Shown here in pieces: positions 1 to 53,852 of a DNA stretch of 53,852 nt. The first letter of the stretch is position 1, and every line of letters starts with the position of its first letter. The translations under genes were made by a program, and so were the position numbers. The notes under the pieces are model-generated. The model was given only the letters and a program-made list of their open reading frames with translations, was not told the DNA's origin and did not search any database. The DNA is from Clostridia bacterium (GTDB taxonomy: Bacteria > Bacillota > Clostridia > TANB77 > UBA1234): positions 160,242-214,093 of the forward strand of contig JAFTQC010000022.1 in NCBI GenBank assembly GCA_017462965.1, written 5' to 3'.

Positions 1-156
1 ATTACAACATATAACTTAACGGATGATGAAATAAAAGGAGAAATAGAGGAATATATTAATTTAGTAATGCCTGTCGGAAAAGAAAATTTAACGTTGGTTA
101 GAGTATATGAAATTACAACATTGTTGAAAGATGAGATAATGAAAATAAGCAAATAA
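1..156 (+). CDS. 3' end of an unknown protein (partial)
   Basis: Frame 1 is open from the first base to a TAA at 154-156 and gives the last 51 residues of a protein that begins outside the window. The visible part is acidic and lysine-rich with no membrane segment and no motif I recognise. The absence of stops and the normal AT-rich codon use suggest a real gene end. No clear terminator follows before the next gene. Confidence 0.5.
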   Translation: MTTYNLTDDEIKGEIEEYINLVMPVGKENLTLVRVYEITTLLKDEIMKISK

Positions 157-212
157 AATTTTACTGTAACACTAATGAAATTTATTTGTAACGTAAATGT
201 AATTGTATTAAT

Positions 213-241
213 TTGGCATAAGTACTAAAATTAAATAGTAC
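213..241 (+). promoter_or_regulatory. possible promoter of the 265-972 gene
   Basis: TTGGCA (213-218) and TAGTAC (236-241) are 17 bases apart, just upstream of a strong ribosome binding site. The -10 box is poor, so this is only a candidate. Confidence 0.25.
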
Positions 242-264
242 AAAGGATAAAAGGAGGTGTTTTC

Positions 265-972
265 ATGTTTTCACCGCAAGGCAATGATAATTTAATAAGT
301 AATAATGCGTCAATTGCTGCAAATAGCGCTTTGTATTCTTTTGATGACTCAAAAAATAAAGCAAATATTGTTAGTGAGAAACATGAAAATAAAAAAGGAG
401 CCTTTGCCAATTTTGCTAGAATTTCTTGTTTTGATGATGAAATTGGATGGGTTTCGGGTAATTTATCAAGTACATCTAATGATTTATACAGTACGCATGA
501 TTTTGCGAGTACAGGCTTATATAAGCCATTTGGCGTTAGTAATGATAATCCTCTTGGCAAGAACATTTATAGCTATTCTATGAGCTCTGCAACTGCGGTT
601 CGTGGAATTGCGTTTGCAAATGGTGGTCGTGGATTTGTGGAAAACCCACTAGCAAAACCATATAACATTGTGGATAACACATATGAATTTAATAGAACAA
701 TCACAAATAATGATTTTAATGATGTGATAAATGTTACAAAAAGCGAAAAAATTGAAGATTTGAGTAGAGTTGAGATTACTCCAGTTGCATATAATACATA
801 TCAAATATCTGATATTTTGAAAGAAACAAAGTCTTCACAAATTATAGATTTTAAACCTATTCCTCAAGAATTGGCGCTTACAAAACCGTCAAAGTTTAGA
901 AGTTTTTTTGGGAGTCAAATAGAATTAATAAGAAATTTGAAAAATATGTTTATTAGAAGTAAAGTTAAATAA
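265..972 (+). CDS. hypothetical protein, 235 aa
   Basis: I do not recognise this protein. The ATG at 265 follows a near-perfect AAAGGAGGTG ribosome binding site (about 250-259), so expression is likely. There is no signal peptide and no transmembrane segment. The first half is rich in Asn, Ser, Phe and Gly and looks poorly structured; the C-terminus (about residues 205-235) is basic. It is probably a lineage-specific cytoplasmic protein. It stands alone: the gene before it ends 108 bases upstream, and a palindrome starts 8 bases after its stop. Confidence 0.7.
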   Translation: MFSPQGNDNLISNNASIAANSALYSFDDSKNKANIVSEKHENKKGAFANFARISCFDDEIGWVSGNLSSTSNDLYSTHDFASTGLYKPFGVSNDNPLGKNIYSYSMSSATAVRGIAFANGGRGFVENPLAKPYNIVDNTYEFNRTITNNDFNDVINVTKSEKIEDLSRVEITPVAYNTYQISDILKETKSSQIIDFKPIPQELALTKPSKFRSFFGSQIELIRNLKNMFIRSKVK

Positions 973-980
973 AAAATTAT

Positions 981-1027
981 GGACAAGGGGACGTTTCTTT
1001 TCGGGACAAAGAAACGTCCCCTTGTCC
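981..1027. repeat. palindrome, perfect 20-bp arms, GGACAAGGGGACGTTTC family
   Basis: Bases 981-1000 are the exact reverse complement of 1008-1027, with a 7-base loop. The element lies between two convergent genes (ends 972 and 1035) and could act as a transcription barrier, though no long T-run follows. Its GGACAA...TTGTCC ends and GGGAC core recur in palindromes at 8.4, 18.7, 37.9 and 49.4 kb, so it belongs to a dispersed repeat family and is not a one-off terminator. Confidence 0.9.
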
Positions 1028-1034
1028 AAGTTTT

Positions 1035-1379
1035 TTAGAACTCAACTGGTTCTGGTTCATTATTTGTTTCAACATCAACAATTCCTGCGATTTCGTCAGC
1101 AATTGTTAGTATCTCACTAATTGTATCTGAATGTATTCCATATAATTCCATTAAACTATTTTTGTCAGCTGGAGCCATATCATAAGTCATAAGAGCAAAA
1201 TCTACTGTTGAAATTTTTTTTGTCTTAGCGTCATCTATGTAAAATCCGTTGAAAACTTCAGCTGGAAGTGCACTTATTTTAGCTGAAACAGCATTAATGT
1301 ATGTATCTGATTTACCAATTTTCCAGCTTGAATCACTGGTTGTTGACAGCATTTTCAATATTTTTAGTCTATTTTCCAA
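1035..1379 (-). CDS. hypothetical protein, 114 aa (TTG start)
   Basis: This is a small soluble protein of unknown function. The frame is open upstream to an ATG at 1427, but the only good ribosome binding site (GGGAGGG) lies 7 bases before a TTG at 1379, so I place the start there. The N-terminus then reads MENRLKILKML. The protein is mostly helical in appearance, has no membrane segment, and ends in an acidic Glu/Pro tail. It is convergent with the 265-972 gene across the palindrome at 981-1027. Confidence 0.6.
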   Translation of the reverse strand: MENRLKILKMLSTTSDSSWKIGKSDTYINAVSAKISALPAEVFNGFYIDDAKTKKISTVDFALMTYDMAPADKNSLMELYGIHSDTISEILTIADEIAGIVDVETNNEPEPVEF

Positions 1380-1464
1380 TCTTAATCCCTCCCGACTTTT
1401 GTGTCTAAAGCACCTGCATTCTATCATTATTGCATAATAAATTCAAGAAGTTTTACTAAAAAGC

Positions 1465-1493
1465 TTGACAAATTAGCAAATGCGTTGTAAACT
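1465..1493 (+). promoter_or_regulatory. sigma-A-type promoter of the ylxM-ffh-rplS operon
   Basis: TTGACA (1465-1470) and TAAACT (1488-1493) are separated by exactly 17 bases. Transcription would start near 1500, leaving a short leader before the AGGAGG ribosome binding site and the ATG at 1519. Confidence 0.75.
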
Positions 1494-1518
1494 ACTTTCG
1501 GTTTACAGGAGGTAGCAT

Positions 1519-1824
1519 ATGGATAAAAACATTCATGTTAGTATGTTGCTTGAAATGTATGGCAAATTGCTTACAGATAAACAAGCAGATGTAATTGATT
1601 TGTATTACAATCAGAATTTGTCTTTAGGTGAGATTGCTGAAGAACTAGAAATCACACGTCAAGGTGTTAGAAAAAGCTTAGTGGATGGTGAAAAAAAGCT
1701 TATAGACATTGAAGAAAAACTAGGATTTTTTAAGGAAAAACAAAGACGTGAGAAGATAATAGAGGATATTATTGAGAATACAAACGATAAAAATGTTGTG
1801 AAGAAATTAACAAATTTATTATAA
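1519..1824 (+). CDS. ylxM: YlxM/UPF0122 family helix-turn-helix protein
   Basis: At 101 residues this is a typical YlxM. Residues about 18-60 form a sigma-70 region-4-like helix-turn-helix: LLTDKQADVIDLYY followed by LSLGEIAEELEITRQGV. YlxM is nearly always encoded directly before ffh, as here (stop 13 bases before the ffh start), and is thought to accompany the signal recognition particle; its exact role in Clostridia is not settled. The tail after residue 70 is charged and helical. An AGGAGG site precedes the ATG, and the gene opens the operon from the promoter at 1465. Confidence 0.92.
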   Translation: MDKNIHVSMLLEMYGKLLTDKQADVIDLYYNQNLSLGEIAEELEITRQGVRKSLVDGEKKLIDIEEKLGFFKEKQRREKIIEDIIENTNDKNVVKKLTNLL

Positions 1825-1837
1825 AGGGGTTCATATA

Positions 1838-3277
1838 ATGGCTTTTGAAAGTTTAAGTGAAAAACTTCAAGGTGTTATAAACAAACTAAAGGGAAAAGCT
1901 CGTGTTACAGAAGAGGATGTAAAAGAGATTTCAAGAGAAGTTAAACTTGCTTTACTTGAAGCGGATGTTAACTACAAAATAGTTAAAGATTTTACTTCAA
2001 AAATTAGTGAAAAAGCTCTTGGTCAAGATGTTTTAAAGAGTTTAACTCCAGGTCAACAAGTTGTTAAGATAGTTCATGAAGAATTAGTTAACTTGTTAGG
2101 TACAGAAGAAGTTGGTTTAAATATTTCACCAAATCCGCCAACAATAATAATGATGGCTGGATTACAAGGTTCTGGTAAAACTACTATGGCTGCTAAGCTT
2201 GCTAACATGCTTAGAAAAAAAGGAAAAAAACCTTTGATGGTTGCTTGTGATGTTTATAGACCTGCAGCTATCGATCAATTAGAAGTTTTAGGAAAACAAC
2301 TAAACATTCCAGTTTATTCTGATAAAGAATCAAAGGATGTTGTTGATATAGCAAATAGAGCTTTGAAAGAAGCTAGTTCAAAATTAAATGATGTAGTTAT
2401 TGTGGATACAGCTGGTAGACTTCATATAGATGAAGAACTTATGGATGAACTTAGAAGGTTGAAAGCTTCGATTAAACCACATGAGATTTTATTAGTTGTT
2501 GACTCAATGACAGGTCAAGATGCAGTAAATGTTGCTCAAAGTTTTAATGAACAATTAGAAATTGATGGTGTTGCGATTACAAAACTTGATGGTGATACTC
2601 GTGGTGGTGCGGCACTTTCAGTTAAAGCAATAACAGGCAAGCCAATTAAATTTTCTGGTACAGGTGAAAAATTAAATGATATAGAAGTTTTTCATCCAGA
2701 CAGAATGGCTAAGAGAATTCTTGGAATGGGGGATGTTCTTTCTCTTATCGAAAAAGCAGAAGAAGCTTTTGATGAAGAGCAAGCAATCAAGCTTGAAAAG
2801 AAACTTAGAAAACAAGAATTTACTCTTCAAGATTATTTGAATCAATTAAAGCAAATTAAAAAACTTGGCTCTATTAAATCAATTTTAGGTATGATAGGAA
2901 TAGATCAAAAAGCTATTGAAGAAGCTAAAGTTGATGAAAAACAATTTGTTAGAATAGAAGCAATCATTCAATCAATGACAATGGAAGAAAGAGAAGATGT
3001 GGATATTCTAAATGGTAAGAGAAGAAGAAGAATTGCTGATGGTGCTGGTACAACAGTGCAACAAGTAAACAAATTTATCAAACAATATTCTGATACAAGA
3101 GCTCTTATGAAGAGCATGATGAGTGGCAAAGGTCCAATGAACAAAATGATGAAAAACATTATGAAAGAAGCTGAAAAATTAGATATGGACAAAGTTTCGA
3201 AAGAAGACATGGAAGCTATAAAAAATATAAATAGCATGGAAGATTTAGAAAACTTTAGAAAGAATCTAAGAAAATAA
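1838..3277 (+). CDS. ffh: signal recognition particle GTPase Ffh
   Basis: Ffh binds 4.5S/6S SRP RNA and signal peptides and, with FtsY, delivers nascent membrane and secreted proteins to SecYEG. The 479 residues contain the N-terminal helical domain (about 1-90), the G domain with GLQGSGKTT (from residue 108), DTAGRL, and TKLDGDTRGGA, and a C-terminal methionine-rich M domain (about 330-479) with the SRP-RNA-binding segment around GKRRRRIADGAG. The length is normal and the Met-rich end is intact. It is the second gene of the ylxM operon. Confidence 0.98.
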   Translation: MAFESLSEKLQGVINKLKGKARVTEEDVKEISREVKLALLEADVNYKIVKDFTSKISEKALGQDVLKSLTPGQQVVKIVHEELVNLLGTEEVGLNISPNPPTIIMMAGLQGSGKTTMAAKLANMLRKKGKKPLMVACDVYRPAAIDQLEVLGKQLNIPVYSDKESKDVVDIANRALKEASSKLNDVVIVDTAGRLHIDEELMDELRRLKASIKPHEILLVVDSMTGQDAVNVAQSFNEQLEIDGVAITKLDGDTRGGAALSVKAITGKPIKFSGTGEKLNDIEVFHPDRMAKRILGMGDVLSLIEKAEEAFDEEQAIKLEKKLRKQEFTLQDYLNQLKQIKKLGSIKSILGMIGIDQKAIEEAKVDEKQFVRIEAIIQSMTMEEREDVDILNGKRRRRIADGAGTTVQQVNKFIKQYSDTRALMKSMMSGKGPMNKMMKNIMKEAEKLDMDKVSKEDMEAIKNINSMEDLENFRKNLRK

Positions 3278-3333
3278 TTCAAGTTATCAATAATAAATGA
3301 TATAAATTAGGAAATTTGAAGGGGGTGAAATAC

Positions 3334-3570
3334 ATGGTAAAAATCAGACTTAGAAGAGATGGTGCTAAAAAAGCTCCTTACTATAAAGTAGTAGTTGCTG
3401 ATTCTAGATTCCCTAGAGATGGCAGATTCATCGAAGAGATTGGTGTTTATGATCCAATGAAAGATCCAGCTATAATTAAAATCGATACAGAAAAATATGA
3501 AACTTGGATAAAAAATGGAGCACAACCAACAGACAGAGTTAAAAAACTATTTGAAAAAGTTTCTAACTAA
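3334..3570 (+). CDS. rpsP: 30S ribosomal protein bS16
   Basis: The 78-residue product starts [20 protein letters not shown], the typical bS16 N-terminus, and continues with the [15 protein letters not shown] signature. The frame extends upstream to 3316, but AAGGGGGTG (about 3318-3326) fits the ATG at 3334, which is also the family start. bS16 is needed for assembly of the 30S body. The gene lies 56 bases after ffh and before khpA, the usual order in Bacillota. Confidence 0.97.
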
Positions 3571-3604
3571 TTAGTTTGATATCTAAATTTACGGAGGTAT
3601 GAAA

Positions 3605-3835
3605 ATGAAAGAAACGTTAGAAATGTTAGTAAAAAGCTTAGTTGACAATACAGACAAAGTTGAAATAACAGAAAAAGAAAATGGCGATGATGTTACTCTT
3701 GAAATTAGAGTTGATTCTTCTGATATGGGTAAAATCATTGGTAAACAAGGAAGAATAGCTAAAGCTATTAGAGTTCTTATGAAAGCATATGCTACAAAAA
3801 TGAATAAAAAAGTTAGTGTTGAAATTTTAGATTAA
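3605..3835 (+). CDS. khpA: KH-domain RNA-binding protein KhpA (YlqC)
   Basis: This is a 76-residue single KH domain with the GxxG loop in GKIIGKQGR. KhpA pairs with KhpB/Jag to bind RNA and affects cell elongation and division in several Firmicutes. Two ATGs are possible: 3599 lies only one base after GGAGG (3593-3597), while 3605 is 7 bases away and gives the usual family length, so I use 3605. It sits in its usual place between rpsP and rimM. Confidence 0.93.
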   Translation: MKETLEMLVKSLVDNTDKVEITEKENGDDVTLEIRVDSSDMGKIIGKQGRIAKAIRVLMKAYATKMNKKVSVEILD

Positions 3836-3852
3836 TAATCGGAGGAATTTAA

Positions 3853-4365
3853 ATGGTAGATTATTTTGAGATTGGTCATATCTCGAATACGCATGGTCTG
3901 AAAGGTGAAATGAAAGTAAGACCATTTACGTCTAATAAAAAAGATTATGAAAAATTGAAAAATATACTTGTCGATATAAACGGCGAGCTTAAAGAATATA
4001 CTATTGAATCTGTAAGATATCAGCAAGACATTGTGCTTTTAAAACTTAATGGCGTTGAAAGCATAGAAGATGCTGAAAAGCTAAAAGGTAGATACATAAA
4101 AATACCTAGAGAACTTGCAAAAGAGACTAGTGATAATGAATTTTTTATTGCTGACTTGATTGGTTGTGAAGTCTATCAAGATGAATTATTAGGAGTAGTC
4201 GATGATGTGTTTACAGCAGGTGCAAGTGATGTATATGTTATAAAAAGAAAAGGTAAGAAAGACTTACTTCTTCCGGCAATAGCTTCTGTTATAAAGAAGG
4301 TAGATGTTGCTAATAAGCGAATTGATGTAGAAATTCCTAGGGGGTTAGAAGACGATGAGGTTTGA
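3853..4365 (+). CDS. rimM: ribosome maturation factor RimM
   Basis: RimM binds uS19 and assists maturation of the 30S head. The 170 residues show the N-terminal RimM barrel (DYFEIGHISNTHGLKGEMKV) and the C-terminal PRC-barrel (from about residue 95, with VDDVFTAGASDVYVI and LLPAI). The start follows GGAGG by a normal distance. The 3' end overlaps trmD by 11 bases, which implies translational coupling. Length and context are ordinary. Confidence 0.96.
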   Translation: MVDYFEIGHISNTHGLKGEMKVRPFTSNKKDYEKLKNILVDINGELKEYTIESVRYQQDIVLLKLNGVESIEDAEKLKGRYIKIPRELAKETSDNEFFIADLIGCEVYQDELLGVVDDVFTAGASDVYVIKRKGKKDLLLPAIASVIKKVDVANKRIDVEIPRGLEDDEV

Positions 4366-5050
4366 TGTATTAACGCTTTTTCCTGAAATGTTTGATGCAG
4401 TAAAAACAAGCATTGTTGGCAGAGCGATGAACAACAACTTAATTGATCTAAACTTAATTAATTTTAGAGAATTTTCTACAGACAAACAAAAGCATGTAGA
4501 TGACTGCCCTTATGGTGGCGGTGCAGGAATGGTTATAAAACCAGAGCCTGTATATGATGCCTATAAATCAATTGTAAATGATTTAGATTACAAACCTAAA
4601 GTAATTTACATGTCTCCACAAGGAAAAGTACTTACTCAGCAGATTGCTAGAGAATTGTCTAAAGAAAATCATCTGATTTTACTTTGTGGTCATTATGAAG
4701 GTATTGATCAAAGAGTTTTAGATGAAATTGTAGACGAAGAAATTTCAATTGGCGATTATGTACTTACAGGTGGAGAACTTCCTGCAATGGTACTAATTGA
4801 TGCAGTTAGCAGAAATGTTAAAGGTGTTATAAAAGATGAGTCTGTTGAAGATGAGTCTTTTAGCGATGGATATTTAGAGTATCCACATTATACTAGACCA
4901 GAGGTATTTATGGGTAAAAGAGTTCCAGATATATTGCTTTCTGGACATCATGCAAATATTGAAAAATGGAGACGTGAGCAATCGATTGAAATTACGAAGC
5001 GTAAGCGTCCTGATTTAATTAAAGAAGAAAGGAGTCAAACAAATGGATAA
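4355..5050 (+). CDS. trmD: tRNA (guanine-N1)-methyltransferase TrmD
   Basis: TrmD transfers methyl from SAM to G37 of tRNAs and so prevents frameshifting. The 231 residues carry the SPOUT deep-knot segments: [21 protein letters not shown] and [16 protein letters not shown]. The C-terminal domain contains the expected [10 protein letters not shown] and [14 protein letters not shown] motifs. It overlaps rimM by 11 bases and rplS by 8 bases. The protein is full length with no anomalies. Confidence 0.98.
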
Positions 5051-5417
5051 AATTAAAGCTATAGAAAACGAACAACTTAGAGAGAACAAGCTTGTATTAA
5101 ATATTGGTGATACAGTTAAAGTACACGCAAAAATTAAAGAAGGAAATAAAGAAAGAATTCAAGTATTTGAAGGTACTATCATCAAAAAACAAGGCGGCGG
5201 AGCAAACGAAACTTTCACAGTTAGAAGAGTTGCATACGGCGTAGGTGTTGAAAAAACATTCTTAGTAAACTCTCCAAAGGTTGAAAAAGTTGAAATCGTT
5301 AGAGCTGGTAAAGTTAGAAGAGCTAAACTTTATTATTTAAGAGATAGAGTTGGTAAAGCTACTAAAGTTAAAGAAAAAATTACTTCTAAAGAAGCTAACA
5401 ACGAATCAGCTGAATAA
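5043..5417 (+). CDS. rplS: 50S ribosomal protein bL19
   Basis: bL19 lies at the 30S-50S interface. The 124-residue product has the family core [19 protein letters not shown], then [12 protein letters not shown] and the basic C-terminal [17 protein letters not shown] short Lys/Glu-rich tail after residue 108 is slightly longer than in many homologues. The ATG lies inside the last codons of trmD, behind an AGAAAGGAG site. A strong terminator follows 10 bases after the stop and closes the operon. Confidence 0.97.
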
Positions 5418-5427
5418 TAAAAAAATG

Positions 5428-5457
5428 AAACTCAGTCCAATAGGACTGAGTTTTTTT
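5428..5457 (+). terminator. Rho-independent terminator after rplS
   Basis: CTCAGTCC (5431-5438) pairs with GGACTGAG (5443-5450) over a 4-base loop, extended by AAA/TTT and followed by seven T. The convergent gene ends at 5469, and the A-run on the left lets the hairpin also work for the minus strand. Confidence 0.93.
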
Positions 5458-5468
5458 GCGGACAATTT

Positions 5469-6551
5469 TTATTTAACCCTTAAAATATATGTTATTTCTG
5501 ATTCATATTTTGTTGCTGATGTTGTTATTCCTGGGTTTTTTATGCATGAATCTGAGCCACAGTTATATACTTTTATTGTGTATGTGCCATTTGAGTTTTT
5601 TGTATAAGATGAGAAGAATTCTACGTGCCCAGGTGATACTAAAATGTCTCCTGGTTTAGCGTTGCTTAGTGAACTAACTGTTTGTAGATAATTGTTTCCG
5701 CCTGATGCGCCGATTGAAGCGAATGTGGCGCTATTTCTTTGGTAACTGAAGTAATTCATCATGTTTGATAGTCCATTTGCTTTGGCATATTCATATAAAG
5801 CCCATGTTACAAACGAACTGCAGTCAACGTAGCGTTTTGAATTGTAGGTTTTGCTTTGATCTGCGGGTATTGATCTAACTCCGTTTGCCAAGCTGTAATA
5901 AAAATTGTTGTTTGCATAGTATGTTTTACAGTTTTGAATAATAGTAAGTAAGTTAGAAGAGTTCCTATTAAATGTTGGTAGTGTAGAAGTAGAGGTTATT
6001 GTGTTTGGAGCTGTTGATGCTAGATAGTTTGCAGAGACATATCCATATTTATTGTTATATTTTACATATGCCCACCCATTACTTCTTTTTTGATAGACAT
6101 ATATCTTTGTTCCTTTATTAATAATTCCATTTGATAAATATGTAGTTCCTGGTCCGCTTCTGAAATGAACATTAGCTGTAGTGTATCTATAAGCGTTTAT
6201 GGATGTGTTTGTAGAAGTTGCTGAGTTAGAATTTGTAGAAATTCCAATTGCTTTTTTTAATGCTGCTCTTGTGGCTGGACCGACAATTCCGTCTGTATCT
6301 AAATTGTTATATCTTTGAAAATGTACAACTGCATTTTTGGTAATATTTCCGAATGCACCGTCTATCTCAATTGTGTATCCGTTTTGTTTTAGCATGTCTT
6401 GGACCCACTTAACGCCTGTTCCTGTAGAGCCGTATTTTATTAGATTTGTAGGCTCTATATAGTTACTTGTGTATGCAGCATATGAGTAAGCAAAATTGCT
6501 TAAAAAGAAGATGCTCAGCATACTAAGTAATAATATTTTGAGTATACGCAA
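5469..6551 (-). CDS. secreted cell-wall hydrolase: PG-binding + SH3 + Cys/His peptidase
   Basis: This is a 360-residue exported protein predicted to bind and cut peptidoglycan. Residues 1-25 are a signal peptide (basic start, hydrophobic core, ending around AYSYA). Residues about 36-102 are a PG_binding_1 domain (VKWVQDMLKQNGY, IDGAFGNITKNAV, DGIVGPATRAAL). Residues about 121-177 are a bacterial SH3 domain (NVHFRSGPGTTY). The C-terminal part has a catalytic pair resembling NlpC/P60 or amidase folds: Cys244 in VDCSSFVTW and His309 in SPGHVEFF. The start is TTG at 6551, 7 bases after AAGGAGGTG. It is monocistronic and may be a spore- or growth-related lysin. The exact bond cut cannot be told by eye. 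Confidence 0.85.
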   Translation of the reverse strand: MRILKILLLSMLSIFFLSNFAYSYAAYTSNYIEPTNLIKYGSTGTGVKWVQDMLKQNGYTIEIDGAFGNITKNAVVHFQRYNNLDTDGIVGPATRAALKKAIGISTNSNSATSTNTSINAYRYTTANVHFRSGPGTTYLSNGIINKGTKIYVYQKRSNGWAYVKYNNKYGYVSANYLASTAPNTITSTSTLPTFNRNSSNLLTIIQNCKTYYANNNFYYSLANGVRSIPADQSKTYNSKRYVDCSSFVTWALYEYAKANGLSNMMNYFSYQRNSATFASIGASGGNNYLQTVSSLSNAKPGDILVSPGHVEFFSSYTKNSNGTYTIKVYNCGSDSCIKNPGITTSATKYESEITYILRVK

Positions 6552-6700
6552 GTGAAATCACCTCCTTACACTAATTATAAGAGCTGAATAGCTGTAGGGT
6601 AAACCCACAAATGTTGGAGTATTAAGCAAAATATGGATTTCTTTGAACATTTAACGAATATCTCTAATGTGCATTTACACTAGCTTTTTATGGAAGCAAG

Positions 6701-6709
6701 TGGTATAAT
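6701..6709 (+). promoter_or_regulatory. extended -10 promoter before the 6758 gene
   Basis: TGGTATAAT is a consensus TATAAT preceded by the TGn extension. No good -35 box stands 17 bases upstream, which is common for extended -10 promoters. The same nine bases occur at 37977-37985. Confidence 0.6.
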
Positions 6710-6757
6710 GGTTTACGAAATATTAAGCGTGGAATCTTGTTAAAAAGGAGAATTAGT

Positions 6758-7099
6758 ATGGTTAAAGATTATAAGGTTATTACATTATGTGGTTCTACAA
6801 GATTTAAAGATGAGTTTTATAAAGTTCAAAAAGATTTAACTTTGAAAGGTAACATAGTTATTTCAGTTGGATTATTTGGTCATTCGGGTGATTCTGAAGT
6901 GTGGGAGAACATGGATGAGGGAACTTTGACAAAAACGAAAGAAATGTTAGACGATATGCATAAACGAAAGATAGATATGTGCGATGAAATTTTTGTTATA
7001 AATGTTAATGGATATATAGGTGATAGTACAAAATCTGAAATTGAGTATGCTAAAAAAGAAGGAAAAAAGGTTAATTATTTGGAAGCAATAGAAGAATAA
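6758..7099 (+). CDS. DUF4406 / nucleoside 2-deoxyribosyltransferase-like protein
   Basis: The 113-residue protein has the Rossmann-like start VITLCGSTRF followed later by DEIFVINVNGYIGDSTKSEIEYAKKEGK. This matches small proteins of the nucleoside 2-deoxyribosyltransferase-like/DUF4406 group, where GSTRF and the D..S.SE segment line the nucleotide pocket. The reaction cannot be inferred from sequence. The start is the ATG at 6758 behind AAAAAGGAG; an upstream in-frame TTG at 6737 overlaps that site and is not used. It shares the promoter at 6701 and is followed 16 bases later by rbgA. Confidence 0.75.
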   Translation: MVKDYKVITLCGSTRFKDEFYKVQKDLTLKGNIVISVGLFGHSGDSEVWENMDEGTLTKTKEMLDDMHKRKIDMCDEIFVINVNGYIGDSTKSEIEYAKKEGKKVNYLEAIEE

Positions 7100-7115
7100 G
7101 AAGGAAGTGTAAAAA

Positions 7116-7991
7116 ATGGGTAGTAATCAAAACCAAATACAATGGTATCCTGGTCATATGGCGAAAGCCAGAAGAGAGATAGGAGATGCTGTAAAACAAG
7201 TTGATGTTGTTATTGAACTTGTTGATGCTAGGATTCCTAAGTCAAGTAGAAATCCTATTTTAAATGAAATAATTGCGGATAAGCCAAGGATAATAGTTTT
7301 AAATAAAGCGGATCTTGCAGATAAAACAGAAAATCAAAAGTGGATTAACCATTTTAAAACTAAAAATCAAGTAGCAATCGAAACTAATTCGAATCAAGGG
7401 TTGGGAATGAAGAAAGTAGTTGATGCTGCTTATGAACTTATGAGAGAAAAACTTGAGAGAAAAGAAAAACAAGGAATGGTGGGAGCATCAATTAAAGCGA
7501 TGATAGTTGGAATTCCTAACGTTGGTAAATCTACTTTTATAAATAAAGTTGCTGGTAAATCTACTGCTGAAACAGGAAATAAACCTGGTGTTACAAAGAG
7601 AAATCAATGGGTAAGATTAAATGAAAAAATTCAGCTTTTAGATACTCCTGGTGTGCTTTGGCCAAAATTTGATGATGAGTTGACGGCGCGTCATTTAGCA
7701 TATATAGGAACAATAAAAGATGCTATTATGGATATTGAAGAATTATCTTTATTTTTAGTTGAAGAATTGCTTGGAGAAAACAAAGATAAGTTGTTTGAAA
7801 GATACAAAATTGATTCTGATTTTGAATATGAAATGCCACTTGAAGTCCTTGAGGAGATTGGCCGAAAAAGAGGTTGCCTAGTAAAGGGCGGAGAAATCGA
7901 TTATACAAAAGTTGCTAATATAATAATTGATGAATTTAGAACTGGAAAGATTGGTAATATAACGTTAGAATCTGCTCCAGAAAGGAAGTAA
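7116..7991 (+). CDS. rbgA: ribosome biogenesis GTPase RbgA (YlqF)
   Basis: RbgA is a circularly permuted GTPase required for late 50S assembly. The permuted motif order is visible in the 291 residues: G4 NKAD (about residue 64) comes first, then G1 GIPNVGKST (about 132), then G3 DTPGVLWPK. The N-terminus IQWYPGHMAKARREI is typical of YlqF. The C-terminal helical domain runs from about residue 205. It lies 3 bases before mrnC, so the two are cotranscribed ribosome and rRNA maturation factors. Confidence 0.96.
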   Translation: MGSNQNQIQWYPGHMAKARREIGDAVKQVDVVIELVDARIPKSSRNPILNEIIADKPRIIVLNKADLADKTENQKWINHFKTKNQVAIETNSNQGLGMKKVVDAAYELMREKLERKEKQGMVGASIKAMIVGIPNVGKSTFINKVAGKSTAETGNKPGVTKRNQWVRLNEKIQLLDTPGVLWPKFDDELTARHLAYIGTIKDAIMDIEELSLFLVEELLGENKDKLFERYKIDSDFEYEMPLEVLEEIGRKRGCLVKGGEIDYTKVANIIIDEFRTGKIGNITLESAPERK

Positions 7992-7994
7992 GGT

Positions 7995-8393
7995 ATGAAG
8001 AAGGAAGAAGTATTGCAATATTCGCCACTTGTATGGGCATATATGGGAGATGCGGTTTATGAAATGTATATTCGTGAGTATGTAATAAGTCAAGGTCTTT
8101 GTAAAAATGGGTTGTTACATAGAAAGAGTATTAAATTTGTAAGTGCGAAAGCTCAATGTGCTATACTAAAAGAGTTGGAAGAAAAACTTACAGAAGAAGA
8201 GTTAGATATTGTTAGAAGAGGGAGAAATGCAAATCCACACTCAACAGCTAAAAATGCAGATATTGTTGAATATAAGTATGCAACCGGATTTGAAGCATTA
8301 ATCGGTTTTTTACATTTGACGGAGCAAAAAGAAAGATTAGACGAGATTTTAAAGATGTGTGTTGAGTTTGTAAATATCTCTAAAAGTAAATAA
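7995..8393 (+). CDS. mrnC: Mini-ribonuclease III (MrnC)
   Basis: Mini-III trims the ends of 23S rRNA precursor in Firmicutes. The 132-residue protein is an RNase III catalytic domain without a dsRNA-binding domain: SPLVWAYMGDAVYEMYIREYV supplies the first acidic metal ligands (Gly-Asp-Ala), and YKYATGFEALIGFLHL supplies the catalytic Glu of the second signature. The RRGRN segment is also typical. It directly follows rbgA. A repeat-derived terminator stands 11 bases after its stop. Confidence 0.95.
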   Translation: MKKEEVLQYSPLVWAYMGDAVYEMYIREYVISQGLCKNGLLHRKSIKFVSAKAQCAILKELEEKLTEEELDIVRRGRNANPHSTAKNADIVEYKYATGFEALIGFLHLTEQKERLDEILKMCVEFVNISKSK

Positions 8394-8404
8394 GCTAGAA
8401 AACG

Positions 8405-8436
8405 GGACAAAGGGACGGTTCTTTTGTCCTTTTTTT
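8405..8436 (+). terminator. repeat-derived terminator after mrnC
   Basis: GGACAAAG and CTTTTGTCC form a short stem around a GGGACGGTT core, followed by seven T. The sequence belongs to the dispersed GGACAAA...TTTGTCC palindrome family and probably serves as the terminator of rbgA-mrnC. Confidence 0.75.
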
Positions 8437-8496
8437 ATTGAATAACTTCTAACACAATAGTAAAATTATATTAGAATACAATAAGGGGGAGTTAGA

Positions 8497-9486
8497 ATGA
8501 ATGGAAAGAAAGTTGCAGTTTTAGTTTTAGGTGTTGTAGCTATTTTAGCAGTATGTTTTGGGTTGTTTAAATTCATGACGAAAGATAATGGAGAAATTCC
8601 TAATAATGAATTAACAAGTGGTGATCAACTATCAGGAGAGCAAATTGTTGATGAAGAATTTGTGATTGGTGAAAGAGATGCGATTTTTACAGAAGAAAAT
8701 TACCCAAGAATTGATGGGTCAACAGCAACAATTCCTTTGTCAGAGGCATTTAAAGCTGAATTTTTAGGAATACCTCTTGAAGAGGCTGAGGTAAAACATA
8801 ATACAACTCATTATGCTTACGAAAATTTAATAAGCGGAGATGCAGATTTAATTTTGGTTACACAACCATCTGATGAAGAACTTGATATGGCGAAAAAAGC
8901 TGGAATTGAACTTGAAGTTATTCCAGTTGTAAATGAAGCTTTCGTGTTTTATACAAATGTAAATAATCCTGTAAAATCACTAAAATTAGAAGAAATTCAA
9001 AAAATATATACAGGAGAAATAACAAATTGGTCTACAGTTGGCGGAAATGATAAGGCAATTAAAGCTTTCCAAAGAGAGCCAAATTCAGGAAGTCAAACAG
9101 GAATGTTAAAACTTGTAATGAGAGGACTAGAATTAATGGAACCTCCAAAGGAAGATATAATTGAAAGTATGATGGCAATTATCGGACTTGTTTCTGATTA
9201 TGATAATGGTGAAAATTCAATTGGATATTCATATTATTATTATGCTACAACAATGTATGACACAATAGATAAAGAAGTTGCAGATAGAATACATTTACTA
9301 GGTGTTGATGGTGTGGAACCTAACAATCAAACAATAAAAGATGGCTCATATCCACTTAGAACAAATTATTATATTGTTATAAATAAAGCAGAACCTGCTG
9401 ATGGACCAGTTAGAAAGTTAGTTGAAGCAATGCTTGGAACAAATGGACAAAAAGCTGCTGAAGCAGTAGGATACGTTGGAATGTAG
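8497..9486 (+). CDS. membrane-anchored PstS-like phosphate/substrate-binding protein
   Basis: The 329 residues begin with a hydrophobic anchor (about 4-26), then a low-complexity linker, then a periplasmic-binding-protein fold of the PstS type from about residue 62: YPRIDGSTATIPL, later NEAFVFYTNVNNPV, KIYTGEITNWSTVGGND and REPNSGSQTGM. These match PBP_like_2/PstS proteins that bind phosphate. The Cys at position 20 lacks a good lipobox, so the protein is probably held by an uncleaved helix. No pstCAB genes follow. Instead it is paired, 9 bases apart, with a YARHG protein, so a sensing role is as likely as uptake. Confidence 0.8.
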   Translation: MNGKKVAVLVLGVVAILAVCFGLFKFMTKDNGEIPNNELTSGDQLSGEQIVDEEFVIGERDAIFTEENYPRIDGSTATIPLSEAFKAEFLGIPLEEAEVKHNTTHYAYENLISGDADLILVTQPSDEELDMAKKAGIELEVIPVVNEAFVFYTNVNNPVKSLKLEEIQKIYTGEITNWSTVGGNDKAIKAFQREPNSGSQTGMLKLVMRGLELMEPPKEDIIESMMAIIGLVSDYDNGENSIGYSYYYYATTMYDTIDKEVADRIHLLGVDGVEPNNQTIKDGSYPLRTNYYIVINKAEPADGPVRKLVEAMLGTNGQKAAEAVGYVGM

Positions 9487-9495
9487 GAGGAGCCT

Positions 9496-11232
9496 ATGGA
9501 AGAAAATCAAAATGCTAATAGTGAAGTAACTAAAACTTCATATAAGGGAATAATAATATTTCTTATAGTGTTTGGAATTGTTGCAGTAACATTAACAGCA
9601 ATGCTTGCAAATAGTGCGAAAAATGCAAATGCCAATACGAATCCAGAAGAAGTTATTACACCAAATGCCTCTGGCGAAAGTGTCGAGCAAATAGAAGAAG
9701 TTGTTGCAGTAAAAGATAAGAAATATGCAGTTGCATATGATGATATGTATTTCACAAATAATATAAAATTAATAGAGAAAACTTATATCAGCGGTGAATT
9801 TATAAAAAAAGAAGAATATAGTGACGTTAAATATTATGAAGAAACAGCTGATTACATACAAATTGATGGTTTAAAAGATGAGGAAGTAGAAAGAAAAATA
9901 AATCAGAAAATATTCGACAAAATGTTTGAAATGCTTAGAATGGAAGATTCTCGAAAAATAAAATATGTTGACATGAGTGCAAGAGCGAATTATTCAAATA
10001 TATTATCACTTCATATTTCATGTAGATTTTTTGATAACCAAATGTATGAAGAAAATAGCAGATTTGAAAATCAATATTTAAATATTGATTTAAGTACAGG
10101 TGACGATATAAAATTTGAAGATTTATTTTTGGATGGAGCTAGCGTAAAAAATATTTTATCGGAAAGCATTTATTCTCAGCAACAAAGTATGTCTGAAGAA
10201 TGGTGGGGATATTCAGAGTATATACTTGCCAAAACAGGTAAGGAATATTGGGACTACAATTATGATACTGTTGATGAGGAACTTAAAAGATTAGGCCTTA
10301 TGACTTATGAAGAGTGGGAAAGCTGGTTTTCTAGAAGTAGTTTTGAAGAAAATACATTCAAGATTATGCATGATTATACAAAGGGAAATTTAGATTTTTA
10401 CATTGATGAATATAGTATTAATGTTTATGCAGATGATGTATATAGTTGTTATATAAACCTTAGAGATAACTTAGAATCACTTGCTTTGTATAAAAGATAT
10501 ATGAAAGAAGAAAGTATATTTGACGATAAGTACATGGTTGCTAAAGAAGGCATGTGTGGTTTTTATATAGATAATTATATGAAAACTGAAAGAGTTATGG
10601 ATAATCTTTTTTTGAGTAATCATATGTATATTAGTGATGATTATAGATACCCTAATTATTATCGAGAAATACATGAGAATAAATTAGCTGCGGAGAAAGA
10701 ATATGCTCTTGTAAATCCAGACAAGATGTATATTCTAGGACTTTATAGTGATTCATCTTCTGCATATTCTGTAAAGGTTGAGTTAGATAAGGAAGAATTT
10801 GAAAAGAATAAAAATGCGATACTTAAAACTTATTCACCTTACTGGATGTATGATTGGGAGGGTGACTCACAAATTGTAAGCGAAGAAGTTTTAAAAGAAT
10901 TAGGAATAAAGTATGTTTATTCTGGCGGAAATACATACTATACAGGATATGAAGATAATGATTTAAATTTGTATTTGCTTGATAGTGATACTGAAATACT
11001 TACTTCTGAGCAACTTGTTAAATTAACATCTGAAGAACTTAATTTTGCGTATAATGAAATTTTTGCAAGACATGGGCATGATTTTAAAAATAAGGAGTTA
11101 AAAGAGTATTTTGCTGGTCAGATTTGGTATAGACCTGTATCAGGCAGAAGTGTATCGATAGATTCTTTAAGTGAAATCGAACGTGAAAATATTGCAATTA
11201 TAAAAGAAGAAATTAATTTAAGAAAGAAATAG
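9496..11232 (+). CDS. membrane-anchored YARHG-domain protein, 578 aa
   Basis: An N-terminal helix (about residues 17-40) anchors a large extracellular part. The middle region (about 75-340) is rich in Tyr, Asp and Glu and resembles DUF3298-type secreted proteins, with DLSTGDDIKFEDLFLDGA being characteristic. The C-terminus (about 510-575) is a YARHG domain: LTSEELNFAYNEIFARHGH, then IWYRP and a final helical segment. YARHG domains are extracellular and of unknown function. It follows the PstS-like gene by 9 bases with its own GGAGG site, so the two products may act together at the cell surface. The stop lies inside the left edge of a large palindrome. Confidence 0.8.
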   Translation: MEENQNANSEVTKTSYKGIIIFLIVFGIVAVTLTAMLANSAKNANANTNPEEVITPNASGESVEQIEEVVAVKDKKYAVAYDDMYFTNNIKLIEKTYISGEFIKKEEYSDVKYYEETADYIQIDGLKDEEVERKINQKIFDKMFEMLRMEDSRKIKYVDMSARANYSNILSLHISCRFFDNQMYEENSRFENQYLNIDLSTGDDIKFEDLFLDGASVKNILSESIYSQQQSMSEEWWGYSEYILAKTGKEYWDYNYDTVDEELKRLGLMTYEEWESWFSRSSFEENTFKIMHDYTKGNLDFYIDEYSINVYADDVYSCYINLRDNLESLALYKRYMKEESIFDDKYMVAKEGMCGFYIDNYMKTERVMDNLFLSNHMYISDDYRYPNYYREIHENKLAAEKEYALVNPDKMYILGLYSDSSSAYSVKVELDKEEFEKNKNAILKTYSPYWMYDWEGDSQIVSEEVLKELGIKYVYSGGNTYYTGYEDNDLNLYLLDSDTEILTSEQLVKLTSEELNFAYNEIFARHGHDFKNKELKEYFAGQIWYRPVSGRSVSIDSLSEIERENIAIIKEEINLRKK

Positions 11233-11450
11233 CAAGAGGTACGGAGTCATCAGCGGGGACAGCCCTTTTTGAGAGAGCGTGTCATCAACGGGGACAGCCC
11301 TTTTTGATAAATGTAAGTATTGATAGTAATGCAAATTATTTTTACTTATTTATCAAAAAGGGCTGTCCCCGTTGATGACACGCTCTCTCAAAAAGGGCTG
11401 TCCCCGTTGATGACGCGCTTTCTCAAAAAGGGGCGTCCCTCTTGCTATTT
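11227..11450. repeat. giant nested palindrome A (67-bp arms, 35-nt loop, plus outer arms)
   Basis: Bases 11246-11312 are the reverse complement of 11348-11414 with a single mismatch. The 35-base loop is 11313-11347. Outside this, AAATAGCAAGAGG (11227-11239) pairs again with CCTCTTGCTATTT (11438-11450). Each arm contains two copies of a GTCATC-A-R-C-GGGGACAGCCC unit. The left edge overlaps the stop of the 9496 gene. It would form a very stable hairpin in RNA or single-stranded DNA. A sister element with related loop lies at 44042-44224. This palindrome fills most of the 306-base gap before the next coding start. Confidence 0.93.
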
Positions 11451-11461
11451 TAAACTTTTTG

Positions 11462-11490
11462 TTGATTTTTTATGTAAATTATGGTAAAAT
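11462..11490 (+). promoter_or_regulatory. promoter of the 11539 gene
   Basis: TTGATT (11462-11467), 17-base spacer, TAAAAT (11485-11490), with TGG directly before the -10 box. It closely resembles the boxes at 12011-12039 and at 32374-32402 (minus strand). Confidence 0.7.
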
Positions 11491-11538
11491 GATTGGCGGT
11501 AACCCGAAAAAAAGCAAGAAATGAAGGAGGACACTATT

Positions 11539-11991
11539 GTGGCTACTTTTAGAGAAAAGTTTCAAGAATTTCTGGAAAGTCAGGGCGTTGAGAGCGTCCA
11601 TTCGGTGACTTCGGTTGATGAGTACGAGGAAGTTTTGATGGATCAGCGGAAGGGTCTGAACCAGAAGCAACAGCGTGAGGCAGAGTTGCTGGTGGAAGAG
11701 TTCTTCGAGAATGCGGACGACATTATTTTCCGCGAAGGCTATTTCCCGGTGATTAAGATGGAAAACATCGTTGAGGTGAAGCACATCACCTGTGTATCGC
11801 TTCCGCGTGTTGCCCAGTATGCAGAAACCATGATTGCACACCAGCTGGCTGGAATGCACATTGGTAACGAATATGACGTGAATGCTGCTTATATTGCCAC
11901 TTATGACGGCGATAAGCAGATTTCTCCGAGACTCCTTGGGGAAAACTCGATGGATCAGTATAGGATTACCGTCGAGGTGGAACTTTTTTAA
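11539..11991 (+). CDS. orphan protein, 150 aa, higher G+C than neighbours
   Basis: I do not recognise this protein. The frame opens at an ATG at 11521, but AAGGAGG (11524-11530) stands 8 bases before a GTG at 11539, which I take as the start (MATFREKFQEFL...). The product is acidic, soluble and apparently alpha/beta, ending in a beta-like ITVEVELF. Codon use is striking: many CTG, GTG, CGC, CCG and GGC codons, and roughly balanced G+C by eye, against strongly AT-rich neighbours. It has its own promoter and is bounded by a giant palindrome on one side and another promoter on the other, so it looks like an inserted single-gene cassette. Confidence 0.7.
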   Translation: MATFREKFQEFLESQGVESVHSVTSVDEYEEVLMDQRKGLNQKQQREAELLVEEFFENADDIIFREGYFPVIKMENIVEVKHITCVSLPRVAQYAETMIAHQLAGMHIGNEYDVNAAYIATYDGDKQISPRLLGENSMDQYRITVEVELF

Positions 11992-12010
11992 CAAAAATGC
12001 ACGCAAATGC

Positions 12011-12039
12011 TTGATTTTCTTTGCAAAAGCTGGTAAAAT
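12011..12039 (+). promoter_or_regulatory. promoter of the rimP-nusA-infB operon
   Basis: TTGATT (12011-12016), 17-base spacer, TAAAAT (12034-12039), with TGG before the -10 box. Transcription would start near 12046, upstream of the leader hairpin at 12066-12089. Confidence 0.7.
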
Positions 12040-12065
12040 ATGCGTAGCATAATAAAAACGACATG

Positions 12066-12089
12066 AAGAGTGAGGCAAGCCTCACTCTT
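12066..12089 (+). promoter_or_regulatory. leader hairpin of the rimP operon
   Basis: AAGAGTGAGGC (12066-12076) pairs with GCCTCACTCTT (12079-12089) in a tight G+C-rich hairpin, with ACAT/ATGT as possible outer pairs. It has no T-run, so it is not a standard terminator. It lies between promoter and ribosome binding site and may stabilise the transcript, pause polymerase or act as a NusA/RNase target. Confidence 0.6.
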
Positions 12090-12114
12090 TCGTTATGTTT
12101 GAGGAGGTAATTAG

Positions 12115-12591
12115 ATGACAAAACAAGAAAAAGAACTAGAAAAAATCATATTACCGGTTACAGAAAAGTTAGGCTATGAGCTTTATGATGTGGAATATGT
12201 TAAAGAAGGTCAAGATTGGTACGTAAGATTATATATTGATAGTGAAAATGGTATTAATTTAGATGATTGCGAGAAGGTAAGTGATGCAGTTGGAGAAGAA
12301 CTAGATAGAGTTGATCCAATAGCTACAGCTTATTTGCTTGAAGTTTCTTCTTGCGGATTAGAGAGAAGACTTAGAGAAAAGAAACATTTTGAAACTGCTA
12401 TAGATAAAAATGTTGAAATAAAATTGTTTAAAACTGTAAATAAAAGCAAGGTAATTACAGGAATACTAAAAGAAGTAACAGATGCAGAGATTCTAGTCTG
12501 CACGGATGAAGATACAGAAGAAAGAATTAGTTTTGATAACATATCAAACGCAAAAATATTATTTGATTGGGAGGAATCGGAAAATGAATAA
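12115..12591 (+). CDS. rimP: ribosome maturation factor RimP
   Basis: RimP helps early 30S assembly. The 158 residues show the N-terminal domain with GYELYDVEYVKEGQDWYVRLY, then LDDCEKVSDAVGEELD and the SSCGLERRLREKKHFETAI signature before the C-terminal SH3-like domain. A GAGGAGG site precedes the ATG. It overlaps nusA by 8 bases and opens the rimP-nusA-rnpM-ylxQ-infB operon, the conserved bacterial order. Confidence 0.95.
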   Translation: MTKQEKELEKIILPVTEKLGYELYDVEYVKEGQDWYVRLYIDSENGINLDDCEKVSDAVGEELDRVDPIATAYLLEVSSCGLERRLREKKHFETAIDKNVEIKLFKTVNKSKVITGILKEVTDAEILVCTDEDTEERISFDNISNAKILFDWEESENE

Positions 12592-13639
12592 GGAATTTTT
12601 TGAAGCACTAGAGGAGTTAAGTATTGAAAAAGGAATAAGTAAGGAGTATTTGTTAGATGCAATAGAGTCTGCTTTACTTACAGCGTATAAGAAAAACTTC
12701 AATTCGCAAGAAAATGTTAAGATTGTGATTGATGAGGAAAAGGCTTCAATAAAAGTATATTCATTAAAAGAAGTTGTTGAAGAAGTTTTTGATCCAGCAA
12801 TAGAAATTGCTATTGATGCGGTGAAAAAAGGCAGAAAGAAAATCGAAATGGGTGATATCGTTGAAGTTGAAATTACTCCAAGAGATTTCGGAAGAATTGC
12901 TGCTCAAACAGCTAAACAAGTTATTGTTCAAAAGATTAGAGAAGCTGAAAGAGAGATTGTTTTTACAGAGTATTCAGATAGACAAGGTGAAATAGTTAGT
13001 GGACTAATTCAAAGAGTTGAGAAAAATATTATGATTGTTGATCTTGGTAGAATCGAAGGAATCATGACAATGAACGAACAAGTTGCTGGTGAAAACTATC
13101 AAGTTAATGACAAAATTAAAGCATATGTTTTAGAAATTCAAAAGAATGCGAAGGGTGTTCCTCAAATGCTTATTTCTAGAACACATCCAGGTTTTGTTAG
13201 AAGATTATTTGAACTTGAAATTCCTGAAATTTATGAAGGGTTAATAGAAATCAAAAATATTGTTAGAGAAGCTGGCTCAAGAACTAAGATTGCTGTTTTC
13301 TCAAAAGATATGAACATTGATCCTGTTGGTTCTTGTGTTGGTCCAAGAGGAATTAGAATTCAAAATATTTTAAATGAGTTAAGAGAAGAAAAAATCGATG
13401 TTGTTGAATGGAGCGAAGATCCAGTTCAATACATTGCATCAGCGCTTAGTCCTGCAACAGTTCTTGCAGTTGATATAAATGAAGCTGAAATGACATCAAA
13501 GGTAGTTGTCCCTGATAATCAATTATCACTTGCAATTGGTAAAGATGGTCAAAATGCTAGACTTTCAGCTAAACTTACAGGTTGGAAAATTGATATAAAG
13601 AGCGAAAGTCAAATAAAAGAAGAGATGAATGTTCAATAA
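12584..13639 (+). CDS. nusA: transcription termination/antitermination factor NusA
   Basis: NusA binds RNA polymerase and modulates pausing, intrinsic termination and antitermination. The frame is open from 12506, but the real start is the ATG at 12584 (MNKEFFEALEELS), behind GGGAGG. The 351 residues hold the polymerase-binding N-terminal domain (1-125), an S1 domain (about 130-200), and two KH domains (about 225-345; SCVGPRGIRIQNIL and LAIGKDGQNARLSAKLTGW). Like other Gram-positive NusA it lacks the acidic C-terminal repeats of E. coli. Confidence 0.97.
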   Translation: MNKEFFEALEELSIEKGISKEYLLDAIESALLTAYKKNFNSQENVKIVIDEEKASIKVYSLKEVVEEVFDPAIEIAIDAVKKGRKKIEMGDIVEVEITPRDFGRIAAQTAKQVIVQKIREAEREIVFTEYSDRQGEIVSGLIQRVEKNIMIVDLGRIEGIMTMNEQVAGENYQVNDKIKAYVLEIQKNAKGVPQMLISRTHPGFVRRLFELEIPEIYEGLIEIKNIVREAGSRTKIAVFSKDMNIDPVGSCVGPRGIRIQNILNELREEKIDVVEWSEDPVQYIASALSPATVLAVDINEAEMTSKVVVPDNQLSLAIGKDGQNARLSAKLTGWKIDIKSESQIKEEMNVQ

Positions 13640-13653
13640 ATAGGGGTGAATAA

Positions 13654-13911
13654 ATGAAAAAGATTCCACTAAGACGATGCATAGGATGTTATGAATCAAA
13701 GCCTAAAGCTGATCTTTGTAGGGTTGTTAAAAAGACAGATGGGGATATTTGCATAGACAAAACTGGAAAGATTAATGGACGAGGCGCATATATTTGTTAT
13801 AACATCGAGTGCTTGGAAAAGGCCATAAAAGCAAAGAAATTTGAAAGAGAGTTTGAGACTGAGATTTCAGATGAAATATATTCAAATTTAAGGAGAGAGA
13901 TAAGTGAATAA
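13654..13911 (+). CDS. rnpM: RnpM / YlxR (DUF448) RNA-binding protein
   Basis: The 85-residue product begins PLRRCIGCYESKPKADLCRVV and contains GKINGRGAYICYNIECLEKA, both hallmarks of the YlxR/DUF448 family. YlxR (RnpM) has been described as a protein that binds and modulates RNase P in Firmicutes. The two Cys pairs (CIGC and the later Cys residues) are present. It follows nusA by 14 bases and overlaps the next gene by 8 bases. Confidence 0.9.
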   Translation: MKKIPLRRCIGCYESKPKADLCRVVKKTDGDICIDKTGKINGRGAYICYNIECLEKAIKAKKFEREFETEISDEIYSNLRREISE

Positions 13912-14221
13912 AATTTATTCTATTTTGGGGCTCTGTATGCGAGCTGGAAAAGTGGCTAGTGGAGCGGATGTTTGTATAGAAAACATCAAAAAAGGAATTG
14001 CGTTTTTAATTATAGTTGCGGAAGATGCATCACCTAAAACTATAGAAAAGTTTGAATATTTTTCTAAAGAATATGATGTGAAGCTTGTTAGATGTGGGGA
14101 AATAGATGGCTTGAGCAGAGCTATTGGAAAAGATAATAAAGCAATTTTTACTATTTTAGATGAAGGGTTTAGTAAGAAGATAATAGAGTTGGTAGAAGAA
14201 TTAAAGGGGGCTATTAAATAA
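13904..14221 (+). CDS. rplGA: L7Ae/L30e-family RNA-binding protein (YlxQ)
   Basis: This 105-residue protein has the L7Ae-like fold signatures: [24 protein letters not shown] near the start, then [12 protein letters not shown]. Members bind kink-turn RNA; YlxQ is non-essential and its target is not fixed. The start is a GTG at 13904 behind AAGGAGAG, overlapping rnpM by 8 bases. The stop is one base before the infB start codon, giving tight coupling. Confidence 0.88.
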
Positions 14222-14222
14222 G

Positions 14223-17200
14223 ATGGGAAAAATGAAGGTACATGAACTAGCGAAGGAACTTAATATGCCAAGTAAAGAGCTAGTTGATAAATTAATAGAA
14301 TTGAAATATGACATAAAAAGTCATTTATCAATTTTAGAAGACAGCGAGGTTGAGAAAATTCGTAAACAACTAAAAGGAAAAAGTGCAGATGTAGCTCCTA
14401 AAGCTGATAAAGCTGCTAAGAAAGATAAAAAGCCAATTGCACCGGTTATAATTAGACGAGAAGTTACAAGAATCGAAACTGTTCCTGAAGTTAAAAAGGT
14501 TGAAAAGAAAGAAACTAGAAATGATTTGGGAGTTGTTCAAAGAAGAACTGATACTTCAATGAATATAAAGTATAGAACTCCTCCAAGAAAAATCGGAACG
14601 ATTACACCTCAAGCTGAAGCTCAGAAAGAAGAACCAAAGAAAGAGGAAGTAAAAAAAGAAGAAGTAAAGAATGTTCAAAAAATTGAAAAAGTTGAAGATG
14701 TTAAGAAGGTTGAGCAAGAAGTAAGTATGAAAGAAGTAAAATCAGAAATTAAAGAAGAAGCAAAACCAGTAGTTGAGGTTAAAGAGGAAAAAGTAAGTAC
14801 TGTTAAGGTTCAAACAGTTGAAACTGAAAAGAAAGTTAATAAAGAAGTTAAAGAAAATGTTGTTTCATCACAAACTTCTACATCAAATGCGAATAATAAT
14901 CAAAGATATAACAATAATAGATTTAATGATGGTCAAAAGCCAAGATTTGATAATAGAAATCAAAATGGTGATAATAGATTCCAAAATAGAGATGGAAATA
15001 GGGACAATAGATTCCAAAATCGTGATGGAAATAGAGATAATAGATTCCAAAATCGTGATGGAAACAGAGATAACAGATTCCAAAATAGAGATGGAAACAG
15101 AGATAATAAGTTCCAAAATAAAGATGGTAATAGAGATAACAAATTTAATAATAGACAACCTCAAACAAGAGAGAGCAAGGTTGAAAAAGATATTAAGGGA
15201 ATTCTTGCAAATACTGAAGTGGCCCAAAAAGAACCTGCTAGAGAGAATGTTAGAACTGGTTATAAAGATAAAGAAAAAGATAACAGAAAGTTTGAAGAGT
15301 CAACAAAGAAGAATAAAGGTAAGGGAAGAAATGAAAATAGAGGCGATGATATTAACATTGGTAAGTTAAAGGATATCCAATCTGAAAGTAATTTCTCAAA
15401 TATGTTTAATGATACTGAAAGTAAGATGTTTGACTATTATGATTTATCAAGAAGAAAAGGTAATAGAAAGAATAAGAAGAAACCTACTGAAAGTAAAGAA
15501 CATATTGATCAAAAGATTTTCGAACTTACTGATATTGATATTCCAGAAACAATTACTGTTAAAGATTTAGCTGAAAAGTTGAAGAAACAAGCTAGTGAAG
15601 TTATTAAGAAGCTTTTGGGATACGGTATTCTAGCCACATTGAATAATGAATTAGATTTTGATACTGCTTTCTTAGTTGCTACTGAGTTTGGTGTTACTGC
15701 TCATAAAAAAGAAGTTGTTTCAGATGAAGATATTTTGTTTGATGATACTGATGATGCAGAAGAAGATTTAATGCCAAGACCTCCAATAGTTGTTGTTATG
15801 GGTCACGTTGACCATGGTAAGACTTCTTTGCTTGATGCTATCAGAGCTACTAATGTTACTGAAAGAGAGGCTGGTGGTATTACTCAACATATTGGTGCTT
15901 ATAAAGTTGAAATTAATGGTAGAGAAATTACATTTATTGATACTCCTGGTCACGAAGCTTTTACAGCTATGCGTGCTAGAGGTGCTCAAGTTACTGACGT
16001 TGCAATTATCGTTGTTGCTGCCGATGATGGTATAATGCCACAAACAGTTGAAGCTATTAACCATGCTAAAGCTGCTGGTGTATCTATTATCGTTGCTATT
16101 AACAAGATTGATAGAGAAGGCGCAAATATTGATAGAGTTAAACAAGAAATTATGGAATATGGTTTAGTTCCTGAAGAATGGGGCGGAGATGTTATTTGCG
16201 TTCCTATATCTGCTAAGTTTAATAAGAATATTGATTCTCTTTTAGAGATGGTTTTACTTGTTGCAGACATGAAAGAATTAAAATCAAATCCTAATAAACA
16301 AGCTAAAGGTACAATAATCGAAGCAAGACTTGATAAAAATACTGGTATTACTGCATCATTATTAGTACAAAGAGGAACACTAAATATTGGTGATACAATT
16401 GTTGTTGGTAGTGTAATTGGTAAAATCAGAGGTATGACTGATGATAAGGGTCAAAAAGTTAAAGCTGCTGGTCCATCTACACCTGTTGAGATTATCGGTC
16501 TTCCTGAAGTTCCTGAAGCTGGTGAAACTTTCTATGAAGTTGAAAATGAGAAAGTTGCTAAGCATTTGATTGAGAAGAGAAAACGTAAACAAAGAGAGGA
16601 AATGATTAAAAAATCTTCTCCAGTTACGTTGGATAATTTGTTTAATCAAATTGAAGAAGGCAAGTTGAAAGACTTAAATATTATTGTTAAAGCTGACCTT
16701 CAAGGTTCTGTTCAAGCTCTTAAGGCTTCTCTTGAGAAGATTAAGAATGAAGAGGCTAGAGTTAGAATTATACACAGCAATGTTGGTGGTATTACTGAGT
16801 CTGATGTTACTTTAGCTAAAGTTACAAACTCAATCATCATTGGATTTAATGTTAGAGCTGAGGCTAATGCTAAGACTATGGCTGAAAAAGAGGGCGTGGA
16901 GGTTAAGTTATATTCAGTTATTTATACAGCTATTGATGATGTTGAGGCTGCGCTTAAAGGTATGTTGCAACCTAAATATAAAGAAGTTATTCAAGGTACA
17001 GCTGAAATTAGACAAACTTTCAAGATTACTGGTGCTGGTATGATTGCAGGATGTTATGTTTTAGATGGTAAAATTGTTAGAAATTCTGGTCTTCGTGTAA
17101 TTAGAGACAATGTTGTTATTCATACAGGAAAACTTGCATCACTTAAGAGAATGAAAGATGATGCTAAGGAAGTTGCTGAAGGATATGAATGCGGTGTTCA

Positions 17201-17273
17201 AGTTGAAAATTATGAGGATATTAAGGTTGGAGATAAATTAGAATCTTTCATAATGGAAGAAATTAAACAATAA
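14223..17273 (+). CDS. infB: translation initiation factor IF-2 with expanded N-terminus
   Basis: IF-2 is the GTPase that places initiator fMet-tRNA on the 30S subunit and drives subunit joining. At 1016 residues it is longer than typical Bacillota IF-2 because of a low-complexity N-terminal half. An IF2_N domain (about 3-53) is followed by Lys/Glu-rich and Asn/Arg/Asp-rich sequence with five 11-residue repeats (255-309), then a second IF2_N domain (about 438-488). The G domain has GHVDHGKT from residue 527, DTPGHEAF and NKID. Domains II-IV are complete. Only the disordered part is unusual. Confidence 0.97.
14985..15149 (+). repeat. 33-bp tandem repeat inside infB (5 copies)
   Basis: Five consecutive copies of a 33-base unit encode [11 protein letters not shown] (last two copies drift R to K). 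A partial copy precedes them. The near identity at DNA level suggests recent expansion by slippage or unequal recombination. The repeat is in frame and hydrophilic, so copy number can vary without breaking IF-2. Confidence 0.93.
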
Positions 17274-17304
17274 ATTTTATACAGTTTCGAAAGGATGAAA
17301 TTTA

Positions 17305-17682
17305 ATGGAAAGAACTGAAAGAATAGAAGAAGAAATTAAGAAAATTGCTGGTCGTTTGATTGATCAAGAGTTAAAAGATCCAAGACTTACAGGTATTATT
17401 AGTGTTACTAAGGTGTATGTTTCAAGGGATTTGAAATATTGCAAGATTTTTGTTAGTATGCTTGGTACTGTTGATGAGAAGGAGGCAATGGATGCTCTTA
17501 AATCTTCTGCAGGTTTTGTTAGAAGAGAAATTGGTAATAACATCAGAATGCATTCAACACCTGAGGTTAAGTTTGAGATGGATGATTCAATGGCTTATGG
17601 TGAAAAGATTCAAGGTATTATTAATTCTTTAGATATTAAGCCTATTGAAGACGATGAATCTGCTGATGAAAGCGATTTTTAG
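17305..17682 (+). CDS. rbfA: ribosome-binding factor A
   Basis: RbfA binds the 30S neck and assists 16S 5'-end maturation. The 125 residues have the family pattern: RIEEEIKKIAGRLIDQELKD, then TGIISVTKVYVSRDLKYCKIFVS and the KH-like VRREIGNNIRMHSTPEVKFEMDDS. The tail is acidic. It follows infB by 31 bases and precedes nrnA by 17 bases, as in many Bacillota. Confidence 0.96.
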   Translation: MERTERIEEEIKKIAGRLIDQELKDPRLTGIISVTKVYVSRDLKYCKIFVSMLGTVDEKEAMDALKSSAGFVRREIGNNIRMHSTPEVKFEMDDSMAYGEKIQGIINSLDIKPIEDDESADESDF

Positions 17683-17699
17683 AAAAAGGAGTTTTTAAT

Positions 17700-18656
17700 A
17701 TGTCAGTTTTAGATAGCATAAGAGAAATGGTTCAAAAAGCTAAATCAATTTTAATAATTACTCATGAAAATCCTGATGGTGATGCCGTTGGTAGTTCACT
17801 TGGATTTATGCATGGTCTTTTGAAACTTGAAAAAGAAGTAGATGTTTTTATTCCAAAAGTTAATAAAATGTTTAGCTTTTTGCCTGGTTTTGATTTGATA
17901 AAAAATGAATTACCAGAGGATGCTTCTTATGATTTGTGTGTAGCTTTAGATAGTAGTGATTTAGAGCGTTTGGCTGAAGGTAGAAAGTGGTTCGAAAAAA
18001 TTGAAAATACAATAGTAATCGACCATCACATTACAAATCAAAATTTTGGTGATGCCAACTACGTTAATGCAGTTGCATCATCAACTTGCCAAAATATTAT
18101 AGTTGTTTTAGCAGCAATGGAAGTTGCTATAAATAAGGATATGGCTACATGTATTTATACAGGAATGCTTACAGATACAGGTGGATTTAGATATAATGTT
18201 CAAACAGAAACATTTGAATTTGCTGGTATGATGATGGAAGCTGGTGTAAATATCGCCGAAATTTATAGAAATGTTTTTGATTTAACAACAGAAGCTAGAA
18301 CTAGACTTCTTGGAAGGGCTTTATCAAGACTAGAAATTTTGGAAAATGGTAGAGTCGCTTTTACATATGTTACAGCAGACGATTGGAATGAGTTTGGAAA
18401 TCAAGATGGCGATCATGAAAATATAGTTAACTATGGTCGCAATATTGAAGGCGTTGAAGTTTCAATTATGCTTCGTGAAAAAGACGGACAATATAAAGTT
18501 AGTCTTCGTTCAAATGATTATGTAGATGTTTCAATCATTGCATCAAAGTATGCTGGTGGCGGACATCTTAGAGCATCAGGATTCGCGGTGCCAGGACCAT
18601 TAGAGCAAGCAAAAGAAACTGTGCTTGCAGAAATCAAAAAGCAGCTAAAAGACTAA
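17700..18656 (+). CDS. nrnA: DHH-family oligoribonuclease / pAp phosphatase NrnA
   Basis: NrnA degrades short RNA oligonucleotides and dephosphorylates 3'-phosphoadenosine-5'-phosphate. The 318 residues contain THENPDGDAVGSSLG (motif I), VALDSSD (II), IVIDHHITN (DHH motif) and the DHHA1 substrate-binding GGGHLRASGF near the C-terminus. It lies between rbfA and truB, its common place. A terminator overlaps its last codons. Confidence 0.95.
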   Translation: MSVLDSIREMVQKAKSILIITHENPDGDAVGSSLGFMHGLLKLEKEVDVFIPKVNKMFSFLPGFDLIKNELPEDASYDLCVALDSSDLERLAEGRKWFEKIENTIVIDHHITNQNFGDANYVNAVASSTCQNIIVVLAAMEVAINKDMATCIYTGMLTDTGGFRYNVQTETFEFAGMMMEAGVNIAEIYRNVFDLTTEARTRLLGRALSRLEILENGRVAFTYVTADDWNEFGNQDGDHENIVNYGRNIEGVEVSIMLREKDGQYKVSLRSNDYVDVSIIASKYAGGGHLRASGFAVPGPLEQAKETVLAEIKKQLKD

Positions 18657-18668
18657 GCTGCTTTTTTT
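18636..18668 (+). terminator. terminator overlapping the end of nrnA
   Basis: AAAAAGCAGCT (18636-18646) pairs with AGCTGCTTTTT, followed by a T-run to 18668. The left arm lies within the last codons of nrnA. It may separate truB from the upstream operon, wholly or in part. Confidence 0.85.
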
Positions 18669-18684
18669 ACTCGCCACCAAAAAA

Positions 18685-18717
18685 GGACAAAAGCCCCGTC
18701 CCTTTGTCCTTTTTTTT
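18685..18717 (+). terminator. GGACAAAAG...CTTTGTCC palindrome with T-run
   Basis: GGACAAAAG and CCTTTGTCC enclose a CCCCGT core and are followed by eight T. This is a copy of the dispersed palindrome family (near-identical to 49353-49377). Together with the hairpin 17 bases before, it forms a double terminator between nrnA and truB. Confidence 0.8.
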
Positions 18718-18737
18718 AGAAGAAGGAGTGATACGAA

Positions 18738-19580
18738 GTGCAAAGTGGTATTTTGATTATTGATAAGCCTGAAGGGATGACGTCGCATGATGTTGTTGCT
18801 AAGGTTAGAAAAGCTTTACATACAAAAAAAGTTGGACATACTGGTACTTTAGATCCTCTAGCTACTGGTGTGCTTGTTGTTTGTGTGGAGAAAGCAACAA
18901 AACTTGTTCAATATTTGACGTGTGAGAATAAAACGTATGATGTTGAGATGAAATTAGGTTTGAAAACAGATACAGGTGATATTACTGGTAGTGTTGTTGA
19001 AACTGATTCAAATATTGAAAATATTTTGAATGAGATAAGTGATGAAAAAATTCATGATGTTTTAGAATCTTTTATTGGGGCTCAAAAGCAAGTTCCACCA
19101 ATGTATTCGGCGATTAAAGTAAATGGAAAGAAATTGTATGAACTTGCGCGTGAGGGGATTGAAATTGAACGTGAAGCACGCGATATCGAGATTCATGAGA
19201 TTAATAATGTATTTTTTGAAAATGATATTTTGAAATTTACAGTATCATGTTCAAAGGGCACATATGTTAGAAGTTTGTGTGAAGATATTGCTTCGAAGCT
19301 TGGTACATGTGGAACGATGACAAATCTTAGAAGAATTGTTACTGGTGAATTTGATTTAAAAGATTCTATTAAAATAGAAGAGATTTCAGAAGAAAAAATT
19401 ATACCAATGGAAAAACTTTTCGACAAAAAAATCGACGTTAAAGATGTTCTTAAAAAGCTGATAAATGGCGAAGAAATTAAAGTTGATTTAGAAGATGGCT
19501 TATATAACTTGTATTCAGATGAATACCTTGGAATAGGCAAAGTTAAAGGAAAAAGATTGAAGCGTGAAATAATTTTGTAG
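18738..19580 (+). CDS. truB: tRNA pseudouridine-55 synthase TruB
   Basis: TruB makes pseudouridine 55 in the T-loop of tRNAs. The 280 residues start GILIIDKPEGMTSHDVV and contain HTGTLDPLATGVLVV with the catalytic Asp, then PPMYSAIKVNGKKLYELAREG and SCSKGTYVRSLCEDI. A TruB C-terminal domain closes the protein. The start is GTG at 18738 behind GAAGGAG. ribF, often next in this operon, is absent; an rRNA methyltransferase follows instead after 88 bases. Confidence 0.96.
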   Translation: MQSGILIIDKPEGMTSHDVVAKVRKALHTKKVGHTGTLDPLATGVLVVCVEKATKLVQYLTCENKTYDVEMKLGLKTDTGDITGSVVETDSNIENILNEISDEKIHDVLESFIGAQKQVPPMYSAIKVNGKKLYELAREGIEIEREARDIEIHEINNVFFENDILKFTVSCSKGTYVRSLCEDIASKLGTCGTMTNLRRIVTGEFDLKDSIKIEEISEEKIIPMEKLFDKKIDVKDVLKKLINGEEIKVDLEDGLYNLYSDEYLGIGKVKGKRLKREIIL

Positions 19581-19668
19581 AAAAAGCTCAATCGAAAAAT
19601 TTGAACAAAAAATTCAAGTATGCAAAAATATATTTGTAAGATAAATAATTTCTTTAAGGAGTGAACTT

Positions 19669-21009
19669 ATGATACAAAAAAATGAAGAGTTTGAAGTTGA
19701 TATTTTAGATATGGGTTTCGAGGGTGAAGGAATCGCTAAAATAAATGGTTACACAACTTTTATAAAAGGTGCACTTAAGGGTGAAAAAGCGAGAATTAAA
19801 ATGTTAAAAGCAAATAAAGACTATGGTTTTGCCAAGCTTTTAGAAGTTGTTGAACCTAGTGAAAAAAGAGAAACGCCAAGATGCGAAGTTTTTTCAAGAT
19901 GTGGTGGATGTAATTTACAACATATGAAATATGAAGAACAAATGACGCTAAAAACAAATCTAGTAAGAAACACATTAAAGAAATCGTTAGGATACGAACC
20001 ATTAGTTGAAGATATAATCGGAATGGTTATTCCATATAACTATAGAAATAAAGCACAATATCCAGTGTCTAATGGGAAGATTGGTTTTTATGCAGGAAGA
20101 ACCCATTCACTAATTGAAAATGAAAGATGTTATATACAAAATACATTGACAGATAGACTTGCCAAAGATGCGTTTAAAGTTACTCAAAAGTATGAAATTT
20201 CTACATATAACGAGAAAACAGGAGAGGGACTTCTAAGACATATAATAACAAGAGTTGGTGTAAATACGAACGAAATAATGCTAACATTTGTTACAAATGG
20301 AGAAGAGTTTCCACATGCAAAAGAAATTGTTGAAGAAATTGTGGATATGTATCCAACAATAAAATCAATCGTGCAAAATGTGAATAAAGAAAATGGAAAT
20401 GTTATCTTAGGGAAAGTTTGCAAAACGTTGTATGGCAATGATTACATAGAGGACGAGCTTGAAGGATATAGATTTAAAATTTCTGCATTATCTTTCTATC
20501 AAGTAAATCCACTTCAAACAGCGGTTTTATATAATACAGCTAAAGAATTTGCAGCACTAACGGGAGAAGAAAACGTATTTGATTTATATTGTGGAATTGG
20601 AACAATTTCAATATTTGTTGCAGATCAAGCGAAGAATGTTTTTGGCGTAGAAATAGTTCCAGAAGCAATCGAAAATGCAAAGGAAAATGCAAGAATAAAC
20701 AATGTAGAAAACGTAGATTTTATATGCGGAAAAGCAGAAGAAGTTATACCTGAAAAGTATAAAGAAGGAAAGAAAGCAGACGTAGTATTTGTAGATCCAC
20801 CAAGAAAAGGCTGTGATATGAAGCTTCTAGAAACTTTGAAAGAAATGCAAGCTAAGAAGATTGTGTATATAAGCTGCAATCCAGCGACGCTAGCGAGAGA
20901 CTTGAAGTATTTGACGGATAATGGGTATGAGATAAAGAGGGTTCAGCCGGTGGATATGTTTCCACAGACGAGTCATGTGGAGAGTGTAGTGTTGCTAGAA
21001 AAAATATAA
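19669..21009 (+). CDS. rlmD: 23S rRNA (uracil-5-)-methyltransferase, RlmD/RlmCD type
   Basis: This SAM-dependent enzyme is predicted to make m5U in 23S rRNA. Of its 446 residues, 1-62 form a TRAM RNA-binding domain. Cys72, Cys78, Cys81 and a later Cys (in ENERCYIQN) match the [4Fe-4S] site of RumA-type enzymes. The C-terminal methyltransferase domain shows VFDLYCGIGTISIF (SAM site), VFVDPPRKGCD, and the catalytic Cys in YISCNPATLARDL. In Gram-positives one such enzyme may modify both U747 and U1939, so the exact target is uncertain. AAGGAGTG precedes the ATG. Confidence 0.9.
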   Translation: MIQKNEEFEVDILDMGFEGEGIAKINGYTTFIKGALKGEKARIKMLKANKDYGFAKLLEVVEPSEKRETPRCEVFSRCGGCNLQHMKYEEQMTLKTNLVRNTLKKSLGYEPLVEDIIGMVIPYNYRNKAQYPVSNGKIGFYAGRTHSLIENERCYIQNTLTDRLAKDAFKVTQKYEISTYNEKTGEGLLRHIITRVGVNTNEIMLTFVTNGEEFPHAKEIVEEIVDMYPTIKSIVQNVNKENGNVILGKVCKTLYGNDYIEDELEGYRFKISALSFYQVNPLQTAVLYNTAKEFAALTGEENVFDLYCGIGTISIFVADQAKNVFGVEIVPEAIENAKENARINNVENVDFICGKAEEVIPEKYKEGKKADVVFVDPPRKGCDMKLLETLKEMQAKKIVYISCNPATLARDLKYLTDNGYEIKRVQPVDMFPQTSHVESVVLLEKI

Positions 21010-21087
21010 ACCTTGAAATGCTTGATTCATAGTTGATTATACACACAATATAACTCTAGAAATGCCTATATGACGGCTTTTGTTTAC

Positions 21088-21116
21088 TTGACTCATAGTT
21101 GACTGAAAGTTATAAT
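21088..21116 (+). promoter_or_regulatory. promoter P1 upstream of the defence operon
   Basis: TTGACT (21088-21093), 17-base spacer, TATAAT (21111-21116). The -35 region is part of an 18-base motif (21087-21104) that has a near copy at 21021-21038. Transcription would run straight into the terminator at 21138-21186, giving a transcript of about 60-65 nt. Confidence 0.65.
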
Positions 21117-21137
21117 ACACGTTAAATATTTAATATT

Positions 21138-21186
21138 AAAGACCAGATTGAAAAGGCAAAATAGCCAAATTCAATTTGGTCTTTTT
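21138..21186 (+). terminator. long-stem terminator; possible end of a small RNA
   Basis: A 15-base arm (21138-21152) pairs with 21170-21184, with one G-T wobble, enclosing a small inner GGC/GCC pair and ending in a T-run (21182-21186). It can terminate rlmD read-through, and it also ends any transcript from the promoter at 21088. Confidence 0.85.
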
Positions 21187-21212
21187 GTATTCAATTTAAT
21201 CAAAATAACACA

Positions 21213-21298
21213 AAATGACATAATTGAGGTTGACAAAATTAATTATACATATTATAATATAATTAGGTCAAAATATATATAAATGACTAAATTGAGGT
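21213..21298 (+). promoter_or_regulatory. pair of 18-bp direct repeats around the defence-operon promoter
   Basis: AAATGACATAATTGAGGT (21213-21230) and AAATGACTAAATTGAGGT (21281-21298) match at 16 of 18 positions. The first ends in the -35 box; the second covers the 5' untranslated region and the ribosome binding site of the Fic gene. This layout suits binding by an autorepressor, perhaps the Fic protein's own winged-helix-like C-terminus. The role is inferred. Confidence 0.55.
21230..21258 (+). promoter_or_regulatory. promoter P2 of the Fic/type I R-M/Kiwa operon
   Basis: TTGACA (21230-21235), exactly 17 bases, TATAAT (21253-21258): both boxes perfect consensus. It is the best promoter in the window and drives seven closely spaced defence genes. 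Confidence 0.88.
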
Positions 21299-21305
21299 GA
21301 AAAAT

Positions 21306-22364
21306 ATGAGAATATATAATTATAAAGATAATTGGCAAAAGCTACTTACGCCTGAAATTGTAGCTATGCTTACTCAAATTCATGAGTTTAAAGGAAAACA
21401 AAACCTTTTTATTGAATCTAAAGCTGATGTGTTAACTGCTTTATTGGATATTGCCAAAATACAAAGTGTTGAAAGTTCAAACAAGATTGAAGGGATTCAC
21501 ACTTCAGATGATAGAATTAAAAAGATTGCTTTAGCGAAAGCTCATCCTGCAAACAGGGCTGAAGAAGAAATTGCAGGATATAGAGAAGTTTTAAAAATAA
21601 TACATGAAAACCATGATAACATAGCTTTAAAATCAAATGTAATTTTACAACTTCATCGTGATTTGTATAAATTCAATGCTTCAAGAAAAGGTGGACAATA
21701 TAAAAGCGGTGATAATATAATTGAAGAGGAATTAGCTGATGGAACTAAAAGAGTTAGATTTAAACCACTTGAAGCGTGGGCAACACCAGAAGCAATAGAA
21801 CAAATATGCAAAGAATTTGATGAAACACTAAAAGATGATTTGATAGATCCTTTGATAGTTATACCAATGTTTATACTTGATCTTTTGTGTATACATCCTT
21901 TTGGTGATGGTAATGGTAGAATGAGCAGACTTTTAACGTTATTGCTTTTGTATCGCTCAGAATATATCGTTGGTAAATATATCAGTATTGAAAAGATGAT
22001 TGAAGAAACTAAAGAACAATATTATGAAACTTTGCAAATGAGTTCGATAGGATGGCACGAAAATGAAAATGATTATGAACCATTTGTTAAATACATGCTT
22101 AGAGTGATTTTACAAGCTTATCGTGAATTTTCATCAAGAGTTCAAATTTTAATTGAAAGTAATCTTTCAAAGCCAGAACGAATTGCTAGAATTATCGAAG
22201 ATACACTTGGTAAAATAACAAAACAAAAAATATTAGAGAAATGTCCTGATATAAGCGAAACTACGGTTCAAAGAACATTAAATGAACTTGTGAAAAATCA
22301 TAAAATTATAAAACAAAGTGGTGGTAGATATACATCTTATATTTGGAATAGGGAGGAAGAATAA
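21306..22364 (+). CDS. Fic-family AMP-transferase with C-terminal HTH
   Basis: Fic proteins transfer AMP or other nucleotides to target proteins. The 352 residues have a Fic_N region, the full active-site motif HPFGDGNGRMSR starting at His197, and an N-terminal inhibitory helix motif Ser58-N-K-I-Glu62-Gly63 matching [S/T]xxxE[G/N], so the enzyme should be self-inhibited. Residues about 275-350 look like a winged helix (TKQKILEKCPDISETTVQRTLNELVKN), suggesting DNA binding. I use the ATG at 21306 behind GAGGTG rather than a GTG at 21297. The stop directly abuts hsdM, so it belongs to the R-M operon. Confidence 0.88.
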   Translation: MRIYNYKDNWQKLLTPEIVAMLTQIHEFKGKQNLFIESKADVLTALLDIAKIQSVESSNKIEGIHTSDDRIKKIALAKAHPANRAEEEIAGYREVLKIIHENHDNIALKSNVILQLHRDLYKFNASRKGGQYKSGDNIIEEELADGTKRVRFKPLEAWATPEAIEQICKEFDETLKDDLIDPLIVIPMFILDLLCIHPFGDGNGRMSRLLTLLLLYRSEYIVGKYISIEKMIEETKEQYYETLQMSSIGWHENENDYEPFVKYMLRVILQAYREFSSRVQILIESNLSKPERIARIIEDTLGKITKQKILEKCPDISETTVQRTLNELVKNHKIIKQSGGRYTSYIWNREEE

Positions 22365-23861
22365 ATGATAACAGGGGAATTAAAAAATAAAATAGATAGT
22401 TTATGGGATGTTTTTGCATCAGGTGGATTAGTAAATCCACTTGATGTAATTGAACAAATTACATATATGATGTTTATACATGATTTAGATGATACAGATA
22501 ATTTGAAATCAAAAGAATGTGCAATGCTTGGTCTGCCATTCAATAGCATTTTTGCTGGAGAAGTTGTAATTGGTGAGAGAAAAATAGAAGGCGAGCAATT
22601 AAAATGGTCTACATTCAAAGATTTTCCTGCTGGAAGAATGTATTCAGTTATTCAAGAATGGGTTTTTCCTTTTATAAAAAATCTTCATGCAGACAAGTCT
22701 AGTGCTTATTCAAAATATATGGATGATGCAATTTTTAAAATACCAACACCTTTGATGTTAGATAAAGTTGTAACATCACTTGATGCGATTTATGAAATGA
22801 TGAAAAATTCAGATAGTGTAGATGTTCGTGGTGATGTATACGAGTATCTTTTAAATAAAATTGCACAATCTGGTTTAAATGGACAATTTAGAACTCCAAG
22901 ACACATTATTAGAATGATGGTAGAAATGATGAATCCAAAACCAGATGAAGTGATTTGTGACCCAGCTTGTGGTACATCAGGATTTTTAGTAACTGCTGGT
23001 GAATATCTAAAAGAAAAATATAAGGAAGAAATTTTCTTTAATAAAGAAAAGAAAGAGCACTACATGAATCATATGTTTTTTGGATATGACATGGATAGAA
23101 CGATGCTTCGTATAGGTGCGATGAATATGATGACTCATGGAATTGAAAGTCCTTTTATAGAATACAGAGATAGTTTATCAGACCAAAATATGGACAAAGA
23201 TAAATATTCTTTAATACTTGCAAATCCCCCATTTAAGGGAAGTCTAGATAACGATATAGTGTCGGCAGATTTATTAAAAATGTGTAAGACTAAAAAGACA
23301 GAGTTATTATTCTTAGCATTATTTATACGTATGTTAAAAGTTGGTGGAAGATGTGCTTGTATAGTTCCTGATGGAGTGCTTTTTGGTTCATCAACAGCAC
23401 ATAAAGCAATTAGAAAAGAAATAATAGAAAATCAAAGATTAGAAGCTGTAATTTCGATGCCATCAGGTGTATTTAAACCATACGCCGGAGTTTCAACAGC
23501 AGTATTAGTATTTACAAAAACAAATCATGGTGGAACAGATAAAGTATGGTTCTATGATATGAAAGCAGATGGATTTTCGCTTGATGATAAGAGAACACCA
23601 GTGAAAGAAAATGATATACCAGATATTATAGAAAGATTTCATAATAGAGATAAGGAACTAGAAAGAAAAAGAACTGAGCAAAGTTTTATGGTTGATAAAG
23701 ATGAAATCTTAAATAACGATTACGATCTTTCAATAAATAAATACAAAGAAGTAGAGTACGTAAAAGTTGAATATCCATCAACAACTGAAATTATGACAGA
23801 GCTTCATGAATTTGAAATGGAGATAACAAAAGGGTTGGAAGAATTGGAGGCGATGTTGTGA
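22365..23861 (+). CDS. hsdM: type I restriction-modification methyltransferase subunit HsdM
   Basis: HsdM methylates adenine at N6 within the type I recognition site, using SAM, in complex with HsdS. The 498 residues include an N-terminal helical domain (about 1-150), SAM motif DPACGTSGFL from residue 199, and catalytic NPPF at 287-290. The ATG follows the Fic stop with no gap, behind GGGAGG. The protein appears full length. Confidence 0.96.
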   Translation: MITGELKNKIDSLWDVFASGGLVNPLDVIEQITYMMFIHDLDDTDNLKSKECAMLGLPFNSIFAGEVVIGERKIEGEQLKWSTFKDFPAGRMYSVIQEWVFPFIKNLHADKSSAYSKYMDDAIFKIPTPLMLDKVVTSLDAIYEMMKNSDSVDVRGDVYEYLLNKIAQSGLNGQFRTPRHIIRMMVEMMNPKPDEVICDPACGTSGFLVTAGEYLKEKYKEEIFFNKEKKEHYMNHMFFGYDMDRTMLRIGAMNMMTHGIESPFIEYRDSLSDQNMDKDKYSLILANPPFKGSLDNDIVSADLLKMCKTKKTELLFLALFIRMLKVGGRCACIVPDGVLFGSSTAHKAIRKEIIENQRLEAVISMPSGVFKPYAGVSTAVLVFTKTNHGGTDKVWFYDMKADGFSLDDKRTPVKENDIPDIIERFHNRDKELERKRTEQSFMVDKDEILNNDYDLSINKYKEVEYVKVEYPSTTEIMTELHEFEMEITKGLEELEAML

Positions 23862-25021
23862 TGGGGAAAGTTAAGTTGGGAGATGTTGGAATAATTATAA
23901 CTGGAAATACTCCCAAAACTTCTGAAGAGTTAAATTATTCCTCTAATGATATTTGTTTTGTGAAACCTAGTGACATATCAAATGATGGAATATCATATAT
24001 AAGAAATTCAGAGTTTTATATTTCGGAATTTGCAAGAGAAAAGGCTAGGATACTACCAGCTAACAGTGTATTGGTTTCTTGTATAGGCATTATTGGAAAA
24101 GTTGGTATAAATCAGAAAGAATGTGCTTTTAATCAGCAAATTAATGCTATTATTCCAAATGAAGAAAAATGTGTTACTGAATATTTAGCTTATGCAATAT
24201 ATGCTAAAAAAATGATGTTGCAGGCAATTGCTAATGCACCTGTAGTACCGATATTAAATAAAACACAATTTTCGGATATTGAAATATTTTTACCATCTTT
24301 AAGTGAACAAAAAGAAGTTGTAAAAAAACTTAATAATATTGATAGTGTCATTTATAAACGAAAACGACAATTAGAAAAGTTAGATGAGCTTATCAAAGCA
24401 CGATTTGTCGAACTGTTTGGTAATTCAGAAAATAAACTTCCTATTGGTGAAATGTGCAATGTCACAGGTGGATATTCATTTAAGAGTGGTGACATTTCTA
24501 ACGATGGTGCAATAAAGATTTTGCAGATAGGAAATGTGTATTTGGATAATGTGAGTTGGGAAACAACAAATTATTTACCCGAAGGATATGACGAAAAATA
24601 CTCAAAATTTATGTTGAACGAGGGAGATATTGTTGTTGCACTAACCCGTCCAATAATCCAATTATTAGGAAATGTAAAGGCTTGTATTGTTAAATCAAGT
24701 GATTTGCCTTGCCTTTTAAATCAACGAGTTGGAAGAATTGTTGCGAAAAATAAAAAAACAGTTTTTCTTGAGTTTATATATGGTTGTTTAATGACAGATG
24801 ATTTTACAAGGTATGTTGAATCTTGTAGTATTGGTTGTTCACAGCCCAATATAAGTACAAAAGATATTGAAAATTACTTAATTCCAAATGCTACATACGA
24901 AGAACAAAAGGCATATGTGGAGTTTAAGAAACAGACCGACAAATCAAAATTAGTAGTACAAAAATCTTTAGATAAATTAGAATTATTAAAAAAAGCATTA
25001 ATGCAGAAATATTTTGAGTAG
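23861..25021 (+). CDS. hsdS: type I restriction-modification specificity subunit HsdS
   Basis: HsdS sets the DNA target. The 386 residues contain two target recognition domains, each starting with a KLGDVG- or LPIGEMCNVTGGY-type segment, separated by a conserved helical spacer (EQKEVVKKLNNIDSVIYKRKRQLEKLDELI is spread over residues about 147-175) and closed by a second helix (about 355-385). The ATG at 23861 shares its A with the hsdM stop; a GTG at 23858 is an alternative. The two recognition domains are clearly different, so a bipartite asymmetric site is expected. Confidence 0.93.
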   Translation: MGKVKLGDVGIIITGNTPKTSEELNYSSNDICFVKPSDISNDGISYIRNSEFYISEFAREKARILPANSVLVSCIGIIGKVGINQKECAFNQQINAIIPNEEKCVTEYLAYAIYAKKMMLQAIANAPVVPILNKTQFSDIEIFLPSLSEQKEVVKKLNNIDSVIYKRKRQLEKLDELIKARFVELFGNSENKLPIGEMCNVTGGYSFKSGDISNDGAIKILQIGNVYLDNVSWETTNYLPEGYDEKYSKFMLNEGDIVVALTRPIIQLLGNVKACIVKSSDLPCLLNQRVGRIVAKNKKTVFLEFIYGCLMTDDFTRYVESCSIGCSQPNISTKDIENYLIPNATYEEQKAYVEFKKQTDKSKLVVQKSLDKLELLKKALMQKYFE

Positions 25022-25031
25022 GTGATAATTA

Positions 25032-25832
25032 ATGAATGAAGAACAAAATTTAGAATTAATGATAGAGGTGGCAAAAGAAGTTGCTAAAGAATCCTATGAA
25101 GATGGAGTGAAGCCTGTTTTGAAACCAACAGGGCAATTGCTTGGAATGCTACCACGTGCGATAAAAGCAGCATTACTTCCTTGTGAAAAATGGATTCTTG
25201 ATAAAGAATATAATCTTGCAGAAACAAAAAAATTGTTAGAAACTAAATTAGCTAATGTTAATCCTGAAAATATAGTACCACCAGAAGCATACATTGCAGT
25301 TCCAGCATTACAATACATTAGTTATTGTATGGATAATGAAGAGTTAAGAGATATGTATGCTAATCTTTTAGCAAGTTCGATGAATAAAGTTGTAAAGAAT
25401 GGTGTTCATCCTGGTTTTGTTGAAATAATAAAACAACTTTCACCAGATGAGGTTAAAATATTAAAATATATTTCGAAAGAAAAAGCTATTCCAACAATAA
25501 CGTTAAGGGCTAATAAAGAAAATGGCAGTGGAATAGCTGTGATTTCTAATTTTTCGAATGTTGGTGAATTGGTAAAATGTGAAGAAGCATTTGAAATAGA
25601 TAGATATTTTGATAATCTTATAAGATTAGGATTAATAGAAAAAGCGGCGTATTCTAGTGTTTTAGTAAAAGATGAATTATATACACCTTTAGAAGAACAT
25701 GAATACATTCAAAATACCATTGAGAGACTAAAAAGTTTAAAAACAGAATATACTAAACCAAAACTACAAAGGTCATACATGACTATAACAAGTTTTGGTG
25801 AACAATTTTGTGACATCTGCTTAACTAAATAA
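25032..25832 (+). CDS. DUF4393 / Abi-alpha-like protein
   Basis: The 266-residue protein resembles the DUF4393 (Abi-alpha) family. An N-terminal amphipathic region contains YEDGVKPVLKPTGQLLGMLPRAI; then VPPEAYIAVPALQYISYC and DMYANLLASSM, which are characteristic; and a C-terminal winged-helix-like part ends in ITSFGEQF. The family is associated with abortive infection and defence loci, but its mechanism is unknown. It sits 10 bases after hsdS and 27 before hsdR, so it is built into the restriction operon and not merely nearby. Confidence 0.72.
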   Translation: MNEEQNLELMIEVAKEVAKESYEDGVKPVLKPTGQLLGMLPRAIKAALLPCEKWILDKEYNLAETKKLLETKLANVNPENIVPPEAYIAVPALQYISYCMDNEELRDMYANLLASSMNKVVKNGVHPGFVEIIKQLSPDEVKILKYISKEKAIPTITLRANKENGSGIAVISNFSNVGELVKCEEAFEIDRYFDNLIRLGLIEKAAYSSVLVKDELYTPLEEHEYIQNTIERLKSLKTEYTKPKLQRSYMTITSFGEQFCDICLTK

Positions 25833-25859
25833 CACTTGTCAAAGAATGGGGGGATTTCT

Positions 25860-28800
25860 ATGACAAACTTTGATTTCTTAAAATCAGATTCGCAGTTTGC
25901 TACGTTTGCAGATGCAGCGATTGCAGCTGAAAAAACTTTAAATATCGATATTGCAACTTGCGCAATTAATTGTCGCAGGGCGATGGAGCTTGCAATTAAA
26001 TGGATGTATTCTGTAGATAAAGATTTAGAGCTTCCTTATGATACTAAACTTTCTTGTCTTATGACGAATGAAAATTTTAGACATATTATAACTAGAGATT
26101 TATATCATAGGATGAATTTTATTAGAAAAATCGGAAATGATGCAGCTCATAATAATACTAAAAAAATAACTGTAGAACAAGCAAAGTTGTGTCTAGAAAA
26201 TCTTTTTGTTTTTATTGATTTTGTAGCTTGTTGTTATGGGGATAATTATACTCAAAGAGAATTTGATTTGGCGTTACTTGAAAATAAATCTGAATCATTA
26301 GTTGTTATGCCAAGTGACGTTGATTTAAATGAACTTATTAAAGAAAACAAATCTTTAAAAGAAGAATTAACAAAGAGACGTTTCGAAAAACAAAAATCTT
26401 ATGCTCCTTTAAAACCGCTTGAAATCACAGAATATCAAACTAGAATTTTATACATCGATTCAATGCTTGAAGAAGCTGGTTGGAGAAGAGGAGAAAACTG
26501 GCTTGATGAAAAAGAAGTTTTAGGAATGCCAAATAAATCTGAAGTTGGTTATGTGGATTATGTTTTATATGACGACATGAATAAACCACTTGCTCTTGTT
26601 GAGGCTAAGCGTACTTGCAAAGATGTTGCAATTGGTAGACAACAAGCAAAATTATATGCGGATTTATTAGAAAAAGAGTACGGAAGAAGACCGGTTATAT
26701 TTTTAACAAATGGCTTCGAAACTAGAATAGATGATGGGCAATATCCAGAAAGAGAAGTTGCAACTATATATTCTAAACGTGATTTAGAAAAGATGTTTAA
26801 CTTACGTAGAATGCGTACATCTTTAAATAAAATTGTGGTAGATAAAAATATTGCAGGTAGATATTATCAAAAAGCTGCAATTAAAGCAGTGTGTGATACT
26901 TTAGATGCAAAGAATAGAAGAAAAGCATTACTTGTAATGGCTACTGGTTCTGGTAAAACTAGGACTGTTATTGGTCTTTGTGATGTTTTGTTAAAACATG
27001 GTTGGGTAAAGAATATTCTTTTCTTAGCAGATCGTAATTCGTTAGTTACACAGGCTAAACGTTCTTTTGTAAATCTATTACCTGATTTAGCTGTAACTAA
27101 TTTGTGTGAAGAAAAAGATAATTATACAGCGCATTGTGTTTTTTCTACGTATCAAACTATGTATAATTGCATTGATGAAGCTAAAGATGAAGAGGGAAAA
27201 CTTTTCACAAGTGGCCATTTTGATTTGATTATTTGTGATGAAGCACATCGTTCAATTTATAATAAATATCGTGATATATTTAATTATTTTGATGCGCCGT
27301 TAGTAGGTCTTACAGCTACACCAAAAGATGAAATTGATAAAAATACATATGAAATTTTCGAGCTTGAAAATGGTGTACCTACATATGGTTACGAACTTGC
27401 ACAAGCTGTAACAGATGGTTACTTAGTAGATTATTTATCTGTTGAAACAAAACTAAAATTCATTGAACAAGGAATTGTGTATAGTGAATTATCTGAAGAT
27501 GAAAAAATAGAATATGAAAATACATTTGTTGATGAAAATGGACAAGTACCTGAAAAGATAGATTCTTCAGCACTTCATGAATGGGTATTTAATAGAGATA
27601 CAATAAAACAAGTTTTAAATATTTTGATGACAGAGGGATTAAAAGTTGATTATGGCAATAAGATAGGTAAAACGATAATCTTTGCTAAAAATCATGAACA
27701 TGCAGAGAAAATTTTTGAAGTATTCAATTCAGAATATCCACATCTTACAGGATATGCAAAAGTTATTGATAATTATACAAATTATGCTCAAAGTGCGATA
27801 GATGAATTTTCAGATAATAGAAGACTTCCACAAATCGCAATTTCTGTAGATATGTTAGATACAGGAATCGACGTGCCAGAAGTGTTAAATCTAGTATTCT
27901 TTAAAAAGGTTATGAGTAAGGCAAAGTTTTGGCAAATGATAGGTCGTGGAACTCGTAAATGTGAAGGTCTAATTGATGGCAAGGATAAGGACAAGTTTTA
28001 TATATTTGATTTTTGTGGTAACTTTGAATTCTTTAGAATGGGCAAAGAAAAACCAACAGCAAATCAAATTGCTTTGCAAGGAGCAATCTTTCATTTAAAA
28101 GCTCAAATCATATCTAAACTTCAAGATATTGCATATCAAACAAATGATTTGATTGAATTTAGAAAAACTCTTGTAAAAGAAATGTCTGAAAAAGTTAAAG
28201 AACTTAATCGTGAAAACTTTGCAGTAAGACAACATTTGAAATATGTAGATTTATATTCAAATGAAGAAAACTATTTAACAGTTAGTTATGAAGATACACT
28301 TATTATAAAAGATGAGCTTGCACCACTTATCATTCCTGATAATGATGAAGCAAGTGCTATTCGCTTTGATGCATTGATGTACGGAATTGAATTAGCATAT
28401 TTGGCAGGAAAAAGTTATACAAGACATAAAAGTGATTTACTAAAAAGAGTAAAAGCAATTTCAACAGTTGCTAATATTCCAGAAATTACTGCGAAAACAG
28501 AGCTTATAAATAAAATTATAAATACTAATTATATAGAAGATTGTGGCATAAATGAGTTTGAAGAGATACGAAAAGCTTTAAGAAATCTTATGAAATATAT
28601 TCCAAGAGGCAAGGTAAAATATACAACTAATTTTACAGATGATATTTTATCAACCGAATGGAATGAATCAGAACTTGAAAATGATGACTTGAAAAATTAC
28701 AAAGCAAAAGCAGAATTTTATATAAGACAACATCAAGAAAATGCTGTAATTTCAAAATTAAAAAATAACATTCCACTAACAGAAAAAGATATTTCAGAAC

Positions 28801-29150
28801 TTGAAAAAATATTGTGGAGTGAACTTGGAACAAAAAAAGAGTACGAATTAGAATTTGGACAAAAGCCATTAGGAGAATTTGTTCGAGAAATTGTAGGTTT
28901 AAATATGGAAGCTGCTAAAGAAGCTTTTGCAGAATTTTTAAATGATGTAAATTTAGATGCTAGACAAATATACTTTGTAAATCAAATTATTGAATATATA
29001 GTTCAAAATGGCTTGATGAAAGATGTATCAGTATTACAAGAATCGCCATTTACAGATAGGGGTAGCATTGTTGAGATATTCAAAGACTTGTCTATATGGC
29101 AGAAAATACGTGGTGTAATAGAAAAGATAAATATGAATGCTGCATCGTAA
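25860..29150 (+). CDS. hsdR: type I restriction endonuclease subunit HsdR
   Basis: HsdR translocates DNA and cuts it far from the site. The 1096 residues start with a DUF4145-like helical domain (about 1-130), then the HSDR_N nuclease with Asp233 and Glu248-Ala-Lys250, a DEAD-like helicase with ATGSGKT at 361-367 and DEAH at 460-463, a second RecA domain (SVDMLDTGIDVPEVLNL, MIGRGTRKC) and a C-terminal HsdM-contact region. The frame opens at 25836, but GGGGGG stands 6 bases before the ATG at 25860. The DUF4145 fusion is typical of the EcoEI-like type IB group. Confidence 0.96.
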   Translation: MTNFDFLKSDSQFATFADAAIAAEKTLNIDIATCAINCRRAMELAIKWMYSVDKDLELPYDTKLSCLMTNENFRHIITRDLYHRMNFIRKIGNDAAHNNTKKITVEQAKLCLENLFVFIDFVACCYGDNYTQREFDLALLENKSESLVVMPSDVDLNELIKENKSLKEELTKRRFEKQKSYAPLKPLEITEYQTRILYIDSMLEEAGWRRGENWLDEKEVLGMPNKSEVGYVDYVLYDDMNKPLALVEAKRTCKDVAIGRQQAKLYADLLEKEYGRRPVIFLTNGFETRIDDGQYPEREVATIYSKRDLEKMFNLRRMRTSLNKIVVDKNIAGRYYQKAAIKAVCDTLDAKNRRKALLVMATGSGKTRTVIGLCDVLLKHGWVKNILFLADRNSLVTQAKRSFVNLLPDLAVTNLCEEKDNYTAHCVFSTYQTMYNCIDEAKDEEGKLFTSGHFDLIICDEAHRSIYNKYRDIFNYFDAPLVGLTATPKDEIDKNTYEIFELENGVPTYGYELAQAVTDGYLVDYLSVETKLKFIEQGIVYSELSEDEKIEYENTFVDENGQVPEKIDSSALHEWVFNRDTIKQVLNILMTEGLKVDYGNKIGKTIIFAKNHEHAEKIFEVFNSEYPHLTGYAKVIDNYTNYAQSAIDEFSDNRRLPQIAISVDMLDTGIDVPEVLNLVFFKKVMSKAKFWQMIGRGTRKCEGLIDGKDKDKFYIFDFCGNFEFFRMGKEKPTANQIALQGAIFHLKAQIISKLQDIAYQTNDLIEFRKTLVKEMSEKVKELNRENFAVRQHLKYVDLYSNEENYLTVSYEDTLIIKDELAPLIIPDNDEASAIRFDALMYGIELAYLAGKSYTRHKSDLLKRVKAISTVANIPEITAKTELINKIINTNYIEDCGINEFEEIRKALRNLMKYIPRGKVKYTTNFTDDILSTEWNESELENDDLKNYKAKAEFYIRQHQENAVISKLKNNIPLTEKDISELEKILWSELGTKKEYELEFGQKPLGEFVREIVGLNMEAAKEAFAEFLNDVNLDARQIYFVNQIIEYIVQNGLMKDVSVLQESPFTDRGSIVEIFKDLSIWQKIRGVIEKINMNAAS

Positions 29151-29174
29151 AATTGAAATAAAAGAGGGGAAAGA

Positions 29175-30101
29175 ATGGGATTAACTGATGAACTTAAAAC
29201 TATTGTAAGTCAAAGACAAAATGTGACAGATGTAAAAATTTTTTTATTAAAAAATGATAAGCCTGAAAAAATGAAAATACTTCCATCTACTATAGGAATG
29301 GAAGTAATTGATGATTATTTTGAAAAAATTGAATTTCAAATTAGAGATAAAGAGGTTGTTAATTATATTCCAGACGTTATTGATAAAGAAACATTGCAAG
29401 TAATAGAAACGAGTAATATTGCTATATGGAATAATATAATAAAGGCTAGAAATGAAATGCCATTAATAAATGTATCTGAAATAACAGTTGAAGATTATAA
29501 TACAGATAATAATACTGTTTTAGTGGAAATTACGTTAGAAAATGAAGATGAAAATTTATATTTCTTAATTTGTCATAAGAAGGTATTTGCTTGGTATAGA
29601 AATGGTATTACTTTCCATAAAAAACAAAATGGACATTTTGAAAGAGGGAATGGAGAAGTCTTTGTTTTGATTCCTTTTGTAGATGTAATAATAAAAGGTA
29701 ACAAATGTTATATACTGAATGAAAATAATTTTAATAAAATATTTAAGTATGATGAGGTTATAACTAATCAAGTTAATGCTAAAATTGATGAAATAAAAAG
29801 TTTAAAATTTATTGCGGATTCTGATTCTTTTGTTAAAATGCTTAATAATTCAAAAAATGAAAAGAAAGCAATGGCTAAAGTTTTACAACAAAAACGTATT
29901 GAAAAAATAAATGGGTATACGCCAGAATACATTAGACAGCAGATAGAATCTCAGGAAGAATTAAATTTTATACAATTTAATGAGGACAACACTATACAAA
30001 TTGATAAAAAATCTTTTAAAGCAATAATGGGGATTTTAAAAGGAAAAATAAATTTAGATTTAATAACTAGAGAATTAAATGGGGTTGAGAATAATGAATA
30101 A
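29175..30101 (+). CDS. kwaB: KwaB-like (DUF4868) antiphage protein
   Basis: The 308 residues fit the DUF4868 family, which includes KwaB of the Kiwa defence system. The N-terminal half is a beta-rich domain with no membrane segment. The C-terminal half has the family-like series FNKIFKYDEVI, then a helical region with MLNNSKNEKKAMAKVL, and closes with IDKKSFKAIMGILKG. In Kiwa, KwaB is the cytosolic, DNA-binding partner of a four-helix membrane protein, and exactly such a protein is encoded by the next, overlapping gene. GAGGGGAAAG precedes the ATG, 24 bases after hsdR. The assignment rests on domain pattern plus partner and needs a profile search. Confidence 0.68.
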   Translation: MGLTDELKTIVSQRQNVTDVKIFLLKNDKPEKMKILPSTIGMEVIDDYFEKIEFQIRDKEVVNYIPDVIDKETLQVIETSNIAIWNNIIKARNEMPLINVSEITVEDYNTDNNTVLVEITLENEDENLYFLICHKKVFAWYRNGITFHKKQNGHFERGNGEVFVLIPFVDVIIKGNKCYILNENNFNKIFKYDEVITNQVNAKIDEIKSLKFIADSDSFVKMLNNSKNEKKAMAKVLQQKRIEKINGYTPEYIRQQIESQEELNFIQFNEDNTIQIDKKSFKAIMGILKGKINLDLITRELNGVENNE

Positions 30102-30696
30102 AGTGGAAAAGATTTGCTTATCTATGAGTTGCTTCATCTTGTTATATGGTATTTTTTTGTTAAAAAATATATTAAAGATAAAAGAATTATTTGGAATGGA
30201 AAATTTCTGTTGGAAAACCTCTCAAGAGTTTAGAGTTAATGTAATAATGATAGGTGTATTTTTAATATGTATTATTTTAAGTTTGGTTGGTATTATCATT
30301 TTTAGAAATACATTTTTGTCGGCATATAATGAGCCAAGTGAAAAAGTAATTATAGAGAGAGCAGAAAATATAACAAGTGATTATTTTTTTACATATTTTT
30401 CTTTATTTATATTAACATTCTTTTCGACGGATTCTACTTCATTAAGTGATATGGGATATTTGACTATTGTAATGTTTTTTATTATTTGGGTGTATGTAAA
30501 AAATGATATGTGGTTTATAAATCCAACACTTAATGTGTTAGGTTATAAATCTTTTAAAATTATATGTAAGCAAAATGATAAAATTCAAGAAATAAATGTA
30601 TTTTCAAAAGAAAATTTATGCAAGAATATTGGTGAACATTATAATATTTCATATAGTACATATGATTTTTCTGTTTGTTATAAGAAAGTGAAATGA
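30094..30696 (+). CDS. kwaA: KwaA-like four-helix membrane protein
   Basis: This 200-residue membrane protein has four hydrophobic segments (about 9-27, 46-68, 95-112 and 122-139) and a cytosolic C-terminal domain that begins NPTLNVLGYKSFKI. This is the layout of KwaA, the membrane sensor of Kiwa. The ATG at 30094 overlaps the kwaB-like gene by 8 bases; an upstream ATG in frame (30079) lacks a spaced ribosome binding site. The order kwaB-kwaA is the reverse of the usual kwaA-kwaB listing. The gene is strongly AT-rich, as membrane genes here are. Confidence 0.62.
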   Translation: MNKVEKICLSMSCFILLYGIFLLKNILKIKELFGMENFCWKTSQEFRVNVIMIGVFLICIILSLVGIIIFRNTFLSAYNEPSEKVIIERAENITSDYFFTYFSLFILTFFSTDSTSLSDMGYLTIVMFFIIWVYVKNDMWFINPTLNVLGYKSFKIICKQNDKIQEINVFSKENLCKNIGEHYNISYSTYDFSVCYKKVK

Positions 30697-30722
30697 TTAC
30701 ATATTCAAAATTGGAGGTAGCT

Positions 30723-31202
30723 ATGACTAATCAAAACTATTGGCAAGAAATTGTAAATACTCTCATAAAAAAAGGTCTTACAATTGCAACAATGGAAAGT
30801 TGCACTGGTGGCGGTATTGCAAGTGCAATCACAAATGTTTCTGGTGCATCAGCTGTACTTTCGGAAAGCTATGTTACATATAGTAACGATGCAAAAATTA
30901 AACAAGGTGTCAAGGCGAGTGTTATTGAAAAGCACACAGTATATAGCCAAGAAACTGCAATCGAAATGGCAAAGACTGTTAAGTCAAAAGCTGAATCTGA
31001 TATCGGAATTGGAGTTACAGGGCAACTTGGAAGAATCGATCCTAATAATCATGTTGATAAATTAAATGTTGTTTGGTTTGCAATTGTAAATCATGACGAT
31101 GAAGTTTATACGAAAGAAATTCATGTTCCTGATGGTGAAAGAATGGAACAGAAGGATTACGTGATTGACAGTGTTGCAAGAGAATTAATTGACTTAATTT
31201 GA
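30723..31202 (+). CDS. CinA C-terminal domain protein (NMN amidohydrolase PncC type)
   Basis: A 159-residue stand-alone CinA_C domain. It carries ATMESCTGGGIASAITNVSGAS, SYVTYSNDAK and GVTGQLG, the signature of enzymes that convert nicotinamide mononucleotide to nicotinic acid mononucleotide. The frame opens at 30693, but GGAGG lies just before the ATG at 30723. It follows the defence genes by 26 bases and may be read through from them, yet looks like ordinary housekeeping metabolism. Residue RIDPN where many homologues have AGP-like sequence is a small variation. Confidence 0.85.
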   Translation: MTNQNYWQEIVNTLIKKGLTIATMESCTGGGIASAITNVSGASAVLSESYVTYSNDAKIKQGVKASVIEKHTVYSQETAIEMAKTVKSKAESDIGIGVTGQLGRIDPNNHVDKLNVVWFAIVNHDDEVYTKEIHVPDGERMEQKDYVIDSVARELIDLI

Positions 31203-31221
31203 CTAAGAAGAGGAGAGTTTT

Positions 31222-31665
31222 ATGGCTAAAATTTTAAAATTTGTCGGTTCGTTTTTTATTGGGTTTCTTATAGGCTGTGCAATTGCAGTAGTATATTCAT
31301 TAATAGTGCATGCTATAGCCGAAAATAAAGGAGATGAAATTATGAATGAAACTGTGACGTATGAACAAATTTCACAAGAAGAAGCGAAAAGTATAATGGA
31401 TACGGAATCGAACTTTATTATTTTAGATGTTCGTACTGAAGAAGAGTTTGCAGAGGGACATATTGAAAATGCGATTTTGATACCTGATTATGAAATTGCT
31501 TCGAAGGCTGAGGAAGTATTAAAGGATAAAAGTCAACTTATTCTTGTGTATTGTAGAAGTGGAAGAAGAAGCCAGCTTGCTGCAGAAGCACTTGTGGAAT
31601 TAGGTTATACTAATGTAAAAGAATTTGGCGGAATTATCGATTGGAAACATGAAATTGTAAAATAA
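31222..31665 (+). CDS. membrane-anchored rhodanese-domain protein
   Basis: The 147-residue protein has one N-terminal transmembrane helix (about 6-32) and a rhodanese domain (about 46-147) with the motif YCRSGRRSQ and catalytic Cys111. Rhodaneses carry persulfide sulfur; those with an R-S-G-R loop often handle small sulfur substrates. The enzymatic part probably faces outward. It follows the CinA-like gene by 19 bases behind AGAGGAGAG. A strong terminator overlaps its stop. Confidence 0.88.
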   Translation: MAKILKFVGSFFIGFLIGCAIAVVYSLIVHAIAENKGDEIMNETVTYEQISQEEAKSIMDTESNFIILDVRTEEEFAEGHIENAILIPDYEIASKAEEVLKDKSQLILVYCRSGRRSQLAAEALVELGYTNVKEFGGIIDWKHEIVK

Positions 31666-31694
31666 AAGACTCGGAGATTTTCTCTGAGCCTTTT
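31664..31694. terminator. bidirectional terminator
   Basis: A stem of about 12 bp, AAAAGACTCGGAGA against TCTCTGAGCCTTTT with one mismatch, lies between two convergent genes ending at 31665 and 31704. A- and T-runs on both sides allow function on either strand. Confidence 0.8.
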
Positions 31695-31703
31695 CAAGTG
31701 ATT

Positions 31704-32252
31704 CTACTTGGTGAATTTGTAGCTTTCAACGATTGAACCAGCAGGAACATAGATTTCATAGCTTACCTTGGTATATGGATCTAAGCCCGTGATATAGTCT
31801 TGAAGCCACCATTTTTCGAATTTGGTGTAGCGGTAGTCGTAGGTAGTGAATATCTCGCGGATTAACGGAGCGCCCTCATACGTTTCGTCGATGAATACGT
31901 CGCTAGAGGTGATTGTTTTGGGAGAAAAACCATTTTTACCATTTTTCGTTGTTTTGTAGTAAAAATGAAATACGGTTTTTTCGGAAATCTCAACGTAAGA
32001 GCGTGTGCCGCTACCTGAAATTTCGGTGTCAGCCTGTAGAGAAACGAGTTCATATTCTACTGTTTCTTTAGAAACCACAAACGTTCCGCGGTCCCTGATT
32101 TTTCCTTCCATGGATAAGGTAAAGAACAGTGCGGTGATGCCCAGGATTACTGAGAAAATTCCTAGTACCACGATGGGTTTACTGATGCCATTACCTATTT
32201 TCATGAGAAAAAAACCGAGAAGTAGGAGTCCAAGAAAGATTAAGACTGGCAT
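31704..32252 (-). CDS. orphan two-helix membrane protein, 182 aa, higher G+C
   Basis: Unknown function. Two N-terminal transmembrane helices (about 2-19 and 26-47) are followed by an outside or cytosolic beta-rich domain that ends ...KVSYEIYVPAGSIVESYKF. The start at 32252 follows AGGAGGT. Its G+C and use of GTG, GCG, CTG and GGC codons are visibly above those of its neighbours, as in three other orphan genes here. It has a consensus-like promoter at 32374-32402 and a leader with a second Shine-Dalgarno followed by GTG-TAG. Confidence 0.72.
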   Translation of the reverse strand: MPVLIFLGLLLLGFFLMKIGNGISKPIVVLGIFSVILGITALFFTLSMEGKIRDRGTFVVSKETVEYELVSLQADTEISGSGTRSYVEISEKTVFHFYYKTTKNGKNGFSPKTITSSDVFIDETYEGAPLIREIFTTYDYRYTKFEKWWLQDYITGLDPYTKVSYEIYVPAGSIVESYKFTK

Positions 32253-32311
32253 GTGAGTACCTCCTAATAGAGTTTAGCAATATTTGAGCTACTGGTTTCA
32301 ATTGGGAGTTG

Positions 32312-32332
32312 CTACACGGAAATTACCTCCTT
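32312..32332 (-). promoter_or_regulatory. Shine-Dalgarno with immediate start-stop (GTG-TAG) in a leader
   Basis: On the minus strand, AAGGAGGT (32332-32325) is followed 7 bases later by GTG and then TAG (32317-32312). The real gene starts 60 bases further at 32252 with its own AGGAGGT. A ribosome loading here would start and stop at once. This could be a minimal regulatory ORF or the relic of an older start. Confidence 0.45.
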
Positions 32333-32373
32333 TTTATAGCAGAAGAACAGAGACAATCAATTTAAACATACAA

Positions 32374-32402
32374 ATTATACCATATTGTTTACATAAAATC
32401 AA
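32374..32402 (-). promoter_or_regulatory. promoter of the 31704-32252 gene
   Basis: Read on the minus strand: TTGATT (32402-32397), 17-base spacer, TATAAT (32379-32374), with TGG before the -10 box. The spacer TTATGTAAACAATATGG is close to that of the promoter at 11462. Confidence 0.78.
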
Positions 32403-32404
32403 GT

Positions 32405-32433
32405 AAAAGCTACATCATAAAGATGTAGCTTTT
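32405..32433. terminator. terminator between two tandem minus-strand genes
   Basis: AAAAGCTACATC and GATGTAGCTTTT are perfect 12-base arms around a 5-base loop. On the minus strand it follows the lipoprotein gene 32447-33415 and sits just before the promoter of the 31704 gene. Confidence 0.92.
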
Positions 32434-32446
32434 AACATTTTAAATT

Positions 32447-33415
32447 TTATTTCCAATTTGCAACTGCATAATAGCTTTTGCCTTCATAAATAATCTTTGA
32501 AAGTTCGTCGATTGATGCTGATGAGCTATAAAGAGTTCCGTTTTCTAGTACAATATATTTGAAATCTTCATCGTCTGAGTCATATGGCAAATACATGTAT
32601 CCTTCTTCATTACTTTCTTCGCTGTTCCAATTAATTGAATCGGCTTCATAAACAGTCCAGCCATCGAATGTAGAGCCTTCTTTTTCTACAGAAACTAATA
32701 TTGCAGAATTTATTATAGCTCCTGTCATAACGCTTTCTAAAGTATCCCCTTCATTAAGCCAATAATTATATTTATCTAATTCAAATCTTTCAGTTTCTTC
32801 ATCTCTAAAAACCATCATTCCGCCATTTGCATTAAAAGAAAAATAACCTGTATCCATTATAGGAGCATCAGACCAGCCTTCGATAACATAGTCTGATATT
32901 GGAACATTTGTCCATTTAGCCATAAAAGTAACATTGTGATTTGGCATAGACATTTCTAAAACTTCATCAGTTGTAAAAAGCGTATCTCCAGACAATTTTT
33001 CGTAAGCATAAGTATTGTATCCTTCGTCATCTGTAGTAATAATTTGTTTGAATCCTAGCCAACCTTCGAATGTATCACCTTCAAGTTCTGGCTTAACATT
33101 TAAAATTCCATTTTTAACTAGAACATCTTTTATTTTCTCGTTTTCAGTAGCGGCAAAATCCCATGATACGCTTTCATTAACAGCTGTACTGCCTTCTTCT
33201 GAAGCTAATGTCATAGATAGCATGCCTCCAGCTAATCCATGGCCATCAAGAGTAAGATATACTTCGTTAGAAACTTCGTCATTAGATTCTCCGGAATTAT
33301 TTACATTTATTTCTGCGTCAACATCTGACTCGTTTGTTGGTTCATTTTCACACCCAACTAATATCATTAATGATAAGCATGCAAAAAGTAATAAAAATAA
33401 TATGTTTTTCTTCAT
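32447..33415 (-). CDS. lipoprotein with InlB B-repeat-like (Flg_new) modules
   Basis: The 322-residue product has a lipoprotein signal peptide ending LMILVGC (Cys22), then an acidic linker, then two modules resembling Listeria-Bacteroides/InlB B repeats: FEGWLGFKQ...FMAKWT and FDGWTVYEA...YAVANWK. Such beta-grasp-like repeats are common in secreted proteins of gut Firmicutes and act as spacers or ligand-binding parts. The protein should be tethered to the outer face of the membrane. It has its own TTGACA/TAAAAT promoter and a terminator. Confidence 0.83.
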   Translation of the reverse strand: MKKNILFLLLFACLSLMILVGCENEPTNESDVDAEINVNNSGESNDEVSNEVYLTLDGHGLAGGMLSMTLASEEGSTAVNESVSWDFAATENEKIKDVLVKNGILNVKPELEGDTFEGWLGFKQIITTDDEGYNTYAYEKLSGDTLFTTDEVLEMSMPNHNVTFMAKWTNVPISDYVIEGWSDAPIMDTGYFSFNANGGMMVFRDEETERFELDKYNYWLNEGDTLESVMTGAIINSAILVSVEKEGSTFDGWTVYEADSINWNSEESNEEGYMYLPYDSDDEDFKYIVLENGTLYSSSASIDELSKIIYEGKSYYAVANWK

Positions 33416-33445
33416 TGTATTCCTCCTTTTAGAAAAGTTTAAATT

Positions 33446-33474
33446 ATTTTATCATTCGTAATATTATGTGTCAA
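33446..33474 (-). promoter_or_regulatory. promoter of the lipoprotein gene
   Basis: On the minus strand TTGACA (33474-33469), 17-base spacer, TAAAAT (33451-33446), 31 bases before the ATG at 33415 with AGGAGG between. Confidence 0.82.
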
Positions 33475-33490
33475 TTTTATGATATTATAT

Positions 33491-33499
33491 TGATATACT
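33491..33499 (+). promoter_or_regulatory. possible extended -10 promoter of the helicase gene
   Basis: TGATATACT is a TGn-TATACT extended -10 located 24 bases before the ATG at 33523; there is no clear -35 box. It is divergent from the promoter at 33446-33474. Confidence 0.4.
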
Positions 33500-33522
33500 A
33501 GAGTGAAAAGAGAGGTTCTATT

Positions 33523-36500
33523 ATGGGAATAAATATGAAAATGTATAATGAACTTTCTTTGCTTAGACAAAGATTAAAGGAAGAAGGAAAGAACGTACAA
33601 GGTCGTAAGCCGCTTGTTTGCACGGATGAGGCCTTGCGTCAGATTGTAGAGCTTTGTCCTAAAAGAGTGAGTGATTTTGCATGTGTTCCTGGAATTGGGG
33701 ATTCGTTTATAGAAAATTATGGTGAAGATTTTTTGAATGTAATTCATAAATATAATGAAACTGTGGCTGAAAAAGCAATACAGATGAGTCCTTCTGTTGC
33801 TGCAATTCTTAAAGAATTAGAAAAAAAGCTTGTTAGAATAAATAGAAGAAATCGTTTGCTATATATGCCTAAATTGGCTAACAAATATGCGGCAGATTTG
33901 TTTGGTACAAATGGAAACATATTTGATATTTTGTTTGATAATAAAAGTGCTGTAACGATTTGCGATACGCTAAACGCTCCTGAAGAAAATAGAGCAGAAG
34001 AGCTTGCAAAATATAAAAAAACTGTACAACTTTTGAGAGAGGCTAAAAAAGATTTAAGAGAAAAAGGACAAAACGATTTGTATGTTGGATACCCTTTTGT
34101 TATTGGATGTATGCCTGGGGAAGACTTTAATATTCGTGCTCCACTTGCTTTGTTTCCAGTGATAGCGGAAAGAGATTCGAGTAGGATTGTTCTTAAAATA
34201 GATGAGGCAAGGGATGTCTTGTATAATAATACGCTTTTGCTTGCACATTATAAGTTTAATGGAATTAATGAGCCGTTACCATCGGAAGATATTGAGGAAA
34301 TAAAGCGTCATTCTTTTGTTAAAGATTTGCTTATGCATTATCAAAATCATGGAATAACAATAAATGGACAAATTTCTCCGTCCCCAATTAAGTTTTGTGA
34401 ATATAAAGCGGATGAATTTCCTAAGTTTACGCCTGGAGAATTATATCTTGAAAATTGTATTGTACTTGGAAAATATCCTGTTTGTGAAAATTCTATTCAT
34501 AAAGATTTTGAAGATATATTGAAGAATAATGAAATTAATACTTTGGTTAATAATTTGATTGCGGATGCTGAGGAAAATGAAGGAAGTCAAGAGAATGAAA
34601 TTAAACTAGATGATAAATCGCTTAGTATTAATGAAAATAGTTTATTATATATTAATGATTTGAATAGTTCTCAAGAGGCTGTTTTGGCGGCTATGGATTT
34701 TAGAGATGAACTTGTTGTTCAAGGTCCTCCAGGTACAGGAAAATCTCAGGTTATAACAAGTTTGATTTCAGATTTTGTTAGTGCTGATAAAACTGTACTT
34801 ATGGTTTCTGAGAAAAAGACGGCACTTGATGTTGTTTATTCGCGTTTAGGTAATCTTTCAAAATATGCGCTTATTATTGATGATGTTGGAAATAAGGATT
34901 TATTTTATAAGCAATTACAAAGAATGGTTAATTTAGAGCGAATAGCTCCAAGTGATATGGTGAAGCTTAATGAAACTTCAACAAAGATTAATGGTTTGGT
35001 TAAGCGACTTGAGAAAATTGCGGATGTGTTATATACGTGTGATGATTTTGGGATTGAACCTTATAAGTTGTATCAGAAAAATCGTAAGATAGATTTTACA
35101 AATCAAGAGGAAAGCCAAAAAGCAAGCATAATAAATTCAAAAATTTCACTTGTTGTATCGAATATGACATATCCAATTCTTGAAAAAATATATCAAAAGT
35201 TTTCTGATGTATCGCTTAGTAAAAACTTGGAGGAGTATGCGAGTGTTTTAGAAAAATATCCTTGGATTTCAAGTATGAAGCATGATATTGCATATTCAAA
35301 TTTGACTATTTTAGAAAGTAAGTTGAATGAAATTAAAAAGGATATTGATGAGCGAGAAGAATCAAATGTTTTTGTGAAAATTTTTGCGAAAGTGAAGATT
35401 TTTAGAAAAATAAATGATGTTTTAAAAGAATATTTTAAGCTGAAAAATAAAGAATTGCGTAATTTGATTTTTAACAAAATTGATGATGTTATTGCAAGTA
35501 TTAAGCTTTATGTGAGATACCAAGAACTTAAATCTATTTATGATAGATTTTCAGAAGAGGAAATTTCATATTACGATGTTATTTTGAATATAAAGAAGTC
35601 TTTAAATTATACACTTGTTGATGCAAATAATGATTTGTTTAATCAATTGCTGTATAAGAAAATAGAGGAGTTTGAAGTAAAGCATAGAGAATTATTCCAA
35701 GAGGTAAATGATTTTGATAGCATTATTCAGGAGTTAAATGTTGCAATTGGTAGTAAGCAAGAAATGACTAAGCGTAAACTTGAGGAAATTTTGTCTAGTG
35801 AAATTTCAGAAATTCCTTCGTCTAAACGTTGTGGGGAAATCCTGAGGGTTTTGGATAGTAAAAGAAAGTGGAGTGTTAATAAGTTTATTCAAAAATTTAA
35901 TTTTGAATTGTTTAGAAGTGTAAAGATTTGGCTTTTGACTCCAGAAGTTGTTTCTGAGATTATTCCGCTTCAAACTGGTGTTTTTGATTTGGTTATTTTT
36001 GATGAGGCTTCACAGATGTTTGTTGAGAAAGGTATTCCTTCGATTTTAAGAGCGAAGAAGGTTGTAATTGCGGGGGATCATAAACAGCTTCGTCCTTCAA
36101 ATCTTGGTGCTGGCAGAATTGAAATTGATGAGGATTCTTTAGATGAGGATGAAGAAGTTTCAGCTGCGATAGAAGAAGAGAGTTTACTTGATTTAGCTAG
36201 ATTTAAATACAAAGATGTGATGCTTAATTTCCACTATCGTTCTAAATATGAAGAGTTAATAGCTTTTTCAAATCATGCTTTTTATAATGGAAGATTGTAT
36301 GTTTCTCCAAATATAGTTGAAAGTGAATTGCCACCAATTGAGGTTCACAAAATTGAAAATGCAATGTGGACAAAGCGTGCAAATTTGGAAGAAGCTAAAT
36401 ATATTGTAGAAATGCTTAAGAAGTTTTTTGAAGAGAGAACCGGTGATGAAACGATTGGTATTATTACGTTTAACATTTCTCAACGTGAATTAATTGAAGA

Positions 36501-37254
36501 CTTGATTGATGAAGAATGTGCGAAATCACCAGAGTTTGCGTTTAATGTTCAAACCGAAATGGAACGTAAAAAAGATGGACAAGATATTGGCTTATTTGTG
36601 AAAAACATTGAAAGTGTTCAAGGTGATGAAAGAGATGTTGTTATTTTTTCAATTGGATATGCTAAAAACGAAAATGGAAAACTTATCAGAAATTTTGGCT
36701 GGCTTAACCAACGAGGTGGAGAAAATAGGCTTAATGTTGCAATAAGTAGAGCTAAGCAAAAGATTCATATAGTTACATCAATCGAACCTGCTGAACTTTT
36801 GGTTGATGATGTGAAAAATGATGGACCTCGTTATCTAAAAAAATATCTTGAATATGCTTTTGCTGTAAGTAATAACGATAAAAGATATGAAGAAAGTATT
36901 TTGAATTCTTTAAGCGAAAATATAAAATTAGCTACAAATGATGTAGATGAAAACAAACTAGTTCATGAACTTTATGATGTACTATTAAGCAAAGGATTTG
37001 AAGTCGATAAATATGTTGGTATTGGCGGATATAAGATAGATCTTGCAATCAAAAAGAACGGAAATTATGTTCTTGGAATAGAGTGCGATGGTAAATTATA
37101 TAATGTTTCAAAATCAGCTCGTGAGAGAGATTTCCATAGACAAAAATATTTGGAATCAAGAGGGTGGAAAATTTATCGTATGTGGAGCACCAACTGGTGG
37201 CGAGATCCTGCGCATGAAATTGAAAAAATCTGTGCACTAGCAGATATATTATAA
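33523..37254 (+). CDS. large SF1 helicase with HRDC-like, DUF4011-like and Vsr-like nuclease domains
   Basis: The 1243-residue protein combines: an HRDC-like domain (about 9-80), a DUF4011-like region starting RINRRNRLLYMPKL (about 105), an SF1 helicase split by a long helical insertion with Walker A GPPGTGKS at 401-408 and Walker B DEAS at 827, motifs SVQGDERDVVIFSIGYA and NVAISRAK, and a C-terminal PD-(D/E)XK Vsr/MTES_1575-like nuclease (about 1145-1243) with Asp in KIDLAI, Glu1187-Cys-Asp and FHRQKYLESRGWKIYRMWS. Such helicase-Vsr proteins are found among predicted antiphage proteins. It is a lone gene 2.8 kb from the defence operon. The ATG at 33523 follows AGAGAGG. Confidence 0.85.
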   Translation: MGINMKMYNELSLLRQRLKEEGKNVQGRKPLVCTDEALRQIVELCPKRVSDFACVPGIGDSFIENYGEDFLNVIHKYNETVAEKAIQMSPSVAAILKELEKKLVRINRRNRLLYMPKLANKYAADLFGTNGNIFDILFDNKSAVTICDTLNAPEENRAEELAKYKKTVQLLREAKKDLREKGQNDLYVGYPFVIGCMPGEDFNIRAPLALFPVIAERDSSRIVLKIDEARDVLYNNTLLLAHYKFNGINEPLPSEDIEEIKRHSFVKDLLMHYQNHGITINGQISPSPIKFCEYKADEFPKFTPGELYLENCIVLGKYPVCENSIHKDFEDILKNNEINTLVNNLIADAEENEGSQENEIKLDDKSLSINENSLLYINDLNSSQEAVLAAMDFRDELVVQGPPGTGKSQVITSLISDFVSADKTVLMVSEKKTALDVVYSRLGNLSKYALIIDDVGNKDLFYKQLQRMVNLERIAPSDMVKLNETSTKINGLVKRLEKIADVLYTCDDFGIEPYKLYQKNRKIDFTNQEESQKASIINSKISLVVSNMTYPILEKIYQKFSDVSLSKNLEEYASVLEKYPWISSMKHDIAYSNLTILESKLNEIKKDIDEREESNVFVKIFAKVKIFRKINDVLKEYFKLKNKELRNLIFNKIDDVIASIKLYVRYQELKSIYDRFSEEEISYYDVILNIKKSLNYTLVDANNDLFNQLLYKKIEEFEVKHRELFQEVNDFDSIIQELNVAIGSKQEMTKRKLEEILSSEISEIPSSKRCGEILRVLDSKRKWSVNKFIQKFNFELFRSVKIWLLTPEVVSEIIPLQTGVFDLVIFDEASQMFVEKGIPSILRAKKVVIAGDHKQLRPSNLGAGRIEIDEDSLDEDEEVSAAIEEESLLDLARFKYKDVMLNFHYRSKYEELIAFSNHAFYNGRLYVSPNIVESELPPIEVHKIENAMWTKRANLEEAKYIVEMLKKFFEERTGDETIGIITFNISQRELIEDLIDEECAKSPEFAFNVQTEMERKKDGQDIGLFVKNIESVQGDERDVVIFSIGYAKNENGKLIRNFGWLNQRGGENRLNVAISRAKQKIHIVTSIEPAELLVDDVKNDGPRYLKKYLEYAFAVSNNDKRYEESILNSLSENIKLATNDVDENKLVHELYDVLLSKGFEVDKYVGIGGYKIDLAIKKNGNYVLGIECDGKLYNVSKSARERDFHRQKYLESRGWKIYRMWSTNWWRDPAHEIEKICALADIL

Positions 37255-37297
37255 AATTTTAGTCCATTTGATGGACGAAAATAAATGTGAGAAAATG

Positions 37298-37326
37298 TTG
37301 ACTTTTGATAAAAAAGCGAGTACAAT
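37298..37326 (+). promoter_or_regulatory. promoter of the 37411 gene
   Basis: TTGACT (37298-37303), 17-base spacer, TACAAT (37321-37326). Its leader (about 37333-37410) carries two Shine-Dalgarno-like sites, AAAAGGAGG at about 37335 and again just before the gene. Confidence 0.72.
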
Positions 37327-37410
37327 GTGGGCGTAAAAGGAGGAGTTATAAAGACCGACTGTCACAAGTTTCCAGATAATTTTGACAACTTGAAAAGGAG
37401 GAATCGGGTT

Positions 37411-37806
37411 ATGGCATTCTTTTTCACCGACGAACAAATCGCGAAGATGAAGTTTCTTATTCCTGAGGTGAAGATTCCGGAACGTGAGCATAATTCTCCG
37501 GCATATCTTGCCAAGGAAATCCTCGCAGGAGTGACTATCAACGACATCAAGCTGTCCGGAGGAGTCATTACTGTTTGTCGTGACGCTAGGACGTACTCGT
37601 ATAACTATTACAACCAGGAAGAATGTGCCAAGGCAGAGAAAGATCTTCAGGAGGAAATCAACCAGCTCTTTGGCGTAAATGCTGATGTTGATTTCTTCAT
37701 CGCTGCGACCGAAGAGCGCGAGCCTGACACGCCTCCGCCCATGTATTGGGGTGGAACTGAAACCATTCACTACTATAGCCTCACTGTGAAGGTGAAGCTG
37801 AGCTAA
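37411..37806 (+). CDS. orphan protein, 131 aa, higher G+C
   Basis: Unknown function. A frame opens at 37327, but the AAAAGGAGG site at about 37394 places the start at the ATG 37411 (MAFFFTDEQIAKM). The product is soluble, with a Pro-rich segment EPDTPPPMYWGG and a beta-like C-terminus SLTVKVKLS. Codons are rich in C and G third positions, unlike the AT-rich genes on both sides. It has its own promoter and is followed directly by three repeat palindromes or fragments. This is the same arrangement as for the 11539 gene, although the two proteins do not align clearly. Confidence 0.7.
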   Translation: MAFFFTDEQIAKMKFLIPEVKIPEREHNSPAYLAKEILAGVTINDIKLSGGVITVCRDARTYSYNYYNQEECAKAEKDLQEEINQLFGVNADVDFFIAATEEREPDTPPPMYWGGTETIHYYSLTVKVKLS

Positions 37807-37812
37807 AACAAA

Positions 37813-37879
37813 AATTCTCAAGGGGGACGTCCCTTTTTGTGAAAATTTTTCACAAAAAGGGGCGTCCCTCTTGTGAATT
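37813..37879. repeat. palindrome with AAGGGGGACGTCCC / GGGGCGTCCCTCTT arms
   Basis: The two arms of about 29 bases match with three differences and end in GTGAAAA/TTTTTCAC around a short A/T loop. It belongs to the AGCAAGAGGGACGCCCC family (see 46541-46599). The T-run lies in the loop, so it is a stable hairpin but not a classic terminator. Confidence 0.85.
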
Positions 37880-37900
37880 CTTGCGAATTTTTTGAAAACT

Positions 37901-37927
37901 GGGACAAAGGCCCCGTCCCCTTGTCCC
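37901..37927. repeat. GGGACAA...TTGTCCC palindrome and degenerate neighbour
   Basis: GGGACAAAGG pairs with CCTTGTCCC around a CCCCGT core. Directly after it, at 37928-37950, lies a decayed half-copy of the other family (AAGAAGCGTCTCTCTTGAG). So three repeat units in different states of decay are stacked in this 229-base gap between genes. Confidence 0.75.
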
Positions 37928-37954
37928 AAAAAAGAAGCGTCTCTCTTGAGAAGT

Positions 37955-37985
37955 TTGTCGCAAATTTTTTTTGTTATGGTATAAT
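37955..37985 (+). promoter_or_regulatory. extended -10 promoter of the kinase-transglutaminase-polyamine operon
   Basis: TGGTATAAT (37977-37985) is an extended -10 box. TTGTCG at 37955-37960 is a weak -35 with a 19-base spacer. A short ORF of 13 codons (38005-38046, MEGDEESRIKDGD) with its own GAGGTG lies between promoter and the first gene. Confidence 0.55.
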
Positions 37986-38035
37986 TTTAAATAGAGGTGA
38001 TTTTATGGAAGGAGATGAAGAATCAAGGATAAAAG

Positions 38036-38623
38036 ATGGAGATTGAGGAAAGAAATAAAAATTATAAGATATTATTAGATTTAATATTGAAATCTCGCCA
38101 TATAAAGACTTTTAGCGAAGTCGAAGAATGTAAATTGTATGAAATAATAGATATTATGGATAAGTGTGGGATAAATGATTTTACGGGATATAGTAAAGTT
38201 GGAGCTGGAACTTATTCAACAGTATACAAAATAGGAAATAAAGTTATAAAAATTGGACTTGCTAAGATGAATACAGAAATCATTGAGAATAGTAAGGTTG
38301 TAAAATCGTATTTTAAAGACAATATAGCACTTAATGTAAATGGTTTTAAAATAGTTCTAGGTATCGAAATACAAGAATTTGTAAAAGTCGTTGATAATGT
38401 TGAAGAAAATAAATTGTATGATATTTACAAAGAATTGCGAAATGAAAATCTGATATGGACAGATGTGAAATCTAGTAATGTGGGGTATATAAATGAAGAT
38501 TACGTAGTTATAGATGTTGACTCTATATATCGAGAAAATGACCCTAAAATTACGTGGTTTACGACGCTTGCGGAAAGATTTGAAGAAAGATACAAGAATG
38601 GCTTAAGTTCTAAAGTTTTATAG
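38036..38623 (+). CDS. small protein-kinase-fold protein
   Basis: The 195 residues fit a reduced eukaryotic-like kinase fold. A Gly-rich loop and beta-3 lysine appear in VGAGTYSTVYKIGNKVIKIG; the catalytic loop appears as WTDVKSSNVGY (Asp and Asn in the usual places); and the metal-binding segment is IDVDSIY instead of DFG. The C-lobe is short. It may phosphorylate a protein or small molecule, or be an inactive binder. The ATG at 38036 follows AAGGA, and a 13-codon ORF overlaps its start, hinting at coupled translation. It is 15 bases before the transglutaminase gene. Confidence 0.7.
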   Translation: MEIEERNKNYKILLDLILKSRHIKTFSEVEECKLYEIIDIMDKCGINDFTGYSKVGAGTYSTVYKIGNKVIKIGLAKMNTEIIENSKVVKSYFKDNIALNVNGFKIVLGIEIQEFVKVVDNVEENKLYDIYKELRNENLIWTDVKSSNVGYINEDYVVIDVDSIYRENDPKITWFTTLAERFEERYKNGLSSKVL

Positions 38624-38638
38624 AAAGAGGTTTGTGAT

Positions 38639-40321
38639 ATGAATAATGAAGAAATATTCGATGAAAACGATGTTGTTGGTATGGCTAATGCAGAGAGGTT
38701 GTATGAACAATTATTAATTGATAGTCCAATTTCTGAGGAAACAACAGTTATGTTTTTAGAATCGTTGGAAAAAACGTATCCTGATATTCCAACAAAATAT
38801 TTAGAAGAAATAGTTGATAAATATAATGCAGGTATTGTTTTGGAAAGTTTGCGTGCAAATAATCCGATTACTGCTGAAAATACAACAATAAGTTCACAAA
38901 TACTTGCTGAAACATATCCATATTTAACAGAAGGAGCTTTGAAAAAAGCGGCTGAAGAATATAATCTTTTAATTTATTTAGAAGATTTAAAAGAACGTGG
39001 TGGAGAAATAAGTGCAGATTCTACTCAAATTACATATGAACATTTGAAAGCTACATATCCTAACATGTCAGACAAAATGGTATGTGAATTAAGAGATAGA
39101 TATAACTTACTTATTTTATTTGAAGGTTTAAAACCTATAGAAAAAGATTCAACATGGCTTAATGCGAATGATTTGGCTAGAATGTATCCTGAAATGTCAA
39201 AAGATGCGTTAAGAGACATGGCTGGAAAATATAATTCTGAAGTTATATTTGAACAATTTTCAGAAAACGGTATATCGGCAGACAGTACATGGTTAAATGC
39301 AGAGTTCTTGCAAAAAATGTATCCTGGAATACCAATTGACCATCTTAGAACTATAGCAGATAGATATAATTCTATTATAGTTGAAAAAACTGAGCAATTG
39401 CATGATGTTGCAGAATCAGATTCGCATGTACGTAATTTTAAATTGCAAATGAATCCTAGGATGTATGAATTTATTGCACCGTTTCTTGACAAAATACCGA
39501 TTTCACTTCATATACGAAATGCAGCGGAGCTTTCGACAGAGCAACTGGAAAGTATGCCTAACGTAACAGAAGTTGTAATAAGAGATGGGGATAATACTCC
39601 AGTTTCTGGTGCACAAATAAAGCCATATACAAGGCAAGAATATATGGATTCAAAAAGAGTGATGGATAAACTTTTAGAAGATATACCAATGCCACAAACA
39701 CCAGAAGAACAAGTTGGCGTTGTAAATAAGGTATGCAAAAGACTAGCGGATCATATTGTTTACGATAGATATGCGATAACTGAAGAGGGAAAAAAGGATA
39801 GCGAATTACAAAAAACATGCAGAAATTTATACGGTGGACTTACACAAGGAAAGAGTGTTTGTGCAGGGTATGCGGACATTTTGAGAAATACACTTTCTTG
39901 CGTGGGGATTGAAAGTAAGTATATTCAAGGATTTCCAAAGGATAAAGGTGAGGCTGGACATGCATGGAACCAAGTAAAAATAAATGGAAGATGGTTTAAT
40001 TTAGATTTAACTTGGATGAATGAAAAAATTAGGAGTTCTGAAGAGGTTCCAAACAACATTTTGAAATTGGATGAAGAATTTACAGATCACCAAATGTATT
40101 CTGAATATAGAACGAGAAGTGAAAAAAAGTGTAATACTAGTTTAGAAAGAGCCGTAAGCGAACGCTCGGGGATACAGCGATTAAGAGATTTTACTAGACA
40201 TTGTGCAGAACGAACGAATGGAATAAAATTAACTTTGGGTGAAATTAGAAGTACGGTAGGAATTTTTAGAATGATGCAAAGAGCTATGCCACGGACAACA
40301 AAAAGACAGAAATGTTGCTGA
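38639..40321 (+). CDS. repeat protein with C-terminal transglutaminase-like domain
   Basis: The 560-residue protein has no signal peptide. Residues about 40-250 hold five repeats of about 45 residues, each with a TYP/MYP turn (Pro at 48, 94, 141, 184, 229) followed by a helix ending (R/K)YN (Asn at 63, 109, 156, 199, 244) and a hydrophobic ILE-type helix. The repeat family is unknown to me. The C-terminal domain (about 355-465) is transglutaminase-like, with Cys408 (KSVCAGYA), His441 (AGHAWNQV) and Asp456 (NLDLTW), so the Cys-His-Asp triad is intact. It could cleave or cross-link peptides or attach amines. The polyamine-type genes downstream make an amine substrate attractive, but that is inference. 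Confidence 0.78.
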   Translation: MNNEEIFDENDVVGMANAERLYEQLLIDSPISEETTVMFLESLEKTYPDIPTKYLEEIVDKYNAGIVLESLRANNPITAENTTISSQILAETYPYLTEGALKKAAEEYNLLIYLEDLKERGGEISADSTQITYEHLKATYPNMSDKMVCELRDRYNLLILFEGLKPIEKDSTWLNANDLARMYPEMSKDALRDMAGKYNSEVIFEQFSENGISADSTWLNAEFLQKMYPGIPIDHLRTIADRYNSIIVEKTEQLHDVAESDSHVRNFKLQMNPRMYEFIAPFLDKIPISLHIRNAAELSTEQLESMPNVTEVVIRDGDNTPVSGAQIKPYTRQEYMDSKRVMDKLLEDIPMPQTPEEQVGVVNKVCKRLADHIVYDRYAITEEGKKDSELQKTCRNLYGGLTQGKSVCAGYADILRNTLSCVGIESKYIQGFPKDKGEAGHAWNQVKINGRWFNLDLTWMNEKIRSSEEVPNNILKLDEEFTDHQMYSEYRTRSEKKCNTSLERAVSERSGIQRLRDFTRHCAERTNGIKLTLGEIRSTVGIFRMMQRAMPRTTKRQKCC

Positions 40322-40362
40322 TGGAGAAAGAACCTAAATAGATAAAGGAAAGTGAAGTAGAT

Positions 40363-40653
40363 ATGGGAAATGTTAATGGGAAAGCATATACAGAAGTTTT
40401 GACAATTTTGAAGGAATTAAATTTGTTAAATTCTATTCCAAAAGAATTAGTTTATAATATGGAAAGAGAAAGAGATTTAGAGTGGCAGTTTGAATTTGAT
40501 AAAAATGAGGCTTTGGAAAATCAAAGGATGCTTAGAAAAACAGCGGTGATTTTATCAACTTTATATATAATGTATATGTGCGATGATAATGATGAAAAAA
40601 GTTATTTGAAAGCACTATATGAAGCCAATGAGAACGAGAAAAATACAAATTAA
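40363..40653 (+). CDS. small hypothetical protein, 96 aa
   Basis: Unknown. It is a charged, mainly helical soluble protein; residues about 60-80 (AVILSTLYIMYMCDD) are moderately hydrophobic but too short and polar at the end for a secure membrane helix. The start at ATG 40363 has a weak AAAGGAAAGTGAAG site. It lies 41 bases after the transglutaminase gene and 15 before the ATP-grasp gene, so it is probably part of the same transcript and may be an accessory or regulatory subunit. Confidence 0.6.
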   Translation: MGNVNGKAYTEVLTILKELNLLNSIPKELVYNMERERDLEWQFEFDKNEALENQRMLRKTAVILSTLYIMYMCDDNDEKSYLKALYEANENEKNTN

Positions 40654-40668
40654 GAGGGATGTAATTTT

Positions 40669-41886
40669 ATGAGATTAATTTCTATTCCTAAAGATAAATA
40701 TGATGAATATAGGTTAAATGTGATTTTTGATTGTTATAAGTGGGATCCACAGTTTTTAGATAATAACACAATTGCCAAGCATGTTTTGGTTATCACAAAG
40801 GAAGAACATGAAGAATTGATGAAGTATACTGAAAGTTTAGATGTAGAAACGAGAGCGGCAGAAGAATTTTTGAATAAAAATTTGAAGTTTGCTAAAAAGC
40901 TTGCACTGCCTAAAAAACTTTCAAGAGAGCTTCGTAATATGAAAAATTATAGTCCGGATAAACATGTTCGTCTTATGAGATATGATTTTCATCCAACAAT
41001 CGAAGATAAGTGGGCTATAAGTGAAGTTAATAGTGATGTTCCTGGAGGATTTGCAGAAGCATCGCTTATGCCGCAAGCTGCTAAAGATGTGATAAATATG
41101 GAAGAGCTTTGGCATAAAAATTTTGGCGATATTTTGACAAATGCCATTGCTAAAAAAGTTAAGGTAAATGGTACTATTATGCTTGTTCATTGCACTTCGT
41201 ATAGTGATGATAGACAAGTCATGCAATATTTAGGTGATAAGCTAAAAAAAATGGGCTTTAAGATTATTTATGCTGCGGCGGATCATTTGAATTTTAAAAA
41301 TAATGAAGCTTTTAGTATTCTTGATGGTAATGAAGGAAAGGTGGATGGCATCGTTAGGTTTACGCCTCTAGAATGGCTTATTGATATTAAGCCTAAACGT
41401 TGGCAAGGATACTTTGATACAATCACTCCTTCTTGTAATCATCCTGTTGCAATATTTGCGCAAACAAAACGTTTTCCTCTTATATGGGATTTGCTTGAAA
41501 AATCGGGATTAAAGTTGGATACATGGAGAGAATTGCTTCCTGAAACGATTGAAGTTAAAGATGCTAAAAATAAAGAAGGGTTTATTTATAAGCCTGCATG
41601 TGGAAGAGTTGGGGAGAAAATTTCTATAAAAGAAGCTTGTGTTGAAGGTGAATATGAGAAAATTCTCAAAGATGTGAAGAAACATCCGAAAAAATATTTG
41701 GCTCAAAAAAGATTTAATAGTAAGCCATTAGTGAGTGATGAGGGTGAAAATTATCATGTTTGTTTAGGTTCATACAGTGTTGATGGTAAGCATGCGGGCT
41801 ATTATGCTAGAATTAGCAAAACTCCACGTATTGATTCAAATGCTGCGGATATTCCTGTGTTAATAGAAGGAGGTATAGCCTTATGA
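40669..41886 (+). CDS. glutathionylspermidine synthetase-like ATP-grasp ligase
   Basis: The 405 residues resemble the GSP_synth pre-ATP-grasp/ATP-grasp family, whose members join a carboxylate to an amine such as spermidine using ATP. RYDFHPTIEDKWAISEVNSDVPGGFAEAS (spread over residues 104-132) is the most telling stretch. Later come IYKPACGRVGEKISI (ATP-grasp lysine and glycine loop), YLAQKRF, and a C-terminal metal-site region. The peptide partner is unlikely to be glutathione in such an organism, so the true substrate is open. It overlaps the next gene by 4 bases (ATGA) and is two genes before a homospermidine-synthase-like gene. Confidence 0.75.
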   Translation: MRLISIPKDKYDEYRLNVIFDCYKWDPQFLDNNTIAKHVLVITKEEHEELMKYTESLDVETRAAEEFLNKNLKFAKKLALPKKLSRELRNMKNYSPDKHVRLMRYDFHPTIEDKWAISEVNSDVPGGFAEASLMPQAAKDVINMEELWHKNFGDILTNAIAKKVKVNGTIMLVHCTSYSDDRQVMQYLGDKLKKMGFKIIYAAADHLNFKNNEAFSILDGNEGKVDGIVRFTPLEWLIDIKPKRWQGYFDTITPSCNHPVAIFAQTKRFPLIWDLLEKSGLKLDTWRELLPETIEVKDAKNKEGFIYKPACGRVGEKISIKEACVEGEYEKILKDVKKHPKKYLAQKRFNSKPLVSDEGENYHVCLGSYSVDGKHAGYYARISKTPRIDSNAADIPVLIEGGIAL

Positions 41887-42539
41887 TTAATAAAGATATA
41901 TTTAAAATTTGGGCGCCTGTGGATGCTAAATGGGTGGACTGGGTTAGACCTGTTCCTTTTATTTCTATTGATGATGAATTGAAAACATATGAGAGTTTTA
42001 ATTTTGTGATTCCTAATGTGAATTATATAGAAGAAAAATCAGTGGATACGGCATGGTTTGTGGATTTGCCAAGTTATGATAGTGTGGCTGAAGGACTTGC
42101 ACTTGCTAGTAAGTTTGGATTTAGGCCAATTCCTATTTACAACGGGACGAATGAGCAGCAAGGTGCGATGGCGAATGTTAATAATCAAACAATTGAGGTG
42201 GCTTTAGTATGGGGAGCATATGTGCTTTTAAAATTAAAACTTGAAAAGGATGCATTGCCAGTTTTTTTACTTGATAGCAATCGTATGAACAGATATAAAA
42301 TGTCTCCTTCTGTGTTTGATAATAGTTGGGATATATATCATCAAGACATTCCTTCAGCTGAATATTTTTTGAATAATGGTATCAAAAAAATTGTTGTTCG
42401 AGGAAAAGAAAAAATCGAAAAGGATTTAAGTAAGATTTTTTATGGATTTCAAAAGAAGGGAATAAAATTCTTTTTCACGGATGGTTACAGTGAACCTAAA
42501 GAGGTTGTAATTAAAAAGCCTAAGCGTGATGATGACTAA
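41883..42539 (+). CDS. conserved hypothetical protein of the polyamine operon, 218 aa
   Basis: I do not recognise a named family. The protein has an alpha/beta look, with FVIPNVNYIEEKSVDTAWFVDLPSYDSVAEGLALA being rich in short strands and helices, RPIPIYNGTN following, and a long middle helix around VALVWGAYVLLKLKLE. The C-terminus is basic (KKPKRDDD). There is no signal peptide. Its 4-base overlap with the ATP-grasp gene and 18-base gap to the homospermidine-synthase-like gene make a joint function likely, perhaps as a partner subunit. Confidence 0.6.
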   Translation: MINKDIFKIWAPVDAKWVDWVRPVPFISIDDELKTYESFNFVIPNVNYIEEKSVDTAWFVDLPSYDSVAEGLALASKFGFRPIPIYNGTNEQQGAMANVNNQTIEVALVWGAYVLLKLKLEKDALPVFLLDSNRMNRYKMSPSVFDNSWDIYHQDIPSAEYFLNNGIKKIVVRGKEKIEKDLSKIFYGFQKKGIKFFFTDGYSEPKEVVIKKPKRDDD

Positions 42540-42557
42540 TTAAGGGAGTGTAAGCAT

Positions 42558-44027
42558 ATGATAAAATTTGACGGAAGAATTGTTCAATTTGGATTTGGCG
42601 CAGTGGGTAAAAGTTTTTATGAAAAATTAAATAAAGAGATTAAATTTGATGAGAATAAGTATTTTGTTATAACTATGGATAAAGATGAATTTGATGCGTA
42701 TGTTGGTTTTGGTGGACTTGTTGCTAATTTTGTTAATTGTGAAGTGACAAAAGATAATTTTCGCGAAGTGTTCGAAAAGTATTTAGACGAAGGTGATTTG
42801 CTTATAGATTTTGCTGATACGGTTGGGACTAGAGAAATTTGTGAATGGTGTGCCGAAAATAATATCATGTATCTTAATACTGGAGAGGCTGATTGGCCGG
42901 AAAATTGGTATAGTATTTTTAATGAAAATTTACTTAAAAATGAGATAAAGAAAAAACATAATGATAGTAAGGATACTAATCGATATCCGATAGTGTTACA
43001 ACATGGTAATAATCCTGGTTTAGTTTCTCATTTTGTAAAAGCGGGGATTGAGTACATTGTTGATACCCAGTTTAAAAAAGATAAGAAATTTAAAAAGCTT
43101 GTGAGTGACGGTAAGTTCAATGAAGTTGCGAAAGAATTGGGAATAAAAATGATTCATGTAAATGATATTGATTTGCAGGAAGTGAAAGATACATATAAAG
43201 ATAATACTTTGTATAGTACATGGTGTATCGATTCGTTTTTTTTCGAAATGCTTAGTGAGGCAACTTTCGATATGGGAACTCATGAAAAAGTTACCTTTGA
43301 AAATGATTGCAACATGCTTGATCATAAAAATGGTTTTGTAGAGCTTAGAAGTCTTGCAACAGATACGAAATGCCGTACATATTATCCAAATGGAGAATTT
43401 GAAGGATTTTTGGTTCCACATGAAGAAACAATTACAATAGCCAAAGGCTTAGAGGTAGTAGAGGAAGGCAAATGCATTTACAGACCATCCGTTATGTTTT
43501 TGTATTCGCCATGCAGATTTGCCAGAAATTATTTATCAGGAGCAAAAGTGAATAGCTATCCAAATGTGGATCCCGAGAAACCTCAAGACTGTGAAAATGA
43601 AAATGGAAAAACCATAGTAAGGGGATATGTATACCCTGAAAAAGCAGAAATTATTTATAAAGAAAAAATTGAGTCAGGAACGGAATATGTAGGAGTATTG
43701 ATTATAGGAGATAATTTTAAGCCGGTATGGGTGGGTAACCGAATCGAACAGTCATTTTTGTACAAAGATAAGAAAACATCATATTGGCAAACCCCTACGA
43801 TTACACCAGTTGCAATGTCAGCACTTGCCGCAACATGTTGGATGATAAAAAACAAAGAAAGAGGAGGAATATACTTCCCAGATGACATACCAGATTACAA
43901 ATATATATTAAAATTAGCAGAAAAATATATATCAAAAACAATTTACAAAACATTTGAAAAGCAAACACTAGAAGAAACAATGAAAATAGACTTTACAGAT
44001 TTGCAATCAAAAGATTTATTTTGCTAA
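42558..44027 (+). CDS. homospermidine synthase-like protein (saccharopine dehydrogenase superfamily)
   Basis: Bacterial homospermidine synthase makes homospermidine from two putrescines (or putrescine and spermidine) with NAD. The 489 residues start with a Rossmann motif IVQFGFGAVGKSFYEKL, contain MYLNTGEADWPENW in the place of the HSS NTCVEPW segment, and have LQHGNNPGLVSHFVKAG and DMGTHEKV, which closely follow the HSS motifs HGANPG and GTHE. The length is also that of HSS. The changes around NTGEADW could mean a different amine substrate. It ends the operon, just before giant palindrome B. Confidence 0.75.
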   Translation: MIKFDGRIVQFGFGAVGKSFYEKLNKEIKFDENKYFVITMDKDEFDAYVGFGGLVANFVNCEVTKDNFREVFEKYLDEGDLLIDFADTVGTREICEWCAENNIMYLNTGEADWPENWYSIFNENLLKNEIKKKHNDSKDTNRYPIVLQHGNNPGLVSHFVKAGIEYIVDTQFKKDKKFKKLVSDGKFNEVAKELGIKMIHVNDIDLQEVKDTYKDNTLYSTWCIDSFFFEMLSEATFDMGTHEKVTFENDCNMLDHKNGFVELRSLATDTKCRTYYPNGEFEGFLVPHEETITIAKGLEVVEEGKCIYRPSVMFLYSPCRFARNYLSGAKVNSYPNVDPEKPQDCENENGKTIVRGYVYPEKAEIIYKEKIESGTEYVGVLIIGDNFKPVWVGNRIEQSFLYKDKKTSYWQTPTITPVAMSALAATCWMIKNKERGGIYFPDDIPDYKYILKLAEKYISKTIYKTFEKQTLEETMKIDFTDLQSKDLFC

Positions 44028-44041
44028 AAAAGACAGGTGAC

Positions 44042-44224
44042 AGAGTCATCATGAGGGACAGCCCTTTTTGAGAGAAGGAGAGAGTCATCAACGGGGACAG
44101 CCCTTTTTGATAAATATAAGAATTAATAAAAGTGCAAATTCTTTTTAATTATTTATCAAAAAGGGCTGTCCCCGTTGATGACTCTCTCCTTCTCTCAAAA
44201 AGGGCTGTCCCTCATGATGACTCT
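44042..44224. repeat. giant palindrome B (perfect 74-bp arms, 35-nt loop)
   Basis: Bases 44042-44115 are the exact reverse complement of 44151-44224. The 35-base loop (44116-44150) is identical at 27 of 35 positions to the loop of palindrome A at 11313-11347, including TGCAAATT. Each arm carries two GAGTCATCA units and two GGGACAGCCC cores. A half-copy of the GTCC repeat follows (to about 44240). The element separates two convergent genes and would block transcription on both strands or be an RNase III substrate. Confidence 0.95.
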
Positions 44225-44240
44225 TTCCCTTTGTCCTTTT

Positions 44241-46433
44241 TTATTTATTTAGTGGCCACCGCCACCGCCGCCGCCACCACGACCGCCGCCGCCGTATCCG
44301 CCAGCTTCCTCCGCCGTAGCCACCACCGTAGAAGCTACTTCTTGATGTACGGTATGCTCTACGAGTAGTTGTTCTGAACGAACGTCCACTTGAATAGAAG
44401 CTATGTGAACGATAATATGGATTACGAAGCATTGGGCTCATGTCGATGTCTGGGCATCTAATCTTAAGTGCAGAAATTACTTTCTCAGAAATACCAAATG
44501 CGGTTGCATATACTAAATATTGTTCCCACAAAGGCAATTCGATAACTGTACGTTCTTTCATAAGTGTTTCACTATTTAAGAAATTATACAAACCACGCCA
44601 TTTTACGTATTCATCTTCACCAAATTGAGTAAGTAAAACGAATTGCTTAGATAATTTCTTAAGATAAATTGAGTTATATATACATGCTCCACCTAATATG
44701 AAGAAAGCACCAAATGCAAAATCAATACGAGTTTGGTATGAAATAAGGTTAGCTAGTATAATAATCAAGATTCCCCAAATCATTTGAGAATTTGCTTTCT
44801 TTTGAAGTGCTATTTTAGGTGCATCATAATTTGATTTTTGGAAATATCCTTGAGATACTCCAATGTTAATGATGGCATTTTTAATATTTGTAACAAAACT
44901 TTCTGTGTTTTCATAATCATTAGAAACTCTTGATTGAAGTCTGCTCATAGAGATTTCTACGCCATAAGCATATTTAGAAATTAAGTTAAAATAAAGCTCT
45001 TCTGTCTTAGTAAGAGGATTTTCTTCAACAGTTTCCTCAACAACATTATCAATTTCATTAACTTTTTTCATTTCATCTAAAAATGAATCAGGAACATCAG
45101 TTAATATATCTAAACGATTAATTTCTTCCTGTATAGCTTGAAATTGTGGTGGTCTAAATGTCTTAATTTGACGTTTTATAACAATTTTTACATTATTAAA
45201 TGTCCAATCTTTATATGGATCAATTTTGTCTAATTCAATGTAACCTTTGCGAACCAAACTTAAAATTACAGCTGAATATCCGTCCTTACTTTCTTTATCT
45301 TCCTTGTGAGAACGATGTTTACAAAAAACAAGTTCAGAAGCAAAATTTGGATCCAATTCACTAGGAATATCTCTAAAATAATAAGCTTCTAGTGAAGGCT
45401 TGTAAAAAGTGTGTTCAGCTCTCATTTGACCGTCTTTATTATGTGCTGATTTTACAATTAAAACAGCTACGCCAGAGCAAATTATCAATATAATAATTTT
45501 CTTACAAGCATATTCTAATACTAAACCTTCATATTCTTTTTGTTCATCTCTAAGCTCTTGAAGAACGTCATCATAAGTATAATGATTTGAAGGCGCATAT
45601 TCTGTAAAAATGTGTTTATCAGCGCCATGAGCAACTAAATCAAATTCAATGTATTCATTGTATGGTCTAAACTTCAAATCTGATTTATCAAGATCAAATG
45701 AAAACGTATGATAACCTGGATTTAAAGTAGTAGACTCTGTAAATTCGAAATCATGACTATTTGTACCAAAAGTATACGCATCATAATTTCCTTTCCTTGG
45801 CATATCAGCAAGCGGAATTAAAATTTCGCCTTTAAATGATTCCAGATGATTTACAGTATCTTCAGAATACATACATAAATACAATTCTGAACAGTCAGCA
45901 TAACGTAAAGCAGCATTATTCATTTCATATTCAATCTCAAAAACAAGCTCATCACGATAAATACCATTAATGTAAAGCATCAAACACTCATATTGACGTC
46001 TGTATTCATTATAAGGTCCCTTACTGTGAAACCACTTGTTAGGACCGTAATGAGGAGCTACATAATCATAATCATCCCAATACAATTTAGGACTTTCTTT
46101 ATATACTAGCTCAGTTCCATCATCCAATATTTGTTTTACTGAATTTACCTTGTAATCAACCTTTAAACCATCAACATAATCCTCAGGTAAATCTCTCCAT
46201 AACTCCCAAAAAGGATTGTCTTCATATGCGGCATGAATATCGAAAGTTAAACGTTCAGTAACAACAACTTTACCGCTATTGTTTGGTTCGTCAACAACAA
46301 CAGCTTTGTATTCAACATCAGTTATTCTAGCATAGTCAAAAGGATTTATGTCTGATTCCTCAAACATGTAAGGCGCCATGCTGACGAACATTATGATGAA
46401 AAACACAACTAGTGTAATTACAGTTTCTTTCAT
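44241..46433 (-). CDS. DUF2207 membrane protein with frameshifted Gly-rich tail
   Basis: This 730-residue protein matches the DUF2207 family. Residues about 6-25 form a signal or anchor helix. An outside beta-rich domain (about 35-300) includes TERLTFDIHAAYEDNPFWELWRDLP spread over its first part. A second helix (about 322-342) and a further pair (about 580-620) frame cytosolic parts. The normal Gly-rich end is present in the DNA but shifted: an extra base near 44303 turns SGGYGGGGRGGG into SWRIRRRRSWW, and the in-phase stop would be 44249. The ATG at 46433 follows AAGGGGGA; an upstream in-frame start at 46508 overlaps repeat sequence and is not used. Confidence 0.82.
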   Translation of the reverse strand: MKETVITLVVFFIIMFVSMAPYMFEESDINPFDYARITDVEYKAVVVDEPNNSGKVVVTERLTFDIHAAYEDNPFWELWRDLPEDYVDGLKVDYKVNSVKQILDDGTELVYKESPKLYWDDYDYVAPHYGPNKWFHSKGPYNEYRRQYECLMLYINGIYRDELVFEIEYEMNNAALRYADCSELYLCMYSEDTVNHLESFKGEILIPLADMPRKGNYDAYTFGTNSHDFEFTESTTLNPGYHTFSFDLDKSDLKFRPYNEYIEFDLVAHGADKHIFTEYAPSNHYTYDDVLQELRDEQKEYEGLVLEYACKKIIILIICSGVAVLIVKSAHNKDGQMRAEHTFYKPSLEAYYFRDIPSELDPNFASELVFCKHRSHKEDKESKDGYSAVILSLVRKGYIELDKIDPYKDWTFNNVKIVIKRQIKTFRPPQFQAIQEEINRLDILTDVPDSFLDEMKKVNEIDNVVEETVEENPLTKTEELYFNLISKYAYGVEISMSRLQSRVSNDYENTESFVTNIKNAIINIGVSQGYFQKSNYDAPKIALQKKANSQMIWGILIIILANLISYQTRIDFAFGAFFILGGACIYNSIYLKKLSKQFVLLTQFGEDEYVKWRGLYNFLNSETLMKERTVIELPLWEQYLVYATAFGISEKVISALKIRCPDIDMSPMLRNPYYRSHSFYSSGRSFRTTTRRAYRTSRSSFYGGGYGGGSWRIRRRRSWWRRRWRWPLNK

Positions 46434-46469
46434 TTTGTTCCCCCTTCTTTTGTAAAAATATGATTTGTA

Positions 46470-46499
46470 TCTATATTCAGTATATATGAAGTTTATCAA
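46470..46499 (-). promoter_or_regulatory. possible promoter of the DUF2207 gene
   Basis: On the minus strand TTGATA (46499-46494), 18-base spacer, TATAGA (46475-46470). The -35 box is formed by the edge of the palindrome at 46492-46522, so a repeat may have supplied part of the promoter. Confidence 0.35.
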
Positions 46500-46522
46500 G
46501 GGGGACAACCCTTTTTGATAAA
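46492..46522. repeat. TTTATCAA...TTGATAAA palindrome
   Basis: TTTATCAA (46492-46499) and TTGATAAA (46515-46522) enclose GGGGGACAACCC. It is a shorter member of the GGGAC palindrome family, with the same TTGATAAA end as the inner arms of the two giant palindromes. Confidence 0.75.
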
Positions 46523-46540
46523 AAATTTCGGCAAGGATTC

Positions 46541-46599
46541 AGCAAGAGGGACGCCCCTTTTTGCTAAAAAAATTAGCAAAAAGGGGCGTCCCTCTTGCT
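46541..46599. repeat. perfect 27-bp palindrome of the AGCAAGAGGGACGCCCC family
   Basis: Bases 46541-46567 are the exact reverse complement of 46573-46599 around a loop of five A. The arm AGCAAGAGGGACGCCCC recurs as a half-copy at 49322 and, changed, at 11231/11430, 37813 and 50049. It lies in the divergent gap between the DUF2207 gene and the glycosyltransferase gene. Confidence 0.93.
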
Positions 46600-46666
46600 A
46601 GTCTGGCTGGTATTTGATATATAATGTATATATGTTTAATGCTAGGAATGGAAAAGAGGGATATAA

Positions 46667-47746
46667 ATGAAAAGAATATTACATCTTAGTGGAACCATGA
46701 ATATGGGCGGTCAAGAAACTTTAATCATGAACATATACAGAAATATAGATAGAAGTGAGGTTCAATTTGATTTTGTTGTTAATACAGAAGAAAGATGCTT
46801 TTTTGAAGATGAAATCGAAAAATTAGGTGGAAAAGTGTATAGAGTTCCAAGACTTATACATATATTTAAGCACTGGAAGGAGCTTTCTAAAATATTAAAA
46901 GAAAATAAATATGACGTGATTCATAGACATACAGCTTCGCAGGTTGTTTTCATAGATTTATTGATTGCAAAATTAAGAAACGTTAAAACTCGTATAATTC
47001 ATTCTCACAATGTATCAGTTGATAAAAAATATCAACATCTTTATAAAATATTTACGCCTTTAATAAATGGACTTTCTACTACAAAATATGCATGCAGTGA
47101 AGATGCTGCAAAGTGGTTATATGGAAAAAGAGTGAAAGATTTTAAAGTTATATATAACGGAATCGATATAGATAAATTTTCATATGATGAAGAAGTAAGA
47201 AAAAAGGTTCGTTCAGAATTTAAAATACAAGATAACATTAAAGTTTATGGCAATGTTGGAAGAATGTCATATCAAAAAAATCATATGTTTTTACTTGACG
47301 TATTTAAAAATATTCTTGAAAAGGATTCGAATTCAGTACTACTTTTGTGCGGTGACGGAGAAAAAAGAGAAGAAATTGAAGAAAAAGCGAAAGAACTTAA
47401 TATATATGAAAAAGTAATCTTTGCAGGAGTAAGAAAAGATGTAAATTATATGTATCAAGCAATGGATTATTTTGTTTTCCCATCTCTTTTTGAAGGGTTA
47501 GGGATAGTACTTATTGAGGCACAAGTAGCTGGATTACCTTGTTTCATTTTTGATAAAAGGATTCCCACGATTTCAAGAATTTCAAATAATATACATGCTT
47601 TTGATGAAGATGCAGATGCGAAATATTGGGCTAATGTGATTCTAGCCAATAATGAAATTAAGGATAGAAAAATAGACAAAAAAGATTTTGAAAAATTTGA
47701 TATAAAATATACAACTGCCCAAGTGTTAGAAGATTATTTGAAATAA
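46667..47746 (+). CDS. GT4-family glycosyltransferase (exopolysaccharide type)
   Basis: The 359-residue protein is a retaining GT-B glycosyltransferase of family 4. The N-terminal Rossmann domain has SGTMNMGGQETLIMNIYR, the acceptor region includes IIHSHNV, and the C-terminal donor domain has YGNVGRMSYQKNH and the E-x7-E signature FEGLGIVLIEAQVAGLP. Members of this subgroup build cell-surface or exopolysaccharide repeats from UDP- or GDP-sugars on lipid carriers. The flippase remnant directly after it (23-base gap) supports this role. AAGAGGG precedes the ATG. Confidence 0.9.
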   Translation: MKRILHLSGTMNMGGQETLIMNIYRNIDRSEVQFDFVVNTEERCFFEDEIEKLGGKVYRVPRLIHIFKHWKELSKILKENKYDVIHRHTASQVVFIDLLIAKLRNVKTRIIHSHNVSVDKKYQHLYKIFTPLINGLSTTKYACSEDAAKWLYGKRVKDFKVIYNGIDIDKFSYDEEVRKKVRSEFKIQDNIKVYGNVGRMSYQKNHMFLLDVFKNILEKDSNSVLLLCGDGEKREEIEEKAKELNIYEKVIFAGVRKDVNYMYQAMDYFVFPSLFEGLGIVLIEAQVAGLPCFIFDKRIPTISRISNNIHAFDEDADAKYWANVILANNEIKDRKIDKKDFEKFDIKYTTAQVLEDYLK

Positions 47747-47769
47747 AAATACGGATGAAAGGAAAAAAT

Positions 47770-49309
47770 ATGCGTTCAATAAATTCTGTAAAAAACACAA
47801 TTGTTTCAGTAGGAATGAGTGTTATCAGTGTACTTGCCACATTGATTGCTCAAAAAATATTTTTAAATATTTTGGGTGAAGAATATCTTGGAATAAATGG
47901 GGTTTTTAGTGATATTTTGGGAGTTCTTGCGATTGCAGAACTTGGATTTGCGTCAGCAATTACGTATAGTATGTATGCACCCCTCAAAGAAAATAATACA
48001 GAAGAATTAAAGTCGCTTATGCAATTTTATAAAAATGTTTATAGAATTATTGCATTAGTTGTTACCCGGACTGGGTATATGTTTCGTGCCATTTTTAGAT
48101 GTTCTCATTGGTGAAACATCTATAAACTTAAGTATGGAATTTTTATATTTACTGTTTTTGTTTGATACTGTTGCGTCGTATTTACTTAGTTATAAGCGAT
48201 CGATATTATATGCTAATCAGCAGACTTATATTATAAATCTTGTGCATATTGTGTATTTGATTGGAATGAATGCAACACAGATTGCATTATTAATAACGAC
48301 TGAAAATTATGTCCTATACTTAGTTTCAAAAATATTCTTCAGAATATTAGAAAATATAGTAATAACGATAATTGCAAATAAAAAATATCCATATTTAAAA
48401 GATAAAAATATTAAACCTTTAGAGCAAAATAAAAAAGATGAAATAAAGCAAAAAGTTCATGGACTACTGTTTCACAAGATTGGAGGAACAGGCGTTAATA
48501 GTACTGACAACTTAATAATTTCACATTTTTTAGGAGTAGCAAAAGTAGGATTATTAGCAAATTATACAGCGTTGGTGACAGGACTAAATATTCTGATAAC
48601 TCAGATTTTTAATTCGCTAACAGCAAGTGTTGGAAATTTGTTATTAGAAAATGACAAAGAAAAATCTTATGGAATATATAAAAGTATTCTATTGCTAAAT
48701 TCATGGATATTTACATTTGCTTCTGTTGGTCTTGTTTGTTTATTAGAACCTGTAATTTCAATTTGGTTTGGTTCAGAATATTTACTTAGCTTTAGTTTAA
48801 TGATAGCTCTTTGCGTGAATTTTTATTTTTCAGGAATGAGAAAAACATTTAATTTGTTCAAAGAAGCTGCAGGAATTTTCTATGAAGATAGATATGTTCC
48901 AATATTAGAAATTATTGTAAATATTGTTGCATCAATTATACTACTACATTATTTTGATATTACTGGTGTAATTATAGGAACAACATTAAGTAGTTTAGTT
49001 TTATTTTTGTATAGCTATCCGAAATTTGTTAATAAACCACTATTTGGACAAAAATATACCTCATATTTGAAAGAACAATTTAAATATTTAGCTTTATATT
49101 TGGCAACATTTACATTATGTGTTGTAATTATGAGAAGTATCTCATTTGCGAATATATGGATGAATATTCTTGTAGGATTTATAATAGCCATTTTTGTTCC
49201 GAATATAATATATTTAATAACTTTTTGTAAAACAGACGAGTTTAAATACTATATTAGTTTGTTAAAAGTTGTTAAGGAGAATTTGTTTAAGAAAGAAAAA
49301 ATTAAATAG
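47770..49309 (+). pseudogene. frameshifted polysaccharide flippase (Wzx/RfbX, MATE-like)
   Basis: A membrane flippase of about 513 codons is split by one extra base near 48064. The first part (from MRSINSVKNTI, start 47770) reads to ...KNVYRIIALVV and then meets a stop at about 48114. The next frame continues PGLGICFVPFLDVLIGETSINLS to 49309 with many membrane helices and the internal LLFHKIGGTGVNSTDNLIISHFLG typical of the family. Such proteins move lipid-linked oligosaccharides across the membrane. Both halves are otherwise intact, so the break is recent or is an error in the sequence. It follows the GT4 gene by 23 bases. Confidence 0.82.
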
Positions 49310-49321
49310 AGCAAAAAAGTC

Positions 49322-49383
49322 AGCAAGAGGGACGCCCCTTTTTGATAAAAAAGGACAAAAGCCCCGTCCCTTTGTCCTTTTTT
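49322..49383 (+). terminator. half repeat plus GGACAAAAG...CTTTGTCC terminator
   Basis: AGCAAGAGGGACGCCCC (49322-49338) is a left half-copy of the palindrome at 46541. It is followed by the palindrome 49353-49377 and six T, nearly identical to 18685-18717. The combination ends the glycosyltransferase-flippase transcript. Confidence 0.75.
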
Positions 49384-49389
49384 GATTTG

Positions 49390-49418
49390 TTGCAAAATAA
49401 GACAAAAGATGATAATAT
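49390..49418 (+). promoter_or_regulatory. possible promoter of the histidine phosphatase gene
   Basis: TTGCAA (49390-49395), 17-base spacer, TAATAT (49413-49418), about 60 bases before the start codon. Confidence 0.5.
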
Positions 49419-49478
49419 CTCATCGGATAAAGTCTTAAAAATTCCCTAGATTGACTAATTCAAGAAAGGAAGGATTAG

Positions 49479-50057
49479 ATGAAACTTTTGATGATTCGTC
49501 ATGGCGAGCCTCGGTATGATAATGTAAGTGAGTTGGAACTTGTTTCTTACCTTGGCGAACTTACTCCGCTTGGAGTGTCTCAGGCAGAAGCGGTTGCTGA
49601 AGATGAACGGCTTAAAGGTGCAGATATTATTGTTGCATCACCGTTCACGAGAGCGCTTCAGACGGCAGCGATTATTTCTCGGAAAACGCAAATTCCACTC
49701 ACGGTGGAACCTGCGTTTCATGAGATTGTGCTTGATGTGGCACATGAACGTACACTCGATAGCGAATACACTAGAGCTTCCTATAAAGAATTTGTAAGAA
49801 AGCAAGGAAAGCGAGATAGGGATACAGTTTATCGCTGGGAATCACTCGAACACATTGTTGAGAGAGCATATCCTGCAATGAAAAAGTATCTTCATTACGA
49901 TAAGGTAATTGTCGTAGCACATGCGGCGCTCATTCGGGCGTTTGGTCATCAACATCAAAAGTTTTCATTCTGCGAAATCTTCGAACGTGAATTTGATGAA
50001 AGTTCTGAGTTTGATGAGTTCGTGGCGTGGAATCCTGATAAGGATATAAGCAAGTAA
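49479..50057 (+). CDS. histidine phosphatase superfamily protein
   Basis: A 192-residue phosphoglycerate-mutase-like phosphatase: the phosphorylated His is in LLMIRHGEP (His8), followed by PLGVSQAEAVAED, VASPFTRALQTA with the conserved Arg, and VVAHAALIRAFGH with the second His. The substrate is not evident; related proteins act on sugar phosphates, nucleotides or cofactors. Its G+C and codon use (CTC, CGG, GCG) are above those of its neighbours, like the three orphan genes. It stands alone between repeat elements, which suggests separate acquisition. Confidence 0.85.
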   Translation: MKLLMIRHGEPRYDNVSELELVSYLGELTPLGVSQAEAVAEDERLKGADIIVASPFTRALQTAAIISRKTQIPLTVEPAFHEIVLDVAHERTLDSEYTRASYKEFVRKQGKRDRDTVYRWESLEHIVERAYPAMKKYLHYDKVIVVAHAALIRAFGHQHQKFSFCEIFEREFDESSEFDEFVAWNPDKDISK

Positions 50058-50103
50058 AATGGAGGACAGCCTTTTTTAGCCAAAAGGGTTGTCCCCCTTG
50101 CTT
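50049..50103. repeat. diverged AGCAAG...CTTGCT palindrome
   Basis: AAGCAAG (50049-50054 region) inside the phosphatase end pairs with CTTGCTT, and GGACAGCCTTTTT pairs imperfectly with AAAAGGGTTGTCC. It is a decayed member of the AGCAAGAGGGACGCCCC family, and its right edge supplies the -35 box of the next promoter. Confidence 0.6.
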
Positions 50104-50126
50104 TTAATATGAAAAAATTATATAGT
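50098..50126 (+). promoter_or_regulatory. possible promoter of the hydrogenase-maturation operon
   Basis: TTGCTT (50098-50103), 17-base spacer, TATAGT (50121-50126). It would start a leader of about 150 nt before the first gene. Confidence 0.5.
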
Positions 50127-50132
50127 ATTTTT

Positions 50133-50263
50133 AATGTTCCTGACAAAAAGATTTTAATCTGATTGAAAGGTGCGAATAGCTTTTATATTAATAATTAGTA
50201 GCACGTGAAAGACGTGCTTTTAAAGCTGCGCTCCTTTTATATCTTGTGGGAGCGCGGCTTTTT
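50133..50263 (+). promoter_or_regulatory. structured leader with intrinsic terminator before the hyd operon
   Basis: The leader has a hairpin AGCACGT/ACGTGCT (50200-50206 with 50212-50218), then a terminator: AAAGCTGCGCTCC (50222-50234) pairs with GGAGCGCGGCTTT, followed by five T (to 50263). AGCTTT at 50178-50183 could pair with AAAGCT at 50222-50227 and block the terminator. The layout is that of a riboswitch or attenuator for the operon downstream. It does not match any riboswitch class I can recall. Confidence 0.6.
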
Positions 50264-50283
50264 GTTTTGAAAGGAGAATGAAT

Positions 50284-50541
50284 ATGGAAAAAAGAGTTGC
50301 TGTAATGGGGATTATCGTTGAAAATATGGAGACTGTGGAGAAACTGAATTTGCTTCTACATGAATATGCAATGTATATTATCGGAAGAATGGGGATTCCG
50401 TACAGAGAAAAGAAGATTAGCATAATAAGTATCGCAATTGATGCATCTCAAGATGTGATTTCATCTTTATCTGGGAAAATTGGCAAGCTTCCAGGAATCA
50501 GCGTGAAAACTGCATATTCAAATGTAATTTCTCATGAATAA
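50284..50541 (+). CDS. TM1266-type iron-only hydrogenase system regulator
   Basis: The 85-residue protein matches the putative regulators encoded with [FeFe]-hydrogenase maturases: VAVMGIIVENMETVEKLNLLLHEY, then IIGRMGIPYREKKISIISIAI and IGKLPGISVKTAYS. The fold is a NikR-C/ACT-like ferredoxin fold without an obvious DNA-binding part, so it may sense a ligand. An ATG at 50278 is too close to AAAGGAG; the ATG at 50284 is 7 bases away and is preferred. It overlaps hydE by 8 bases. Confidence 0.88.
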   Translation: MEKRVAVMGIIVENMETVEKLNLLLHEYAMYIIGRMGIPYREKKISIISIAIDASQDVISSLSGKIGKLPGISVKTAYSNVISHE

Positions 50542-51589
50542 TGAACTAAAGCAACTTGTTTGTAAGTTGCAAGAAGAGCTTTCACTAAGTTTAGCGGAGT
50601 ATGAATATTTAATTGAAAATCGAACTAGTGAAATTGCTGAATATTTAGCAAGTAAAGCTGTGGAAGTTAAAAAAAATATATATAGTAATGCGATTTATAT
50701 CCGTGGATTGATTGAAATTAGTAATATTTGCAAGAATGATTGTTTTTATTGTGGCATCAGAAGAAGCAATAAAAATTGTGATAGATATAGAATTACAAAA
50801 GAAGAAATTATGGAATGTGTAAGAGAAGGTTATAATTTAGGTTTTAGAACTTTTGTACTTCAAGGTGGAGAAGATTCTTATTACACGGATGAGATTTTGT
50901 GTGACATTATATGTTGCATAAAAAAAGAATTTTCTGATGTTGCTGTAACTTTATCTCTTGGTGAAAGAAGCAAAGAAAGTTATAAAAAATTATTTGATGC
51001 AGGTGCTGATAGATATTTGCTAAGACACGAAACTGCGAATGAAGAACATTATAAAAAGTTACACCCAGAAGAAATGTCTTTTAAAAATCGAATCGAGTGT
51101 CTTCATAATTTGAAAGAAATTGGTTATCAAGTGGGTTGTGGTTTTATGGTTGGTTCGCCGTATCAAACTAATAAAACGCTTGCAAAAGATTTGAAGTTTA
51201 TTGAAAAATTTAAACCTGATATGGTTGGGATAGGTCCGTTTGTTCCTCACAAAGCTACAAAGTTTGCAAATGAAGGGGCTGGAACGGTTGAGCTTACATG
51301 TTTTCTTTTATCAATTATTAGACTTATTCATCCAAGTGTTTTGTTACCTGCTACAACCGCACTTGGAACAATTGATTCAAGTGGAAGAGAAAAAGGGATT
51401 TTGGCGGGTGCGAATGTTGTGATGCCAAATCTTTCACCAATATCAGTTAGAAAAAAATATGAATTATATGATAATAAACTTTGCACGGATGCAGAATCTG
51501 CACAAAACAAAAAAGAGCTAGAAGAGAAAATGAAAAAAATTGGTTATGAAATAGTTGTTGACCGTGGAGATATAAGAAAGGAGTTTTAA
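50534..51589 (+). CDS. hydE: [FeFe]-hydrogenase maturase HydE (radical SAM)
   Basis: HydE is a radical SAM enzyme that acts on the HydG product on the way to the H-cluster 2Fe subcluster. In 351 residues, the [4Fe-4S]/SAM motif is Cys66-x3-Cys70-x2-Cys73 in NICKNDCFYC. LQGGEDSYYT, RYLLRHETANEEHY and GFMVGSPYQTNKTLA are typical HydE/BioB-like segments, with the barrel closing near ALGTIDSSGREKGILAGANVVMPN (split over about 279-302). There is no clear ribosome binding site; the start lies inside the preceding gene, so translation is probably coupled. Confidence 0.95.
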   Translation: MNNELKQLVCKLQEELSLSLAEYEYLIENRTSEIAEYLASKAVEVKKNIYSNAIYIRGLIEISNICKNDCFYCGIRRSNKNCDRYRITKEEIMECVREGYNLGFRTFVLQGGEDSYYTDEILCDIICCIKKEFSDVAVTLSLGERSKESYKKLFDAGADRYLLRHETANEEHYKKLHPEEMSFKNRIECLHNLKEIGYQVGCGFMVGSPYQTNKTLAKDLKFIEKFKPDMVGIGPFVPHKATKFANEGAGTVELTCFLLSIIRLIHPSVLLPATTALGTIDSSGREKGILAGANVVMPNLSPISVRKKYELYDNKLCTDAESAQNKKELEEKMKKIGYEIVVDRGDIRKEF

Positions 51590-51591
51590 AA

Positions 51592-53040
51592 ATGGCAGTT
51601 TATAATCCAAAATCTTTGAAAGCAGAGGAGTTTATCAACAATGAAGAAATTTTAGAAACTCTTGAGTATGCTGAAGAAAATAAAAATAATGTTGAGTTGA
51701 TAGATGAAATTTTAGAAAAAGCAAGACCTAAAAAAACAGAGAAAGGTTTTAGATGTGAAGGTCTTTCGCATAGAGAAGCTTCGGTTTTGCTTGCATGTGA
51801 AATTCCTGAGAAGATAGAAGAAATTTATAAGATAGCTGAAGAAATTAAGCTTGCTTTTTATGGTAATAGAATTGTTATGTTTGCTCCACTTTATTTGTCA
51901 AATTATTGCGTGAATGGTTGTGTGTACTGTCCATATCATTTGAAAAATAAACATATTGCAAGAAAGAAACTTACGCAGGAAGAAGTTAAAAATGAAGTTA
52001 TTGCGCTTCAAGATATGGGGCATAAACGTTTAGCAATTGAGGCTGGCGAAGATCCTGTTAATAATCCAATTGAATATATTTTAGAATGTATTAAAACAAT
52101 TTACAGTGTTAATCATAAAAATGGTGCGATAAGAAGGGTTAATGTAAATATTGCAGCTACAACAGTTGAAAATTATCGTCTTTTAAAAGAAGCTGGAATT
52201 GGTACGTATATTTTGTTTCAAGAAACTTACCATAAACAAAGTTATTTAGAGCTTCATCCAACTGGTCCAAAGCATGATTATGATTATCATACTGAAGCGA
52301 TGGACAGAGCGATGGAAGGCGGAATTGATGATGTAGGTCTTGGTGTTCTTTTTGGTCTTGAAATGTATAAATATGAATTTGCTGGGCTTTTGATGCATGC
52401 TGAACATTTGGAAGCTGTGCATGGTGTAGGCCCTCATACGATTAGCGTTCCAAGAATAAAACATGCTGATGACATTGATCCTACTGCATTTGATAATTCT
52501 ATTTCTGATGAGATATTTGCTAAAATCACAGCGTGCATTCGTTTAGCAGTTCCTTACACAGGAATGATTATTTCAACAAGAGAATCTGAAGAGGTTAGAG
52601 GAAAACTTTTGCACCTTGGAATTTCGCAAGTAAGTGGTGCATCGCGTACTTCGGTTGGTGGATACACAGAGGAAGAACGTCCGCACGACACTGAACAATT
52701 TGATGTATCAGATCAAAGAACTTTGGATGAGGTTGTACGTTGGCTTATGGAAAATAATCATATTCCTTCATTTTGCACGGCGTGCTATCGCGAGGGAAGA
52801 ACGGGTGATAGATTTATGAGTCTTTGCAAAAGTGGACAAATAATAAATTGTTGTCATCCAAATGCATTAATGACACTTGCAGAATATTTGGTGGATTATG
52901 CTTCAGAGGAAACAAAGAAAATTGGTTTTGAACTTATAGAAAAAGAGCTTCAAAAAATTACAAATGAAAAAGTTAAATCGATTGCTACGCAAAATATTAA
53001 AGATATCAAGTCTTCAAATCGTAGAGATTTTCGTTTTTAA
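51592..53040 (+). CDS. hydG: [FeFe]-hydrogenase maturase HydG (tyrosine lyase)
   Basis: HydG cleaves tyrosine by radical chemistry to give the CO and CN ligands of the H-cluster. The 482 residues have the N-terminal radical SAM motif Cys106-x3-Cys110-x2-Cys113 (NYCVNGCVYC) and the HydG-specific C-terminal motif CX2CX22C: Cys395, Cys398 and Cys421 (FCTACYREGRTGDRF ... NCC). The latter binds the auxiliary cluster with the dangler iron, which separates HydG from ThiH. It starts 2 bases after the hydE stop, behind AAGGAG. Confidence 0.97.
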   Translation: MAVYNPKSLKAEEFINNEEILETLEYAEENKNNVELIDEILEKARPKKTEKGFRCEGLSHREASVLLACEIPEKIEEIYKIAEEIKLAFYGNRIVMFAPLYLSNYCVNGCVYCPYHLKNKHIARKKLTQEEVKNEVIALQDMGHKRLAIEAGEDPVNNPIEYILECIKTIYSVNHKNGAIRRVNVNIAATTVENYRLLKEAGIGTYILFQETYHKQSYLELHPTGPKHDYDYHTEAMDRAMEGGIDDVGLGVLFGLEMYKYEFAGLLMHAEHLEAVHGVGPHTISVPRIKHADDIDPTAFDNSISDEIFAKITACIRLAVPYTGMIISTRESEEVRGKLLHLGISQVSGASRTSVGGYTEEERPHDTEQFDVSDQRTLDEVVRWLMENNHIPSFCTACYREGRTGDRFMSLCKSGQIINCCHPNALMTLAEYLVDYASEETKKIGFELIEKELQKITNEKVKSIATQNIKDIKSSNRRDFRF

Positions 53041-53052
53041 GGAGTGAGGGTG

Positions 53053-53852
53053 ATGGGATTAAATAATACGGTATCTGCTGAAAGGATTCATATTGGAATC
53101 TTTGGCTCAAGAAATGCTGGGAAATCTAGTATTATAAATGCAATAACAAATCAAAATATTGCTATAGTTTCAGATACGCCAGGAACGACAACTGATCCTG
53201 TGAAAAAGGCAATGGAACTTTTGCCACTTGGACCAGTTGTAATAATTGATACGCCTGGTATTGACGACACAGGTGAACTTGGGGAAATGCGTGTAAAAAA
53301 AGCTAGGCAAGTGTTAAATTATGCAGATATTGCGATATTAGTTGTTGATGCAACTATTGGCATAGATGATAAAGATACGATGCTTGTGGAATTGTTTAAT
53401 AAAAAGAATATACCATATTTGATTGTGTATAATAAATCGGATTTGCTTGATAATGTGCCTAATGATACAAATGAAGCTATTTATGTGAGCGCTAAAACTA
53501 AAGAAAATATTGAGTTATTAAAAGAAAGAATTGCAAATATTAGTGTGAAAAATGAAAATAAAAAAATTTTGTCAGACATTGTTTCAAAAGGAGATATGGT
53601 AGTGCTCGTAATTCCAATAGATAGTTCGGCACCTAAGGAAAGAATCATATTGCCACAACAACAAACAATACGAGAACTTCTGGAAGTGGGAGCAACAATC
53701 ATAATTTCAGGTGATGATAATTTAAGAGAAACATTAGATAAACTTTCGGTAAAGCCAAAACTCGTAATCACTGATTCTCAAGTGTTTGGAAAGGTTAATA
53801 AAATCGTACCAGAAGATGTTATGCTTACGTCATTTTCGATATTGTTTGCAAG
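53053..53852 (+). CDS. hydF: [FeFe]-hydrogenase maturation GTPase HydF (5' part)
   Basis: HydF is the GTPase scaffold that assembles the 2Fe subcluster and hands it to the hydrogenase. The open frame runs from the ATG at 53053 through the window end with no stop, giving about 266 residues. The G domain shows G1 GSRNAGKSS (residues 18-26), SDTPGTTTDPV (G2 region), DTPGID (G3) and NKSD (G4). From about residue 175 the dimerisation domain begins (MVVLVIPIDSSAPKERIILPQQQ, split). The C-terminal cluster-binding Cys residues lie outside the window. It is 12 bases after hydG. Confidence 0.93.
   Translation, partial: MGLNNTVSAERIHIGIFGSRNAGKSSIINAITNQNIAIVSDTPGTTTDPVKKAMELLPLGPVVIIDTPGIDDTGELGEMRVKKARQVLNYADIAILVVDATIGIDDKDTMLVELFNKKNIPYLIVYNKSDLLDNVPNDTNEAIYVSAKTKENIELLKERIANISVKNENKKILSDIVSKGDMVVLVIPIDSSAPKERIILPQQQTIRELLEVGATIIISGDDNLRETLDKLSVKPKLVITDSQVFGKVNKIVPEDVMLTSFSILFA

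Follow-up and report, generated by a model that had tools for sequence, protein, structure and literature searches.

Conjugates of polyamines are known from few bacteria. Linkage of a homospermidine synthase (HSS) gene with a gene for a ligase resembling glutathionylspermidine synthetase (GspS, or Gss) has been published for Achromobacter phage Motura and for Betaproteobacteria, with glutathionylhomospermidine as the proposed product (PMC9992855). GspS-like ATP-grasp proteins also occur with DUF350 in PspA-associated polyamine operons (PMC11237479). A third group of relatives is formed by the E. coli proteins YgiC and YjfC, reported as peptide-spermidine ligases (Pederick 2023, as cited in PMC12568646). 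Their RefSeq annotation gives the same activity. We know of no natural acid partner of a YgiC/YjfC-type ligase.

The window, which is the whole stretch of DNA analysed, comprises 53,852 nucleotides from a Clostridia bacterium (GCA_017462965.1; the contamination of this assembly is listed as 4.67%). It contains three genuine open reading frames, all on the plus strand and with operon-like spacing, together with a convergent gene:

40669–41886, plus strand: gene 1, a GSP_synth-family ATP-grasp ligase of 405 aa
41883–42539, plus strand: gene 2, here called MID, 218 aa, with no family match over cut-off
42558–44027, plus strand: gene 3, an HSS homologue of 489 aa
44241–46508, minus strand: a predicted membrane protein of the DUF2207 family, encoded convergently to the operon and its conserved fourth partner

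The ligase and MID genes overlap by 4 bp (ATGA), and Shine-Dalgarno-like leaders (GAGGG, AAGGAGG and AAGGGAG) precede genes 1, 2 and 3, respectively. We read this set as a polyamine–carboxylate conjugation module of gut Bacillota, with a probability of roughly 0.6.

Two other features lie close to these genes. A 560-aa protein encoded at 38639–40321 has a transglutaminase-like core (E 1.6e-9) preceded by internal repeats of about 45 residues; this gene is not conserved beside the ligase set. Between the HSS and DUF2207 genes is an inverted repeat (44039–44227; 78-nt arms, 99%, and a 33-nt spacer) which looks like a palindromic repeat element. Its motif GGACAGCCCTTTTTGA is found again at 11257–11403, with degenerate single copies at 11423, 46503 and 49330; there are 11 matches against 0.01 expected. 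The other loci fetched held no exact copy of the repeat.

Species genomes were scanned with the HSS protein, which gave 36 loci in MAGs labelled Clostridia, Lachnospiraceae, Oscillospiraceae, Eubacteriales or Bacilli, many of them named after animal gut samples. The order ligase, MID, HSS was present in all 34 loci with enough upstream DNA; in one, L018, the ligase frame is broken. Constant neighbours were sought by clustering the ORFs around the loci. The genes upstream of the set showed no conservation among them. Four loci ended too early to judge the other side; of the remaining 32, 30 had the DUF2207 gene in convergent position next to the set, as does the window. In the two loci where it is missing (L004 and L014), HSS is directly followed by a gene whose sequence reads as that of a TnpB-like transposon protein (L004:3930–4864 and L014:7643–8785), and little of the record is left beyond it.

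A survey not selected on HSS covered 95 genomes, namely this one and its relatives up to the same order. The ligase was present in 21. HSS was found in 16 of these and MID in 20, with the locus truncated by a contig end in the one that lacks MID; neither occurred in the other 74. A close DUF2207 orthologue (E < 1e-60) was found in 19 of the 21, and G008 and G062, which lack it, are also cut by contig ends; the 74 genomes without the ligase held distant DUF2207 paralogues at best, and no close orthologue. Fisher's test on co-occurrence with the ligase gave p values of 4e-14 or lower, shared ancestry being ignored. Pairwise distances among the four proteins correlate (r 0.88–0.93), as is expected of genes inherited together, and may do so only through shared descent.

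Four genomes (G006, G012, G016 and G031) possess the ligase, MID and a directly convergent DUF2207 gene, with HSS nowhere in the genome, so that HSS is missing from 4 of 20 testable ligase genomes. These four, taken with the DUF2207 linkage, define a core of ligase, MID and DUF2207 to which HSS is a usual but dispensable addition. An earlier note on this DNA, made from the sequence alone, had proposed a three-gene operon which makes an unusual polyamine and attaches it to a carboxylate. Its enzyme families and the linkage among relatives have stood. Its strict two-enzyme pathway fails as a general rule, given the four genomes devoid of HSS, and its list of members was incomplete, the DUF2207 membrane protein belonging as well.

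One genome, G003, harbours a decaying copy of the set: the ligase and MID contain in-frame stops (L067; G003:C1:112000–128000), HSS is intact, and DUF2207 fragments sit on a different contig from these three genes. Phylum-wide, the ligase–MID pair was recovered from two of 398 genomes, this one and the distant Bacillota genome G406, where a ligase with an in-frame TGA adjoins the start of MID at the contig end (L104:61–1366). There were no further carriers of the pair among the relatives of G406. Carriage as phage cargo was rejected, both genes being absent from the phage records and viral contigs searched.

The Pfam domains of gene 3 are of the saccharopine-dehydrogenase type. Its best PDB matches are HSS (2ph5, E 1.8e-37; the Blastochloris enzyme 4plp, E 7.7e-29), as are all 14 of the PDB sequences that it matched; saccharopine and carboxynorspermidine dehydrogenases were rejected on this ground, in agreement with the HSS-like assignment first made for it. 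The altered segment pointed out in the same note, NTGEADW, aligns with DTVVEPW of the Blastochloris enzyme; DTCVEPW and DTCIEPW are found in the Motura and Pseudomonas HSS proteins. A change of this type is present in 26 of 26 clade members and is thus not a sequencing error.

Using the residue roles given in PMC4725965, the core residues Asn162, Trp229, Glu237, His296 and Glu298 are identical and invariant across the clade, which also shares the conservative changes E210D, D361E and Y323F. At the entrance, all 26 members have Asp94 replaced by Thr/Ser, Val115 by Gly, Val116 by Glu/Asp, Glu117 by Ala/Thr, Pro118 by Asp, Gly233 by Ser/Thr and Ser236 by Phe, and V93 is likewise replaced clade-wide. 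Among outgroup HSS proteins position 117 is Glu in 10 of 10, and D94 is variable there too. New acids (D87, E110 and D112) adjoin the positions of the lost D94 and E117. By alignment, gene 3 appears to have kept its catalytic core and to have had its substrate entrance rewritten throughout the clade. This suggests altered substrate handling and, because new acids lie nearby, falls short of proving a new substrate.

These entrance replacements, with the residues for chemistry staying in place, also bear on another order of events, in which the ligase would act first and HSS would then extend its product by an aminobutyl group, through an entrance that admits the larger, conjugated amine. Such an order would accord with the distribution of HSS, which some ligase genomes lack and which is never seen where the ligase is missing, but the new acids could simply redo amine binding, and we consider it rather unlikely.

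More divergent HSS proteins were also encountered. Identity to gene 3 is only 22–27% for the HSS of Motura and for those from seven viral contigs. Another, on an Alteromonas plasmid (L077:3992–5416), is flanked by genes for a cyclic peptide exporter and an NRPS, which suggests use in a natural-product cluster.

The product of gene 1 matches Pfam PF03738, GSP_synth (76.8 bits, cut-off 29.3; E 2.4e-21). Its AlphaFold2 model (pLDDT 86) has E. coli YjfC as the best solved fold (7uk6; Z 31.4 over 364 residues, 3.6 A), then E. coli YgiC (Z 29.7) and GspS (Z 28.4), with glutathione synthetases and trypanothione synthetase as the next matches. The GSP-synthetase-like assignment of the earlier note is borne out, the protein aligning to the GspS/YgiC/YjfC family and to no unrelated ATP-grasp family.

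Residues were mapped by aligning the ligase and 33 relatives with GspS, YgiC, YjfC and the Motura enzyme. Equivalents of GspS R316, D318, E330, N332, K533, R538 and R598 are invariant in the 33 relatives, a count which leaves out the K498 column since it is offset by one from the invariant Lys267; all seven are ATP/Mg and acyl-phosphate residues of GspS. In fungal Cp1B, mutation of the corresponding R, D, E or N residue abolishes or strongly lowers activity (PMC12568646). The positions of GspS Ser335, Ser337 and Cys338 are occupied in the clade by Val/Cys, Gly and Gly, and those of Asp389 and Glu392 by Asp in all relatives aligned. Glu391 falls in an alignment gap in the clade and is absent from YgiC and YjfC also. 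According to a review (PMC6272389), Glu391 and Ser337 act in the binding of spermidine and in the amine attack, and the replacement of Ser337 by Gly in 33 of 33 relatives was counted, with the Glu391 gap, against a polyamine-ligation reading. On alignment and model, gene 1 is a predicted polyamine–carboxylate (peptide) ligase, and it is possible that the substrates of both this enzyme and HSS are new.

The metabolic setting was examined by searching the genome for enzymes of glutathione and polyamine synthesis. Glutamate–cysteine ligases were sought as the PF04262 family; none was detected in this genome, and the family was missing from 16 of 18 genomes tested, this one included. Nor was there a clear spermidine synthase, the Spermine_synth match in this genome being below cut-off. 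Both results argue against classic glutathionylspermidine, the occurrence of which had been doubted from the start, as do the changed glutathione-side residues of the ligase. Ornithine/arginine decarboxylases were sought as the PF01276 family, and none was detected in this genome. Hits of the potA model to ABC proteins are ubiquitous, none of them over cut-off in this genome, and so give little information on polyamine uptake. The lack of PF01276 and of potA over cut-off was counted against the conjugation module as regards its source of putrescine; uptake from outside is the probable origin of putrescine or spermidine.

Glutathione could likewise be imported, and the published proposal for the same gene pair (PMC9992855) would then have HSS make homospermidine and the ligase conjugate this with glutathione acquired from the gut. 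We judge this improbable here, in view of the absence of PF04262 from 16 of 18 genomes, the replacement of Ser335, Ser337 and Cys338, and a ligase–GspS identity of only 15–17%.

No Pfam or NCBIfam model reached its cut-off with MID; the window protein scored 14.3 bits against DUF3137 (cut-off 26.1), and the best E value, from one member, was 0.00018. Its AlphaFold2 model (pLDDT 87) is Rossmann-like alpha/beta, with no confident fold match (best Foldseek E 0.02, best VIA Z 4.7). The best hits, to Dot1L, FtsY and PTS IIB, were rejected as too weak to name the fold. Residues D61, N87, G88, R134, D146, N147, S148 and D155 are invariant and sit at or just past strand ends in the predicted model. 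In Rossmann-like folds, ligands are usually bound at or just after strand ends, and the model would place the invariant residues of MID in the ligand-binding region. Two further identities were rejected: the amidase half of Gss, the Cys/His columns being conserved in under half of the relatives, and the small protein encoded at the HSS loci of Motura or Legionella, to which MID shows no similarity.

The convergent gene has both of its domains over cut-off: DUF2207_C (E 1.4e-31; 110.6 bits against 33) and DUF2207 (E 1.9e-8; 35.2 bits against 24.4). The last 25 or so residues of the window ORF (44241–44310) do not follow the reading frame usual in the clade, and an alternative frame yields the clade's usual tail GGYGGGGRGGGGGGGGH. 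Five loci (L005, L009, L010, L033 and L034) share another frameshifted ending, so there is more than one kind of variation in tail frame. In most loci the C-terminus YGGGGRGGGGGGGGH is near-constant. Four relatives end in GGGGS, and glycine-rich tails are common in DUF2207 paralogues unlinked to the ligase.

That the ligase targets a protein or cell-wall carboxylate such as this glycine-rich C-terminus, and not a small molecule, is highly improbable: a constant partner with a near-constant tail, and relatives (YgiC and YjfC) said to use peptides in the work cited by PMC12568646, speak for it, but the glycine-rich tails of unlinked paralogues weaken the case for a ligase-specific target, and the tail is frameshifted in five relatives and finishes with GGGGS in four.

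In the conjugation module that we favour, the ligase would phosphorylate a carboxylate and couple the resulting acyl phosphate with a polyamine through one of its primary amines, a chemistry modelled on GspS and on that reported for YgiC and YjfC. HSS, where present, would couple putrescine-type amines in an NAD-dependent reaction to give homospermidine or a close variant, which would be the polyamine preferred by the ligase; where HSS is absent the ligase must take an amine obtained in another way. MID would assist the ligase throughout, most likely as a small enzyme or a protein that binds a ligand, and would prepare the acid or handle the conjugate. With DUF2207 as the membrane-side partner, the conjugate probably acts at the envelope. 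Comparison of sequences and structures establishes the families, the retained catalytic residues, the linkage of the four genes and their co-occurrence, from which the substrates, the product and the parts played by MID and DUF2207 are inferred.

A fuller version of this module is put forward only tentatively. It describes a Gram-positive envelope system with a new, non-glutathione polyamine conjugate, a re-specialised HSS, a ligase–MID pair in which MID is a new enzyme family, and use or export of the product by DUF2207. In either form the module has few members and lends itself to testing: besides a ligase it comprises an altered HSS, a membrane partner and a protein assigned to no known family. 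Its carriers are uncultured gut bacteria with small genomes, in which little other polyamine synthesis was detected, and through it a predicted chemistry becomes linked to DUF2207, itself an uncharacterised family.

Among known systems, YgiC and YjfC share with the ligase the whole-length fold, the catalytic Arg/Asp/Glu/Asn/Lys set, the lack of an amidase domain and a neighbourhood of envelope-protein genes (E. coli yjfIJKLMC). They differ in sequence (about 15% identity; their PTS motif is PGG in the ligase) and in partners, which are DUF1190, DUF350 and PspA-like proteins, whereas here they are MID and DUF2207, with HSS in the operon. E. coli GspS has the ATP-grasp synthetase domain and most catalytic residues in common with the ligase, at 15–17% identity, but the ligase lacks the amidase domain, has not kept Ser335, Ser337 or Cys338, has an alignment gap at Glu391, and belongs to a host genome which appears to be without glutathione synthesis. 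The HSS of Blastochloris viridis (BvHSS) is homologous to gene 3 over its full length and has the same catalytic core apart from the changes E210D, D361E and Y323F; the D94/E117 "ionic slide" of its entrance is replaced in gene 3, with new acids at neighbouring positions.

The PspA-associated operons (PMC11237479) likewise combine a GspS-like ligase with polyamine enzymes and a membrane protein that is uncharacterised, but their PspA, DUF350, potassium channel and AdoMet decarboxylase are not among the constant neighbours here. A GspS-like ligase beside a membrane protein is a known theme, as in these operons and in yjfIJKLMC. The hss-gss clusters of Motura and Betaproteobacteria (PMC9992855) also have HSS near a GspS-like ligase, with a homospermidine conjugate proposed; they differ in an HSS of about 22% identity (Motura), in gene order and in having no DUF2207, and the small protein between HSS and ligase in Motura is not MID. 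Since that linkage is already published, the present set is a Bacillota variant of it with two new partners. Novel features of the set are its lineage (Bacillota), the presence of MID and of a DUF2207 partner, the changes fixed in both ligase and HSS, and the evidence for a dispensable HSS.
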